DNA from: Trichodesmium sp. MAG_R02
GTDB lineage: Bacteria > Cyanobacteriota > Cyanobacteriia > Cyanobacteriales > Microcoleaceae
Assembly: GCA_023356605.1 (NCBI GenBank)
Contig: JAKQYE010000011.1
Location: 1 to 48,980, forward strand
DNA: 48,980 nucleotides
Direction: 5' to 3'
The notes beneath the pieces were generated by a model. The model saw nothing but the letters and a program-made list of their open reading frames with translations, was not told the origin of the DNA and did not search any database. Of the stretch, positions 1 through 48,980 are shown one piece after another. The first letter of the stretch is position 1. Every line of letters begins with the position of its first letter. The position numbers were made by a program, and so were the translations under genes.

Positions 1-130
1 GAAAGACTTTATCCTTTTCTAAAAAGCTTATTACCATCTAGGAGCTATTTGGTATTTCATTAATCATTATAATGAAGCGATCGCTTCACTGTAATTTTAT
101 CACTACATATACAGGACTACCTTCTTTTTT

Positions 131-190
131 AGTTGAATTATTATTCAATTTATTGTCTCAAGTTATCACTATATATACCATTAAGCCTGT
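131..190 (+). repeat. Partial copy of dispersed repeat R5
   Basis: This stretch contains a TTGAATTATTATTCAA palindrome followed by a block ending in taccattaagc. It matches the 3' part of the repeat seen whole at 6105-6345 (opposite strand) and in part at 7725-7870. No coding function is visible. It is a truncated member of a dispersed, probably mobile, family. Confidence 0.6.
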
Positions 191-265
191 TTTTTACACC
201 CTAAGGAGTTAAAAGTTTTAAGCTGATAAAATCTTAACGGATTACTTTTGAATAAATAAATTTTA

Positions 266-397
266 TAGTCGTTTCAATTAAGATTGAAACAAAAATTGAG
301 TGTAATAAAATAATGTATTCAACTATTAATACATCTCCTGATAACATTATTGGTAATTATTGTGGTAAATAGCGTCTCACTTTTATTTAAATAACTA
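266..397 (+). mobile_element. Internally deleted IS630 derivative (132 bp)
   Basis: The first ~50 bases match the left end of the IS630 copy at 37658-38606 and the last ~85 match its right end. The whole transposase gene between them is missing. The ends read TAGTCGTTT and AATAACTA, and both are bounded by TA, as expected for IS630 elements. It is a non-autonomous element that could be moved only in trans. Confidence 0.75.
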
Positions 398-780
398 TAA
401 CTATTCCTGAAACATTCAAATCCTCTAAAACTATTACTTGGTTTTCGTCTTTTATTTCAGTAGATAACTTATGCAAAAAATCCGTTCTAGCATATTTTAA
501 TTTGCCATGAAATTTAGCCAGATTCAGCCTGGCTTTTTCACACCTTTATCAATGATTATCTCCATAAAGTATCTCATTTGATGTAAGCATTCAGCTTGAG
601 GGCTTTGACTAAGTCATGCTGAGCAAAAAGATGCATGAAAGTAATAAATTACTTAGTATTGTTGATCATCTTTTTCATGTCGGACTTTTACTCTCTTCCC
701 CCTAGAAGATAATCTATTATTTAGCATAAGTACTACAAAAATCAATTAGAGCAGCAAAACGATAAAACCTTTATCCGATA
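398..780. other. Intergenic stretch without recognisable genes
   Basis: AT-rich sequence with stops in all frames. I see no gene, RNA gene or clear repeat here. Confidence 0.5.
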
Positions 781-900
781 GAATGCTTTAATAATGCGAT
801 CGCGATCTTAGACACGGAATTACGGGAAAAACTATAGTACAAACTCCAAAAAGAATATTTACCAGAACAATTATTGGTAGTTATTTATAGTTTAATCTAG
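781..900 (+). pseudogene. Possible decayed coding fragment
   Basis: One frame reads 40 codons with protein-like composition (ECFNNAIAILDTELREKL, then a stop, then YKLQKEYLPEQLLVVIYSLI). It carries a HIP1 site but has no start codon or flanking domain. It may be the end of an unidentified broken gene; chance is not excluded. Confidence 0.25.
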
Positions 901-904
901 CTAC

Positions 905-1580
905 GCTAAAGTACAAATATGCCGAATTCTATTTTGGATTTGTTCAGATGTCTGAAGTTGATTAAATTGGAAAAAATGTTCTAATATACCCTTTAACTTG
1001 TTGAATATTTACATCCAAGGAAAGGTGATGCAACAGTTTAAGTCTTAAAAGACGAATAATATATTCAACTAAATTAAAATTAGGGGAATATGTTGGAGTA
1101 TGAATAAAATCTACAACAATTTTATCTTATATTTGAGCATTAATGAGATGAAATTTTAATTGAGATTTCATTTTATTTTTATCTGTCGAGTCCTGAGCTA
1201 AAATAATAGTGAACTTATCAAATCCTTCTCTTAAACAATCTTGAAATCATTGTAAAAAGTAATCCGAAACCTCCTCTGTTTTAGATTTTTCTTTTAATTT
1301 TAAATACTCAAGACAAGTATTGACATCAACTGAAATCATTCCATTCAATTTATTCCTACCTCCCTTCTCATTACTGGGCACTTCAGGGCGTGTATTTTTT
1401 TCTGCCCATCTGTAAAAAATACTTGGACGCTCATAAACAGCAAATTCATCAAAAAATACTATTTTCTCTTTCTCTTTTTTAGATTCCAAATTTTTTCAGA
1501 CTTAATATAAATATTTTTTGCTGTTCTTGGCTGGCATTAGCATAATCTATATGGGATTTTTAATATGATAAATTTAATTC
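905..1580 (-). pseudogene. IS630-type DDE transposase remnant (C-terminal half)
   Basis: Read on the minus strand, the segment contains the first-catalytic-Asp context IVFFDEFAVYERPSIFYRWA, the GRNKLNGMISVD region, a degraded second Asp context (IILAQDSTDKNKMK, where DNA/DQDS.H is usual) and the terminal TPTYSPNFNLVEYIIRLLR motif, the TP.YSP.FN.VE signature of IS630/Tc1-like enzymes. In-frame stops occur, for example near 1250 and 1120, and the N-terminal HTH half is absent. It follows directly on another IS630 remnant in the same orientation, so two elements were fused by deletion or nested insertion. Confidence 0.75.
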
Positions 1581-1584
1581 ATTA

Positions 1585-2275
1585 CTCCATACTGAAAAAG
1601 TTTGGGAAAATCAAAGATTTGACCCTCTGCAAAAAAATTAAATAATCACTTAACTATTTTAAAATAATTACAAAGATGATCAAATGCAATCATAAAGTTT
1701 TTGGTTTGTAACCAAATATCTTTTACAGGGTTTTTTCTGGGGCATTCGGAGCAAATTTTAGACAATTTATCCACCATTTTTATTCGGGTTTTTCTTGATT
1801 AATTAATTTCAATAATTCTCGAAACTCTTGAGAGTTATGATAACTTGCACCATTATAGCAAAAAATACTTATCTCAACTTAAATTCAAATGACTATACCA
1901 ATAATTCCTCCCTAACTTTTTTTCTTTAACTAATTCATCATTTTTATCTGGATTTATATGAGTTAGTTTTTTTCCAAGTTATTCCCGCTTCTTTGAGTAA
2001 GTTATAATAACTTTGTAATCGATCAAAAACCACATCATATTGCTTTTTTTTTTTATTTTTGCAAATCTGATAATCTTAGGTTAATTTGTCCCCTCATCCA
2101 CTCAATTATTTGCTCTTTTTCGACCGCCTTTAAGTAACTGTTTGTTCCAATATAATTGAAGTTTTAAACTTTCTACCCTATGAAACATTACTTGATTTTT
2201 CCATTCACTAATAAAACTGCTGAGTTACATTTTATAATTCTTTAATTTCACGGTAGGATTTTCCCGACAAAATCA
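1585..2275 (-). pseudogene. IS630-family transposase remnant, second subgroup
   Basis: The minus strand shows scattered but ordered pieces of a cyanobacterial IS630 subgroup: an HTH-like N-terminal part with KAVEKEQIIEWMRGQ, LQSYYNLLKEAGITWKKT, then after a gap the NSQEFRELLKLINQEKPE and FAPNAPEK stretch, and a final FAEGQIFDFPKLFQYGVMN. Many stops and frameshifts are present, and the middle with the first catalytic Asp is lost where a MITE1 fragment (1854-1897) now sits. A close relative of the C-terminal part lies at 23930-24340. Confidence 0.75.
1854..1897. repeat. MITE1 half copy
   Basis: The sequence tagcaaaaaatactt...aatgactata is one arm of the ~90-bp MITE1 family (full copies at 6874, 15994, 39805, 43760 and 48392). 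The other arm is missing. It marks the deletion inside the IS630 remnant. Confidence 0.65.
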
Positions 2276-2304
2276 TTTTGACGTGCCTAGGCTCTTTTTA
2301 TTTT

Positions 2305-2392
2305 AGGACTTACGCAGTACCGCTATATATGGTGTCAAAAATTATTATTTTTAAGATATTGCCACTATACATAGTGCCGTTGCGTAAGTCCT
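2305..2392. repeat. MITE2 copy upstream of ruvB
   Basis: An 88-bp inverted repeat with aggacttacgcagt and acgcaagtcct-type ends. Its two arms can fold into one long hairpin. It is nearly the same as the copy at 45702-45791. It lies 86 bp before the ruvB start, so it may sit in or near that gene's promoter. Confidence 0.8.
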
Positions 2393-2478
2393 GATATTAA
2401 TCAATACAAACTTTTTAGATGAAATGATTCGTACAGGTCAACTATGATAATAAGGATGTTACCTCTAATTTTCCAGTT

Positions 2479-3639
2479 ATGGCCATAATTTCTTCGAAAA
2501 AACAATCTCCTCAACCAGAAAGGCCAGATAAAGACATTCTCTTAGCCTCCGAAAGCCAGACGCCATATAAGCATAAAACGAAAAAATCAAAGTCTCAAGC
2601 TGAAACAGTGGAAGTAGAAGCTTTATTAGAAGCAGAGGCATCTGCTACAGAAAAAAGTGGTGATCAAAATGAGGAAAAAATCCGACCTCAAAGGTTAGAT
2701 GAATATATCGGACAGAAAGACCTAAAAGAGGTGTTGAATATTGCGATTTCGGCAGCTAAATCTAGAAAAGAATCTCTAGACCATTTACTATTGTATGGCC
2801 CTCCGGGATTGGGGAAGACTACTATGTCTCTAATATTGGCAGCAGAAATGGAGGTTAATTGTAAGATTACAACTGCACCTGCTATTGAAAAGCCTAGAGA
2901 TATAGTTGGTTTGTTAGTAGGTTTACAAAAAGGGGATATTTTGTTTATAGATGAAATTCATCGCCTTTCTAAAATGACCGAAGAAATACTTTATCCGGCG
3001 ATGGAAGATTTTCGACTAGATATTACGGTTGGGCAAGGTAAGAGTTCTAAGACTAGGAGTATTCCTCTGAAACCTTTTACCTTGGTAGGAGCAACTACTA
3101 GGGTGGGTTCTTTGACTTCTCCTCTGCGCGATCGCTTTGGAATTATTCAGAGGTTACGGTTTTATGAGGTTGATGAACTGAGTTTAATTATTATCCGAGG
3201 GGCAAAAGTTTTAAATACGGATATTACAGAGGATGGTGCTGAGGAGGTTGCCCGTCGTTCCCGGGGTACGCCTCGAATTGCTAATCGTTTATTGAGGAGA
3301 GTGAGAGATTATTCGGAGGTGAAAAAGTTGACTCCGATAAATGCTGAGGTTGCAGGTGAAGCTTTGGAGTTGTTTAATGTTGACCCTCTGGGTTTGGATT
3401 GGACTGACCGTAATTTACTGAGGACGATGATTGAGAATTATAATGGTGGCCCTGCTGGTTTGGAGACTATGGCTGCAGCGACGGGGGAGGATGCTCAAAC
3501 TATTGAGGAGGTTTATGAGCCGTATTTGATGCAGATTGGATTTATGCAGCGTACTCCTCGTGGTCGGGTTGTGACTTCGGCAGGTTGGAGGCATTTGGGT
3601 TTTAGTCCGCCCGATGAGCAGTTGAGTTTGAAGTTGTAG
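2479..3639 (+). CDS. ruvB: Holliday junction branch migration helicase RuvB
   Basis: RuvB is the AAA+ motor that, with RuvA, drives branch migration of Holliday junctions in recombination and repair. The 386-aa product shows Walker A GPPGLGKT (107-114), Walker B with DEIH (158-161), sensor 1 GATTR (204-208), the Arg-finger context SPLRDRFG (214-221), the [15 protein letters not shown] sensor 2 region and the C-terminal winged-helix end (QRTPRGRV...GWRHLGF). Residues 1 to about 66 form a charged, low-complexity extension ahead of the usual [11 protein letters not shown] start. Typical RuvB proteins are near 340 aa, and extended N-termini occur in cyanobacteria. The start is the only in-frame ATG ahead of the core; its ribosome site is weak. 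It stands alone between IS relics, away from ruvA or ruvC. Confidence 0.95.
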
Positions 3640-3831
3640 AGAAATAGATACAGCGCTTGACCTTGTTTCAAGGTACAGAAACGCGGGCAGAGTGACTGCA
3701 CTACATGATTTTTACCAAATACAGCCGCATATCATTTGCTCCTTATCTGCTGTATTTATAGATATGTTCATCATCTAGCTTTACTATCAACTTTTGTGGG
3801 AAAAGCTAATGTTTGCAGAGTTTAGAGTTAA

Positions 3832-4627
3832 TTAGGTTTTGCTGAATAAATCTAAAAAACTGACACAATAAAGTCTGAGTCAAGGACAATATAAAACTTT
3901 TTTGGTAGTGAGTGAAGTTTATCGTCAGCAAAAATATATGTGGGATAACAAAGAACAACGAATAGATGACAGAATAGTAAGTATAAATCAACCTCATGTC
4001 CGTCCAATAGTGAGAGGAAAAGCCGGAAAAAATACGGAATTTGGTGATAAATTGTCTGCAAGTTGTATAGATGGATATGTATTTTTACACAGAATAAGTT
4101 GGGATAACTATAATGAATCAGGAGACTTAGAGGCTCAAGTAGAAGAATTTAAAATTACACAGGTCATTATCCACAGTCGGTTCATGGCTTTGCAAATTTA
4201 CAGGACAAGAGAAAACCGTAAATTCTGTAAAGAGAAAGGTATTAGAATTAGCGGTCCTCCCGTGTGTTGACCACCCAAAAATATTGATAAAGAACAGAAG
4301 AAACAAGCCAAGGAGTGATGAAAGATTACGGAACAATATTGAAGGTAAATAAGGCCTGCGCAAAAAGAGGATTTAGTCTAGAAAAAGTGATGACCAAACT
4401 TTCTGCAACTTCCACGACTGCCATCGCAATTACTTTCTTAGTCATCAATCTTTCCACCCTCTTAAAAGAGGCTTATTTATTTGGTACTTTTTTGGATAAA
4501 AAACTGTTTTTGTGGTGTGTTTAATAATTTCAGCTTATAATTGAGTGAATGATGATAATAAAAAATCATCCTCATTTTTATTTGAATAACAAGTCAACTG
4601 TTTTCCGACTTTTTCAGCAAGCCCTAA
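3832..4627 (+). mobile_element. Decayed IS5-type element with transposase pseudogene
   Basis: The ends aggttttgctgaataaat (left) and ttcagcaagccct (right) form imperfect terminal inverted repeats. Inside, 3902-4270 reads as the DDE core of a cyanobacterial IS5/IS1182-like transposase (EVYRQQKYMWDNKEQRIDDR, HVRPIVRGKAGK, TEFGDKLS, CIDGYVFLHRISWDNYNESG), then YRTRENRKFCKEKGIRISGPP. After a stop and frameshift comes the C-terminal helix region (TAIAITFLVINLSTLL) at 4390-4480. The N-terminal half is missing and several residues between domains are lost, so it cannot be active. Confidence 0.8.
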
Positions 4628-4800
4628 TTAATAAACAGGACTGCAAAAATAAATTTTGATATATTAAAATTTCAATGAAATATCTGTGAAAAGCTTTTTC
4701 AGTCTTAATTTCCAGAGATTTATGTTGGTAGAATTTCAAGATATAGTTATTAGTGGTGTATTCGCTTCTGAATTCTAAGAAATACTATGAGGTAATGATA

Positions 4801-5355
4801 ATGCTTGGTGATTTTTTACTAGACAATTCAACATTAACAGAGCAAGTTGAAATTAAAACATCAATTATCAAGATCCGAGGCAAAACTTTAATATACGGGA
4901 ATGTTGTTTATCAAATTCGCAATATTACAAGTATTGGTTTAGTCAAACGTACAACTGTGAAGCAAACACCTAAGTGGTACTGGAGTTTTCTTTCTATGGG
5001 TGTTATGCTAGTTTTTGTTCCCAACTTATTTGCCAGAATATTTGGGGCTTTAATTATTGCTTTAGGTGTTTGGTTGCTTTATCAACATCATATTAATAAA
5101 ATTTCTGAAAAATATGGTATGACTATTTTCACTAATTCAGGGGATAAAAGAACTTTTGTTAGTCGCAGTGAAGACTTCATCAAGAAGGTAATCTTAGTGT
5201 TATATAATGTGATGAATGGTGAACAAAATGAGTCTATAAATTTAAACTTTGATACAATGACAATAGACCGTTCTATGAATTTAAAAATTGGACAAAATAT
5301 TAGTTCTCCTATTGTTGGGGGCTCTGTGATTGGAGATATTGTTAACGAAATTTAG
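4801..5355 (+). CDS. Membrane protein resembling DUF6232
   Basis: A 184-aa protein with no assigned function. Residues ~10-60 form a beta-rich segment (KIRGKTLIYGNVVYQIRNITSI), followed by two close hydrophobic stretches at about 66-100 (YWSFLSMGVMLVFV and FGALIIALGVWLLY) and a second soluble part. The layout resembles small DUF6232-type bacterial membrane proteins; this is recognition by eye. The C-terminus (NLKIGQNISSPIVGGSVIG) shares a G.NI.SP...G.V pattern with the N-terminus of the next gene. The ATG at 4801 was chosen over upstream GTG and ATG codons because GAGG (4789-4792) lies eight bases before it. The next gene starts 41 bases downstream with a strong ribosome site, so the two probably form an operon. 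Confidence 0.7.
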   Translation: MLGDFLLDNSTLTEQVEIKTSIIKIRGKTLIYGNVVYQIRNITSIGLVKRTTVKQTPKWYWSFLSMGVMLVFVPNLFARIFGALIIALGVWLLYQHHINKISEKYGMTIFTNSGDKRTFVSRSEDFIKKVILVLYNVMNGEQNESINLNFDTMTIDRSMNLKIGQNISSPIVGGSVIGDIVNEI

Positions 5356-5396
5356 AAATTAATGAAACAAATTGTTGAATATAAAGGAGGTCAAAT

Positions 5397-5795
5397 ATGG
5401 AAGATAAGACGATTAAACGAGATGTTACAAGAACTGGAAGTAATATCGAAATTGGAACTAATATAGATTCACCTTTTGTATTAGGCAATGTCGAAGGTGG
5501 TTTTCATTATAAAACTCAACAATATGCACCTCAATATAAGCAATCTCTAGTGGAAGCTGCTGAAGAAATTCAGGAACTTTTAAACTACTTTTATAAAAAT
5601 TGCTCTCCCCAAGAAGCTGAACAAAAAGCAGCAGAGGAATTAGCAAATAGAGCAAAGCAACATCCTTCATTTAAAGAAAATCTCAAAACTTGGACTAAGT
5701 CTTTAGTCAGTAAAGGTAGTGAAACAGCAGTAACTGAAGTAGTGAAGGAAGGAGTTAAGCGAGTTATTCCTCTTGCTATAACAATGCTAGTCTAG
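5397..5795 (+). CDS. Small protein with cyanobacterial helical effector-type domain
   Basis: A 132-aa protein preceded by a near-perfect ribosome site (aaaggagg, seven bases upstream). The first ~35 residues carry a Gly/Asn-rich motif (NIEIGTNIDSPFVLGNVEGG). Residues 45-132 are helical and match the pattern AAEEIQ.LL..., A...KQHPSFKENLKTWTKSLVSKGSETA, found in many cyanobacteria at the ends of pentapeptide-repeat or predicted effector-associated proteins. The gene at 8079-8522 encodes the same domain (NNPTFRQRLINAWKAGGLETLK). No enzyme motif is visible. I infer a protein-interaction or scaffold role linked to its membrane-protein neighbour; this is not established. Confidence 0.7.
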   Translation: MEDKTIKRDVTRTGSNIEIGTNIDSPFVLGNVEGGFHYKTQQYAPQYKQSLVEAAEEIQELLNYFYKNCSPQEAEQKAAEELANRAKQHPSFKENLKTWTKSLVSKGSETAVTEVVKEGVKRVIPLAITMLV

Positions 5796-6104
5796 ATAAA
5801 TAAACTAAAAACTTTTATACTAAAAGTAGAAAATCAGAGGACATTAAGGCCACCAAAATTTTAAAGAACTAACTGATTTTCTTAACTGCCTATCTCATCT
5901 ACTTTTTTCAGTCGGTGAGGCTTTTAGATTTAAATATCAAGAACTCAATGTTTTAGATACAAAAAGTTGATTCTTTTGATACTCCCAGGCTCAATAATAT
6001 AGTTATAGTCTGGGATTCTTGCTTCTTTCAAATTATTTCTTAACTAAACTTAATTAATTTGCAAATATCAAGTATAAAATAAAGTATAAAAATATTTAAG
6101 AGTG
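5796..6104. other. Intergenic stretch with one weak hairpin
   Basis: No gene is visible. An imperfect inverted repeat (tcccaggct ... agtctggga) at about 5984-6018, followed by a T-containing stretch, could end transcription from the 4801-5795 pair, but the T run is poor. Confidence 0.35.
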
Positions 6105-6345
6105 ACAAGTAAGCTTAATGGTAGATATAGTAATAATTTGAGACAATAAGTTGAATTATTATTCAACTTTAAAATAAAGCTTATTGAGCTTGGGAGGTAG
6201 CGATCGCCAATTCACTCTTATCCATCATCTGAGTTGATTATTTATTCATTTAAAAAGTTTTGGAAATAGTTTAAAATATGAGAAAAAAAGGGTTAGTAAT
6301 TACAAAGAAAAATCAATAAAAGTGAATATATTAGGCTTTTATCAA
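6105..6345 (-). repeat. Dispersed repeat R5, longest copy
   Basis: About 240 bp. On the minus strand it runs from gcctaatatattcac to taccattaagcttac, with a HIP1 site and a TTGAATAATAATTCAA palindrome. Its 3' part recurs inverted at 7725-7870 and in part at 131-190. Its 5' part recurs at 38737-38925, interrupted by a MITE2. No coding potential is seen. It may be the end of an IS or a non-autonomous element. Confidence 0.65.
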
Positions 6346-6494
6346 GGCCATATTAAGTAAAAATTGAGTCCATCTCAAGTAATAACATTACAAATATTAT
6401 TGTACGTGAGTATTCAGAAATAAAACTGTACAGATATCAAAATTAAGTAATTATTTTCCCCTACCAATAAAATTAGAAAGTAAGGGCAACATAT

Positions 6495-7549
6495 ACAAAG
6501 GTTTTTGACTTTAAAAGAGTTTAGCCTACCTTTATTTTGGTTTCCTTTAGTTAAAAAAATCAGAGAAAATTTATTTAGTATAGCAATCGAACAAAAGCTT
6601 AGGACGCTTTCTCTATTCCGGATTGGCTCATACAACCGAGATAGATGTCTTAACCTATGCTTCGACTGCTATATTTCCTCAGAATTAGTATTAATTTTAG
6701 ATAGAACTCAGTGGCAAAATACTAATATATTAATGATTAGTTTAGGTGGTAAAAAGAGATCAATACCATTATATTGGAAAATTTTAACTCATAAAGGAGC
6801 TAGTAATTTAACCAAACAAAAAGCAGTAATTCGTTCAGTCATAAGATTATTAAAAGGTCAGAAAATTATAATATAGTCATTCTGATTTAGATTGAGACAA
6901 AATATTTTTGCTGTGAAAGGGTTTTAGCTGAAAAAGTATCCCACTCTTATTCGGAATAACTATAACAGCAGATAGAGAGTTCCATAGTATTTTTCTATCT
7001 CACTGGTTAAAAAGATATCACAAGTTTGATGTATGTTTTGTTTTTAGACAAAAAAAATCGACGATGATTAAACGAGGTAAAAATATTGTAACCTCTCGGA
7101 ATTAAAAGTAAATGTCGGTGAAACTAAACTATTATTGAACCAAAAAATAACCAAAATCTTGAAGGTAAAAACATATAATTTACTCGTGTATAAAAAAACA
7201 GAAATATCGTCAAAAATATGTTCTAGACAAATGGTATATTCTCTCTAATTTATCATCTCCTGAAAAGATTAAAAAAATATATAGCCAGAGAATGGGAATT
7301 GAAGCAATGTTTAAAGACTATAAAACTGGTGGTTATAATCTAGAATCAGCTAAGGCTAATGAAATAAGATTAAATAATTTAATTTTATTAATAGCTATTT
7401 CATACACAATTAGTTCTTTTCAAGTCCAAAGAGTTAAAAATAAAGGGGTTCAAGAATATATATCAAGAACTAATGAAAAAGGCAGAAAAGAAAGAAGACA
7501 CAGTAGTTTTTTTTGTAGGGTTATCTATGATTTATTGGGCAATAAATGA
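6495..7549 (+). pseudogene. IS4-family transposase pseudogene split by a MITE
   Basis: Pieces in order: LILDRTQWQNTNILMISLGG (first catalytic Asp region, ~6690-6750), KGASNLTKQKAVIRSVIRLLKGQKIII (to ~6871), then after the MITE1 insertion ADREFHS (second Asp region, ~6967), further frames with stops to ~7260, and YSQRMGIEAMFKDYKTGGYNLESAKA (third, Glu-containing Y1 motif, 7280-7360), ending near 7549. This is the DDE order of cyanobacterial IS4-family enzymes. Inactivated by the 89-bp insertion and many stops. Inverted R5 repeats lie on both sides. Confidence 0.8.
6874..6962. repeat. MITE1 copy inserted in the IS4 pseudogene
   Basis: An 89-bp element, tagtcattctg...ggaataacta, bounded by TA on both sides (6872-6873 and 6963-6964). 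Removing it with one TA restores the reading frame KIIITADREFHS of the transposase. This shows directly that MITE1 moves as a discrete unit and duplicates TA. Confidence 0.9.
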
Positions 7550-7724
7550 CGATTTTATCTGGAAATTAGTAGAAAATTTAATGAACCTTAATCATCATAA
7601 ATTACTATATTATTGAGGGGGGTGCTTAAAACGATGAATACAGTGGTTGATTAGACTGTAATTTTTGATTAACAATAAATTAATTTATGTGAGGAGTTTA
7701 ATAAAAATATTATATTCTCATAAA

Positions 7725-7870
7725 GCTTGAATAAATAATCAACTCAGATAGTGGATAAGAGTAAATTTGCGATCGCTACCTCCCAAACTAAATAAGTTTT
7801 ATTTTTAAATTGAATTATTATTCAACTTATTATCTCAAATAATTACTATATCTACCATTAAGCTTACAAG
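7725..7870 (+). repeat. Dispersed repeat R5, inverted partial copy
   Basis: From gaataaataatcaactcag to taccattaagcttacaag it matches the complement of 6105-6240 with few changes, including the HIP1 site. Together the two copies form a long inverted repeat around the IS4 pseudogene. Confidence 0.7.
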
Positions 7871-8078
7871 TCAGCCCGTGAGCAAATTCAGATTAATTTT
7901 AGTATTAATTTTTGTCTTCTGGCTTTGGTTTTCCCACCTACAAATGAGAATTGATAAGGCACATTCTAAAGTGCGGGCATCTTGTCCACGAAGGATGTAC
8001 CTCACTAAGGTGGGAACCTGTACACTATTTTGTTGGGTTGAGACACGAAACTCAACCTACAATTCTTACTTCCCCCTA

Positions 8079-8522
8079 TTATCCTTCCAAAAACCCCTTG
8101 ACTGTTTCAACGGGAATAGAAAAAGCAGGATGATTAAATATTGCTTTCAATGTTTCAAGACCCCCTGCTTTCCAAGCATTTATTAGTCGCTGTCTGAAAG
8201 TTGGATTATTATTTATTTGCTGTTGAATGGCCGTTTCTGCCAAAGCTTCATTTGCAGTTATGGGATTTTGGGCCAGATGTTCTAATAGTGGTTGAATTTC
8301 CTTTCTAAGTTGCTCAATTTCTGCCTCTAGTTGACATTTTTCAAGTGTTTCGTCAATATTTCCTGTTTTTAAATTACTATCATCTACATTTTCCCGTATA
8401 TTCATAGATGTATTGCTTTCCTTAGAAAGTGAATCTTTAGGACTGCGAATACTTCCAGTCTTCGTAGTAGTATTTGTTACTGAAGCAGTAACGATAAGAG
8501 ACGTAATATTTTTCTTACTCAT
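8079..8522 (-). CDS. Small helical protein linked to pentapeptide locus
   Basis: A 147-aa protein, no known function. The start MSKKNIT is preferred because AAAGGTGA lies just upstream; a longer reading from 8561 has no ribosome site. Residues ~1-60 are Thr/Ser/Asn-rich and hold a DNSF.TGNI-like motif (DDSNLKTGNIDE) also present near the end of the adjacent pentapeptide protein (HDNSFATGNIETS). Residues 62-85 look like a coiled coil, and 90-147 match the cyanobacterial helical domain NNPTFRQRLINAWKAGGLETLKAIFNHP seen also at 5397-5795. It lies 146 bases downstream of the pentapeptide gene on the same strand and may be cotranscribed. Probable scaffold or effector partner, by inference only. 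Confidence 0.7.
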   Translation of the reverse strand: MSKKNITSLIVTASVTNTTTKTGSIRSPKDSLSKESNTSMNIRENVDDSNLKTGNIDETLEKCQLEAEIEQLRKEIQPLLEHLAQNPITANEALAETAIQQQINNNPTFRQRLINAWKAGGLETLKAIFNHPAFSIPVETVKGFLEG

Positions 8523-8668
8523 AGTTTCACCTTTTGTTTTTATATAAACTAAATGTAGCATTTTTGAAAGAGTTGTAGAAAATTGTTAACCTAAAATAGT
8601 TTCCAATAACTAGTTTGTTAGGTTGTTTAAACTACCACTTTTATTTTAAATTAAGAATCCAGTAAAAA

Positions 8669-10636
8669 CTAAATTTGCTCATTCTCTTTATTGGATGAAT
8701 CATTGGATGGAGTTTCATTATTCTTTGTATCCTCTTCATCTTGTTCTAAATCTTCATCTTGTTCTAAATCTTCATCTTGTTCTAAATCTTCATCTTGTTC
8801 TAGATCTTCATTAGGAGAGGTTTCGATATTTCCTGTAGCAAATGAATTATCATGCATTTCTCCTTGAGTATTAGTATTGACTGAAGAATCGTTTAAGCTG
8901 TCATTTGCAGATTTCGCGCTGGCACTTGCGTAATTATTGATTATATTCTGACCTCCTTCTTTTAAGAGATTAGTAATCACAGCAGCCGCTGATGTTTTTC
9001 CTTCAATTATTTTAGAAAAATCGGCTTCACTAATTTGTATTTCGCCATCTTTTTTCGGACTCCAGTCAATACAAGAAATAGTGCAATCTGGATTTAACTT
9101 AATACCACCTCTTTGAGTTTGAAAAAAATTTGCACAATCAAGGATACATTTATTCAGATTTAATAGGGTTAAATCTGCGTATCTAAAATCAACTCCTGTT
9201 AAATTACTATCTTCAAATTCACTACCTCTTAAATTAGCATCGTAGAAGTTAGCTCTCACTAGCTGAGATTTTTCATAAAATTTGGCTTCTATCATTGTTA
9301 CTCGAAGTAACTTTACCTCATTCAAACAGCACTTTTTAAATGTACTACCAGAAATATCAGCATATGAAAGATCCGCTGATTTCATAATTGTGCTAGTAAA
9401 ATCAGTGTTAGAAAATTCACACTTACGAAGTTTAGATTTAAATAAACGTGTGCCTTCAAAGTGACTTTCTTCAATTGTTGTATTTTCACTAATTTCAACC
9501 CGATCCATTAAAGCACCATCAAATTTACATTTACTGATTTTAAATTTACACTGACTAGGAGAATCCGGTTTGACTCCAATATAGCAATCAATTGATTCAT
9601 TATTCTTATCATTTTGCTTATTATTTTTATCTACCTGTGTTCTAAAAGCCTTAAATTTAGAATGAGAAAATATAGTCTCTGAGAACATACAATCGTAAAA
9701 TTTACAAGCTACAAGTGTTGCTAATAAAAAATTAGCATTAGATAAATTGCAATCTTCAAATTTGCTACAAAGTTCGGCTTTTTTGAAACTAGAATCAGTC
9801 AAATTACAATTTTTAAAAATCAGTATTTCATCATTTTCTATTCTCTGTTTATCATAACTGGTAATACAATTATCAAAAGTAGCCTCTTTGAAATTATCAC
9901 ATTGAGAAAACTCAACTTGAGTTAACTTTGAATTATTAAAAGTAGCCTCTTTGAAATTACTACATTGAGAAAACTCAACTTGAGTTAACTTTGAATTATT
10001 AAACTTTGCACGATTAAGATTAGAGTTGAAAAATTTCACCTGATTAAGGTAACTATTAGAAAAATTTACACCTTGAAGTTGAGAGTCAGAAAACTCTACA
10101 TTAACTAACTGGCAGTTAGCACATGAAAATCCATCAAATACTGCTTCCAAATTTGAAAACTTACTATCTACTACTCTAATTCCAAATTCACTACAGTTTT
10201 CCAGAAATATTGTTGGTTCAATAGTATCTAAATCCTCTTGATTAACTTCAGCTTTAAATATTATCCTAACTAAATTATTGCTATTGCTGATTTCTATTTT
10301 ATCTCCCCCTCTCAGTTTACCTGTAGTCGAACTAAGAGAAGTCGGAGTTTTTTGGTCACTATTAGAACTCAGAGAAGTCCTAGTTTTTGGATCAGTATAT
10401 TGACAGAATTTAAAACCATCAACTCTTGACCAAGAAATTCTGATAAAAAACCAGCATTTTGAAGTTAAAGGTAATTGCTTTTTTTCTTTGAAGGATTCCA
10501 CTAATATTTGAGGTTTATTTAGACTACCGTAAACTATTACACTACAAAGATTTCCTTCATATAAATAAGGGACTTCAAAAGGTTCTGGGGCAGGAATTTT
10601 CTGCCCTTTAATTGCAAGAAAAAAACTAATCTTCAT
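8669..10636 (-). CDS. Pentapeptide-repeat protein with acidic tail (intact copy)
   Basis: A 655-aa protein. Residues 1-150 form a unique N-terminal domain (MKISFFLAIKGQKIPAPEPF, then SWSRVDGFKFCQY and a Ser/Thr-rich linker). From about 155 to 510 run many A(N/D/K)LXX/F-type pentapeptides (for example LRGSEFEDSNLTGVDFRYAD), expected to fold as a right-handed quadrilateral beta helix. The tail has a TSAAAVITNLLKEGGQNIINN helix, the HDNSFATGNIE motif and four copies of EDLEQD. The ATG at 10636 overlaps by 11 bases the stop of the 3' fragment of an upstream gene (10626-10628). The same arrangement exists at 13309-13319, which suggests translational coupling. No catalytic motif seen. Function unknown; protein binding at a membrane-associated complex is an inference from its neighbours. 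Confidence 0.85.
   Translation of the reverse strand: MKISFFLAIKGQKIPAPEPFEVPYLYEGNLCSVIVYGSLNKPQILVESFKEKKQLPLTSKCWFFIRISWSRVDGFKFCQYTDPKTRTSLSSNSDQKTPTSLSSTTGKLRGGDKIEISNSNNLVRIIFKAEVNQEDLDTIEPTIFLENCSEFGIRVVDSKFSNLEAVFDGFSCANCQLVNVEFSDSQLQGVNFSNSYLNQVKFFNSNLNRAKFNNSKLTQVEFSQCSNFKEATFNNSKLTQVEFSQCDNFKEATFDNCITSYDKQRIENDEILIFKNCNLTDSSFKKAELCSKFEDCNLSNANFLLATLVACKFYDCMFSETIFSHSKFKAFRTQVDKNNKQNDKNNESIDCYIGVKPDSPSQCKFKISKCKFDGALMDRVEISENTTIEESHFEGTRLFKSKLRKCEFSNTDFTSTIMKSADLSYADISGSTFKKCCLNEVKLLRVTMIEAKFYEKSQLVRANFYDANLRGSEFEDSNLTGVDFRYADLTLLNLNKCILDCANFFQTQRGGIKLNPDCTISCIDWSPKKDGEIQISEADFSKIIEGKTSAAAVITNLLKEGGQNIINNYASASAKSANDSLNDSSVNTNTQGEMHDNSFATGNIETSPNEDLEQDEDLEQDEDLEQDEDLEQDEEDTKNNETPSNDSSNKENEQI
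8733..8804 (-). repeat. Four 18-bp direct repeats within the pentapeptide gene
   Basis: tcttcatcttgttctaaa is repeated four times in frame and encodes EDLEQD units in the acidic tail. The fourth copy has one silent change. Copy number may vary by slippage without breaking the frame. Confidence 0.9.
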
Positions 10637-10853
10637 AACTCTCAATAACTTTACTATCAATAACATCTTTTATCTGTGCTGATATTCTTGAAGGATTATT
10701 CATAATTTCCTCTGTCGTGAATACTAAACTTTGTATTCCTTCCATGCTTTGCTCGTGACTTAATTTAGATTTAAAATTAATTTCATCTTCAGTTTTCCAT
10801 TTTTGATCACATCCTTTTAATTCTTCATCTCGGCAATAAACAACAACATTTTA
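10626..10853 (-). pseudogene. 3' fragment of a second coiled-coil membrane protein gene
   Basis: The minus strand encodes about 75 C-terminal residues (from VVVYCRDEELK to IDSKVIESYED) nearly identical to the end of the gene at 13309-14673. The match stops abruptly at 10853, where it joins the end of the mosaic pentapeptide pseudogene. It is what remains of a duplicated coiled-coil gene after deletion of its 5' part. Confidence 0.9.
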
Positions 10854-10872
10854 GTACTTGTGTGCTATTGTC

Positions 10873-13319
10873 CTATTCATTTTTTGATTTAATATTACCT
10901 AGTTTAATACCACCTCTTTTACTTTTCAAAAAATTGGCGCAATTAAGAGTACATTTATCTAAAGTTAATAGGGTTAAATCTGCGTATCTGAAATCAACTC
11001 CTGTTAAATTACTATTTAAGAATTTACTACCTCTTAAATTAGCATCGCGGAAGCTAGCTTTCACTAGCTGAGACCTTTGATCAAATTCGGCTTCTATCAT
11101 TTTTACTCGTAATAATTTTACCTCATTCAAACAGCAATCTTTAAATGTACTACCTGAAATATCAGCATCTGAAAGATCCGCTGACTTCATAATTTTGCTA
11201 GTAAAATGAGTTTTAGAAAATTCACAATTACGAAGTTTAGATTTGCATAAACCTGTTGCTTCAAAGTGACCTTCTTCAATTTTCGTATTTTTACTAATTT
11301 CAACCCTATTCATTAAAGCACCATCAAATTTACATTTACTAATTTTAAATTCATACTGATTAGGAGAATCCGGTTTGACTCCAATATAGCAATCAAACTT
11401 AATATTATTATTATTAATATCCTCTACTACATATTTAAAATGAGAATTAGAAAATATTGTCTCTGACAATTTACAATTGTAAAATTTACAAGCTACAAGT
11501 GTAGATAAGGAGAAATCAGTTTTAGATAAATTGCAGTCTTCAAGTTTGCTGCAAAGTAAGGCTTTTTTGAAGCTAGCATCATTCCAATTACAATTATTAA
11601 AAATCAGTATTTCATTCTTTTCCAAATTATAAAAGGATTCCACTTTGCTGCAAAGTAAGGCTTTTTTGAAGCTAGCATCATTCAAATTACAATTATTAAA
11701 AATCAGTATTTCATTCTTTTCCAAATTATAAATGGTTCTACAATTATCAAAAGTAGCCTCTTTGAAATTATTACATTGAGAAAACTCAACTTGAGTTAAC
11801 TTTGAATTATTAAACTTTGCACGATTAAGATTAGATTTGAAAAAATTCACCTGATTAAGGTAACTATTAGAAAAATTTACACCTTGAAGTTGAGAGTCAG
11901 AAAACTCTACATTAACTAACTGGCAGTTAGCACATTAAAATCCATCAAATACTGCTTCCAAATTTGAAAACTTACTATCTACTACTCTAATTCCAAATTC
12001 ACTACACTTTTCCAGAAATATGATTGGTTCAATAGTATCTAAATCCTCTTGATTAACTTCAGCTTTAAATATTATCCTAACTAAATTATTGCTATTGCTG
12101 ATTTCTATTTTATCTCCCCCTCTCAGTTTACCTGTAGTCGAACTAAGAGAAGTCGGAGTTTTTTGGTCACTATTAGAACTCAGAGAAGTCCTAGTTTTTG
12201 GATCAGTATATTGACAGAATTTAAAACCATCAACTCTTGACCAAGAAATTCTGATAAAAAACCAGCATTTTGAAGTTAAAGGTAATTGCTTTTTTTCTTT
12301 GAAGGATTCCACTTTGCTGCAAAGTAAGGCTTTTTTGAAGCTAGCATCATTCAAATTACAATTATTAAAAATCAGTATTTCATTCTTTTCCAAATTATAA
12401 ATGGTTCTACAATTATCAAAAGTAGCCTCTTTGAAATTATCACATTGAGAAAACTCAACTTGAGTTAACTTTGAATTATTAAACTTTGCACGATTAAGAT
12501 TAGAGTTGAAAAATTTCACCTGATTAAGGTAACTATTAGAAAAATTTACACCTTGAAGTTGAGAGTCAGAAAACTCTACATTAACTAACTGGCAGTTAGC
12601 ACATTAAAATCCATCAAATACTGCTTCCAAATTTGAAAACTTACTATCTACTACTCTAATTCCAAATTCACTACAGTTTTCCAGAAATATTGTTGGTTCA
12701 ATAGTATCTAAATCCTCTTGATTAACTTCAGCTTTAAATATTATCCTAACTAAATTATTGCTATTGCTGATTTCTATTTTATCTCCCCCTCTCAGTTTAC
12801 CTGTAGTCGAACTAAGAGAAGTCGGAGTTTTTTGGTCACTATTAGAACTCAGAGAAGTCCTAGTTTTTGGATCAGTATATTGACAGAATTTAAAACCATC
12901 AACTCTTGACCAAGAAATTCTGATAAAAAACCAGCATTTTGAAGTTAAAGGTAATTGCTTTTTTTCTTTGAAGGATTCCACTAATATTTGAGGTTTATTT
13001 AGACTGTAGTCGAACTAAGAGAAGTCGGAGTTTTTTGGTCACTATTATAACTCAGAGAAGTCCTAGTTTTTGGGTCAGTATATTGACAGAATTTAAAACC
13101 ATCAACTCTTGACCAGGAAATTCTGATCAAAAACCAGCATTTTGAAGTTAAAGGTAATTACTTTTTTTCTTTGAAGGATTCCACTAATATTTGAGGTTTA
13201 TTTAGAGTACCGTAAACTATTACACTACAAAGATTTCCTTCATATAAATAAGGGACTTCAAAAGGTTCTGGGGCAGGAATTTTCTGCCCTTTAATTGCAA
13301 GAAAAAAACTAATCTTCAT
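10873..13319 (-). pseudogene. Mosaic pentapeptide-repeat pseudogene
   Basis: A relative of the intact gene at 8669-10636, starting MKISFFLAIKGQ at 13319 and overlapping the stop of the upstream coiled-coil gene by 11 bases. It is broken at several points: a CAA to TAA stop after ESFKEKK (~13156), a rearranged junction near 13010 that jumps back to SLNKPQILVESF with a frame change, and TCA to TAA stops after FDGF in two tandem copies (~12603 and ~11937). The tandem copies form a 669-bp in-frame duplication, and a further ~75-bp duplication (YNLEKNEILIFNNCN units) lies at 11560-11720. The last part (10873-11850) is an open 325-codon pentapeptide stretch ending in a new short tail, GGIKLGNIKSKNE. 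Internal ATGs could give shorter products, but no ribosome sites support them. Confidence 0.85.
11636..12973 (-). repeat. 669-bp in-frame tandem duplication
   Basis: Two adjacent copies (12305-12973 and 11636-12304) are nearly identical. Each runs from ESFKEKKQLPL through the N-terminal domain and first pentapeptides to ALLCSKV. The unit is 223 codons, so the frame is kept apart from the shared nonsense codon after FDGF, which must predate the duplication. Confidence 0.85.
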
Positions 13320-14673
13320 AACTCTCAATAACTTTACTATCAATAACATCTTTTATCTGTGCTGATATTTTTGAAGGATTATTCATAATTTCCTCTGCGG
13401 TGAATACTAAACCTTGTATTCCTTCCATGCTTTGCTGGTTACTTAATCTAGATTTAAAATTAATTTCATCTTCAGTATTCCATTTTTGTTCCCCTCCTTT
13501 GAATTCTTCATCTCGGCAATACACAACAACACTATAGTCATCAAAATCTAAGACTAAACATTTTGGTAAACCTTCCTTTGGCGCATATTCCGTCACAATA
13601 GGTTTGGGCAAATGCTCCTTTTGTATTGCTTCAAACAGGATATACCCAACAGGAGATAATTCTGATGGTAGTCGTAAATTTTCCTCGGATTTATCATAAT
13701 CTGCCCAGTAAAATGTAGGCTTTTCAATCACTTCATTGCTACTATCTGAAGAGATATCTATTTTAGGAGGTGGAGGAAAATTAAGTTCTTTAACTGACTC
13801 ATCCAAACCAGATAACTTATCAAAAATACTTTTATTTTGAGAGGTAAAATCTACAATCATTTTTTTGACTGGATTAAAATTTTTCTTGAACTCAAGGATA
13901 GAATCTGAATACTCTTTATAATGAATCAACTTATCCTCAAGGCCCTGTATTTTTTTTGTATATTTTGTTTCTTGAGATGTAAATTGCTCCTTGTATTTAG
14001 CTTTTTCCTCCTTAAGTTCTTCTTTAGCTTCTTTAGCTTCTTGCCTTGCCGCTTCCTTTTCTTCACTTAACTTTATTTGTTCTACATCTTTATACAAAGG
14101 TTTAGGGTCAACACCATATATTGTTACTATTTTTTGGTCCATTCTTGCTTTTTTCCATTTGCGGAAAAGTGTAATTATGGCTCGACTTACAAATAAGGCT
14201 GAAGTAGACAATACTGCCGCTATGACAAGGGATGTTACAGGTCTCAAAATTTCATTAGAATCCGAACTGCTAACTTTTAACATAGCTGTGAATGTTAGAT
14301 AGATATCTGCGAAGAATAAAAACCATATTAAATGTATGCCTAAAAACTTTAATCTTTTAGGTAAGATTTCAGACTGGTCTATGACAGAAGCAACTGGTAA
14401 AAATGCTGTTACTAGTAAGCTTATTAACATTTTGATCGGAATATTAAAAACTTGATCAGAATCATCTAAGTCAAATAAAATTGCTAAAGCATAGTCTAGT
14501 ATGGCAAACTGAGAAATACTAGATATCAATAAAAATATCGTTAATAAAAAAATAGCAACAAAAGCTGTGGTTTCTTGATTCCTATATCTCTCTTCAAGTT
14601 GTTCACGGTATTCTTTCTTATGTTCTATTGGTTGATAAACTTTTTCCTGATTTCCTGAATTAAATTCATTCAT
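13309..14673 (-). CDS. Four-TM membrane protein with cytoplasmic coiled coil
   Basis: A 454-aa protein, not recognised. After a charged N-terminus come four hydrophobic segments at about 36-55, 77-98, 110-133 and 144-165, then a basic stretch (FRKWKKARMDQK). A long Glu/Lys-rich coiled coil spans about 195-270 (KEAARQEAKEAKEELKEEKA), and a folded C-terminal part at 320-454 includes FYWADYDKSEENLRLPSELSP and a CLVLDFDDYSVVVYCRDEE core. The ATG at 14673 was chosen; the longer reading begins with TTG at 14694. It follows the anchored protein gene by about 55 bases, and its stop overlaps the start of the mosaic pentapeptide gene, giving a three-gene unit. It may tether a pentapeptide scaffold to the membrane (inference). 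Confidence 0.8.
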   Translation of the reverse strand: MNEFNSGNQEKVYQPIEHKKEYREQLEERYRNQETTAFVAIFLLTIFLLISSISQFAILDYALAILFDLDDSDQVFNIPIKMLISLLVTAFLPVASVIDQSEILPKRLKFLGIHLIWFLFFADIYLTFTAMLKVSSSDSNEILRPVTSLVIAAVLSTSALFVSRAIITLFRKWKKARMDQKIVTIYGVDPKPLYKDVEQIKLSEEKEAARQEAKEAKEELKEEKAKYKEQFTSQETKYTKKIQGLEDKLIHYKEYSDSILEFKKNFNPVKKMIVDFTSQNKSIFDKLSGLDESVKELNFPPPPKIDISSDSSNEVIEKPTFYWADYDKSEENLRLPSELSPVGYILFEAIQKEHLPKPIVTEYAPKEGLPKCLVLDFDDYSVVVYCRDEEFKGGEQKWNTEDEINFKSRLSNQQSMEGIQGLVFTAEEIMNNPSKISAQIKDVIDSKVIESYED

Positions 14674-14727
14674 AATTGTGCTTGAAATGAACAATCAACT
14701 TTATGTAATTAACAGAAGTTATTGTGA

Positions 14728-15576
14728 TCAATTCCAATCTTTCGGTATGGCGCAATTGAAAGGAAGTTGACTACGATCATACTTTATAGGTGGTTTTCTC
14801 TGATTTTCTACAAGTTCAGCAACATCTTTTTCTATATATAATCCTCCTTTTCTCACCAAACTTTCTAGTTCATTAGCCAGGTCTGCTCTAACTTTCTCTC
14901 CACTAGAAAAATCATCAGTTTGATTATCTTTTCCCTTATCATTTTTTCTTAAAGCTGATTTGATATTTTGATATTCTCTGATTCTAAAATTATTTTCATT
15001 TCCTACTCTATCCCAAGTATACTTCTCCAGAAAAATTTGAGTTTCTGCTTCTTTAATCTCTAGAGGAAGAGACAAAATAAAAATAATACTTGTAATATCT
15101 GGATCGCTAATTAGTAAATTTCTTTCCATGCTGGCGTGAAAAACTACTTGGTCTCCTTCACTAGACCATTTTCCAGCAAAACAACTATCTTTATCACTAA
15201 ACTTCAAGCCATCTTTTAGTTGATCTATGCGCCTTACATAAAAAGTTTCAGGTTGATGAGAAAATGTAACTATTGTCGAAACTTTTGGAGTATGTTTTTC
15301 ATTTTTAAGGCTACTTTTGCTGTTTTGTATTATGGCATTTATCGGTAATCTTAAAATTATTTTGTGTGGCAAACAATTTTGATTTCCCAATAAACTTCCA
15401 TATATAGAACTATTAGGTTGCACACTTACGGATAGAGGTGTTTCATTTTTCACCTCCTGAACCTCGCAAAAATTAGTTCCCTTTATTATTTTTAACAATG
15501 TTGGTACAAAAAACATAAAAATAATAGCTAATAGAATGATTGGACTTAATAAATATACCAAGCGATCGCTTTTCAT
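14728..15576 (-). CDS. Membrane-anchored exported protein of unknown function
   Basis: A 282-aa protein starting at ATG 15576 (MKSDRLVYLL); the HIP1 site lies in its fourth to sixth codons. One N-terminal hydrophobic helix (residues ~7-31, LLSPIILLAIIFMFFVPTLL) follows a short positive N-terminus, so the rest is probably on the outer side of the plasma or thylakoid membrane as an uncleaved-anchor protein. The soluble part has beta-strand-like stretches (ETPLSVSVQPNSSIYGSLLG, KIILRLPINAII, STIVTFSHQPETFYVRRI) and ends in a Lys/Glu-rich segment. Three Cys are visible (FCEV, NCLPH, NCAIP) plus one in DSCFAGKW. No family recognised. First gene of the minus-strand locus that runs to 8079. Confidence 0.75.
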   Translation of the reverse strand: MKSDRLVYLLSPIILLAIIFMFFVPTLLKIIKGTNFCEVQEVKNETPLSVSVQPNSSIYGSLLGNQNCLPHKIILRLPINAIIQNSKSSLKNEKHTPKVSTIVTFSHQPETFYVRRIDQLKDGLKFSDKDSCFAGKWSSEGDQVVFHASMERNLLISDPDITSIIFILSLPLEIKEAETQIFLEKYTWDRVGNENNFRIREYQNIKSALRKNDKGKDNQTDDFSSGEKVRADLANELESLVRKGGLYIEKDVAELVENQRKPPIKYDRSQLPFNCAIPKDWN

Positions 15577-15602
15577 ACACAAATACCTAACTAAACTTAT
15601 TC

Positions 15603-15691
15603 AGGACTTACACAAAGACACTTATGTAAGTGTAAATATCGGATCAGGATTATCAAAAATACACCACATATAGAAGCAATACGTAAATCCT
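15603..15691. repeat. MITE2 copy, diverged
   Basis: aggacttacacaaagac ... atacgtaaatcct, 89 bp, with both arms of the MITE2 family. It lies just upstream of the anchored-protein gene at 15576, so it may be in the promoter region of the whole minus-strand locus. Confidence 0.7.
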
Positions 15692-15993
15692 GTTATTAAT
15701 AAAGATACTAAGACTTCCCAAACTCAGAAAAACTAATCCCCAATTATAAATTTCCTAAATTTTTTTTGCAGTTGTTTCGCTCCTTAGGGTGACTATTCTG
15801 TAAGTTTTTGAATTTCCGGAAATTGTCCGGTAAAAAAATGTCAGATTAATTTCTCTTTTACTCTATAGAAAAGAAGTAGTTGATGGGAACAATACTTCCT
15901 TCCCCCATGAATATTACCTATCTAAATTTGGCTATAAACTATATTCTGCAATAATTGAATGATTATAATCTTACCCCGGGAAGGGAGTAGTTA
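15692..15993. other. Intergenic stretch, nothing recognised
   Basis: No gene is visible. A short palindrome (ttccggaaattgtccgg, ~15812-15828) could be a protein-binding site, but nothing supports a specific regulator. Confidence 0.35.
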
Positions 15994-16085
15994 TAGTCAT
16001 TTTAATAAAGAATTGAGACAAGTATTTCTTGCTATAAATCGCGTTTGGTGCAGAAAAAGTTTTCCATCTCTTTTTGAAATGACTA
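15994..16085. repeat. MITE1 copy
   Basis: Starts tagtcattttaataaag and ends tttttgaaatgacta, bounded by TA on both sides. It contains the family core gaattgagacaagtatt. Confidence 0.85.
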
Positions 16086-16344
16086 TAAAGGTAAAAATAA
16101 ACAGAAAAGGAGAAGAAGACAACAAGAAAAAATGTTCTAAGCACCCATTTCTTTCTTAGATCAACAAGAAAAATTCAAGCAACTTTTCAATGCCCTGAAT
16201 ATACACACAAAAACGGAACAAAACATTACCGTACGAAAAAAAACTGTAGAAAATCCTAACAGCTTTTATCAAGATAATTGGATTAACCAATACAGGCTCT
16301 ACCGCACAGCTCACTATTCCCTAGGCAGTAAATGCCTCTGGGAA

Positions 16345-16565
16345 TTTCTTGTCTTAAATTTGAAGAGTGCCATTGATATCGGCATTAATGACTATACCCG
16401 TTCCACTCCTGAATAAACCACGTTTGAGTCGTTTACCCCCATAAGTTTCATGTTTAATTGGTTGCTCAAACTCAAGTGCAGAAGTTTTACTGGTGTAACT
16501 TTCTTGGGTTTCAATGACTTTGAACCCAGCTAGTTGACATTTATAAGTTATCTTTTGAACAGGAC
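16345..16565 (-). pseudogene. C-terminal remnant of an IS200/IS605 TnpB-type protein
   Basis: The minus strand reads ITYKCQLAGFKVIETQESYT, then SKTSALEFEQPIKHETYGGK, RLKRGLFRSGTGIVINADIN and GTLQI, followed by a stop. QESYTS..S and RGLFRS..GIVINADINGT are hallmarks of the end of one TnpB subfamily, the last Asp being in the RuvC III position. The rest of the gene is missing. Confidence 0.7.
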
Positions 16566-16593
16566 TATATTTTTTATTTAACTCATTCTATCA

Positions 16594-17151
16594 TTACCTT
16601 TTCCTTTTCTTTTTTGGCTTTCTCTTTTTAGCTTTTGATTTTTTCTTGTCAAATCTTGCTCTTTGTTCAAGCACTTCTGGAGGCGGGCCATAATCTCCGT
16701 CTGAAAAATATATTCGCTCTACTATATGTTGTGGTTCAACTTCAATCCACAAACGGGCTCCCCCAGCTTGACTTGTATTGGGTTGATGAGGCCGATAAAC
16801 TATTTGGCAAGGTCCTTGAATTTTCAGAGCGTGACAATAATCTTTTTTGTTCCCCACCTTGACAGCAAGGGCAGGATGAGAAGTTTCATTATCTCTGTTA
16901 TAGTCAATAGTCTTTCGTAAAACGTGAATAAAAGTATTTCCTGTACGATTATTTTTGTTCCAGGTACCTTCAGGGCCACGACGACCAGGTATAATTTCTG
17001 GCATTTCCCGATCATTGAGTGGCATCATCCAAAGCCGGCCAACTTTTTTGGCACCGACAACTCGCTTCTGATTCAGTAATGCTCGTAATCTACCTGTTGA
17101 AATATTAAGTAGAAATGCTGCTTCTGTTGTACTCACGTATAAGACGGTCAT
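16594..17151 (-). CDS. HTH DNA-binding protein with Lys-rich tail
   Basis: A 185-aa protein. Residues 5-46 (VSTTEAAFLLNISTGRLRAL, NQKRVVGAKKVGRLWMMP) fit an excisionase/MerR-type winged helix-turn-helix. A middle domain (about 75-155, including TFIHVLRKTIDYNRDNET and GGARLWIEVEPQ) is not recognised. The last 20 residues are almost all Lys/Arg (KKKSKAKKRKPKKKRKR). It likely binds DNA; the basic tail could bind DNA or RNA non-specifically. It lies between a TnpB relic and a divergent TnpB pseudogene, so it may be cargo of, or a regulator from, a mobile element, but it has no serine-recombinase domain and is not an IS607 TnpA. It is intact in contrast to its neighbours. Confidence 0.75.
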   Translation of the reverse strand: MTVLYVSTTEAAFLLNISTGRLRALLNQKRVVGAKKVGRLWMMPLNDREMPEIIPGRRGPEGTWNKNNRTGNTFIHVLRKTIDYNRDNETSHPALAVKVGNKKDYCHALKIQGPCQIVYRPHQPNTSQAGGARLWIEVEPQHIVERIYFSDGDYGPPPEVLEQRARFDKKKSKAKKRKPKKKRKR

Positions 17152-17345
17152 AACTATAACGTTTGAGTTTTTAGATATTAGAGAAAAATAGAGAAGTTTA
17201 TCATTTAACTATAAAACCTGAGAATTTTGTTTATAATATAAGTTAATATTTCTTAATCTGTATTTGGCCATATCTATCAGATAAGGGTTTGTAACTGTTG
17301 GCTAAAATCTGAGATTATCTCTTTAAATCTGGAATTATCTGTTTT

Positions 17346-18493
17346 ATGATACTAGGATTCAAAACTGAATTACACCCCACAAACCAGCAAAAAACGCTGC
17401 TGGCCAAACACGCGGGTGTAGCGCGTCATGCTTACAATTGGGGATTATGGTTAACTAGAAATATCCTTACTCACAATTCCAATAATCCTGATAGTAAACT
17501 TAAATTTCCTACTGCAATATACCTGCATAAACTTTTAGTAGCAATAGTTAAACCTAATAACTATTGGTACTATGAAGTATCTAAAACAGCGCCTCAATAT
17601 GCTTTAAGGCATTTATCCAATGCTTGGAAGCGTTGTTTTAGTAAAGTGTCGGGAGTACCTAAATTTAAGAAAAAAGGTAAAGACGATAGCTTCACTTTAG
17701 ATGGTTCAATATCAGTAGGTTTTAATCATATCAAACTACCTCGAATAGGATGGATGAAAACTTATGAAGTTTAGATCGATAATGTAACTCCTAAATCTGT
17801 AACTATTAGCAGGAAAGCTGATAGATGGTTTGTCAGTTTCGAAGTAGACATAGAATGTCAAATTACTGAGAAATTGGCAGGTGTAGTTGGTGTAGACTAT
17901 TGAGTTAAAACTTTGGCAACATTGTCAACAGGGGAAGTGTTTGATGGTGCTAAATCTTACAAAAAGTTGGAGTCTAAACTATCACGACTGCAATATCAAT
18001 CACAGGCATAAAACTAAGTTTTCCAATAACTGGAGGGCAGTACAGCTAAAAATAGCGATTGTTACATAATAGAATAGCTAACATCAGGAAAGATACACTG
18101 CATAAACTAACTACTTATTTGGCTAAAAACCACAGTCAAATAGTAATAGAAGACCATTATGTATCAGGAATGATGTCAAACCATAAGCTAGCTAAGGCTG
18201 TTGCCGATATGGGTTTTTATGAGTTCAGAAGACAGTTAGAGTATAAGTGTCAACTATACGGAACTAAGTATATCGTTGTTGATAGATGGTTTCCTAGCTC
18301 TAAGACTTGCAGTAGGTGTGGTCAGGTGAAACAATCTTTGTCTTTATCGGAGCGTGTATTCAATTGTGAATATTGCGGTTTCAGTTGCGTTAGAGATTTG
18401 AATGCTAGTTTAAATCTAGCTATGGCGGTCAGTTCGACCGTGACAGCCTGTGGACTGGATAACGCCGACGTTGCCAGAAGGAAGCAGGAATAG
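17346..18493 (+). pseudogene. tnpB: IS200/IS605-family TnpB (RNA-guided nuclease) pseudogene
   Basis: The N-terminal part (MILGFKTELHPTNQQKTLLA, HAGVARHAYNWGL) and central part end at a stop at 17772-17774. The same frame continues IDNVTPKSVTISRKADRWFV to GVVGVDY, where the codon after the RuvC I Asp context is TGA. After two frameshifts near 18005-18060 it continues HNRIANIRKDTLHKLTTYLA, IVIEDHYVSGM (RuvC II Glu), WFPSSKTCSRCG and CEYCG (zinc ribbon) and VRDLNASLNLA (RuvC III Asp). So the catalytic D-E-D set is still readable, but the gene has two nonsense codons and two frameshifts. No TnpA is adjacent. Similar relics lie at 16345-16565 and 20925-20990. Confidence 0.9.
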
Positions 18494-18855
18494 AACAGAT
18501 AATCATAGATTTCTATAGATTATTATAGGTTTCTAAGAACGGAAAAATGAAGCAATCACTATTTCAGTTATCAGTACCCACTACTGAAGCTTGGTTTTGG
18601 AAATAGATATCTTCGATCAGGGAAAAATCGGATTAATTATCCCACTCTTACTTATCAATTTTTTTATCCCATACCATACTCCCTCTTTTTTGAAGTGATA
18701 AATCAGGGTGAATAAACCCTAAGTTGACAAAAAAATAGCTTAGGGAATAGCTCTAACTAATAAATTCTTCGTCTAAGACAGCATGAAAAACGAATTTTCA
18801 CTCCAATTTTAACAGGGGAAATAATTAGTCAAAAAAATTAAAAATAAGATAAAAA
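18494..18855. other. Intergenic stretch upstream of the membrane fusion protein
   Basis: No gene is visible. The first ~50 bases may be the right end of the TnpB element (tagatttctatagattattatagg). The promoter of the downstream gene is probably here, but I cannot place it. Confidence 0.4.
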
Positions 18856-20784
18856 ATGCTAACTCATAATTCATCAAACTCAGCCATTCAAGAAAAACTT
18901 GGACTCAGAGAAAATTTACAAGAAAATACTAAAACAGAATTATATCAAGAGCAAACAAATGCTCTTCCTCAATCGTATCAGTCTGATAAAAAAAAATTTT
19001 CTGTTGTACTTTGGGCAACAATAATTACTGCTACTCTCGGAGTAGGATTTGTGGGAGGACAATGGTGGCAATCTCATAGCAATAAAACACAAAACCAAGC
19101 ATCAGCAGCAGTGCCAAGTAGACGAAGAAGTACTCTGGTTAGAACAATACCAATAAAAATTACTTCCCTCCAAGAAACTTCAGAATTTGTGGGAACTATG
19201 GAAGCAAAACGCTCTGTTAGAATCAAGCCAGAAATAGATGGTAGGGTGGTAGAAATTTTAGTAGAGGAAGGAACTTTTGTCTCTCAAGGGCAGGCGATCG
19301 CTAAACTCAAAAGTGACAATGTAGAAGCTAACTTAAGGAGAGCTAAAGCTAACCTCCAGCAAAGTGAAGCACGTTTAGCACAACTCAGAAGAGGAGCAAG
19401 ACCAGAACAAATTGCAGCAGCTAGAGCACGTCTCCAGAAATCTCAGGCAACTTTGGCTGAACTGAAAAGAGGCACACGGCCAGAACAAATTGCAGCAGCT
19501 AGAGCACGTCTCCAGCAGTCCCAAGCTACCCTGGCTGAACTACAAGCGGGTACTCGTGATGAAGAGATTGCCCAAGCTAAAGCAGGATTACAAGAGGCAG
19601 AAGTACAGCTAGAAAATGCCAGTTCGGGTAGTCTTTTAGAAGAAATTGCTCAAGCAAAGGCGCAAATACAGGTACAACAAGCAGAATTAGAATTAGCTAG
19701 CGAACAAGTCAGGCGAAACCAAAACTTAATATCAGAAGGAGCGATCGCTGAGTTAACTTTTCAGGAAATTTTTCAAGAAGAGAGGGTAGCTCGGGCAAGG
19801 GTGGAAGAAGCAAAAAGACGAGTGACGGAATTGCAAAGAAATCGAGAATCTACAATTCAAAGATTAGAAGCAGCAGTAGAACAACAACGCCAGATATTGA
19901 GAAGGCTAGAAAATGGTAATCGCCCTGAAGAAATTACTAGGGCAGAGGCGGAGGTAGCGGAGACTCGCAGTAATTTAGAGGAGTTGCAAAATGGTGCTCG
20001 ACTCGAAGAAATTGCTAGGGCAGAGGCGGAGGTAGCAGAGGCTCGCAGTAATTTAGAGGAGTTGCAAAATGGTACTCGCCCTGAAGAAATTGCTCAGGCC
20101 TTGGCAGAGGTAGCAGCAGCATTAGCAGAGGTAGAGAGTTGGCAGGCTGAGTTTGAGGAGACAGTAGTTGTAGCTCCCTTTTCAGGTGTGATTGGAGATA
20201 TGATTGTGAAGATTGGGGATTTTGTTAATAATGCTGATACTATGACTACTGTGACGGCAAATCAGGTATTGAGTGTGAATTTACTAATTCCGTTAGAGCG
20301 ACTGGGAGATTTGCGGTTGGGTTTACCTGTGGAGGTTAGCAGTCCTGAGGGTAAGGTTTTGGGAATGGGGAAGGTTAGTTTTATTTCTCCTACTGTTAGT
20401 GATTCTCAAACGGTTTTAGTTAAGGTAGATGTGGATAATAATGCTGGAAAGTTACAAGACGGTCAGTTTGTCCAAGTTAATTTGATTTGGGAGCAGCGTC
20501 AAGCTGTAGTTGTGCCGATGACAGCAGTGGGTTTTGAAGGAGAGACAAGGTTTGTGTATTTGTTGGAGGGAGAAGGTGAACAGCAAAAGGCAAAGCGCCA
20601 AATAATAGAGTTGGGTTTGGTTAAGGGTGATATGACTGAGGTGGTGTCTGGTTTAGAGCCTGGGAATAATTTGATTGTTTCAGGTATACAGAAGTTGAAT
20701 GATGGAGTGGCTGTGAAAGTTTTGAATTCAGGGAAAAGAGGGAACAAGGAACAGGGAACAGAGGTGTCTATTAAAATAGAGTAA
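18856..20784 (+). CDS. HlyD-family membrane fusion protein with extended coiled coil
   Basis: A 642-aa periplasmic adaptor of a multidrug or export pump. It has a cytoplasmic N-terminus, one membrane helix at about 48-67 (FSVVLWATIITATLGVGFVG), a first half lipoyl-like motif (RIKPEIDGRVVEILVEEGTF, ~122-141), a very long helical hairpin (~150-430), then the second lipoyl half (VVAPFSGVIGDMIVKIGDFV) and beta-barrel domains. The hairpin contains internal repeats, such as RPEQIAAARARLQ.SQATLAEL in two or three copies and EEI.RAEAEVAE.RSNLEELQNG.R in three. The protein is therefore longer than typical RND adaptors (about 350-450 aa). The RND or ABC transporter and outer-membrane partner are not in the window. 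Downstream is a TnpB relic, so the locus may have lost them or they lie elsewhere. Confidence 0.85.
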   Translation: MLTHNSSNSAIQEKLGLRENLQENTKTELYQEQTNALPQSYQSDKKKFSVVLWATIITATLGVGFVGGQWWQSHSNKTQNQASAAVPSRRRSTLVRTIPIKITSLQETSEFVGTMEAKRSVRIKPEIDGRVVEILVEEGTFVSQGQAIAKLKSDNVEANLRRAKANLQQSEARLAQLRRGARPEQIAAARARLQKSQATLAELKRGTRPEQIAAARARLQQSQATLAELQAGTRDEEIAQAKAGLQEAEVQLENASSGSLLEEIAQAKAQIQVQQAELELASEQVRRNQNLISEGAIAELTFQEIFQEERVARARVEEAKRRVTELQRNRESTIQRLEAAVEQQRQILRRLENGNRPEEITRAEAEVAETRSNLEELQNGARLEEIARAEAEVAEARSNLEELQNGTRPEEIAQALAEVAAALAEVESWQAEFEETVVVAPFSGVIGDMIVKIGDFVNNADTMTTVTANQVLSVNLLIPLERLGDLRLGLPVEVSSPEGKVLGMGKVSFISPTVSDSQTVLVKVDVDNNAGKLQDGQFVQVNLIWEQRQAVVVPMTAVGFEGETRFVYLLEGEGEQQKAKRQIIELGLVKGDMTEVVSGLEPGNNLIVSGIQKLNDGVAVKVLNSGKRGNKEQGTEVSIKIE

Positions 20785-21297
20785 GTTTAGCCAATAGTGA
20801 TACTAATGGCTAGTACAAACTGATATAAAACAAATCAGTCTGTGAATGGGTATAACTATGAATATAAATGTTCTGCTCTATAAAACTAATACAAAGGGTC
20901 ACATAACGTGACAAATTGATGTTTACTTGCTGCTTCTACTGAGGCCGTCGGCGGTTACTCATCCACAGGCATTCACAGTCGATAGGATTTCTTGGAGGTT
21001 ACATTTGTGAATTGGTTTGTTATATCTTACATTCCGCACGTCAAAATGTAGTATATCAGATATGTTATTGAAAGCCTTGCCTGATAATAACTCAGAATTT
21101 TGTAAGTAAAAATACATATTACAGAAACTATTGATAGTTATTAGCAATAATTCCTTAAAAAAACTCTTGTAGTATACTTGAAGTGCGGAATGTGGGTTAT
21201 ATGAATGTTGCGATCGCTCTTTTTGAAGAATTGGGAGATGAGGTAGCAAAGCATTCAGAGAAAAATATAGTCTCCGAATGCTTCATTTTTTCTATAT
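20785..21297. other. Intergenic stretch with IS relics
   Basis: Apart from the TnpB relic listed separately, the stretch has an imperfect inverted repeat: cttacattccgcacgtcaaaatg (~21027) and the complementary pattern gaagtgcggaatgtgggt (~21180). These may be the two ends of one small element of about 175 bp. No intact gene is supported. Confidence 0.4.
20925..20990 (-). pseudogene. Relic of a TnpB 3' end
   Basis: The minus strand reads STVNACG, a stop, then VTADGLSRSSK. It parallels SSTVTACGLDNADVARRK at the end of the TnpB pseudogene at 17346-18493, and the DNA tgcctgtggatgagtaaccgccgac resembles the same region. It is very short. Confidence 0.4.
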
Positions 21298-22425
21298 TCA
21301 GGATGTACTTTCCTGCTTTTTCTTTGCTAAAGCCTCTTTGATTTTTTTCTCAGCCTCCTCTTTTTCTTCTGGAGTTAAGGGTCTTGATCCTGGAGTAACG
21401 TTAACTCGTGCTTTTTTAATAGAGTTAATAGACTCAAGTAGTTCCCTTAGTGCGACTTTTTCTTTTCCTTGACGTGCTGCTCTCATAGCTGCATCTATAA
21501 CAGCATTTTTGATATCTCTCCCACAAATATCTTCAACCTCAGCTAGTTTTTCTGAGGAGACATCTGGTGCTTGAGGTAGCTCTTTGACAAGGTGTCTTTC
21601 CCAAATTTCACGGCGACAAGTTTCATCTGGCATGGGGAAATTTATATTTCTCACCCGCGTCTCAAATGCTTTGTCATAATTTTCTACAAGATTTGTGGAA
21701 AACATGACGACTCCGCGAAATTTCTCTAAGCAAATAAGTAACTGACTCCGCATAGAGTTAATAGCTTGCTCCGAGCCTTGGGTGACATTGGTGAGTCGTT
21801 TAGAAAGTAAGGAGTCAGCTTCATCTATAAATAACAGAGCATTTTGTTGTTCTGCTGCCAGAAAAATTGCCTCAACATTCTTGGGTCCCTCACCGTGGTA
21901 CATACTCTCAATTTGAGCATAGCTGGCAACTAAAATCGGACGGTTGATTTTAGAGGCTATGGCGTGTGCTGCTAGAGTTTTTCCTGTTCCTGGTTTACCA
22001 TGAAAGTTTAATGCTGTACGAGGAAAAGGTTCAATTTTACGCAAACCCCACTTGTCGAAAACTTTAGACTCTAGCTGAATTAAGTCAACAGCTAACAGGA
22101 GGTCTTCTCTAACTTTTTCAGGGATGACTAACTGCTCGAAAGTAAATAAGGGTTCTTGAGCTTTGTACCTTTTGGCACGTTCTTCTGGTGATAAGTCGCG
22201 GTCTGGTTTTTTCTGAGAGTCCTGTCCGTTTTGGGAATTGTTTTTTTCAAACGTACTTGATGAAGACTCAAGTGCAGTACCAACAATTACCATAATATTT
22301 TCAAGGCCAGTTTCATCAAGTAGCTTGTTAACTGCGGTTAAAAGTCTGGAACGACAAACAGCGGCTACAGGTTCAGGTATGTTATCAGGAATGCCTTGAA
22401 TAAGTAGCTTTTGAGACGTGTTCAT
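21298..22425 (-). CDS. AAA+ ATPase (FtsH/katanin-like module)
   Basis: A 375-aa protein with one AAA+ domain: Walker A GKPGTGKT (143-150), pore-loop-like MYHGEGPKNVEAIF (175-188), Walker B LLFIDEAD (198-204), sensor 1 MFSTN (241-245) and an arginine pair ETRVRN (255-260). Residues 1-95 form a unique N-terminal domain with a polar Ser/Asn/Gln linker. There is no protease domain and no membrane helix, so it probably remodels or unfolds a specific partner. The gene for a small membrane protein lies 31 bases upstream on the same strand and is likely cotranscribed, suggesting the pair acts at a membrane. Substrate unknown. Flanked by mobile-element relics on both sides. Confidence 0.85.
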   Translation of the reverse strand: MNTSQKLLIQGIPDNIPEPVAAVCRSRLLTAVNKLLDETGLENIMVIVGTALESSSSTFEKNNSQNGQDSQKKPDRDLSPEERAKRYKAQEPLFTFEQLVIPEKVREDLLLAVDLIQLESKVFDKWGLRKIEPFPRTALNFHGKPGTGKTLAAHAIASKINRPILVASYAQIESMYHGEGPKNVEAIFLAAEQQNALLFIDEADSLLSKRLTNVTQGSEQAINSMRSQLLICLEKFRGVVMFSTNLVENYDKAFETRVRNINFPMPDETCRREIWERHLVKELPQAPDVSSEKLAEVEDICGRDIKNAVIDAAMRAARQGKEKVALRELLESINSIKKARVNVTPGSRPLTPEEKEEAEKKIKEALAKKKQESTS

Positions 22426-22456
22426 TTCCCATAAAATCTAACAAAGGTTTCCAATT

Positions 22457-22843
22457 CTACTGCCAAATAACTATTTTATCGTCACTATGAAGTTTTCGTA
22501 CTTCTGGTTGGAGACTATTATATTGAATGGTGCGACCTTTTCCTTGTACAAGAGAACCAGTGTTTTTCCCAAAAATACCCTGAACATATACTCTTTCCCC
22601 AGATTTTAGCTCTGTTTGGTAACTAGCAGCAACGTTTTCCGGTTTAATCGCAATAGAGGTATGAGACTGAAACCAGTTCACCAGGACATTAATAGTAAGG
22701 TAACTGATGTATACAAGAGCACCAATAGCTGTAATTGCAGCAGCAGTACCTACGGCAGTTGCAGTTGCAGCACTAGCTCCATGAATACCTAAATGAGTTA
22801 AAATCCATTTGCCGATTAAAAGGGTTGTGATTGGTTCTACCAT
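22457..22843 (-). CDS. Small membrane protein upstream of the AAA+ ATPase
   Basis: A 128-aa protein with no recognised family. An Ala/Thr/Gly-rich hydrophobic stretch spans about residues 22-58 (GASAATATAVGTAAAITAIG, then ALVYISYLTINVLVNWF), long enough for one or two membrane helices. A soluble C-terminal part (65-128) has beta-type residues (SGERVYVQGIFGKNTGSLVQ). First gene of a two-gene unit with the ATPase; likely its membrane recruiter or substrate, by context only. Confidence 0.65.
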   Translation of the reverse strand: MVEPITTLLIGKWILTHLGIHGASAATATAVGTAAAITAIGALVYISYLTINVLVNWFQSHTSIAIKPENVAASYQTELKSGERVYVQGIFGKNTGSLVQGKGRTIQYNSLQPEVRKLHSDDKIVIWQ

Positions 22844-22873
22844 CTTTTTTACTCCACAATAATTAGGTTTTGT

Positions 22874-23599
22874 TTGCCAAAAGTATCCTGTAGTTCTTCA
22901 TCTTTTGCCTCCCAAAAAAAAGAAAAAATTTCTAATTATAAAACCATCAACAATCAATTAATAGATTACCTCCGTAAATATCGTTGTTTACTTATTTTTG
23001 ATAATTTACAAGAAATATTTGCTAGTGGAAAACTAGCTGGTACTTATCTGCAAGAACATGAAAAGTATGGTAAATGTTTTCAACAAATAGCTACATTATC
23101 CCATCAAAGTTGTTTGTTACTCCTGAGTCAAGAACAACCAAAAATAATATCCAGCAATAATCATTGTCAGACTTTAAAACTTGATGGTTTAGGAAGAAAG
23201 TCAGCCTCAGTGATTTTAAAAAGTAGAAACTTAACAGATGAAGAGCAATGGTTAGAGCTGATTAATCTCTATAGCGGAAATCCTTTGTGGTTAAATATTA
23301 TTGCTGATGCAGTGGAAGATTTATGTGATAGAAATGTGACTCAATTTTTATCTTGCCCCAGTATATATTTAGGAGATTTAGAACCGATATTAGAGAGATA
23401 TTTTCAGGGTTTATCAGAGCTAGAAAAACAAGTAATATTATGGATAGCAAGTCAAGAAACAGCAATAGATATTTCTACTACTCCCCCGGATATTCCTCTT
23501 TTGCAATCAGATTTATGGAAAGCAATACAATCATTAAAAAGACGCTGCTTAGTAACAAAAAAAGATAATTTATTATCTCTATTAATTAACCGTGCTTAA
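22874..23599 (+). pseudogene. Truncated STAND (NB-ARC) ATPase fragment
   Basis: About 240 codons remain open but start only at a TTG with no ribosome site. The sequence fits the middle of cyanobacterial NB-ARC/WD40 proteins: LIDYLRKYRCLLIFDNLQEI (Walker B), GTYLQEHEKYGKCFQQIATL, SCLLLLSQEQPKII (sensor 1 region), NPLWLNIIADAVEDL (GxP-type motif) and LSELEKQVILWIA with winged-helix end LQSDLWKAIQSLKRRCLV. The P-loop, the N-terminal effector domain and the C-terminal sensor repeats are missing on the two sides. A remnant of a signalling or defence STAND protein. Confidence 0.75.
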
Positions 23600-23666
23600 A
23601 CAGTATATCAAATCAAATTATTTGCATCAACTAACTTGAATTATCTAGGATACTATTTAGCTGTAA

Positions 23667-23757
23667 TTAGGGCTTACTGAATAAATCAGAAAATGGTTAA
23701 TTTCTTATGCAAAGAAAGTTAATAGTAATTTTTTATTACTATAGATTTATTCAAACC
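23667..23757. repeat. MITE3 copy
   Basis: agggcttactgaataaatc at the left and gatttattcaaaccc at the right form imperfect inverted ends ~90 bp apart. The ends match those of the IS5-type element at 3832-4627, so this is probably its short non-autonomous form. Confidence 0.6.
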
Positions 23758-23849
23758 CATGTTCTGCAGATATTAAAGCAGATTTTATAATTATGAATTT
23801 TGTTGAATATAAAGGCTACAATGGTGGTCAGATAATCATTTAAGTCTAT

Positions 23850-23930
23850 TTATTTTCACTAAAAAACTCCCTTTGTTGCCCAAGGGCATCCCTCAGTAAA
23901 AACTAATTCAAAAAATTACCAAAATCAAGC
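23850..23930 (+). repeat. Isolated fragment of the 193-bp repeat
   Basis: actccctttgttgcccaagg and gcatccctcagtaaaaacta match the central part of the tandem unit found at 25181-28556. The array probably once reached this far and was broken by the IS630 and IS1 insertions between. Confidence 0.6.
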
Positions 23931-24340
23931 AACTGGGAATATAGCAATCCTATTTTATTTGTGGCAAAAATTCCACTGCTTTTTAGGGTACAAAGATGAT
24001 CAAATGCAATCATAAAATTTTTCGTCTGTAACCAAATATCTTCTACAGGGTTTTTTCTGGGGCATTCGGAGCAAATTTCAGACAATTTATCCACCATTTG
24101 TCTTCGGGTTTTTCTTGATTAATTAACTTCAATAATTCTCGAAACTCTTGAGAGTTATGATAACTTGCACCCTCCCCAAATATTGCCAATCTTTTTCCCG
24201 GTCTTTGCTCTTTTAAATATTTAACAAATTCCATAGTATTTTCAGTATTTCCACTTCTTTAATTCTTGCACAATAAATTCCTTAGTTTGATAATAATAGG
24301 CTCGATAATAAGTTTGTATTTCTCTTTCATTTGTGGTAGT
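23930..24340 (-). pseudogene. IS630-family transposase C-terminal remnant
   Basis: The minus strand reads YYRAYYYQTKEFIVQELKK, then after a frameshift MEFVKYLKEQRPGKRLAIFG, EGASYHNSQEFRELLKLINQ, EKPEDKWWINCLKFAPNAPE, and after another shift NPVEDIWLQTKNFMIAFDHL. GASYH is the degraded second Asp context (D.ASYH; here EGASYH) and NPVEDIW the Glu motif. The gene is cut at both ends. A MITE4 fragment lies in its 3' flank at 23938-23985 (tatagcaatcctattttatt). It is a close relative of 1660-1860. Confidence 0.8.
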
Positions 24341-24356
24341 CCTAAAAAGGAAAGGA

Positions 24357-24945
24357 TCAAGCTATAGGTAGTGAGGCATTGTAATGATGGATGAAATTCC
24401 AGATAGCCCCTATATGATTTTCCAGCTTTTTGGAAAAAGATAAGGTCTTGCGCACTAAACGTGAAACTCGTTGCCGTAAAGTACAGTTAAGTCGCTCAAT
24501 GTAACTTGTTTTACCAGTTTCTTTCCCCACAGCTTGATGTCGTTTGCTGGGTAAGACTTCTGCAGCCAGCCGACCAGAAATCTGTATAGCAAACCGCACA
24601 CTGACGATAGACTGCAGGTAACGATTCCCACAGCTTTTGAGCTGAACCCGTAGAACGGTCTCCAATATAGCATCCAATAATTTCACGGGTGTCTACATCC
24701 AGAGCTAACCAGACCCACTGTTTATTTCCTTTATGATCTACAAATGACCATAATTCATCCATTTGTACCTTCAAGCTTCCCTTCCCCTTCGGTTGTACCT
24801 CCAATTGCTCAGAGAACTCTGTGTATTTCTGGTTGACATAATTCTGCAACCATGTTTCTGAGACCTGCGCCACTCTGGCAATTCCAGCCAGGGGTATCTT
24901 CTCAAGTAGCATTTGGTCTATCACCTCTTGGGTTGATTTTGACTA
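24357..24945 (-). pseudogene. IS1-family transposase pseudogene
   Basis: The first open part reads EKIPLAGIARVAQVSETWLQ (HTH), QMDELWSFVDHKGNKQWVWL (first catalytic Asp), DTREIIGCYIGDRS and VYRQCAVCYTDFW. A frameshift near 24580 moves it to PSKRHQAVGKETGKTSYIER, then RQRVSRLVRKTLSFSKKLEN and IHHYNASLPIA. This is the complete order of a cyanobacterial IS1-type catalytic part; the zinc-finger InsA-like N-terminus is missing. Disabled only by one frameshift plus the 5' loss, so it is a recent casualty. Confidence 0.9.
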
Positions 24946-27343
24946 TGAAATAAGTGATAGATATTATTTGTTTGTTTTGGTGAGTTTGGGTTAGGGTTGC
25001 ATTATTCAAACTCCTCCCAAAATCTTGCGATCGCTTAACTAACCCATAGTATAGACTCAGGAAAACTTACTTACAAGTCATTACAATGCTTATTAGTTAA
25101 GGGTTTTAGCGCATTCAGTTAATGCTCCTATTATCCCTCGGCCAGTTTCAGGCAAACTATAATTAGTCTAAACTCCAAATCTGAGTCACATCTGCCGAAT
25201 TTTAATTTTTACTGAAATAACTCCCTTTATCGCCTCAGAGCATCCCTCAGTAAAAACTCATTTAATTAAATTACTAAATTCCCCATATTTTTTGAGATTA
25301 ACAGTTAATATTAGCCAGGAAAATTAGGAGAATAAAATTTTTCTGGATGGAATTTTTCAAAAATATCCATAATCTGAGTCACATCTGCCGAATGTAGATT
25401 TTTACTGAAATAACTCCCTTTATTGCCTCAGAGCATCCCTCAGTAAAAACTCATTTAATTAAATTACTAAATTCCCCATATTTTTTGATATCAACAGTTA
25501 ATATTAGCCAGAAAAATTAGGAGAATAATTTTTTTTTTGGATAGAATTTTTTAAAAATATTTATAGTCTGAGTCACATGTGCCGAATGTAGATTTCTACT
25601 GAAATAACTCCTTTTATTGCCCAAGAGCATCCATCAGTGATAACTCATTTAATTAAATTACTAAATTCCCCATATTTTTTGAGATTAACAGTTAAGATTA
25701 GCCAAGAAAATCAGGAGAATCAAATTTTTATAGATGGAATTTTTTAAAAATATCTATAATCTGATTCACATCTGCCGAATGTAGATTTTTACTGAAATAA
25801 CTCCTTTTATTGCCCAAGAGCATCTATCAGTGAGAACTCATTTAATTAAATTACTAAATTCCCCATATTTTTTGAGATTAACAGTTAATATTAGTCAGGA
25901 AAATTAGGAGAATTAAATTTTTCCGGCTGGAATTTTTCAAAAATATTTATAATCTGAGTCACATCTGCCGAATGTAGATTTTTACTGAAATAACTCCTTT
26001 TATTGCCCAAGAGCATCTATCAGTGAGAACTCATTTAATTAAATTACTAAATTCCCCATATTTTTTGAGATTAACAGTTAATATTAGTCAGGAAAATTAG
26101 GAGAATTAAATTTTTCCGGCTGGAATTTTTCAAAAATATTCATAATCTGAGTCACATCTGCCGAATGTAGATTTATACTGAAATAACTCCTTTTATTGCC
26201 CAAGAGCATCCATCAGTGATAACTCATTTAATTAAATTACTAAATTCCCCATATTTTTTGAGATTAACAGTTAATATTAGTCAGGAAAATTAGGATGATC
26301 AAATTTTTCCGGCTGGAATTTTTCAAAAATATTCATAATCTGAGTCACATCTGCCGAATGTAGATTTATACTGAAATAACTCCTTTTATTGCCCAAGAGC
26401 ATCCATCAGTGATAACTCATTTAATTAAATTACTAAATCCCCCATCTTTTTTGATATAAACAGTTAATATTAGTCAGGAAAATTAGGATAATCAAATTTT
26501 TCCGGCTGGAATTTTTCAAAAATATTCATAATCTGAGTCACATCTGCCGAATGTAGATTTATACTGAAATAACTCCTTTTATTGCCCAAGAGCATCCATC
26601 AGTGAAAACTCATTTAATTAAAATACTAAATTTCCCATATTTTTTGAAATTAACAGTTAACATTAGCCAGGAAAATCAGGAGAATAAAATTTTTATAGAT
26701 GGAATTTTTTAAAAATATCTATAATCTGAGTCACATCTGCCGAATGTAGATTTTTACTGAAATAACTCCTTTTATTGCCAAAGAATATCCCTCAGTGATA
26801 ACTCATTTAATTAAATTACTAAATTTCCTATATTTTTTGATATAAACAGTTAATATCAGCTAGCAAAACTAGTGAAATAAAGTTTTTTTTGCTGGAATTT
26901 TTCAAAAATATCCATAATCTGAGTCACATCTGCCGAATGTAGATTTTTACTGAAATAACTCCTTTTATTGCCCAAGAGCATCCATCAGTGAGAACTCATT
27001 TAATTAAATTACTAAATTCCCTATATTTTTTGAGATTAACAGTTAATATTAGCTAGCAAAACTAGTGAAATAAAGTTTTTTTTGCTGGAATTTTTCAAAA
27101 ATATTTATAATCTGAGTCACATCTGCCGAATGTAGATTTTTACTGAAATAACTCCTTTTATTGCCCAAGAGCATCCATCAGTGAGAACTCATTTAATTAA
27201 ATTACTAAATTTCCCATATTTTTGGAGATAAACAGTTAATATCACCTAGCAAAACTAGGGAAATAAAATTTTTATGGCTGGAATTTTTCAAAAAATATCT
27301 ATAATCTGATTCACACCTGCCGAATGTAGATTTTAGCTGAAAT

Positions 27344-28279
27344 AGACCTCTCCAAAATAAAAATTCAGCTATAATTATAGAGTCGATTTTGTAAAATAAT
27401 ATACTGAAGAATAAATTATTATAAACTTTATACTATTTACATCATATACCAACATTTAAAATACTAGGAATTAACTTTGGAGTAAGTGAATCCACTGCTA
27501 ACAATATCTTTCATTATTGGGTAGATGTACTGAGAGAATTATTCCCACCAAGTTTGTTACAACAATTATCAGAAAGAGAAGATGAATATTTATATATACA
27601 AGATTTTTTAACAGAACAATAATTAATTTTAGATAGCACAAAACGAAATAAAAATAGGCTAAATTACAATAAAAAGCAAAAAAAATATTATTCTGAAAAA
27701 AATCAAAATCATATATTTAAAAATCAAATAATAAGTACTATTAAGCACCATAAATAGTAGATGTAAATGTGGCATAAAAAGGGCCAAAAAGTGATATTAA
27801 CTTACTTAAAAAACAACAAAAAAAATTGATAAAAATCAAAAATTTTAGGAATATAAAGCCTATGAATGGGCCTCAATAACTACCAGACAAAAAAAGCCAA
27901 TAAAAAAAGAAATACCGCATTAAATGAAAGAAGAAAATCTGAAAAAAAGCGAAAAAAATAATATTTGTAGAACATGTAATTAGATTGATAATTTTTTTTA
28001 TTAGCCAGGGAAAGGTTCAGATCAAGAAATAATAATTATCAAAAAGTAATTCTAACAATATGTGGATTGATTAGATTAAGAAGAGGAAGCTTAATTTTAG
28101 TATAAAATCAAAATAATTGAATAAAAAAACAAAAAAAAAGAGGCAATAAAATATTGATTTATTAATAATAAATACTCCAAATACTTATAATAGCCTACAA
28201 TTAGCCAATGCATACTTTACAATTATTAAGAGGCTTTAGTCAAGGGAAAGAATGGTTTTGCAAATTTTTGGAGATGTCT
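27344..28279 (+). mobile_element. IS5-family element (decayed) inside the repeat array
   Basis: The ends agacctctccaaaa and ttttggagatgtct are inverted, and AAT flanks both sides. Removing the element rejoins the repeat unit exactly (gaaat + aactcc). The inside reads HIPTFKILGINFGVSESTAN, FHYWVDVLRELFPPSLLQQL, a stop, LILDSTKRNKNRLNYN, KNQIISTIKHHK and further broken frames to LTICGLIRLRRGSLI, the layout of IS5/ISL2-group transposases. Many stops make it inactive. Confidence 0.85.
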
Positions 28280-28335
28280 AATAACTCCCTTTATTGCCCA
28301 AGAGCATCCCTCAGTAAAAACTCATTTAATTAAAT

Positions 28336-28426
28336 CAGGACTTACGCACAGGCACTATATCTAGTGGGGGCGAATGCCATTTACCCCTACATATGGCGTT
28401 TTAAAGGTTGATTTGCGTAAGTCCTG
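28336..28426. repeat. MITE2 copy inside the twelfth repeat unit
   Basis: caggacttacgcac ... tgcgtaagtcctg, flanked by TAAAT on both sides (28331-28335 and 28427-28431). The 193-bp unit without it reads straight through. This defines the element ends and a 5-bp target duplication. Confidence 0.9.
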
Positions 28427-28754
28427 TAAATTACTAAATTTGCCATATTTTTTGAGATAAATAGTTAACATCAGCCAGGAAAATTAGGGAAAGAAAATTT
28501 TTCTGGCTGGAATTTTTCAAAAATATCCATAATCTGAGTCACATCTGCCGAATGTGAGTTGGAAATTGGTTTACAGCAGTTTTCATCTTGGTAGACTACA
28601 GTAGGGACGTTTCGCTACGGGACATGAAACGCATTTTTGTTATGCAATGTCCCTACAAGGTTTTGGTTATGGCGATGTAGTTCATCAATTAAGTAGCGCT
28701 GTAATTGCTAAAAGCTGATACTAGTTACCGAAAAAATTGGCTTTACAGCGGTTT

Positions 28755-29595
28755 TCATATGAATAAACCACAGTGTTCAAACCAACCCATGGTATAATCT
28801 TCAGTAATTTGAGCGATCGCGCTTACTAATAACTCGATCCAATTGTTCTGAAGTTCGAGGCTGATAAGAACCGAGGAAATTTTTAAATTTTGACCAGCTA
28901 GATTCCATAGGTGACTCTCTCTGGAGAGTAGGCTGGGTGTGAATATTAATTCGGCTCCTGCTGAGTTAATCAAGTCTTCAATTTCGTAGTCCTTTATGAA
29001 CAGTTAAATTATCCATCAATACAATTGCTTAAGCGCCATAATTGAGGTACTAAAATTTGCTCTACATATGTTTCAAACACGTTTTTATTTGTACTACCAA
29101 TTACCGTCATTGATGCTATTTACGCCATCCAGGCTTAAGGCTCCTAAGACACTTGTATTTCTACCTTTATTTAATGGAGCATTACTGATTACTCTCTCTC
29201 CTACTTTTCCTCGACCATAAAGACGAGTCATTCCCAAATTTATTCCTGAAATTTCCACAAAAACCAAATTATTTATGTCTACGATCATCCAGCCATTTTC
29301 TATACTCATAACGTTTTTGCTTAATATCTTCTCTCTCTTGGAAGGGAAGCACAAATACTTTTTTTTTCTACTTATATTAATTTTTTTGAAAATTCTATAC
29401 ATTGTTGATAGACTAACTTTTACTCCTGTTCTAATTTCTAAATATTCCCATAATTCACAAAGTAAAATATCTGGTTTTTGTTGAATTTTATGCGCTCATT
29501 AAAGAATCAAAATTAGCCTCAAATTTAGACCAATGGTCCTCCTCCACGTTGCTTTGGATTCACAGTTCCTGTGGTTCAATAATGCCGTAATAAAT
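28755..29595 (-). pseudogene. IS630-family transposase remnant, third subgroup
   Basis: The minus strand has, in order, KPDILLCELWEYLEIRTGVK, SLSTMYRIFKKINISRKKK (HTH part), a first-Asp-region context changed to VFVEISGINLGMTRLYGRGK (FVDESG is usual, Asp is lost), ERVISNAPLNKGRN, a decayed middle with stops, and NSAGAELIFTPS (end motif), after which the frame shifts. The catalytic Asp substitution, stops and frameshift show a dead copy. Confidence 0.75.
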
Positions 29596-29849
29596 TACGG
29601 ACAAAAGTTAAACGTTCCTTGAAACCTTTGTGCTATTTGACGTTGAGAACCTTCTTGGTCTTGATAGGCCCATTACACAGGTCGGCCTAAATTTTGTGAA
29701 TATGGTCTGGCCATTTTTGTGGTTTAGCGATCGCTCGATCTGGAAAAAGCCCTGGCCCATAAGCGGGCGACTTTTTAGTTTATTTTTTTTCACAGGTTAT
29801 GTCCTTCTTCCTTTTTAGTTTACAAGAAATATATTAGTCGCAGGTGGGG
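29596..29849. other. Short stretch, nothing recognised
   Basis: No gene is supported. One HIP1 site lies at 29727. Confidence 0.3.
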
Positions 29850-30000
29850 AATCCGAGATAAAAAACGGACAGGTCGGCCAGCATAAGACTACTGCCAAAG
29901 TAGCAGCAGCCTGTGAGATGTAAACCCGCCGAAGGGCTGTAGTTCGGTTGTGTTTCCCCATGCCTAAAAGCCGGGGAGGATGTCAAAAGACCTAGCAACC
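29850..30000 (-). mobile_element. Relic of an IS200/IS605-type element end
   Basis: The minus strand begins TTTTGACATCCTCCCCGGCT and carries ATGGGGAAACAC, then a GC-richer, hairpin-rich stretch ending CGGATTCCCCACC. TTGAC followed by CATCCTCCCCG is the usual border pattern of IS605/IS1341 elements in cyanobacteria, and the structured part may be a former omega-RNA region. No coding part remains. Confidence 0.35.
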
Positions 30001-30005
30001 AAACA

Positions 30006-30043
30006 AAAATGTAGAGAAATTCCATAGAACATCTCTACATTCT
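30006..30043 (-). terminator. Intrinsic terminator after opcA
   Basis: On the minus strand AATGTAGAGA and TCTCTACATT form a perfect 10-bp stem around a ~14-base loop, followed by TTTTGTTT. It lies about 45 bases past the opcA stop and would end the zwf-opcA transcript. The T run on the other strand (ttctttttct) is weaker. Confidence 0.75.
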
Positions 30044-30089
30044 TTTTCTAGAAAAAATTAAATTTAGGATATATTTCGTATTGCTAAAA

Positions 30090-31412
30090 TTAACGTAACT
30101 TAAGAATTTCAGTAGTTACAGCTAAACTATCTTCATACAAAACCTCTCGTCCCCAACGTTGTAACTGTTGAGCCATCAAATATTCCGCCTTCTGATCGCT
30201 TAAAGCACTTACCTGCTCTGTACGACAAGACTGGGCACTACCACCAGCCTCCAATCGCATACAACCATTAGTTTCAGAACATAAAATGGTACAACAATCT
30301 GCATTGGGATTACTAGAATCCAAACGTAAGCCCACTAAATCTCCTGGTATTTCACCATAGTCAGCAGTAGAAATTGCTGCCAACTCTGCTAAAATCTCCT
30401 TATTATTAGGACTGACAAACTTAATATGAATGATGTCATAATCACCACCAGTTTCAGTATAAGTTATAGGTTGCCAATCAAGACGACTGGCAAACCAACT
30501 TAAGAACATTAATGCTTGAGATATATTACCTTTCTCATAGTCAAGAGTAATGGTGTCAATTTCAGCAAGAGAAGCGCGACGCTCTGGAGGGTCAAAAGTC
30601 GCAGCAGTTAACTCTTGCCATGCAGAGAGACGATGCCAATTTAAATCAGCAATATAGGTTTTATTCTCAATCAACTCCACCATTTTGAGAAATTCTGATT
30701 CTGGGTCGCTAAAATAAGATGAATCTAGAATAATACAGTTGCTAGTTTTACACAGGCAACGGAAAAGTTCTTGTTCTGGGTTGGGAGTGGCTTTCCACCA
30801 AACAAACTTGGGCAGGTCAGGAATCATTAATGATGTAACTACATTGCTCACCCGTTCCAGGGCTTCTTTAGTTCCCCGTAGAGTGATGTATTCACAACAA
30901 ATTAGTGAAGACTGCTTTTTCTGCACTGGGCAGTAAGCAGAAACTTGAGCTGTTACTCCTGTATCTTCTCCGAAGGTAGGACACAATGTAATAACCCGAC
31001 AAGGATTTTGAGCTGCGATAACTTCACTTACACTAAATCCCCTGATATCTATATTAGGGAATTGCTTATTTTCCAGTGATTTGGCAGCCCACTCTGAACG
31101 TAACTTGGCAAGAGTTTCAGAATCTACTCTGCCTGTTATTGGTAATCCATATGCCTTTTGAGCTTCTTTAATAGCTCCACGAGCTGCTCTTCCGTTAATA
31201 CCGTCTATTTCACCCTTGTAAAATCCTAAACCAGCTAAAAGTTGCTGGAATTCTTCGGGTTCATATACCACCATACTAAAAGTGGCTGCTCTGGTGGCAA
31301 TTGAAGTTGACTTCCCTCCATTTTGACTGAGCCAGATTTTATTTAGTTCTGCCTCAATTTCACCCAGAGATATGTCTTTTGGTTGTTGTAAAGCGACAAG
31401 TGTTGTACTCAT
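30090..31412 (-). CDS. opcA: Glucose-6-phosphate dehydrogenase assembly protein OpcA
   Basis: OpcA is a cyanobacterial allosteric activator/assembly factor that binds G6PDH and makes it active for the oxidative pentose phosphate pathway. The 440-aa product has the family hallmarks (PNIDIRGFSVSEVIAAQNPC, DLPKFVWWKATPNPEQELF, LNWHRLSAWQELTAATFDPP, VSALSDQKAEYLMAQQLQRW). Residues ~52-105 (FQQLLAGLGFYKGEIDGING, TGRVDSETLAKL) look like a peptidoglycan-binding-type helical module, unexpected in a cytosolic protein but seemingly built into the family. Several Cys occur, including NPCRVITLCP and LICCEY. It lies 196 bases downstream of zwf on the same strand; a gap that size allows its own promoter. 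A terminator follows. Confidence 0.95.
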   Translation of the reverse strand: MSTTLVALQQPKDISLGEIEAELNKIWLSQNGGKSTSIATRAATFSMVVYEPEEFQQLLAGLGFYKGEIDGINGRAARGAIKEAQKAYGLPITGRVDSETLAKLRSEWAAKSLENKQFPNIDIRGFSVSEVIAAQNPCRVITLCPTFGEDTGVTAQVSAYCPVQKKQSSLICCEYITLRGTKEALERVSNVVTSLMIPDLPKFVWWKATPNPEQELFRCLCKTSNCIILDSSYFSDPESEFLKMVELIENKTYIADLNWHRLSAWQELTAATFDPPERRASLAEIDTITLDYEKGNISQALMFLSWFASRLDWQPITYTETGGDYDIIHIKFVSPNNKEILAELAAISTADYGEIPGDLVGLRLDSSNPNADCCTILCSETNGCMRLEAGGSAQSCRTEQVSALSDQKAEYLMAQQLQRWGREVLYEDSLAVTTEILKLR

Positions 31413-31608
31413 TTTTTGTAAATGCTTAATTCTTTAGGTAATACTTGCGTTAAACCTGATGGTTATTGATATCCCCAAGGGTTACTTTGGGTTTATCCCA
31501 CCTGAAAAAGTCCTTTTTGCGGAATGTTCAACTTTTACTTCAGTAGTTAGCTCTAAATAGGCGAACCTATTTGAAATTACCGTCAAAAGCTGACAACAGA
31601 TAACTGAT

Positions 31609-33138
31609 TCAAAGTCGGCGCCAACGACGACCATCTTGGTTAAGCAACAGTTCGGCCTCAACTGGTCCCCAAGTACCTGCTTCATATAAAGGAATAACTT
31701 CTGGTGGAGCAGGAGCATCCCAGATACTAAGTATTGGTGTTAATGCTCGCCAAGATGCCTCTACTTCATCGCCACGAGTAAAAAGGGTTTGGTCTCCTAA
31801 CATACAGTCAACTAACAAACGACTGTAAGCGTCTGTACTAGGTTTACCAAAAGCAGTATCGTAACGGAAATCCATATCTACTGAGCGAGTTCGCAGGGAA
31901 CTACCTGGTGTTTTAACTTCAAAGCGCATCGAGATACCTTCATTGGGCTGAATGCGCAAAGCCAATACATTAGGATTAGCTTGTTTTGCTGCTGATTGGA
32001 ACATCAGAAATGGTACTTCTTTAAATTGAATTGCAATTTCTGAGACTTTTTTTGGCATTCGCTTGCCAGTCCGCAAATAAAATGGTACTCCTTTCCAGCG
32101 CCAATTATCAATATTGAGTTTTAGTGCTGCATAAGTAGGTGTTGTAGAGTTAGAATCTGCTCCTCCTTCTTCCCGATAAGCTGGCACGTTTTTACCTTTC
32201 ATCCAACCCTGTGTATACTGACCACGAGTTGCTGAATATTCTAAGCGCTCTAAATTTGCTAGACGAGTTGCCTGAACTACTTTGACCTTTTCATTGCGAA
32301 TACTGTCAGCGTCTAAGGAATTAGGAGGTTCCATTGCTGTCAGGGAGAATAGTTGCATCAGGTGGTTTTGTACCATGTCCCGCAGGGCACCTGATGTTTC
32401 ATAATATCCAGCACGTCCTTCTAGTCCTACTGTTTCTGCAACAGTGATTTGCACGTTATCAACAAATTGGCGATTCCACAGGGGTTCAAAAATAGCATTG
32501 GCAAATCTAAATACCATTAAGTTTTGAACAGTTTCTTTCCCTAGATAGTGATCAATACGATATATTTGCTCTTCGGGGCAAACTTGACGCACAATTTTAT
32601 TTAGTACCTGAGCTGAACTGAGGTCTCTACCAAAGGGTTTTTCAATTACTAATCTTTGCTTTTTAGTATCAACTAACATTCCGGCTGCCCCTAACTGTTG
32701 GGTCGCTTCTCCAAAGTATCGGGGAGCTACAGATAAGTAAAATACTCGATTACCTCGCGTACCTCTCTCTTCATCCAGTTGATTTAAAAGTTCTTTGAGT
32801 TTTTGATAATCTTCTGGTTTATCTATATTACCAGGGCAGTAAAAAATTCCCTTAGCAAAATCATTCCAAAGTTCTTGAGATTGTAATCCACCGCCAAATT
32901 CTTCTATACCTATCCGCATTTGTTCGCGGAAGTAATCATGGCTCCATTCTCTGCGTGCTACTCCCACTATTGTTAGTTCGCTGGGAAGTCTCCGTTCTAG
33001 CTTCATTTGATATAATGCTGGAACGAGTTTTCTCTGAGTTAGATCGCCGGATGCACCAAAAATAATCAAAATTTGTGGTTCTGGAACCCGGTCTTGTTGT
33101 AGACCAACTCGCAGAGGATTTTCTAATACTGCTACCAT
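31609..33138 (-). CDS. zwf: Glucose-6-phosphate 1-dehydrogenase
   Basis: Oxidises glucose-6-phosphate to 6-phosphogluconolactone with NADP+, the first step of the oxidative pentose phosphate pathway, which supplies NADPH in the dark and for nitrogen fixation. The 509-aa length is normal. Motifs: nucleotide-binding [10 protein letters not shown] (28-37), EKPFG (166-170), the active-site RIDHYLGKE (194-202), and RTGKRMPKK in the substrate-binding part. Cys187 (QVCPEE) and Cys445 (VDCMLGD) sit at the positions I recall for the redox-sensitive pair of Anabaena G6PDH, so thioredoxin control together with OpcA is likely. AAGGAG precedes the ATG. Order in the cluster is fbp-tal-zwf-opcA on the minus strand. 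Confidence 0.97.
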
Positions 33139-33457
33139 CTATGTTGACTCCTTCTAAATTTATTACTATAGAAGCTCTTTTGTTTTTGACGAAGTATCTT
33201 TTTTTTGAGCACAGCAACTTTATCTCAGTCAGGTTTTAGGGGACAGGATGCCTGCACTGGAGAGGTTTAAATGTTAATATTTGTAACTCACGTACTCGAT
33301 GTATACTGTACGAAAATTTATTTATTTTGTTTACTAAGACTTGTTGTATGTCAAATCCTTCAGTAATTCAGCATCTTTAACTACATTAATTCCTATTTTA
33401 AGTCATCAGTCAAACTGTAACTTTTTTCACATTAGTAACTGATGACATTAAGTTCTT
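33139..33457. other. Intergenic stretch between tal and zwf
   Basis: About 320 bases without a gene. The zwf ribosome site is at its end next to zwf. The length suggests zwf has its own promoter here, but no -10/-35 pair or known operator stands out. Confidence 0.4.
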
Positions 33458-34606
33458 TTAACCTGAAATAGGTGCTAATTTTTTAACTTTTTCTTCTAAG
33501 GAATTGATTAGAGAAGTAAAGGGCTTGATAAATTTATCGATTCCTTCTGCCAGGAGTTGATCCATTACTTGATCAATGTTGATGTTAATCTCAGAGTCTT
33601 TAAGATTTTCCATGACCTCCTTTGCTGCTTCAATCTTGGTCTCAACTCGGTTGTCTACATGACAATGGTCAGCACAAGCATCTATAGTTTGAGGGGGCAA
33701 GGTATTGACTGTATTAGGTCCAATTAATTCATCAACATACATTACATCACTATAGGCTGGATTTTTTGTGCTAGTGCTTGCCCATAAAAGTCTTTGTACT
33801 TTTGCCCCTTTTGCTGATAAAGCTTTCCAGCGATCGCCTTGAATAATTTTTTTGTATTCTTGATAGGCAATTTTAGCATTAGCGATCGCTACTTTTCCTT
33901 TTACTGCTTCTAATTTTGCTTTAACAGTTTCATCTGCTATATTCTTAAGTTTACTATCAATAATACCATCAATATTACTATCAATACGACTCAGAAAAAA
34001 ACTTGCCACAGAAGCTATCTTATTAATACCCTCTCCTTTAGCAGCCCTAGCTTCTAAACCTTCAATATAGGCCCAAGCTGTATTTATATAGCTTTCTACG
34101 GAGAACAGCAAAGTTACGTTTACATTGATCCCTTCACTAATAACTCGTGACACTGCTGGTAAACCTTCTGGTGTACCAGGAATCTTAATCATTAGATTTT
34201 CCCTACTGATAGCGGTATAATAACGAATTGCTTCGCTGACTGTACTTTCTGTATCTTTAGCAATAGTTGGTGGCACCTCTATACTAATATAACCATCTAA
34301 CCCACCAGTCTGTTCATATACTGGCATAAATATATCACAAGCATCACGAATATCCTTAAACACAAGAGATTCGTATATTTCTATCACTGACTTACCAGCA
34401 CTGATACCAGCTTCAATATCTGCATCATAGATAGCATTACCAGCGATCGCCTTTTCAAAGATAGCGGGATTAGAAGTAATACCACGAATCCCTTTCTCAG
34501 CAATCATGCTCTTGAGTTCCCCAGACTCAATGATATTGCGACTCAGATTATCCATCCATATGCTCTGTCCAAGGTTTTCAATTTCCAGCAAATAATTAGT
34601 TGTCAT
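33458..34606 (-). CDS. tal: Transaldolase
   Basis: Transfers a dihydroxyacetone unit between sedoheptulose-7-phosphate and glyceraldehyde-3-phosphate in the non-oxidative pentose phosphate pathway. The 382-aa product is of the long bacterial/cyanobacterial type. Motifs: GITSNPAIFEKAI (42-54), DGYISIEVPP (104-113), the Schiff-base Lys141 in NLMIKIPGTPEGL, NVNVTLLFSVESY and VASFFLSRID. The C-terminal part (after residue ~320) is a helical tail of normal length. It lies between fbp and zwf on the same strand with 195- and 319-base gaps. Confidence 0.95.
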   Translation of the reverse strand: MTTNYLLEIENLGQSIWMDNLSRNIIESGELKSMIAEKGIRGITSNPAIFEKAIAGNAIYDADIEAGISAGKSVIEIYESLVFKDIRDACDIFMPVYEQTGGLDGYISIEVPPTIAKDTESTVSEAIRYYTAISRENLMIKIPGTPEGLPAVSRVISEGINVNVTLLFSVESYINTAWAYIEGLEARAAKGEGINKIASVASFFLSRIDSNIDGIIDSKLKNIADETVKAKLEAVKGKVAIANAKIAYQEYKKIIQGDRWKALSAKGAKVQRLLWASTSTKNPAYSDVMYVDELIGPNTVNTLPPQTIDACADHCHVDNRVETKIEAAKEVMENLKDSEININIDQVMDQLLAEGIDKFIKPFTSLINSLEEKVKKLAPISG

Positions 34607-34801
34607 AGCTATGTTAATTCAATTTCTACTATGTTTTCTCAGAGTTTTTTGTACTTTTAGATACTTTTCAATCATAACCAATGTTATCTACTTCAGCAGG
34701 TATTCAAGATTTTTTTACTGTGGTTCTCAACAGCAGTAAAGTCCATCTGCAATCTTTATTCTGCTTACAACAACTTTCAATCTATGACCTAATTCAAGTC
34801 C

Positions 34802-35866
34802 TTAACCTTGATTAGAAATCCGTTTTTGTTCTTTAATAAAAGACTCAACAAGTGCCACATCTTCCTTACTACCAATAATCAATGGCGTCCGTTGATGGAG
34901 TTTATCTGCTACTACATCCAATATTTCTTCAGTCCCTGTGCTAGCTCTCCCACCTGCTTGTTCTACTAGATAGCCCATTGGAGCTGATTCATATAGCAGA
35001 CGTAATTTTCCTTCTGGCTTTTTTACTGTACCTGGGTATAAAAATACCCCACCTTGATATAAAATTCTATGGAAATCTCCCACTAATGCACCGCCATAAC
35101 GGGCAGTATAACCTTCATGGCGATGAACATAGCGGATATAATCCCGCATACTATCATCCCACTGCCAAAAGTTACCTTCATTCACACTGTAGACCGGACC
35201 ATGTTCTGGAATTCTAATATCCTCATTAACAAGAATAAACTCACCTAAGCTCGGGTCTAGAGTAAATGCATGTACTCCTTGTCCTATGGAATACACCAAC
35301 ATTGTGCTAGGTCCATATAGGATATAACCAGCGGCAATTTGTTTATGTCCATTTTGAAGTAAATCTTGAGCTAAACCATTTTCATCATTACCTTCTTGTT
35401 GGCGAACTGAGAATATGGAGCCCACATTTAAATTTGTATCTAAATTAGAAGAACCATCTAGAGGGTCATAAAGCAAGGTATAGCGACCAATTGGACAATT
35501 TTCTGGGATATAATAAGGTTTTTCCATCTCCTCAGATGCCAAGCGGCAGACAAGGCCACTTTGCTTAAATACAGAGATAAATACATCATTGGCATAGATA
35601 TCCATCTTTTTGACGGATTCTCCCTGGACATTAACTGTGCCAGTAAATCCTAAAGTATCTTCTAATAATCCAGCACGAGTTAGGCGACGAGCGATTAATT
35701 TCCCGGCCAACCCTATTCTATTCATTAGGGCGCTGATATCTTGAGCATCTGGTGAGAAATGAAGTTGCTGTAGTACGTGACGTGATAAGGTTGTACAATC
35801 ACGATCCAATAACTGTGTTTCTTCCAGACGAATGTGAAGGTCTTCACCAGTTTGAGTATTCACCAT
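34802..35866 (-). CDS. fbp: Fructose-1,6-bisphosphatase, class I
   Basis: Hydrolyses fructose-1,6-bisphosphate to fructose-6-phosphate, feeding the pentose phosphate route and gluconeogenesis. The 354-aa protein has the class I metal/phosphate motif [11 protein letters not shown] (131-141), ASEEME (110-115), NEGN (229-232), the [14 protein letters not shown] segment (256-269), YPGT and [20 protein letters not shown] (287-306). It is the single-function type, not the SBPase/FBPase (GlpX-like) enzyme of cyanobacterial Calvin cycles. GGAGGAAT lies about eight bases before the ATG. First gene of the fbp-tal-zwf-opcA cluster, an order known from heterocystous and other filamentous cyanobacteria. 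Confidence 0.96.
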
Positions 35867-36162
35867 ACGTATAATTCCTCCATCTTAAGTAGCTCCGGTC
35901 AATAGAATAGTTACAAAGGCTTTAACTTTAATTTCTATGAGCTGAGATATGGCTAACTTCTATTCTATTTAGGCTTGAGCTAGAGATTGCTCAACTTTAA
36001 TGTGAACTTTAGATAGTCGCGTCAGTCAATATTTAAAAGCCAAAAGTCAAATAAGTGAAGGTAGGAGTTGGAAGTCAGAATTTAATAGCAATTCCTTCAA
36101 CTTCGCCAAAAATTTTAGGAGCTTAAAAAAATGTAAATTACCTAGTAATGATTGAGCTTGTA

Positions 36163-37044
36163 TAGTTATTTTAAATAAAAATGAGACATCATTTAGCACA
36201 ATAATTACGAATGATTTCCAAATCGAGATGTATTGATAGGTGAATACATTCTAGCTCTTTTTAATGCACTAAAATCATGTTCTATGTCATTTAAATCAGG
36301 AGAGTATTTTGGCAAAAATAGTAATTAGTGACCCCCTGCTTCTACTAATTCTTTAATAACGTTTTTTCGTAATTAATGGTGAATTATCCATGCAGCAGTA
36401 CACTAGGAATTTTTAATGATGGTAATAAATGTTGAGCATACCATTGTTCAAATCCCACGGCATTTAGACTTCCTTTGAATATAATTGGCCCTATTAAATC
36501 TTTTTCCTTTTTTCTTCTCCCGGCTACTAAATTTTCTCTTTTACCTCGTTTTTCCTCTTGCTAACCATAAACTTTTTTCCCTTTTTTTGACCAGGCATAA
36601 ATACAGTCTTGATTATCTTCAAATCCTGATTCATCTGTAAATACAAGGCTTTTACTTCCAATTTTTTTTGATCAAATTTCGAGGGAAAGCTGATAATATT
36701 TTATCCTTTCTTCTCTATTTCTTTCTCTATAACAAAGTTGTTTCTTTTTTCAAGGAAAATTCATTTTTTTTAAAGCATAAAATATAGCTGGTTGATTAAC
36801 TCCAATTTTTTTAGCTCTGTCTGACAACCCTCGACTCTGTATTTTGTTTTACATCTTTTTCTCATTCTTTCCAATCTAATTTTCTTTGACGACTTTTTAC
36901 CTTAGTTGCTGACAATTTTGGGCGAGATAACCATCTATATATCGAAGCTCTTCCTATCCCAAATGTATGAGCTGCTTTGGTAATTGTACCGCCATTTTAT
37001 ACAAAATTTATTACTTTTTGTCTGAAGTCTAAACTGTAAGGCAT
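36163..37044 (-). pseudogene. IS630 transposase pseudogene, 5' end lost
   Basis: The start at 37044 reads MPYSLDFRQK, matching the copy at 37731. It then shows HTFGIGRASIYRWLSR-like residues and later the QLIFLPKYSPDLNDIEHDF-like end motif at 36300-36240, with a right TIR at 36163 (tagttattttaaataaaaat). Stops occur throughout. The left TIR is not found upstream of the ATG, so the 5' flank has been replaced. Confidence 0.8.
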
Positions 37045-37099
37045 AGTTCAAAGGTGAAGATTGTGCAAAAATTGTAAACATTTATTGCGTGGCAAAAAA

Positions 37100-37650
37100 A
37101 TACTGGCCATTGAAGAATAAAAATACTACATCAACTTGGTCAAGTTCAGACTGATTTTCTAATTAGCTAATATCTCCCTCTATAATTTTAATTCTTGTTT
37201 ATAACCCTGCATTATTGATAGTTATTTGAGCAGTCTCAACTGCACCAGAATTAATATCTATACCTATTCCCGAAACTTCTGTAATTTTTTTGGCATTTTG
37301 GCAATATTAATTAGTTTAGCTCCGCTCCCACATCCAAGATAGGCAACAAATTAATAGGTTAATTCCTCAAAATATTGATCTACAAATTTTTCTCCATAAT
37401 CTCGTCCTGCTAAAGCAATATATTGACGATTGCGGTTAATAAAATTATTAGTTCTATTCTCATTTTTGGCAATAGATGCCAGATTTTGCAAGAGATATCC
37501 GTAACCTCAGATAAACCACAAAAAGTAACCTTTATTGTTATATACTTCCGCAAATAATCATCCTTGCTCAACAATTTGATTATTCTCATTAAGTTGACGA
37601 ATATCAGAACAAAATAGAGCTAAAACAATAGCTTCAACAGAGGGTTTATG
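37100..37650 (-). pseudogene. Decayed SAM-dependent methyltransferase-like gene
   Basis: The minus strand reads KPSVEAIVLALFCSDIRQLN, ENNQIVEQG, stop (TGA for a probable Trp), LFAEVYNNKGYFLWFI, stop, then RNRQYIALAGRDYGEKFVDQ, YFEEL, a frame change, VAYLGCGSGAKLINIAK (SAM-binding motif I, E/D.G.G.G-like) and, with a shift, GIGIDINSGAVETAQITINN (motif II region). Both ends are cut by IS630 copies in opposite orientation. The substrate cannot be told. Possibly cargo or a former resident gene. Confidence 0.65.
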
Positions 37651-37657
37651 TAAGTTA

Positions 37658-38606
37658 TAGTCGTTTTAATTAAGATTGAAATAAAAATTGAGTATAATAA
37701 AATTAAGTCAACTAAAAACTATTTTAAACTATGCCTTACAGTTTAGACTTCAGACAAAAAGTAATGTATTTTCTAGAAAATGGCAGTACGATAACCAAAA
37801 TAGCTCATACATTTGGGATAGGAAGAGCTTCGATATATAGATGGTTATCTCGCCCAATATTGTCAGCAACTAAGGTAAAAAGTCGTCAAAGAAAATTAGA
37901 TTGGAAAGAATTAGAAAAAGATGTCAAACAAAATCTAGAGTCGAGGGTTGTCAGACAGAGCTAAAAAATTTGGAGTTAATCAACCAGCTATATTTTATGC
38001 TTTAAAAAGAATGAATTTCCCTTGAAAAAAGAAACAACTTCGTTATAGAGAAAGAAATAGAGAAGAAAGGATAAAATATTATCAGCAAAGCTCAAAATTT
38101 TATCAAAAAATTTGGAAGTAAAAGCCTTGTATTTATAGATTAATCAGGATTTAAAGATAATCAAGACTGTATTTATTCCTAGTCAAAAAAAGGGAAAAAA
38201 GTTTATGGTGAGCAAGAGGGAAAACGAGGTAAAAGAGAAAATTTAGTAGCCGTTATAAGAAAAAAAGAAAAAGATTTAATAGCACCAATTATATTTAAAT
38301 TCACCCTAAATTCCGTGGGATTTGAACAATGGTTATCTCAATATTTATTACCATCATTAAAAAATCCCAGTGTACTGCTGCATGGATAATTCACCAATTA
38401 AACACGAAAAAACGTTATTAGAGAATTAGTAAAGGGGGTCACCAATTAATATTTTTGCCAAAAGACTCTCCTGATTTAAATGACATAGAATATGATTTTA
38501 GTGCATTAAAAAGAGCTAGAATGTATTCACATATCAATACATCTCTTGATTAAAATATTCGTAATTATTGTGCAAAATAGTGTCTTATTTTTATTTAAAA
38601 TAACTA
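37658..38606 (+). mobile_element. IS630-family element with both ends, transposase decayed
   Basis: About 949 bp with ends TAGTCGTTTTAATT and AAAATAACTA bounded by TA. The transposase starts at 37731 (MPYSLDFRQKVMYFLENGST, an HTH with ITKIAHTFGIGRASIYRWLS), is shifted at about 37945, and continues with KKFGVNQPAIFYALKRMNFP, then frames with stops (SGFKDNQDCIY region with the first Asp changed) to HQLIFLPKDSPDLNDIEYDF and NTSLD. It is the reference copy for MITE1 ends and for the fragments at 266-397, 36163-37044 and 45810-46170. Confidence 0.85.
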
Positions 38607-38689
38607 TATTTATGCTTATAGTTTATTCAAAAAAAACCAATTCATAGGCGGTAGATATACCGGAAGATACCATCGTCGAATTAAATATA

Positions 38690-38736
38690 TAGCAATCCTA
38701 TTTTATTTCACGAACACTCATAGGATTACTATATAT
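38690..38736. repeat. Short MITE4 derivative
   Basis: A 47-bp palindrome-like unit, tatagcaatcc ... ggattactata, holding the two ends of MITE4 with almost the whole inside deleted. Confidence 0.65.
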
Positions 38737-38925
38737 TCACTTTTACAGGACTTACGTAAAGGTACTACTTGTAGTATAAATATTTGAATTTATTGTCAAA
38801 AATGCACTATATATGGAGGCACTGCGTAAGTCCTGTTTTATTAATTTTTATTTGTAATTACTAACCCTTTTTTATCATATTTTTAACTATTTCCAAAAGT
38901 TTTAAATGAATAAATAATCAACATT
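38737..38925 (+). repeat. Dispersed repeat R5, 5' part, interrupted by MITE2
   Basis: tattcactttta, then after the MITE2 attaatttttatttgtaat and tactaaccctttttt to aaataatcaac match the complement of 6225-6340. Without the insertion the two parts join in register. Confidence 0.75.
38746..38835. repeat. MITE2 copy inserted in R5
   Basis: caggacttacgtaa ... tgcgtaagtcctg, 90 bp, flanked by TTTTA on each side (38741-38745 and 38836-38840). It is a second clean case of a 5-bp duplication and of the exact element ends. Confidence 0.9.
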
Positions 38926-39245
38926 GATTCCTAAATCTATACCTATTTAATTTTCGGTTTTCGGTAAATCTTCAGCAGATGTTTCTACTACAAAACTAAA
39001 AAAAATATCTATTAGTACTATCTTTAATAATAGTTACTGATGATGGGAGATTAGGGAGTGGTCTTGACCAATGTACTTTAAGCTTACCTACTAACGACTA
39101 TAATCTTGAATACCTAATGAGATGATTTGTTTCAATAGTCATTTATTATTAAGTAGTTATAAAAATTAATTCTATTTGCGTAGGGTTATACTTTGTACGG
39201 ATGTTGTCTGCAACCTCCGTACCTACTCCCTAAATTATGAATTTA
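38926..39245. other. Intergenic stretch, nothing recognised
   Basis: No gene, RNA gene or clear repeat was seen. Confidence 0.4.
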
Positions 39246-39539
39246 TTAAACTTCATAATCAACAACAGTTTTCTCTGTCAAAATTGGCATAATTAAAGTA
39301 TGAATAATCTCCTGGTGAAGAGCATTTTTGGCATAAGCATCAAGAGCTGCTTTATCCTTAACTTGAACTACCAAACCATTTTGAAATCCTTGAGAAAGTT
39401 CCGAAAAATTATCCCCGCAAGATAAATCAATTATTTCTGGAATTTTCCCTTTCATTCCTCTCAAAGCAGACATAACTGAGGCAATAGTTCCCGGCGAAGT
39501 ATCTGAGTGCCACTTGAATAAAACTATATGTACTATCAT
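39246..39539 (-). CDS. Dabb (stress-responsive A/B barrel) domain protein
   Basis: A 97-aa protein filled by one Dabb domain (ferredoxin-like dimeric alpha/beta barrel): MIVHIVLFKWHSDTSPGTIA, the helix SVMSALRGMKGKIPEI, the GDNFSELSQGFQNGLVVQVK strand region and the HQEIIHTLIMPILTEKTVVD end. Such proteins dimerise and often bind small ligands or act as cyclases or stress proteins in plants; no catalytic role can be read here. Single gene between repeat-rich intergenic stretches, no operon partners. Confidence 0.85.
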   Translation of the reverse strand: MIVHIVLFKWHSDTSPGTIASVMSALRGMKGKIPEIIDLSCGDNFSELSQGFQNGLVVQVKDKAALDAYAKNALHQEIIHTLIMPILTEKTVVDYEV

Positions 39540-39670
39540 CTAAATAAATCCCTCATTTCAGTTATCAATTATTAATTATCAATTATTAGTACCGACCGCT
39601 AAAGTCAGATCCTTAAAATCTAAAATTGAAGGTTTTTTTTCATCCCCTTAAAAGCCTAGGAAGCTTAATA

Positions 39671-39804
39671 TAGCAGTCCGTTGGAGGTTGCGACACTTCA
39701 ATAAGTAAATAAAACTTTTAAAACTCTTACCTATTCTCTATTCCCTGTTCCCTGTTCCCTAAAAAGGAGTGGGATTTTTGACACGAATACTCATAGGATT
39801 GCTA
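39671..39804. repeat. MITE4 copy 1
   Basis: tatagcagtccgttggaggt ... cactcataggattgctata. It contains the cyanobacterial-looking tract ctattccctgttccctgttccct. It pairs with copy 2 at 39897-40024 around a MITE1. Confidence 0.75.
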
Positions 39805-39896
39805 TATCGTTATTTAAAATAAGAATGGAAAACCTTTTTCTACTGAAACCTAGTTATAGCAAAAAATACTTGTCTCAACCTAAATTAAAATGACTA
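39805..39896. repeat. MITE1 copy between two MITE4 copies
   Basis: tcgttatttaaaataagaat ... taaattaaaatgacta, in opposite orientation to the 15994 copy. It is joined directly to the MITE4 ends on both sides through shared TA bases. Confidence 0.75.
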
Positions 39897-40024
39897 TAGC
39901 AGTCCGTGCATAGGTTGCGAGAAATCAAAAAGTAAATAAAACTTTTAAAACTCTTACCTCTTCTCTGTTCCCTATTCCCTAAAAACCAGTAGGATTTTTG
40001 CCACGAACACTCATAGGATTGCTA
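39897..40024. repeat. MITE4 copy 2
   Basis: tagcagtccgtgcataggtt ... cactcataggattgctata. About 85% like copy 1 by eye, with one ccctgttccct unit fewer. Confidence 0.75.
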
Positions 40025-40167
40025 TATAAATTGTTAACTATTGAGATTATTTAATTTTAATAATCACCAATTAAAGCAAAATTTTGTATAGCAAGGATTT
40101 GGCTATTCTGGTAAAGTTTACAACAATATGTAGTTGAAATGTTTAACAGCTTACCTTATTACTGTTG

Positions 40168-40301
40168 ATTAAATAACTATAAATGGACAGATTTACAGAA
40201 ACTACCGCCTAAAATTACCAGACCCGGTAATTATTGGTACTCCCATAGTTGGTCATGGTAAAGTTGCCGAAATTAAACCAGAAATTGTTAATTTTGATTA
40301 A
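40168..40301 (+). pseudogene. Possible coding fragment of unknown family
   Basis: One frame, without a start codon, reads NGQIYRNYRLKLPDPVIIGT, PIVGHGKVAEIKPEIVNFD and a stop. The composition is protein-like. It may be the end of a gene lost to the MITE cluster just upstream. Not recognised. Confidence 0.3.
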
Positions 40302-40478
40302 AATAGGCAAAGAGAATATTTAATGTCTTGGTAGTGGTGCATAGTAATGGTGAAAGATATGAGGTCGCGACAATTTTTCGCCATCCAGAGGGAGGGAAAA
40401 ACTCAAGATCAGAGCTGCAGAGTATGACTTTCGACTCAACAGTAAAACCTATAAAAGTTAAATACAGTTTAAATACAA

Positions 40479-41162
40479 ATGAATTATTTTCCACAAATAA
40501 CCCATATTATCTACGACTTAGACGGTTTACTTCTAGATACAGAGTCAATTCATGCTCAAGTAAACAAAGAAGTAACAAGCCGTTATGGCAAAATTTTCGA
40601 CAAACATATTAAATGTAAAATTACTGGCAGAAAATCTATTGATTCTGCAAGAAAAATTGTAGAACTATTAGAACTACCTGTCACTCCTGAAAATTATCTT
40701 CAACAAAGAAATATTCTCACATATCAACGCTTTCCTCAAGCGAAGCCAATGCCAGGTGCAGTTCGCCTTACCCAACATTTATATCAAAATAAAATTCCTC
40801 AAGCTGTAGCCACCAGTTCTTCCCGTGAACCATTTAATTTAAAAACAAAAAATTATCAAGAATGGTTCCAATTATTTGATTATATTGTTGTTGGAGATGA
40901 CCCTCATATCAAAGGTGGAAAACCAGCGCCAGATATTTTTTTAATAGCTGCTGAAAGATTAGGAGTTTCCACAGAAAAATGTTTAGTATTTGAAGATTCT
41001 GTAGCAGGAATGGAAGCGGCTTTAGCTGCTGGAATGTCAGTAGTTGTAGTTCCGGATCCTGACATGGATAAACACTTATTTCATTCAGCTCATCAAATTC
41101 TCAATTCTCTCACAGAATTTCAACCCCACTTGTGGCAACTACCATCGTTTTTATCAATATGA
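40479..41162 (+). CDS. HAD-superfamily phosphatase (HDHD1/GS1-like)
   Basis: A 227-aa haloacid dehalogenase-type phosphatase with motif I YDLDGLLLDTE (12-22, nucleophile Asp13 and acid/base Asp15), motif II ATSSS, motif III Lys in GGKPAPDIF and motif IV VFEDSVAGMEAA. A helical cap domain lies between motifs I and II. The order and the DLDGLLLDTE form fit the GS1/HDHD1 group (pseudouridine-5'-phosphatase and sugar-phosphate phosphatases); the exact substrate cannot be told. Starts at ATG 40479 with no clear ribosome site. Followed by a 176-base gap and the secreted-protein gene on the same strand. Confidence 0.85.
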   Translation: MNYFPQITHIIYDLDGLLLDTESIHAQVNKEVTSRYGKIFDKHIKCKITGRKSIDSARKIVELLELPVTPENYLQQRNILTYQRFPQAKPMPGAVRLTQHLYQNKIPQAVATSSSREPFNLKTKNYQEWFQLFDYIVVGDDPHIKGGKPAPDIFLIAAERLGVSTEKCLVFEDSVAGMEAALAAGMSVVVVPDPDMDKHLFHSAHQILNSLTEFQPHLWQLPSFLSI

Positions 41163-41338
41163 CTTATAGAGTATGTATTTTTAGAATAGGTGTCACATAA
41201 TCTAGATATAAATTATAACTACTCCCTACTCCCTAAGCCTAAGCACAAAAATCATATCCACCTTTCAGTAACACCTTGAAATAGTGATAATATATCTGGA
41301 AAATAGTTTTTTATTTATACAAATCCACTAAAATAATA

Positions 41339-42040
41339 ATGGTATTTACTAAATATATTCGTTTTGTTTATTTCACATTCGGCTTGATTCTTCCGAGCTT
41401 GGTAGCTTTGACATTTTTACAACTACCACTTAATGCTCAACCTGAGGAGAATGTAGAGTTAGAAAAATCTTCTCCTATTCCAGTCACACCAACACTACCT
41501 ACCCAAACTGAAGTAGAGTCAGAGAAAACTTCTCCTATGCCAGTCATACCAATAGCACCTACCCAACCAGAAAATGCTCGTCCTTTAGATCCACAAAATA
41601 GTCTTCTTAGTCTCCAGGGTGGCCAACGTTTAATGAAGGAAGCTGACAATGCCATTACTTCCGAGAATTATGATTTAGCTAACCAGAAACTGCAAGAAGC
41701 TCGTCAAATATTTAATCAACTTTCTAATTTCCATAGTCAATTAGCTGCTAGTTTTTCTGGTATTGATAATCGTCTGGCAGATAGCCAACGTACTAAAGCC
41801 CTAGAAACAGCCCAAATGAGAGACCAAGCTACTTATCAGTTAGCCCTTGTCCATCGGGCCCAGAATCAACCTGAACTAGCAGTACCATTACTGGTTCAAA
41901 TTATTAGCTCCCAGCAACCGACTCGTGATTTAGGAAAAAAAGCTTACCAGCAGTTACTAGAGTTAGGATTTGTTGATATTCCTTATCCTAGGACTTCTGG
42001 AGATGGCCAATCTCCAGCGTCATCCCAGTCTCTTAATTAA
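41339..42040 (+). CDS. Secreted protein with Pro-rich linker and helical domain
   Basis: A 233-aa protein. Residues 1-32 form a signal peptide (IRFVYFTFGLILPSLVALTF, likely cleavage after LNA). Then two similar Pro-rich units (KSSPIPVTPTLPTQ and KTSPMPVIPIAPTQ) and a helical, TPR-like part (QRLMKEADNAITSENYDLAN, LALVHRAQNQPELAVPLLVQ). Probably periplasmic or outer-membrane associated; the helical repeats suggest a binding role. Conserved next to bolA and the glutaredoxin gene in my recollection of cyanobacterial genomes, but I cannot verify it. It ends 36 bases before bolA, so they may be cotranscribed. Confidence 0.7.
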   Translation: MVFTKYIRFVYFTFGLILPSLVALTFLQLPLNAQPEENVELEKSSPIPVTPTLPTQTEVESEKTSPMPVIPIAPTQPENARPLDPQNSLLSLQGGQRLMKEADNAITSENYDLANQKLQEARQIFNQLSNFHSQLAASFSGIDNRLADSQRTKALETAQMRDQATYQLALVHRAQNQPELAVPLLVQIISSQQPTRDLGKKAYQQLLELGFVDIPYPRTSGDGQSPASSQSLN

Positions 42041-42076
42041 AATGTAGAATGGCAGTATTTTCTTAGGGGAAAAATT

Positions 42077-42334
42077 ATGAATCTAGAGCAAGTTGAGTCA
42101 ATGATTAAAGCTAAGTTACCAGATGCTCAGGTACAAGTCCAAGATTTAACAGGGGGCGGGGACCATTTACAGGCTATTGTTGTTTCCTCTGAATTTGAGG
42201 GGAAAACCCTCGTGAAACAACATCAAATGGTTTACGCTGCTGTACGAGAACCAATGGCTTCTGAAGCTATCCATGCTTTAGCTTTGAAAACTTATACTCC
42301 TCAAGAGTGGAAAACCGCAGGACAAACTGGTTGA
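42077..42334 (+). CDS. BolA family protein
   Basis: An 85-aa BolA-like protein ([33 protein letters not shown]) with the His residues that, in other BolA proteins, coordinate a [2Fe-2S] cluster together with a CGFS glutaredoxin. The CGFS glutaredoxin gene follows 322 bases later on the same strand, supporting this pairing in Fe-S cluster storage, delivery or iron sensing. It starts at ATG after aggggaaa. A MITE2 sits between the two genes. Confidence 0.9.
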
Positions 42335-42450
42335 TTTCTGCTTTTGGGTTACAAGGTAGACAGGATTATTTGGCTACATTAAGCCATAATTAATTAATTC
42401 TCATAATTTGCTATTAAACATCAGGCAAATTAATAGTTTCTATAATCAAA

Positions 42451-42550
42451 AGGACTTACGCACCTAAACAAGAAACCGGGTTTATGGCCCTGATTATTGT
42501 TTTTCAAACTATGAAATTTCTTTGATCAACCCGGTTTATGCGTAAGTCCT
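42451..42550. repeat. MITE2 variant between bolA and the glutaredoxin gene
   Basis: aggacttacgcacc ... atgcgtaagtcct, 100 bp. The inside differs from other copies and holds a second inverted pair (aaccgggttta and caacccggttta), giving a long cruciform or RNA hairpin. A related degenerate copy is at 44212-44330. Confidence 0.85.
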
Positions 42551-42656
42551 AATTAAGAAGCGATCGCCTATCACTTAAGCATATCAACCATAAATTAGGG
42601 CTATCTAAATAGTGAATGCCGATGGCTTCGATGATCATCTATTTGAGGAAAGAAAT

Positions 42657-42992
42657 ATGAATCTAACACCAGAATTAAAAGCAAAAATCGATGAGTTAGT
42701 TAAAAATAATAAAGTTATGGTTTTTATGAAGGGTAATAAGTTGATGCCTCAATGTGGTTTTTCCAATAATGTGGTTCAAGTCTTGAATACTTTAGGAGCA
42801 ACCTATGAAACTTATGATGTATTAACAGATCCAGACATTCGTCAAGGGATCAAGGAGTATTCTGATTGGCCTACAATTCCTCAGGTTTACGTCGATGGAG
42901 AATTCTTGGGAGGTTCTGATGTGATAACTACAATGTACAAAGAGGAAAAAGAAGAGCTAGAGCAAAAGCTAGCAGTTGCTTCAGCTTCCTAG
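42657..42992 (+). CDS. grxD: Monothiol glutaredoxin of CGFS type (Grx4/GrxD)
   Basis: A 111-aa CGFS glutaredoxin: MVFMKGNKLMPQCGFSNNVV (active-site Cys33), the WPTIPQVYVDGEFLGGSDVI part with cis-Pro and the GG glutathione-binding end. Such proteins bind [2Fe-2S] with glutathione and move clusters, often with BolA. The start at 42657 was chosen because gaggaaag lies just before it and the reading aligns with the family; the longer reading from GTG 42612 adds 15 unlikely residues. Probably expressed with bolA unless the MITE2 in between ends or starts transcription. Confidence 0.93.
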   Translation: MNLTPELKAKIDELVKNNKVMVFMKGNKLMPQCGFSNNVVQVLNTLGATYETYDVLTDPDIRQGIKEYSDWPTIPQVYVDGEFLGGSDVITTMYKEEKEELEQKLAVASAS

Positions 42993-43011
42993 AAATCTGA
43001 ACATTTACCGA

Positions 43012-43069
43012 AAAATTGGGTTTAAAAAGTTTCCCAAGAAGGATAAGGCTTTAAACCCAATTTTTTTCG
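43012..43069. terminator. Bidirectional intrinsic terminator
   Basis: aaattgggtttaaa (43013) and tttaaacccaatttttt (~43050) form a 14-bp stem with T runs at the ends on both strands. It lies between the convergent glutaredoxin and DUF6761-like genes and can end both transcripts. Confidence 0.85.
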
Positions 43070-43074
43070 CTAAT

Positions 43075-43326
43075 TTAATACAAATCTAATTCTGGTTGAG
43101 TTTGTAATGGTATTTCAAAATTTGAAGGGTCATATATGTAGCGAGTTGTTTCTTCCTCCAGTCTATTGATTAAAAATGGTTCGATCGCTTTAGAGGTTCT
43201 TAAGGATGTTAGGTAGCCATCTATATATATACGCATTTCCTCATAGCGATAACCACGGTTCCACATTTCGACGAGGGCGTCGGTTAGTTTTTGATAGTGG
43301 CGGATTGTTAGAGTGTCAGTTAACAT
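43075..43326 (-). CDS. Conserved cyanobacterial DUF6761-like protein
   Basis: An 83-aa, all-soluble protein with the cyanobacterial pattern TIRHYQKLTDALVEMWNRGY, RIYIDGYLTSLR and ETTRYIYDPSNFE. I recognise the family as DUF6761, known only from cyanobacteria as far as I know. No catalytic motif or membrane helix. The size suggests a small binding protein. It ends on the shared terminator with the glutaredoxin gene and has a ~1.1-kb gene-free region upstream. Confidence 0.8.
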   Translation of the reverse strand: MLTDTLTIRHYQKLTDALVEMWNRGYRYEEMRIYIDGYLTSLRTSKAIEPFLINRLEEETTRYIYDPSNFEIPLQTQPELDLY

Positions 43327-43759
43327 TATTTTTGTCTTCTCAGAATAATGGTTATCTTTACGTTATTAGAACCTAGTTTTAGGTTAATGCTATTTTCTTT
43401 TTAATGCAACTTGTACCATTTGTTTTTAAGATTAGTTTTAACCTACTCGAGTGCAGGTGTGACAAACGACAATAACACTTATGCATATAATGGGCACTTT
43501 CTTACACTCTTGAAATTCAACTACTTCCATCTTAAAACAATTTTCGGAGGCTTTTCAAATCTCTAGTAGAGTTATAAATTTTTGTCCTAGTTTGTCTTCC
43601 CTCTAAAATATATTTCTTCTTTTTCCATTAATCTTAGGCAAAAATATCAACATCTTGACTTAGAAAAAATATAAAATATGTGATGGTTATAGTAACTAGA
43701 CAGTGGGAAGTCCTGGGGATAACTCTTGCTAGATAAGGCTTAGAGCTATCTCAAGTTTA
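43327..43759. other. Intergenic stretch, nothing recognised
   Basis: No gene or repeat was recognised. The promoter of the DUF6761-like gene should lie in its first part. Confidence 0.35.
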
Positions 43760-43848
43760 TAGTTATTTTAATTTATGTTGATACGATTTTTTATTGCTAT
43801 AACTAAGTTTTAGCAGAAAAAATGTGCCATTCTTATTTGAAATAACTA
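43760..43848. repeat. MITE1 copy
   Basis: tagttattttaatttatgt ... tcttatttgaaataacta, bounded by TA (43758-43759 and 43849-43850). Full length with the internal hairpin gctataactaagttttagc. Confidence 0.85.
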
Positions 43849-44211
43849 TAGAAACTCTCAAACAAAAAACTATAAATGCTGTAAGCCTATTCCTGTAATA
43901 CTTTTAGTCTTTAAAGCAAATAGTTTTTTAGGAGAACTTTGCACTCTCGAGTTATAGTGAATATATGCCAAATAATAATCAGAAAAGACCTTGGGATACA
44001 TTTGGGTTAGAGAAATACTCGGAATAAACAAAACCTTAAGTCCTTGTAGGGTGAGTTAGGTAAACTAAGAATCTGTAGTTATTCGTAATCCTATACACAC
44101 CCTAACCCACCAAATGGCAAGTTTTTACTCAAGAATGTCCTTTATAAACCCTTTTTCAGTATTCAGAATTCCTCAAAGCATAACTTGCTAAACATTTAGA
44201 GTTATAAATTC

Positions 44212-44330
44212 CAGACTTACCCATCCAAACAAAAAACTGGGTTTATTTCCTTGATTATTGTTTTTCTAATAGACTTTTGGGGGAAACTAATTTTTGACCC
44301 AGATATTCCAAAGGTTTGAGATTAATTATC
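44212..44330. repeat. Degenerate MITE2-like copy
   Basis: cagacttacccatccaaaca and gggtttatttccttgattat match the left half of the variant at 42451-42550. The right end is decayed (aatttttgacccagatattcc). The rest of 43849-44464 shows no gene, and the promoter of the response-regulator gene is probably in its last part. Confidence 0.55.
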
Positions 44331-44464
44331 ACAAAGGTCTAATGAAGAAGTTTTTTACATAGAATTCTTGAGTCAGAGTAACGTCTGTTACAAAAACACT
44401 AAAATAATTTATGGTAGTTTAATACATATTAACACATAGTAAAGATATACAGGAAGTTATTTAA

Positions 44465-45223
44465 GTGGGAGATGCTTGTATTTTAATTGTAGAAGGGAAT
44501 CCACATCTGCGGTCCTTACTTGGTTGGCATTTGCAGCAATCAGAGTACTGGATACATCAGTCAGCAAATGTTGATCATGCAAAAAAATTAATATACGCTC
44601 ATTGCCCAAGTCTCGTGATTATGGAAACTGATCTACCAGATGGAAATAGTCTACAATTTTGCCAATGGCTTCAGCAACAGCAACAGTGCTTAATTTTGAT
44701 GCTATCCTCACGGAAAACTGAAGCAGATATTGTAGCAGGGTTAAAGTCAGGAGCAGATGATTACATCACAAAGCCTTTTGGTATGCAAGAGTTTATGGCA
44801 AGGGTAGAAGCACTACTACGTCGTCGCAGGAATATTAGTTGTCCCCCACCCATTAGTTTAGATTATGGTGATTTGATTATTGATTTAGTACACCGTAGAG
44901 TTATCTTAAAGGGTAATTTGATTGATTTAACCCCGCAAGAATTTAATCTTTTCTATGTGTTAGCTCAAGCAGAGGGAATACCCCTTACTCGTTCAGAATT
45001 ACTGCATAGGGGGTGGCCAGATTCTATAGATAATCCTCGTACTATAGATACTCATGTACTATCCCTGCGGAAAAAAATTGAAATCGACCCTCGCCAACCT
45101 AGTCTAATTCAAACAGTTAGAAATGTTGGTTACAGACTTAATAGAGAAATTTTAACTACTGATAAATGGAAGAGTGATTATCAAAAGAGTTACAAACAAC
45201 CTCAAAAAGTTGCACCAGCTTAA
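44465..45223 (+). CDS. OmpR-family response regulator with atypical receiver
   Basis: A 252-aa DNA-binding regulator. The receiver domain (1-120) lacks key acidic residues: the first pair is Glu10-Gly11 (ILIVEGNPHLR) instead of D/E-D, and the phospho-acceptor is Glu54 (LVIMETDLPDG). Ser81 and Lys103 (YITKPF) are kept. The OmpR/PhoB winged helix follows (~128-228, with LTPQEFNLFYVLAQAEG and TIDTHVLSLRKKIE, VRNVGYRL). A receiver with Glu in place of Asp probably cannot be phosphorylated normally and may be constitutively active or controlled otherwise, as in other atypical cyanobacterial regulators. The GTG start is supported by aggaag nine bases upstream; no ATG precedes it in frame. No kinase gene is adjacent. 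Confidence 0.88.
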   Translation: MGDACILIVEGNPHLRSLLGWHLQQSEYWIHQSANVDHAKKLIYAHCPSLVIMETDLPDGNSLQFCQWLQQQQQCLILMLSSRKTEADIVAGLKSGADDYITKPFGMQEFMARVEALLRRRRNISCPPPISLDYGDLIIDLVHRRVILKGNLIDLTPQEFNLFYVLAQAEGIPLTRSELLHRGWPDSIDNPRTIDTHVLSLRKKIEIDPRQPSLIQTVRNVGYRLNREILTTDKWKSDYQKSYKQPQKVAPA

Positions 45224-45701
45224 CTAGTTATCAGCTTTTAGTGGCTAGCCTTCCAGGGATAAAATGTGTTAAGAACTTTGAGTAGCTTTTGGTTAGAATA
45301 CTAGGTAACTATTGCAACTAATGGTTTAGGAGAGGTTGAAATCCCTTTATGTCAAGCTAGGTTGGATACTTGTTGTATAATTATATGGTTGGGTGAGATG
45401 GGGAAATGATACCAAGTCCGCATATAATTATTAAGGTCAATAAGGATTATACCATAGTAGCCATTTTAATAATTGGTATTAATACCAAGTCACCTTCATG
45501 AAAAGCTAGTTGATCGAAAGTCTTCTTAATCCTTATGCTTCTTGGCTCTAGGGTAAGTACCTTATCCCATTTAGTATGAGGGAATTCTCAGCTAAAAAAA
45601 TTTATATTATCGTTATTTAAGAACAGAGTCTTTAGATTCACAAGATTTATGGGGTAATGTTAAAGAATAATTGGTTTGCTGATACAGTAGTCTATTTAAT
45701 T
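45224..45701. other. Intergenic stretch, nothing recognised
   Basis: No gene is visible. It contains two similar short tracts (ataccaagtc, 45410 and 45481) that look like decayed repeats. Confidence 0.35.
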
Positions 45702-45791
45702 TAGGACTTACGCAACGGCACTATGTATAGTGGCAATATCTTGAAAATGATAATTTTTTGCACCATATATAGCGGTACTGCGTAAGTCCTG
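45702..45791. repeat. MITE2 copy
   Basis: taggacttacgcaacggc ... tactgcgtaagtcctg, flanked by TAATT on both sides (45697-45701 and 45792-45796). It is nearly the complement of the copy at 2305-2392. Confidence 0.9.
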
Positions 45792-45809
45792 TAATTTTTA
45801 AAGAATGAA

Positions 45810-46170
45810 AATTACTAGAAAAAAAACAACTTTGTTATAGAGAAAGAAATAGAGAAGAAAGGATAAAATATTATCAGCTTTCCCTCGAAATTTTATCAAA
45901 AAATTCGGAAGTAAAAGCCTTGTATTTATGGATGAATCAGGATTTGAAGATAATCAAGACTGTATTTATGTCTGGTCAAATGGTGAGCAAGAGGGAAGAC
46001 GAGGTAAAAGAGAAAATTTAGTAGCCGGGAGAAGAAAAAAGGAAAAAGATTTAATAGCACTAATTATATTTAAAGGAAATCTAAATGCCGTGGGATTTGA
46101 ACAATGGTATGATCAACATTTATTACCATAATTAAAAATTCCCAGTGTGCTGCTGCACGGATAATTCACC
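45810..46170 (+). pseudogene. Internal fragment of an IS630 transposase gene
   Basis: Starts in a stretch matching 38030-38060 (aacaactttgttatagagaa) and continues GSKALYLWMNQDLKIIKTVF-like frames. The clearest part reads MDESGFEDNQDCIYVWSNGE (first catalytic Asp), then KRENLVAGRRKKEKDLIALI, NAVGFEQWYDQHLLP. The second Asp region is broken (QCAAARIIHQ) and both TIRs are missing. This copy keeps the first Asp that the 37658 copy has lost. Confidence 0.8.
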
Positions 46171-46479
46171 AATTCATAGAAAATAACGTTAAATGGCTTT
46201 AAAGCCACTGCTAGTAAGGAAAATACCTTAAAGGGATAAAAATAGCTGAAATCTAGATATATCAATAGAAAAGTATATTTAATATCAAAATACTACTCTA
46301 CTGTACAAGGTTTTGACCTTATTTTTAATCCATTTTTTCCAAAAGTTCAGTTAAAATGAAAGTTATTTAACTTGAACAACTAAAGGTTTTTTGAGTAAAA
46401 ATAGTTAGGTGATTGCTGAGAGTAAGCTCCCCTAACCCATGAAGCAAAGCGTGAAAATCGTCAAAATCGTCATGCACTA
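46171..46479. other. Intergenic stretch, nothing recognised
   Basis: No gene is visible. The sequence ggctttaaagcc (46195) is a short palindrome of unknown meaning. Confidence 0.3.
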
Positions 46480-46514
46480 CATGCACTATATATAGCACCT
46501 TTGCGTAAGTCCTG
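46480..46514. repeat. MITE2 right-end fragment
   Basis: Only one arm is left (cactatatatagcacctttg and cgtaagtcctg), downstream of the ABC transporter gene. Confidence 0.6.
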
Positions 46515-46562
46515 TTCAAGTCAAAAAAATGACACTACTGAGTTTTGAATGCTAAGAGCTTT

Positions 46563-47312
46563 TTAACCCCATTCTTCAGTTTCTTGGACTTGTGTTTGGA
46601 TAATATTATGGCGTAATTTAACCCAATCAACTTTACTGTTAGGGGAATATAGAATTAATTCTCCTCTTTCTAGATGTAGTAGCTTTGTACAAAAGTGTTG
46701 AGCTAAGTCTATTTGATGAGTGACTATAATTACCGTTATTCCATTTTTTGCTAAGGTTGTTAATACCTGTATGACTCGATTTGCACTACCTATATCTAGA
46801 GCTGATGTAGGTTCATCCAATAAAATAATTTTAGGTTGAATTACAGCAGCACGAGCGATCGCTACTAACTGTTTTTGCCCCATTGAAAGTTGTAACTCTG
46901 AGCTGGATAACCAAGATTCAGAAATATTTAACTGCTCTATCCAATATTCGCATCTTTGCTGAATTTCTGCTGCCTTTATTCCTCTAAGTTTTAAAGGATA
47001 AGCGATCGCTTCTACTACTAACATTCCCAAAAGTTTTGAGTCCTGTAATACCAAAGTCACTTCTTTTCGCAGTTGAATTACAGGTATTTTGTCGTACTCC
47101 TGGTTATCTAAATAGATCCTACCAGAAGTAGGAGAACTCAATTTATTTAATAGTCGTAACAAAGACGTCTTACCAGCTCCAGAGGTACCTACTATAGCAA
47201 CCTGATCACCTCTTTCTACAGTAAAAGAAATATCTTTGAGTAAATAGAGGGAGCTAAATGGAGCAGTTAAACTTACTTGGTCTAAATATAGTTGAGACTG
47301 CTGTTGTTCCAT
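46563..47312 (-). CDS. ABC transporter ATP-binding protein
   Basis: A 249-aa ABC ATPase with Walker A GTSGAGKT (42-49), Q-loop Gln90 (VTLVLQDSKLLG), signature LSMGQ (142-146, in place of LSGGQ), Walker B IILLDEP (162-168) and H-loop His199 (VIIVTHQ). It powers a membrane transporter or a non-transport ABC system; the sequence does not show the substrate. The general look (short protein, LLRLLNKLSSPTSGRIYLDN) is like importers of the PstB/FetA type. The gene of a membrane protein ends seven bases upstream on the same strand and is surely cotranscribed. That protein is small and not a recognised permease, so the true permease may be elsewhere. Signature Gly-to-Met is a mild oddity. Confidence 0.9.
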   Translation of the reverse strand: MEQQQSQLYLDQVSLTAPFSSLYLLKDISFTVERGDQVAIVGTSGAGKTSLLRLLNKLSSPTSGRIYLDNQEYDKIPVIQLRKEVTLVLQDSKLLGMLVVEAIAYPLKLRGIKAAEIQQRCEYWIEQLNISESWLSSSELQLSMGQKQLVAIARAAVIQPKIILLDEPTSALDIGSANRVIQVLTTLAKNGITVIIVTHQIDLAQHFCTKLLHLERGELILYSPNSKVDWVKLRHNIIQTQVQETEEWG

Positions 47313-47319
47313 TTTCTAG

Positions 47320-47874
47320 CTAGGAAATAGCAACTGCATTAGAGATAGTCCAAGCATCTACTAATAGTAAAAGTATGGTACAACCCAACAAAATAAAATA
47401 CATCCAAGGTTGTGATAGAGGACGTACATCAGTTGTGTCTATGCCAGTCTTAGCCTCTACTATCCGAACCAGTTTGGCAAAACCTACTACTCGCATAGGC
47501 AACAAATAACCTTCTCCAGAGTTATTGACAAAATAATATACTAGACCACCTTGACCTGTAGTCCGAGGTTTAAGAGCTTTTATTTCTGGCCAAGATAAGC
47601 ACCAACCTTTGCGAAAGAGGTCTGGTACCCAAGCTGGATAGGATACTTGAATTCCTTGGTCATTAACTATTACTCTCTCTGTTAGAGCTGCGTATAATGC
47701 TACTCCTCCTAGTGTTAATCCTATGGCCAAAATAACAGGAGATACTGGAGCATTTGTGGCTTCAGATAAAAAAGGCAAAGGTACAGTCAATGCAATATAT
47801 AAACTTAAAAGAGTTAATTTAATTAGAGGAGAAATTCTGAATATAAAGGTTTCTGAGTTTTGATTTTTAATCAT
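47320..47874 (-). CDS. Small polytopic membrane protein paired with the ABC ATPase
   Basis: A 184-aa protein with three membrane helices at about 13-33 (SPLIKLTLLSLYIALTVPLP), 43-64 (VSPVILAIGLTLGGVALYAA) and 157-177 (MYFILLGCTILLLLVDAWTI). Between the second and third is a soluble beta-type part (RVIVNDQGIQVSYPAWVPDL, then RKGWCLSWPEIKALKPRTTG) like the PH-fold of bacterial DUF membrane proteins. First gene of a two-gene unit with the ATPase. No permease motif; it may regulate or anchor the ATPase, by inference. Confidence 0.75.
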   Translation of the reverse strand: MIKNQNSETFIFRISPLIKLTLLSLYIALTVPLPFLSEATNAPVSPVILAIGLTLGGVALYAALTERVIVNDQGIQVSYPAWVPDLFRKGWCLSWPEIKALKPRTTGQGGLVYYFVNNSGEGYLLPMRVVGFAKLVRIVEAKTGIDTTDVRPLSQPWMYFILLGCTILLLLVDAWTISNAVAIS

Positions 47875-48391
47875 ACTAAATTCAGTTAATTAATCATTAT
47901 AAAATTACTTCGATAAATTCCGGAGAACTCTAAGATAATAATGGTAGATAGAGATGAACAACCTTGCCGAAAGGAACAGTTTCCCTTAACAAAACAAATG
48001 GCTTTATTCAATAGTATTTACTTAGTTTATATCGATAGTCGTACATCTTTTTAGGACTTGATAAGTTTTGGCGCCAAGCAGGAACTCAGGATTATTCACT
48101 TGTCAAGTCAACAGTTATAAAGAAAAAAGAACATAAAGATCATATTGATAGTATATGATGGAAATAAGGATGAAATAGTTAATTTTTTCTTGAGAACTTA
48201 GATTTTTTTTCAGATATAGAATGTAGAGTTAGAGTTATCCTCAACTAGCCATAAGAGTTATTATATTACAAGAATAGGATTGAAGTCAACAAAACTAGAT
48301 TCTAGTTATACCGGAGATGATGTAGAAATTGTCTCGATGGTAGTTAATAGTCAAGTAAGTATGGTAGTCTTTTTTTATGTTCTCAATATTA
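47875..48391. other. Intergenic stretch upstream of the ABC unit
   Basis: No gene or repeat was recognised. Its first part should hold the promoter of the membrane protein and ABC unit. Confidence 0.35.
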
Positions 48392-48480
48392 TAGTCGTTT
48401 CACAATAGAATTGAGACAAGTGTTTTTTGCAATAAAAATATTCCAGAAAAAAAACGTATCATTCTTATTTGAAATGACTA
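48392..48480. repeat. MITE1 copy
   Basis: tagtcgtttcacaatagaat ... tcttatttgaaatgacta, 89 bp, bounded by TA on both sides. Core as in the copies at 15994 and 43760. Confidence 0.85.
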
Positions 48481-48980
48481 TAACATCCACACAAACCAGA
48501 TACTTTAATGTTAATTCGGACTAGTAATGTGCATAACGCTTCATTAGTAACAGGTTATACAGCAATGAATTAATAATCAATGGAATAATTTATAATCTTA
48601 AGCAAGCCAGCCGATCTAATGTGTTGATTTCTATGGCTTCTAAATATAGTATTTTCGAAAAAAACTATAGCAATTTTCATGAAGGTAGAATTATAGATAC
48701 ATAACCGACATTCCGCAGATATTCATATGTCTTTATGTATATTTACGATTTCAAAGAGACTTATACGAGGAATATTCGTTCTGGAACTCAATATCAATAA
48801 CTAATTTTTTATGAGAAAATTAGTTACGATTATTTATAATACTGAAAACTGATGTCTATAGCTATAAGGCTTTCAGGGGTATAATTCGGGGCGATAGATT
48901 AATAAAACTTATCAATTTAACGTTAAGAAGTTCGGAATGTGGGATATCAGCTTAAATACAGAAACCAGAAGGTAGAAGTT
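48481..48980. other. Intergenic stretch to the window end, nothing recognised
   Basis: No open frame with protein-like content, no RNA gene and no clear repeat was seen. Confidence 0.35.

Follow-up and report, generated by a model that had tools for sequence, protein, structure and literature searches.

The 12-unit array described here, which lies in a window of 48,980 nucleotides from Trichodesmium sp. MAG_R02, is very probably a satellite-like structure in which the right end of an IS1634-family insertion sequence has been amplified in tandem, each unit of ~193 bp corresponding, as judged from sequence comparison, to part of the non-coding tail of the element plus its right terminal inverted repeat. 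There is good support for what the unit is, strongest over the 3' two thirds. A first-pass annotation had proposed three functions or origins for the array, namely a series of identical small RNAs, a protein-binding or chromosome-organising array and a selfish satellite, and only the last of the three fits the results below.

Tandem Repeats Finder placed the array at 25174-27344 (period 193, 11.2 copies, 92% matches). The head TCTGAGTCACATCTGCC, or a variant of it with one or two changed bases, occurred 12 times from 25180 to 27305 in steps of 193 or 194 and once more at 28533, which confirmed the previously reported spacing of 193 with 194 at two places and a unit length that is not a multiple of three. 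When the units were cut at ACTGAAATA, eleven unbroken units were obtained from 25211 to 27335 (nine of 193 bp and two of 194 bp), and the twelfth began at 27336. The twelve units counted earlier are therefore real, but eleven of them are unbroken and the twelfth consists of three pieces separated by two inserts; the span given for them, 25181-28556, holds a periodic array from 25174 or 25180 onwards but also about 1 kb that is not array (the element at 27343-28280 and the insert at 28336-28426). The array unit ends in ATCTGCCGAATGT, and each of the units u1-u11 ends in CTGAGTCACATCTGCCGAATGTAG or a variant of it, followed by a short A/T-rich joint. The features of the locus are as follows.

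25180..25210, plus strand: left array edge, right inverted-repeat tail of an earlier unit that was lost or truncated (from sequence; the model match at 25158-25202 is weak, E 0.116)
25211..27335, plus strand: eleven uninterrupted tandem units u1-u11 of 193 or 194 bp each
27336..27343, plus strand: opening bases of unit 12, ahead of the inserted element (from sequence)
27343..28280, unstranded: transposable element remnant of ~938 bp that splits unit 12, inverted ends TAGACCTCTCCAAAA / TTTTGGAGATGTCTA, HTH_Tnp_4 remnant at 27452-27619 (E 1.4e-10)
28280..28335, plus strand: middle piece of unit 12, 93% identical to the typed consensus
28336..28426, unstranded: 91-bp insert within unit 12, inverted ends CAGGACTTACGCA / TGCGTAAGTCCTG, similar stretches in a Trichodesmium copy of the unit (L023)
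28427..28556, plus strand: 3' piece of unit 12, with which the array closes; its terminus is the inverted-repeat end CACATCTGCCGAATGTG (pattern match 28542-28556)

The array opens with the tail of a unit (25180-25210) and so appears to have been truncated on the left. The window is one entire contig (G000:C13) of a draft genome of 6.77 Mb in 537 contigs (92% complete), and the exact copy number of the array therefore rests on the assembly.

A search for the unit elsewhere, which the first-pass annotation had suggested, gave a divided answer: the unit was found at one locus in its own draft, but related copies were present in three further genomes of Trichodesmium and in ten from other genera. 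In the own genome blastn (E<=0.001) found no unit outside the window, and all 15 pieces matched lay inside it. Whole-unit blastn against 59 genomes, including the own, gave matches in five, namely the own genome, G004 and G005 of the same genus, and G052 and G058 weakly (41 bits); the weak matches of 40-41 bits were those in G052, G058 and G005:C454, and no convincing match was found outside Trichodesmium by this search. Records of Trichodesmium erythraeum GBRTRLIN201 and Trichodesmium sp. MAG_R03 were matched by a unit-derived pattern. A sequence-only model built from the final 124 nt of the unit, with the first 62 nt left out, added one copy in G006 and a third copy in G004 (among 150 candidates scored per genome, matches with E 0.0049 and above being excluded from the counts). 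There were five non-tandem Trichodesmium copies in three other genomes, and their flanking genes were all different. Among 54 genomes outside Trichodesmium, ten held a total of 15 matches to the same model at E<=0.001 (among 58 candidates scored per genome), all starting at model position 12 or later, and the ten genomes belong to two other genera of the same family. We inspected the ends of all 15 outside matches and found GAATGTGGGT in ten, GAATGTGGTA in one, GAATGTGCGC in two and GAACCTGCGC in one, while one match had no end; four of the matches, all in G078, sit within 11-12 bases of the end of a contig, as expected of multi-copy elements. A profile made from the array units alone, 12 in number, recovered 19 of the 20 dispersed copies (E<=0.0031, best reversed-control match E 0.047), which is a check of the signal and not an independent discovery, because the 20 copies had been preselected by a related model. 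The 5' limit of the unit-like part varied between copies.

At three of these loci (L116, L118 and L120) a common stretch of ~2.0-2.1 kb upstream of the end encodes an IS1634-family transposase, with NF033559 matches of E 9.7e-106 in L118 and E 1.3e-79 in L116, and with L120 being 89% identical to L118. The left end of the element reads CCCACATTCCGCAGAT in L118, in L116 CCCACATTCTGTAGAT, and is a mirror image of the right-hand ATCTGCGGAATGTGGG; no left end was seen in L120. In the reversed L118 sequence the frame of the transposase ends at 3150 and the right end of the element lies at 3433, leaving a tail of ~283 nt between gene and end, and by position the 193-nt unit would equal the last part of such a tail. 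The conserved head TCTGAGTCACATCTGCCGAATGT of the array units is the terminal inverted repeat of an element of the IS1634 family. Moreover, directly upstream of two of the three copies in Trichodesmium G004 there are transposase scraps: a C-terminus (E 6e-11) lies ~100 nt ahead of the unit-like part in L024, and a scrap with E 2e-4 abuts the match in L084. Among the 20 dispersed copies the transposase was full or nearly full beside three, present as scraps beside four and not found beside eight, and five copies were too close to a contig start; the scraps at L119 and L123 are weak (E about 1e-4, 250-500 nt away), and L115, the locus of these two in a further genome, is one of the eight without a scrap. 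It is only the Trichodesmium copies L023, L024 and L083 that link the 5' part of the unit to the insertion sequence. As a separate observation, a piece of an ISKra4-like transposase (L118 326-1072; 201.5 bits against a cut-off of 205) adjoins the IS1634 element of L118, which was possibly inserted into it.

A complete, mobile IS1634 element is absent at the array locus, which has neither a transposase match nor a left end: tblastn (E<=1e-3) gave no IS1634 transposase match in the window, and on the plus strand of 23501-30500 no left end was found with up to 7 edits, apart from one poor match. The IS1634 transposase gave 94 matches in the own genome, of which the ones listed are fragments, and a stretch of G000:C124 resembles the tail directly upstream of the unit in L023 (E 1e-16, with a high-copy element excluded from the query); relatives of the IS1634 element therefore occurred in this genome. 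It holds no further exact copy of the 15-base end, and other matches of the 124-nt model in it had E>=0.019 among the candidates scored, so that the local parent element is deduced from relatives.

Pairwise identity between units was 84-99% (with unit 12 joined across the inserts together with a few flanking bases). The distance between units grew with their separation in the array (Spearman rho 0.44, p 0.001, unit order permuted): adjacent units differed by 7.3% and all others by 10.5%, u4 and u5 differing by 1%, and the largest mean distances belonged to u12 (3' piece alone) and u2, both close to the edges. This is the pattern that slippage or unequal exchange would leave. An exception to the neighbour similarity is the pair u3 and u8, which are mutually nearest despite a gap of five units, as block duplication or conversion would leave them. 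The array, being non-coding and head to tail with neighbouring units on average more alike, has the make-up of a bacterial satellite or long tandem repeat. We propose that a copy of the insertion sequence was once present at the locus and lost its left part, that the right end would then have been duplicated head to tail, and that the duplicates would have expanded and been partly homogenised through slippage or unequal recombination; a second transposable element and the 91-bp insert would have entered unit 12 later.

The first-pass annotation had taken conservation without coding as a sign of function. The conserved blocks do exist, since TTTAATTAAAT is present in 11 of the 12 units and the head recurs, but they are explained by recent duplication and by the end of the insertion sequence, and the argument is weak where the units are mutual duplicates and the head is such an end. 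Variable columns were somewhat clustered along the unit (dispersion p 0.02), which could mean some constraint on it, but the longest unchanged run was not of unusual length (p 0.22). In our view the array is most likely repeat debris without a function, which is the default reading of negative evidence. That the host, whose genome is rich in IS1634 fragments, has co-opted these tandem IS right ends, be it as a decoy titrating the transposase of IS1634 elements or as an array of promoters or RNAs derived from the tail of a mobile element, is very improbable.

No reading frame is common to all 12 units, in agreement with the non-coding nature claimed for them. A minus-strand open reading frame of 41 aa is full length in six of the 12 units; in the other six it has 31-37 aa in three (one without ATG) and 2, 2 and 9 aa in three, and plus-strand frames within units reach 25-36 aa at most. 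The 41-aa frame was rejected as a gene, as it is intact in those six units only and is not retained in the nearest relative copy, L023.

A small-RNA gene array with one promoter per unit, like NsiR1 of Nostoc, is a very improbable reading. It would share the layout of 12 tandem copies of which the central ones are more alike than those at the edges, as described for NsiR1 (PMC9045159), and a TATAAT-like box, CTATAAT or CATAAT, stands directly ahead of the inverted repeat in units of the array. Against it, Rfam (E up to 1, span 24500-29000) gave no match, and one unit folded no more stably than its shuffles (z-scores by strand 0.80 and 0.08, with 158/200 and 100/200 shuffles folding at least as well). 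The covariance comparison proposed earlier showed almost no covariation: changes on both sides were seen in 2 of 13 predicted pairs in an alignment of 15 copies and in 1 of 29 in the 11 unbroken units, both as raw counts. In addition, the array has 0 terminator-like sites, and its 15 promoter-like sites are below the mean of 20.7 in shuffles and so no excess; hetF was not named among the domains of the 20 window proteins scanned, and the unit is already accounted for as an IS end. The sequence tests thus provide nothing that supports a structured or separately transcribed RNA, and the suggested series of small RNAs is not supported by Rfam, folding, covariation, terminators or promoters.

Very improbable, too, is an array acting at the DNA level, with protein-binding or chromosome-organising sites such as parS-like sites, sites for a nucleoid protein or a sink binding transposase. 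The near-constant spacing speaks for it, and every unit bears an IS inverted-repeat end, in principle a putative binding site for transposase. Nevertheless, no parS-like site was found in the window at up to 3 mismatches, and the 15-base IS end, being without exact copy elsewhere in the genome, has no obvious partner element. The position of the array argues in the same direction. It sits 3' of an opcA-zwf-tal-fbp cluster, and the four relatives that have this opcA share with the window no stretch of at least 60 bp farther than ~110 bp past the gene (0.4, 6, 9 and 9 kb compared); the array thus showed no conserved position at this locus and is not datable from it. The chromosome-organising reading is not supported.

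We give least weight to a mobile repeat in its own right, a MITE or similar, inserted as tandem copies by its own mechanism, and consider it highly improbable. The non-tandem dispersed copies in three other Trichodesmium genomes favour it, yet the unit has a right inverted-repeat end only, whereas a MITE has two ends, and the variable 5' limit of the copies is expected of remnants of an IS right end and not of a moving unit. An origin from an IS200/IS605-type element or a TnpB guide RNA was set aside once the transposase proved to be of the IS1634 family, and a phage or virus origin was rejected, the exact 26-base unit junction not being found in viral_contigs.

With the amplified IS right end as the preferred reading, the array can be compared with known systems. 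Its unit matches the last part of the non-coding tail and the right inverted repeat of IS1634-family insertion sequences (NCBIfam NF033559), from which the array differs in having no transposase and no left end, only 12 tandem ends. The BrickBuilt minisatellite-MITE of Porphyromonas gingivalis (PMC4596501) is likewise a tandem repeat in intergenic sequence derived from a transposable element, but has a 23-nt unit, 19 occurrences in the genome of one strain and a flanking leader and tail, in contrast to the 193-nt unit, single locus and IS right end of the Trichodesmium array. NsiR1 of Nostoc has twelve tandem copies as well, the central ones most alike; it is a transcribed RNA of ~60 nt whose copies lie upstream of hetF and have a promoter each (PMC9045159), features that were not seen for the Trichodesmium array. 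The bacterial tandem repeats of Subirana and Messeguer (PMC8161180) are also non-coding, with units of 20-21 or 52 nt and, in the sections seen, no mobile-element origin given, whereas the origin of the present array is traceable. At the level of titles and abstract openings we did not meet this array in the literature, which is no proof of its being unreported.

A long bacterial satellite thus has a traceable origin in the end of an insertion sequence. Trichodesmium is noted for 40% non-coding DNA (PMC4649490), and the array gives a concrete example of how part of this large fraction can arise. It is also a warning that regular spacing and conserved blocks of non-coding sequence are no evidence of function when the units are mutual duplicates. 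As a by-product of mobile elements the array is unusual, yet it can be understood.

Other repeats and genes were observed in the window and the own genome. About 250 bp to the left of the array, at 24357-24924, lies a broken IS1-family transposase in two overlapping open reading frames with DDE_Tnp_IS1 matches. To the right of the array, 28570-28703 of the window holds, as does 8378-8494 of L023, a repeat element whose ends look inverted by eye (TTACAGC.. / ..GCTGTA), with at least 43-71 matches per genome in 7 of the 7 Trichodesmium genomes searched, a few of them to other parts of the query. The own genome contains other long-period arrays of unassigned origin, with periods of 128, 357-359 and 487 bp in L148 (G000:C498:12500-17500), 284 bp in L149 (G000:C51:2500-5500) and 190-327 bp in L150 (G000:C25:12000-15000); these loci had been chosen for the clustering of another repeat and so indicate the occurrence of such arrays, not their frequency, and they are unrelated to the 193-bp unit except for a 14-base match in L149. 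Two OpcA paralogues, 74% identical, are encoded at 30090-31412 of the window and at G000:C124:26844-28175, and in the window OpcA a peptidoglycan-binding domain precedes the OpcA domains. Finally, 8669-11850 of the window encodes pentapeptide-repeat proteins, in whose coding sequence DNA repeats of 18, 63 and 99 bp occur.
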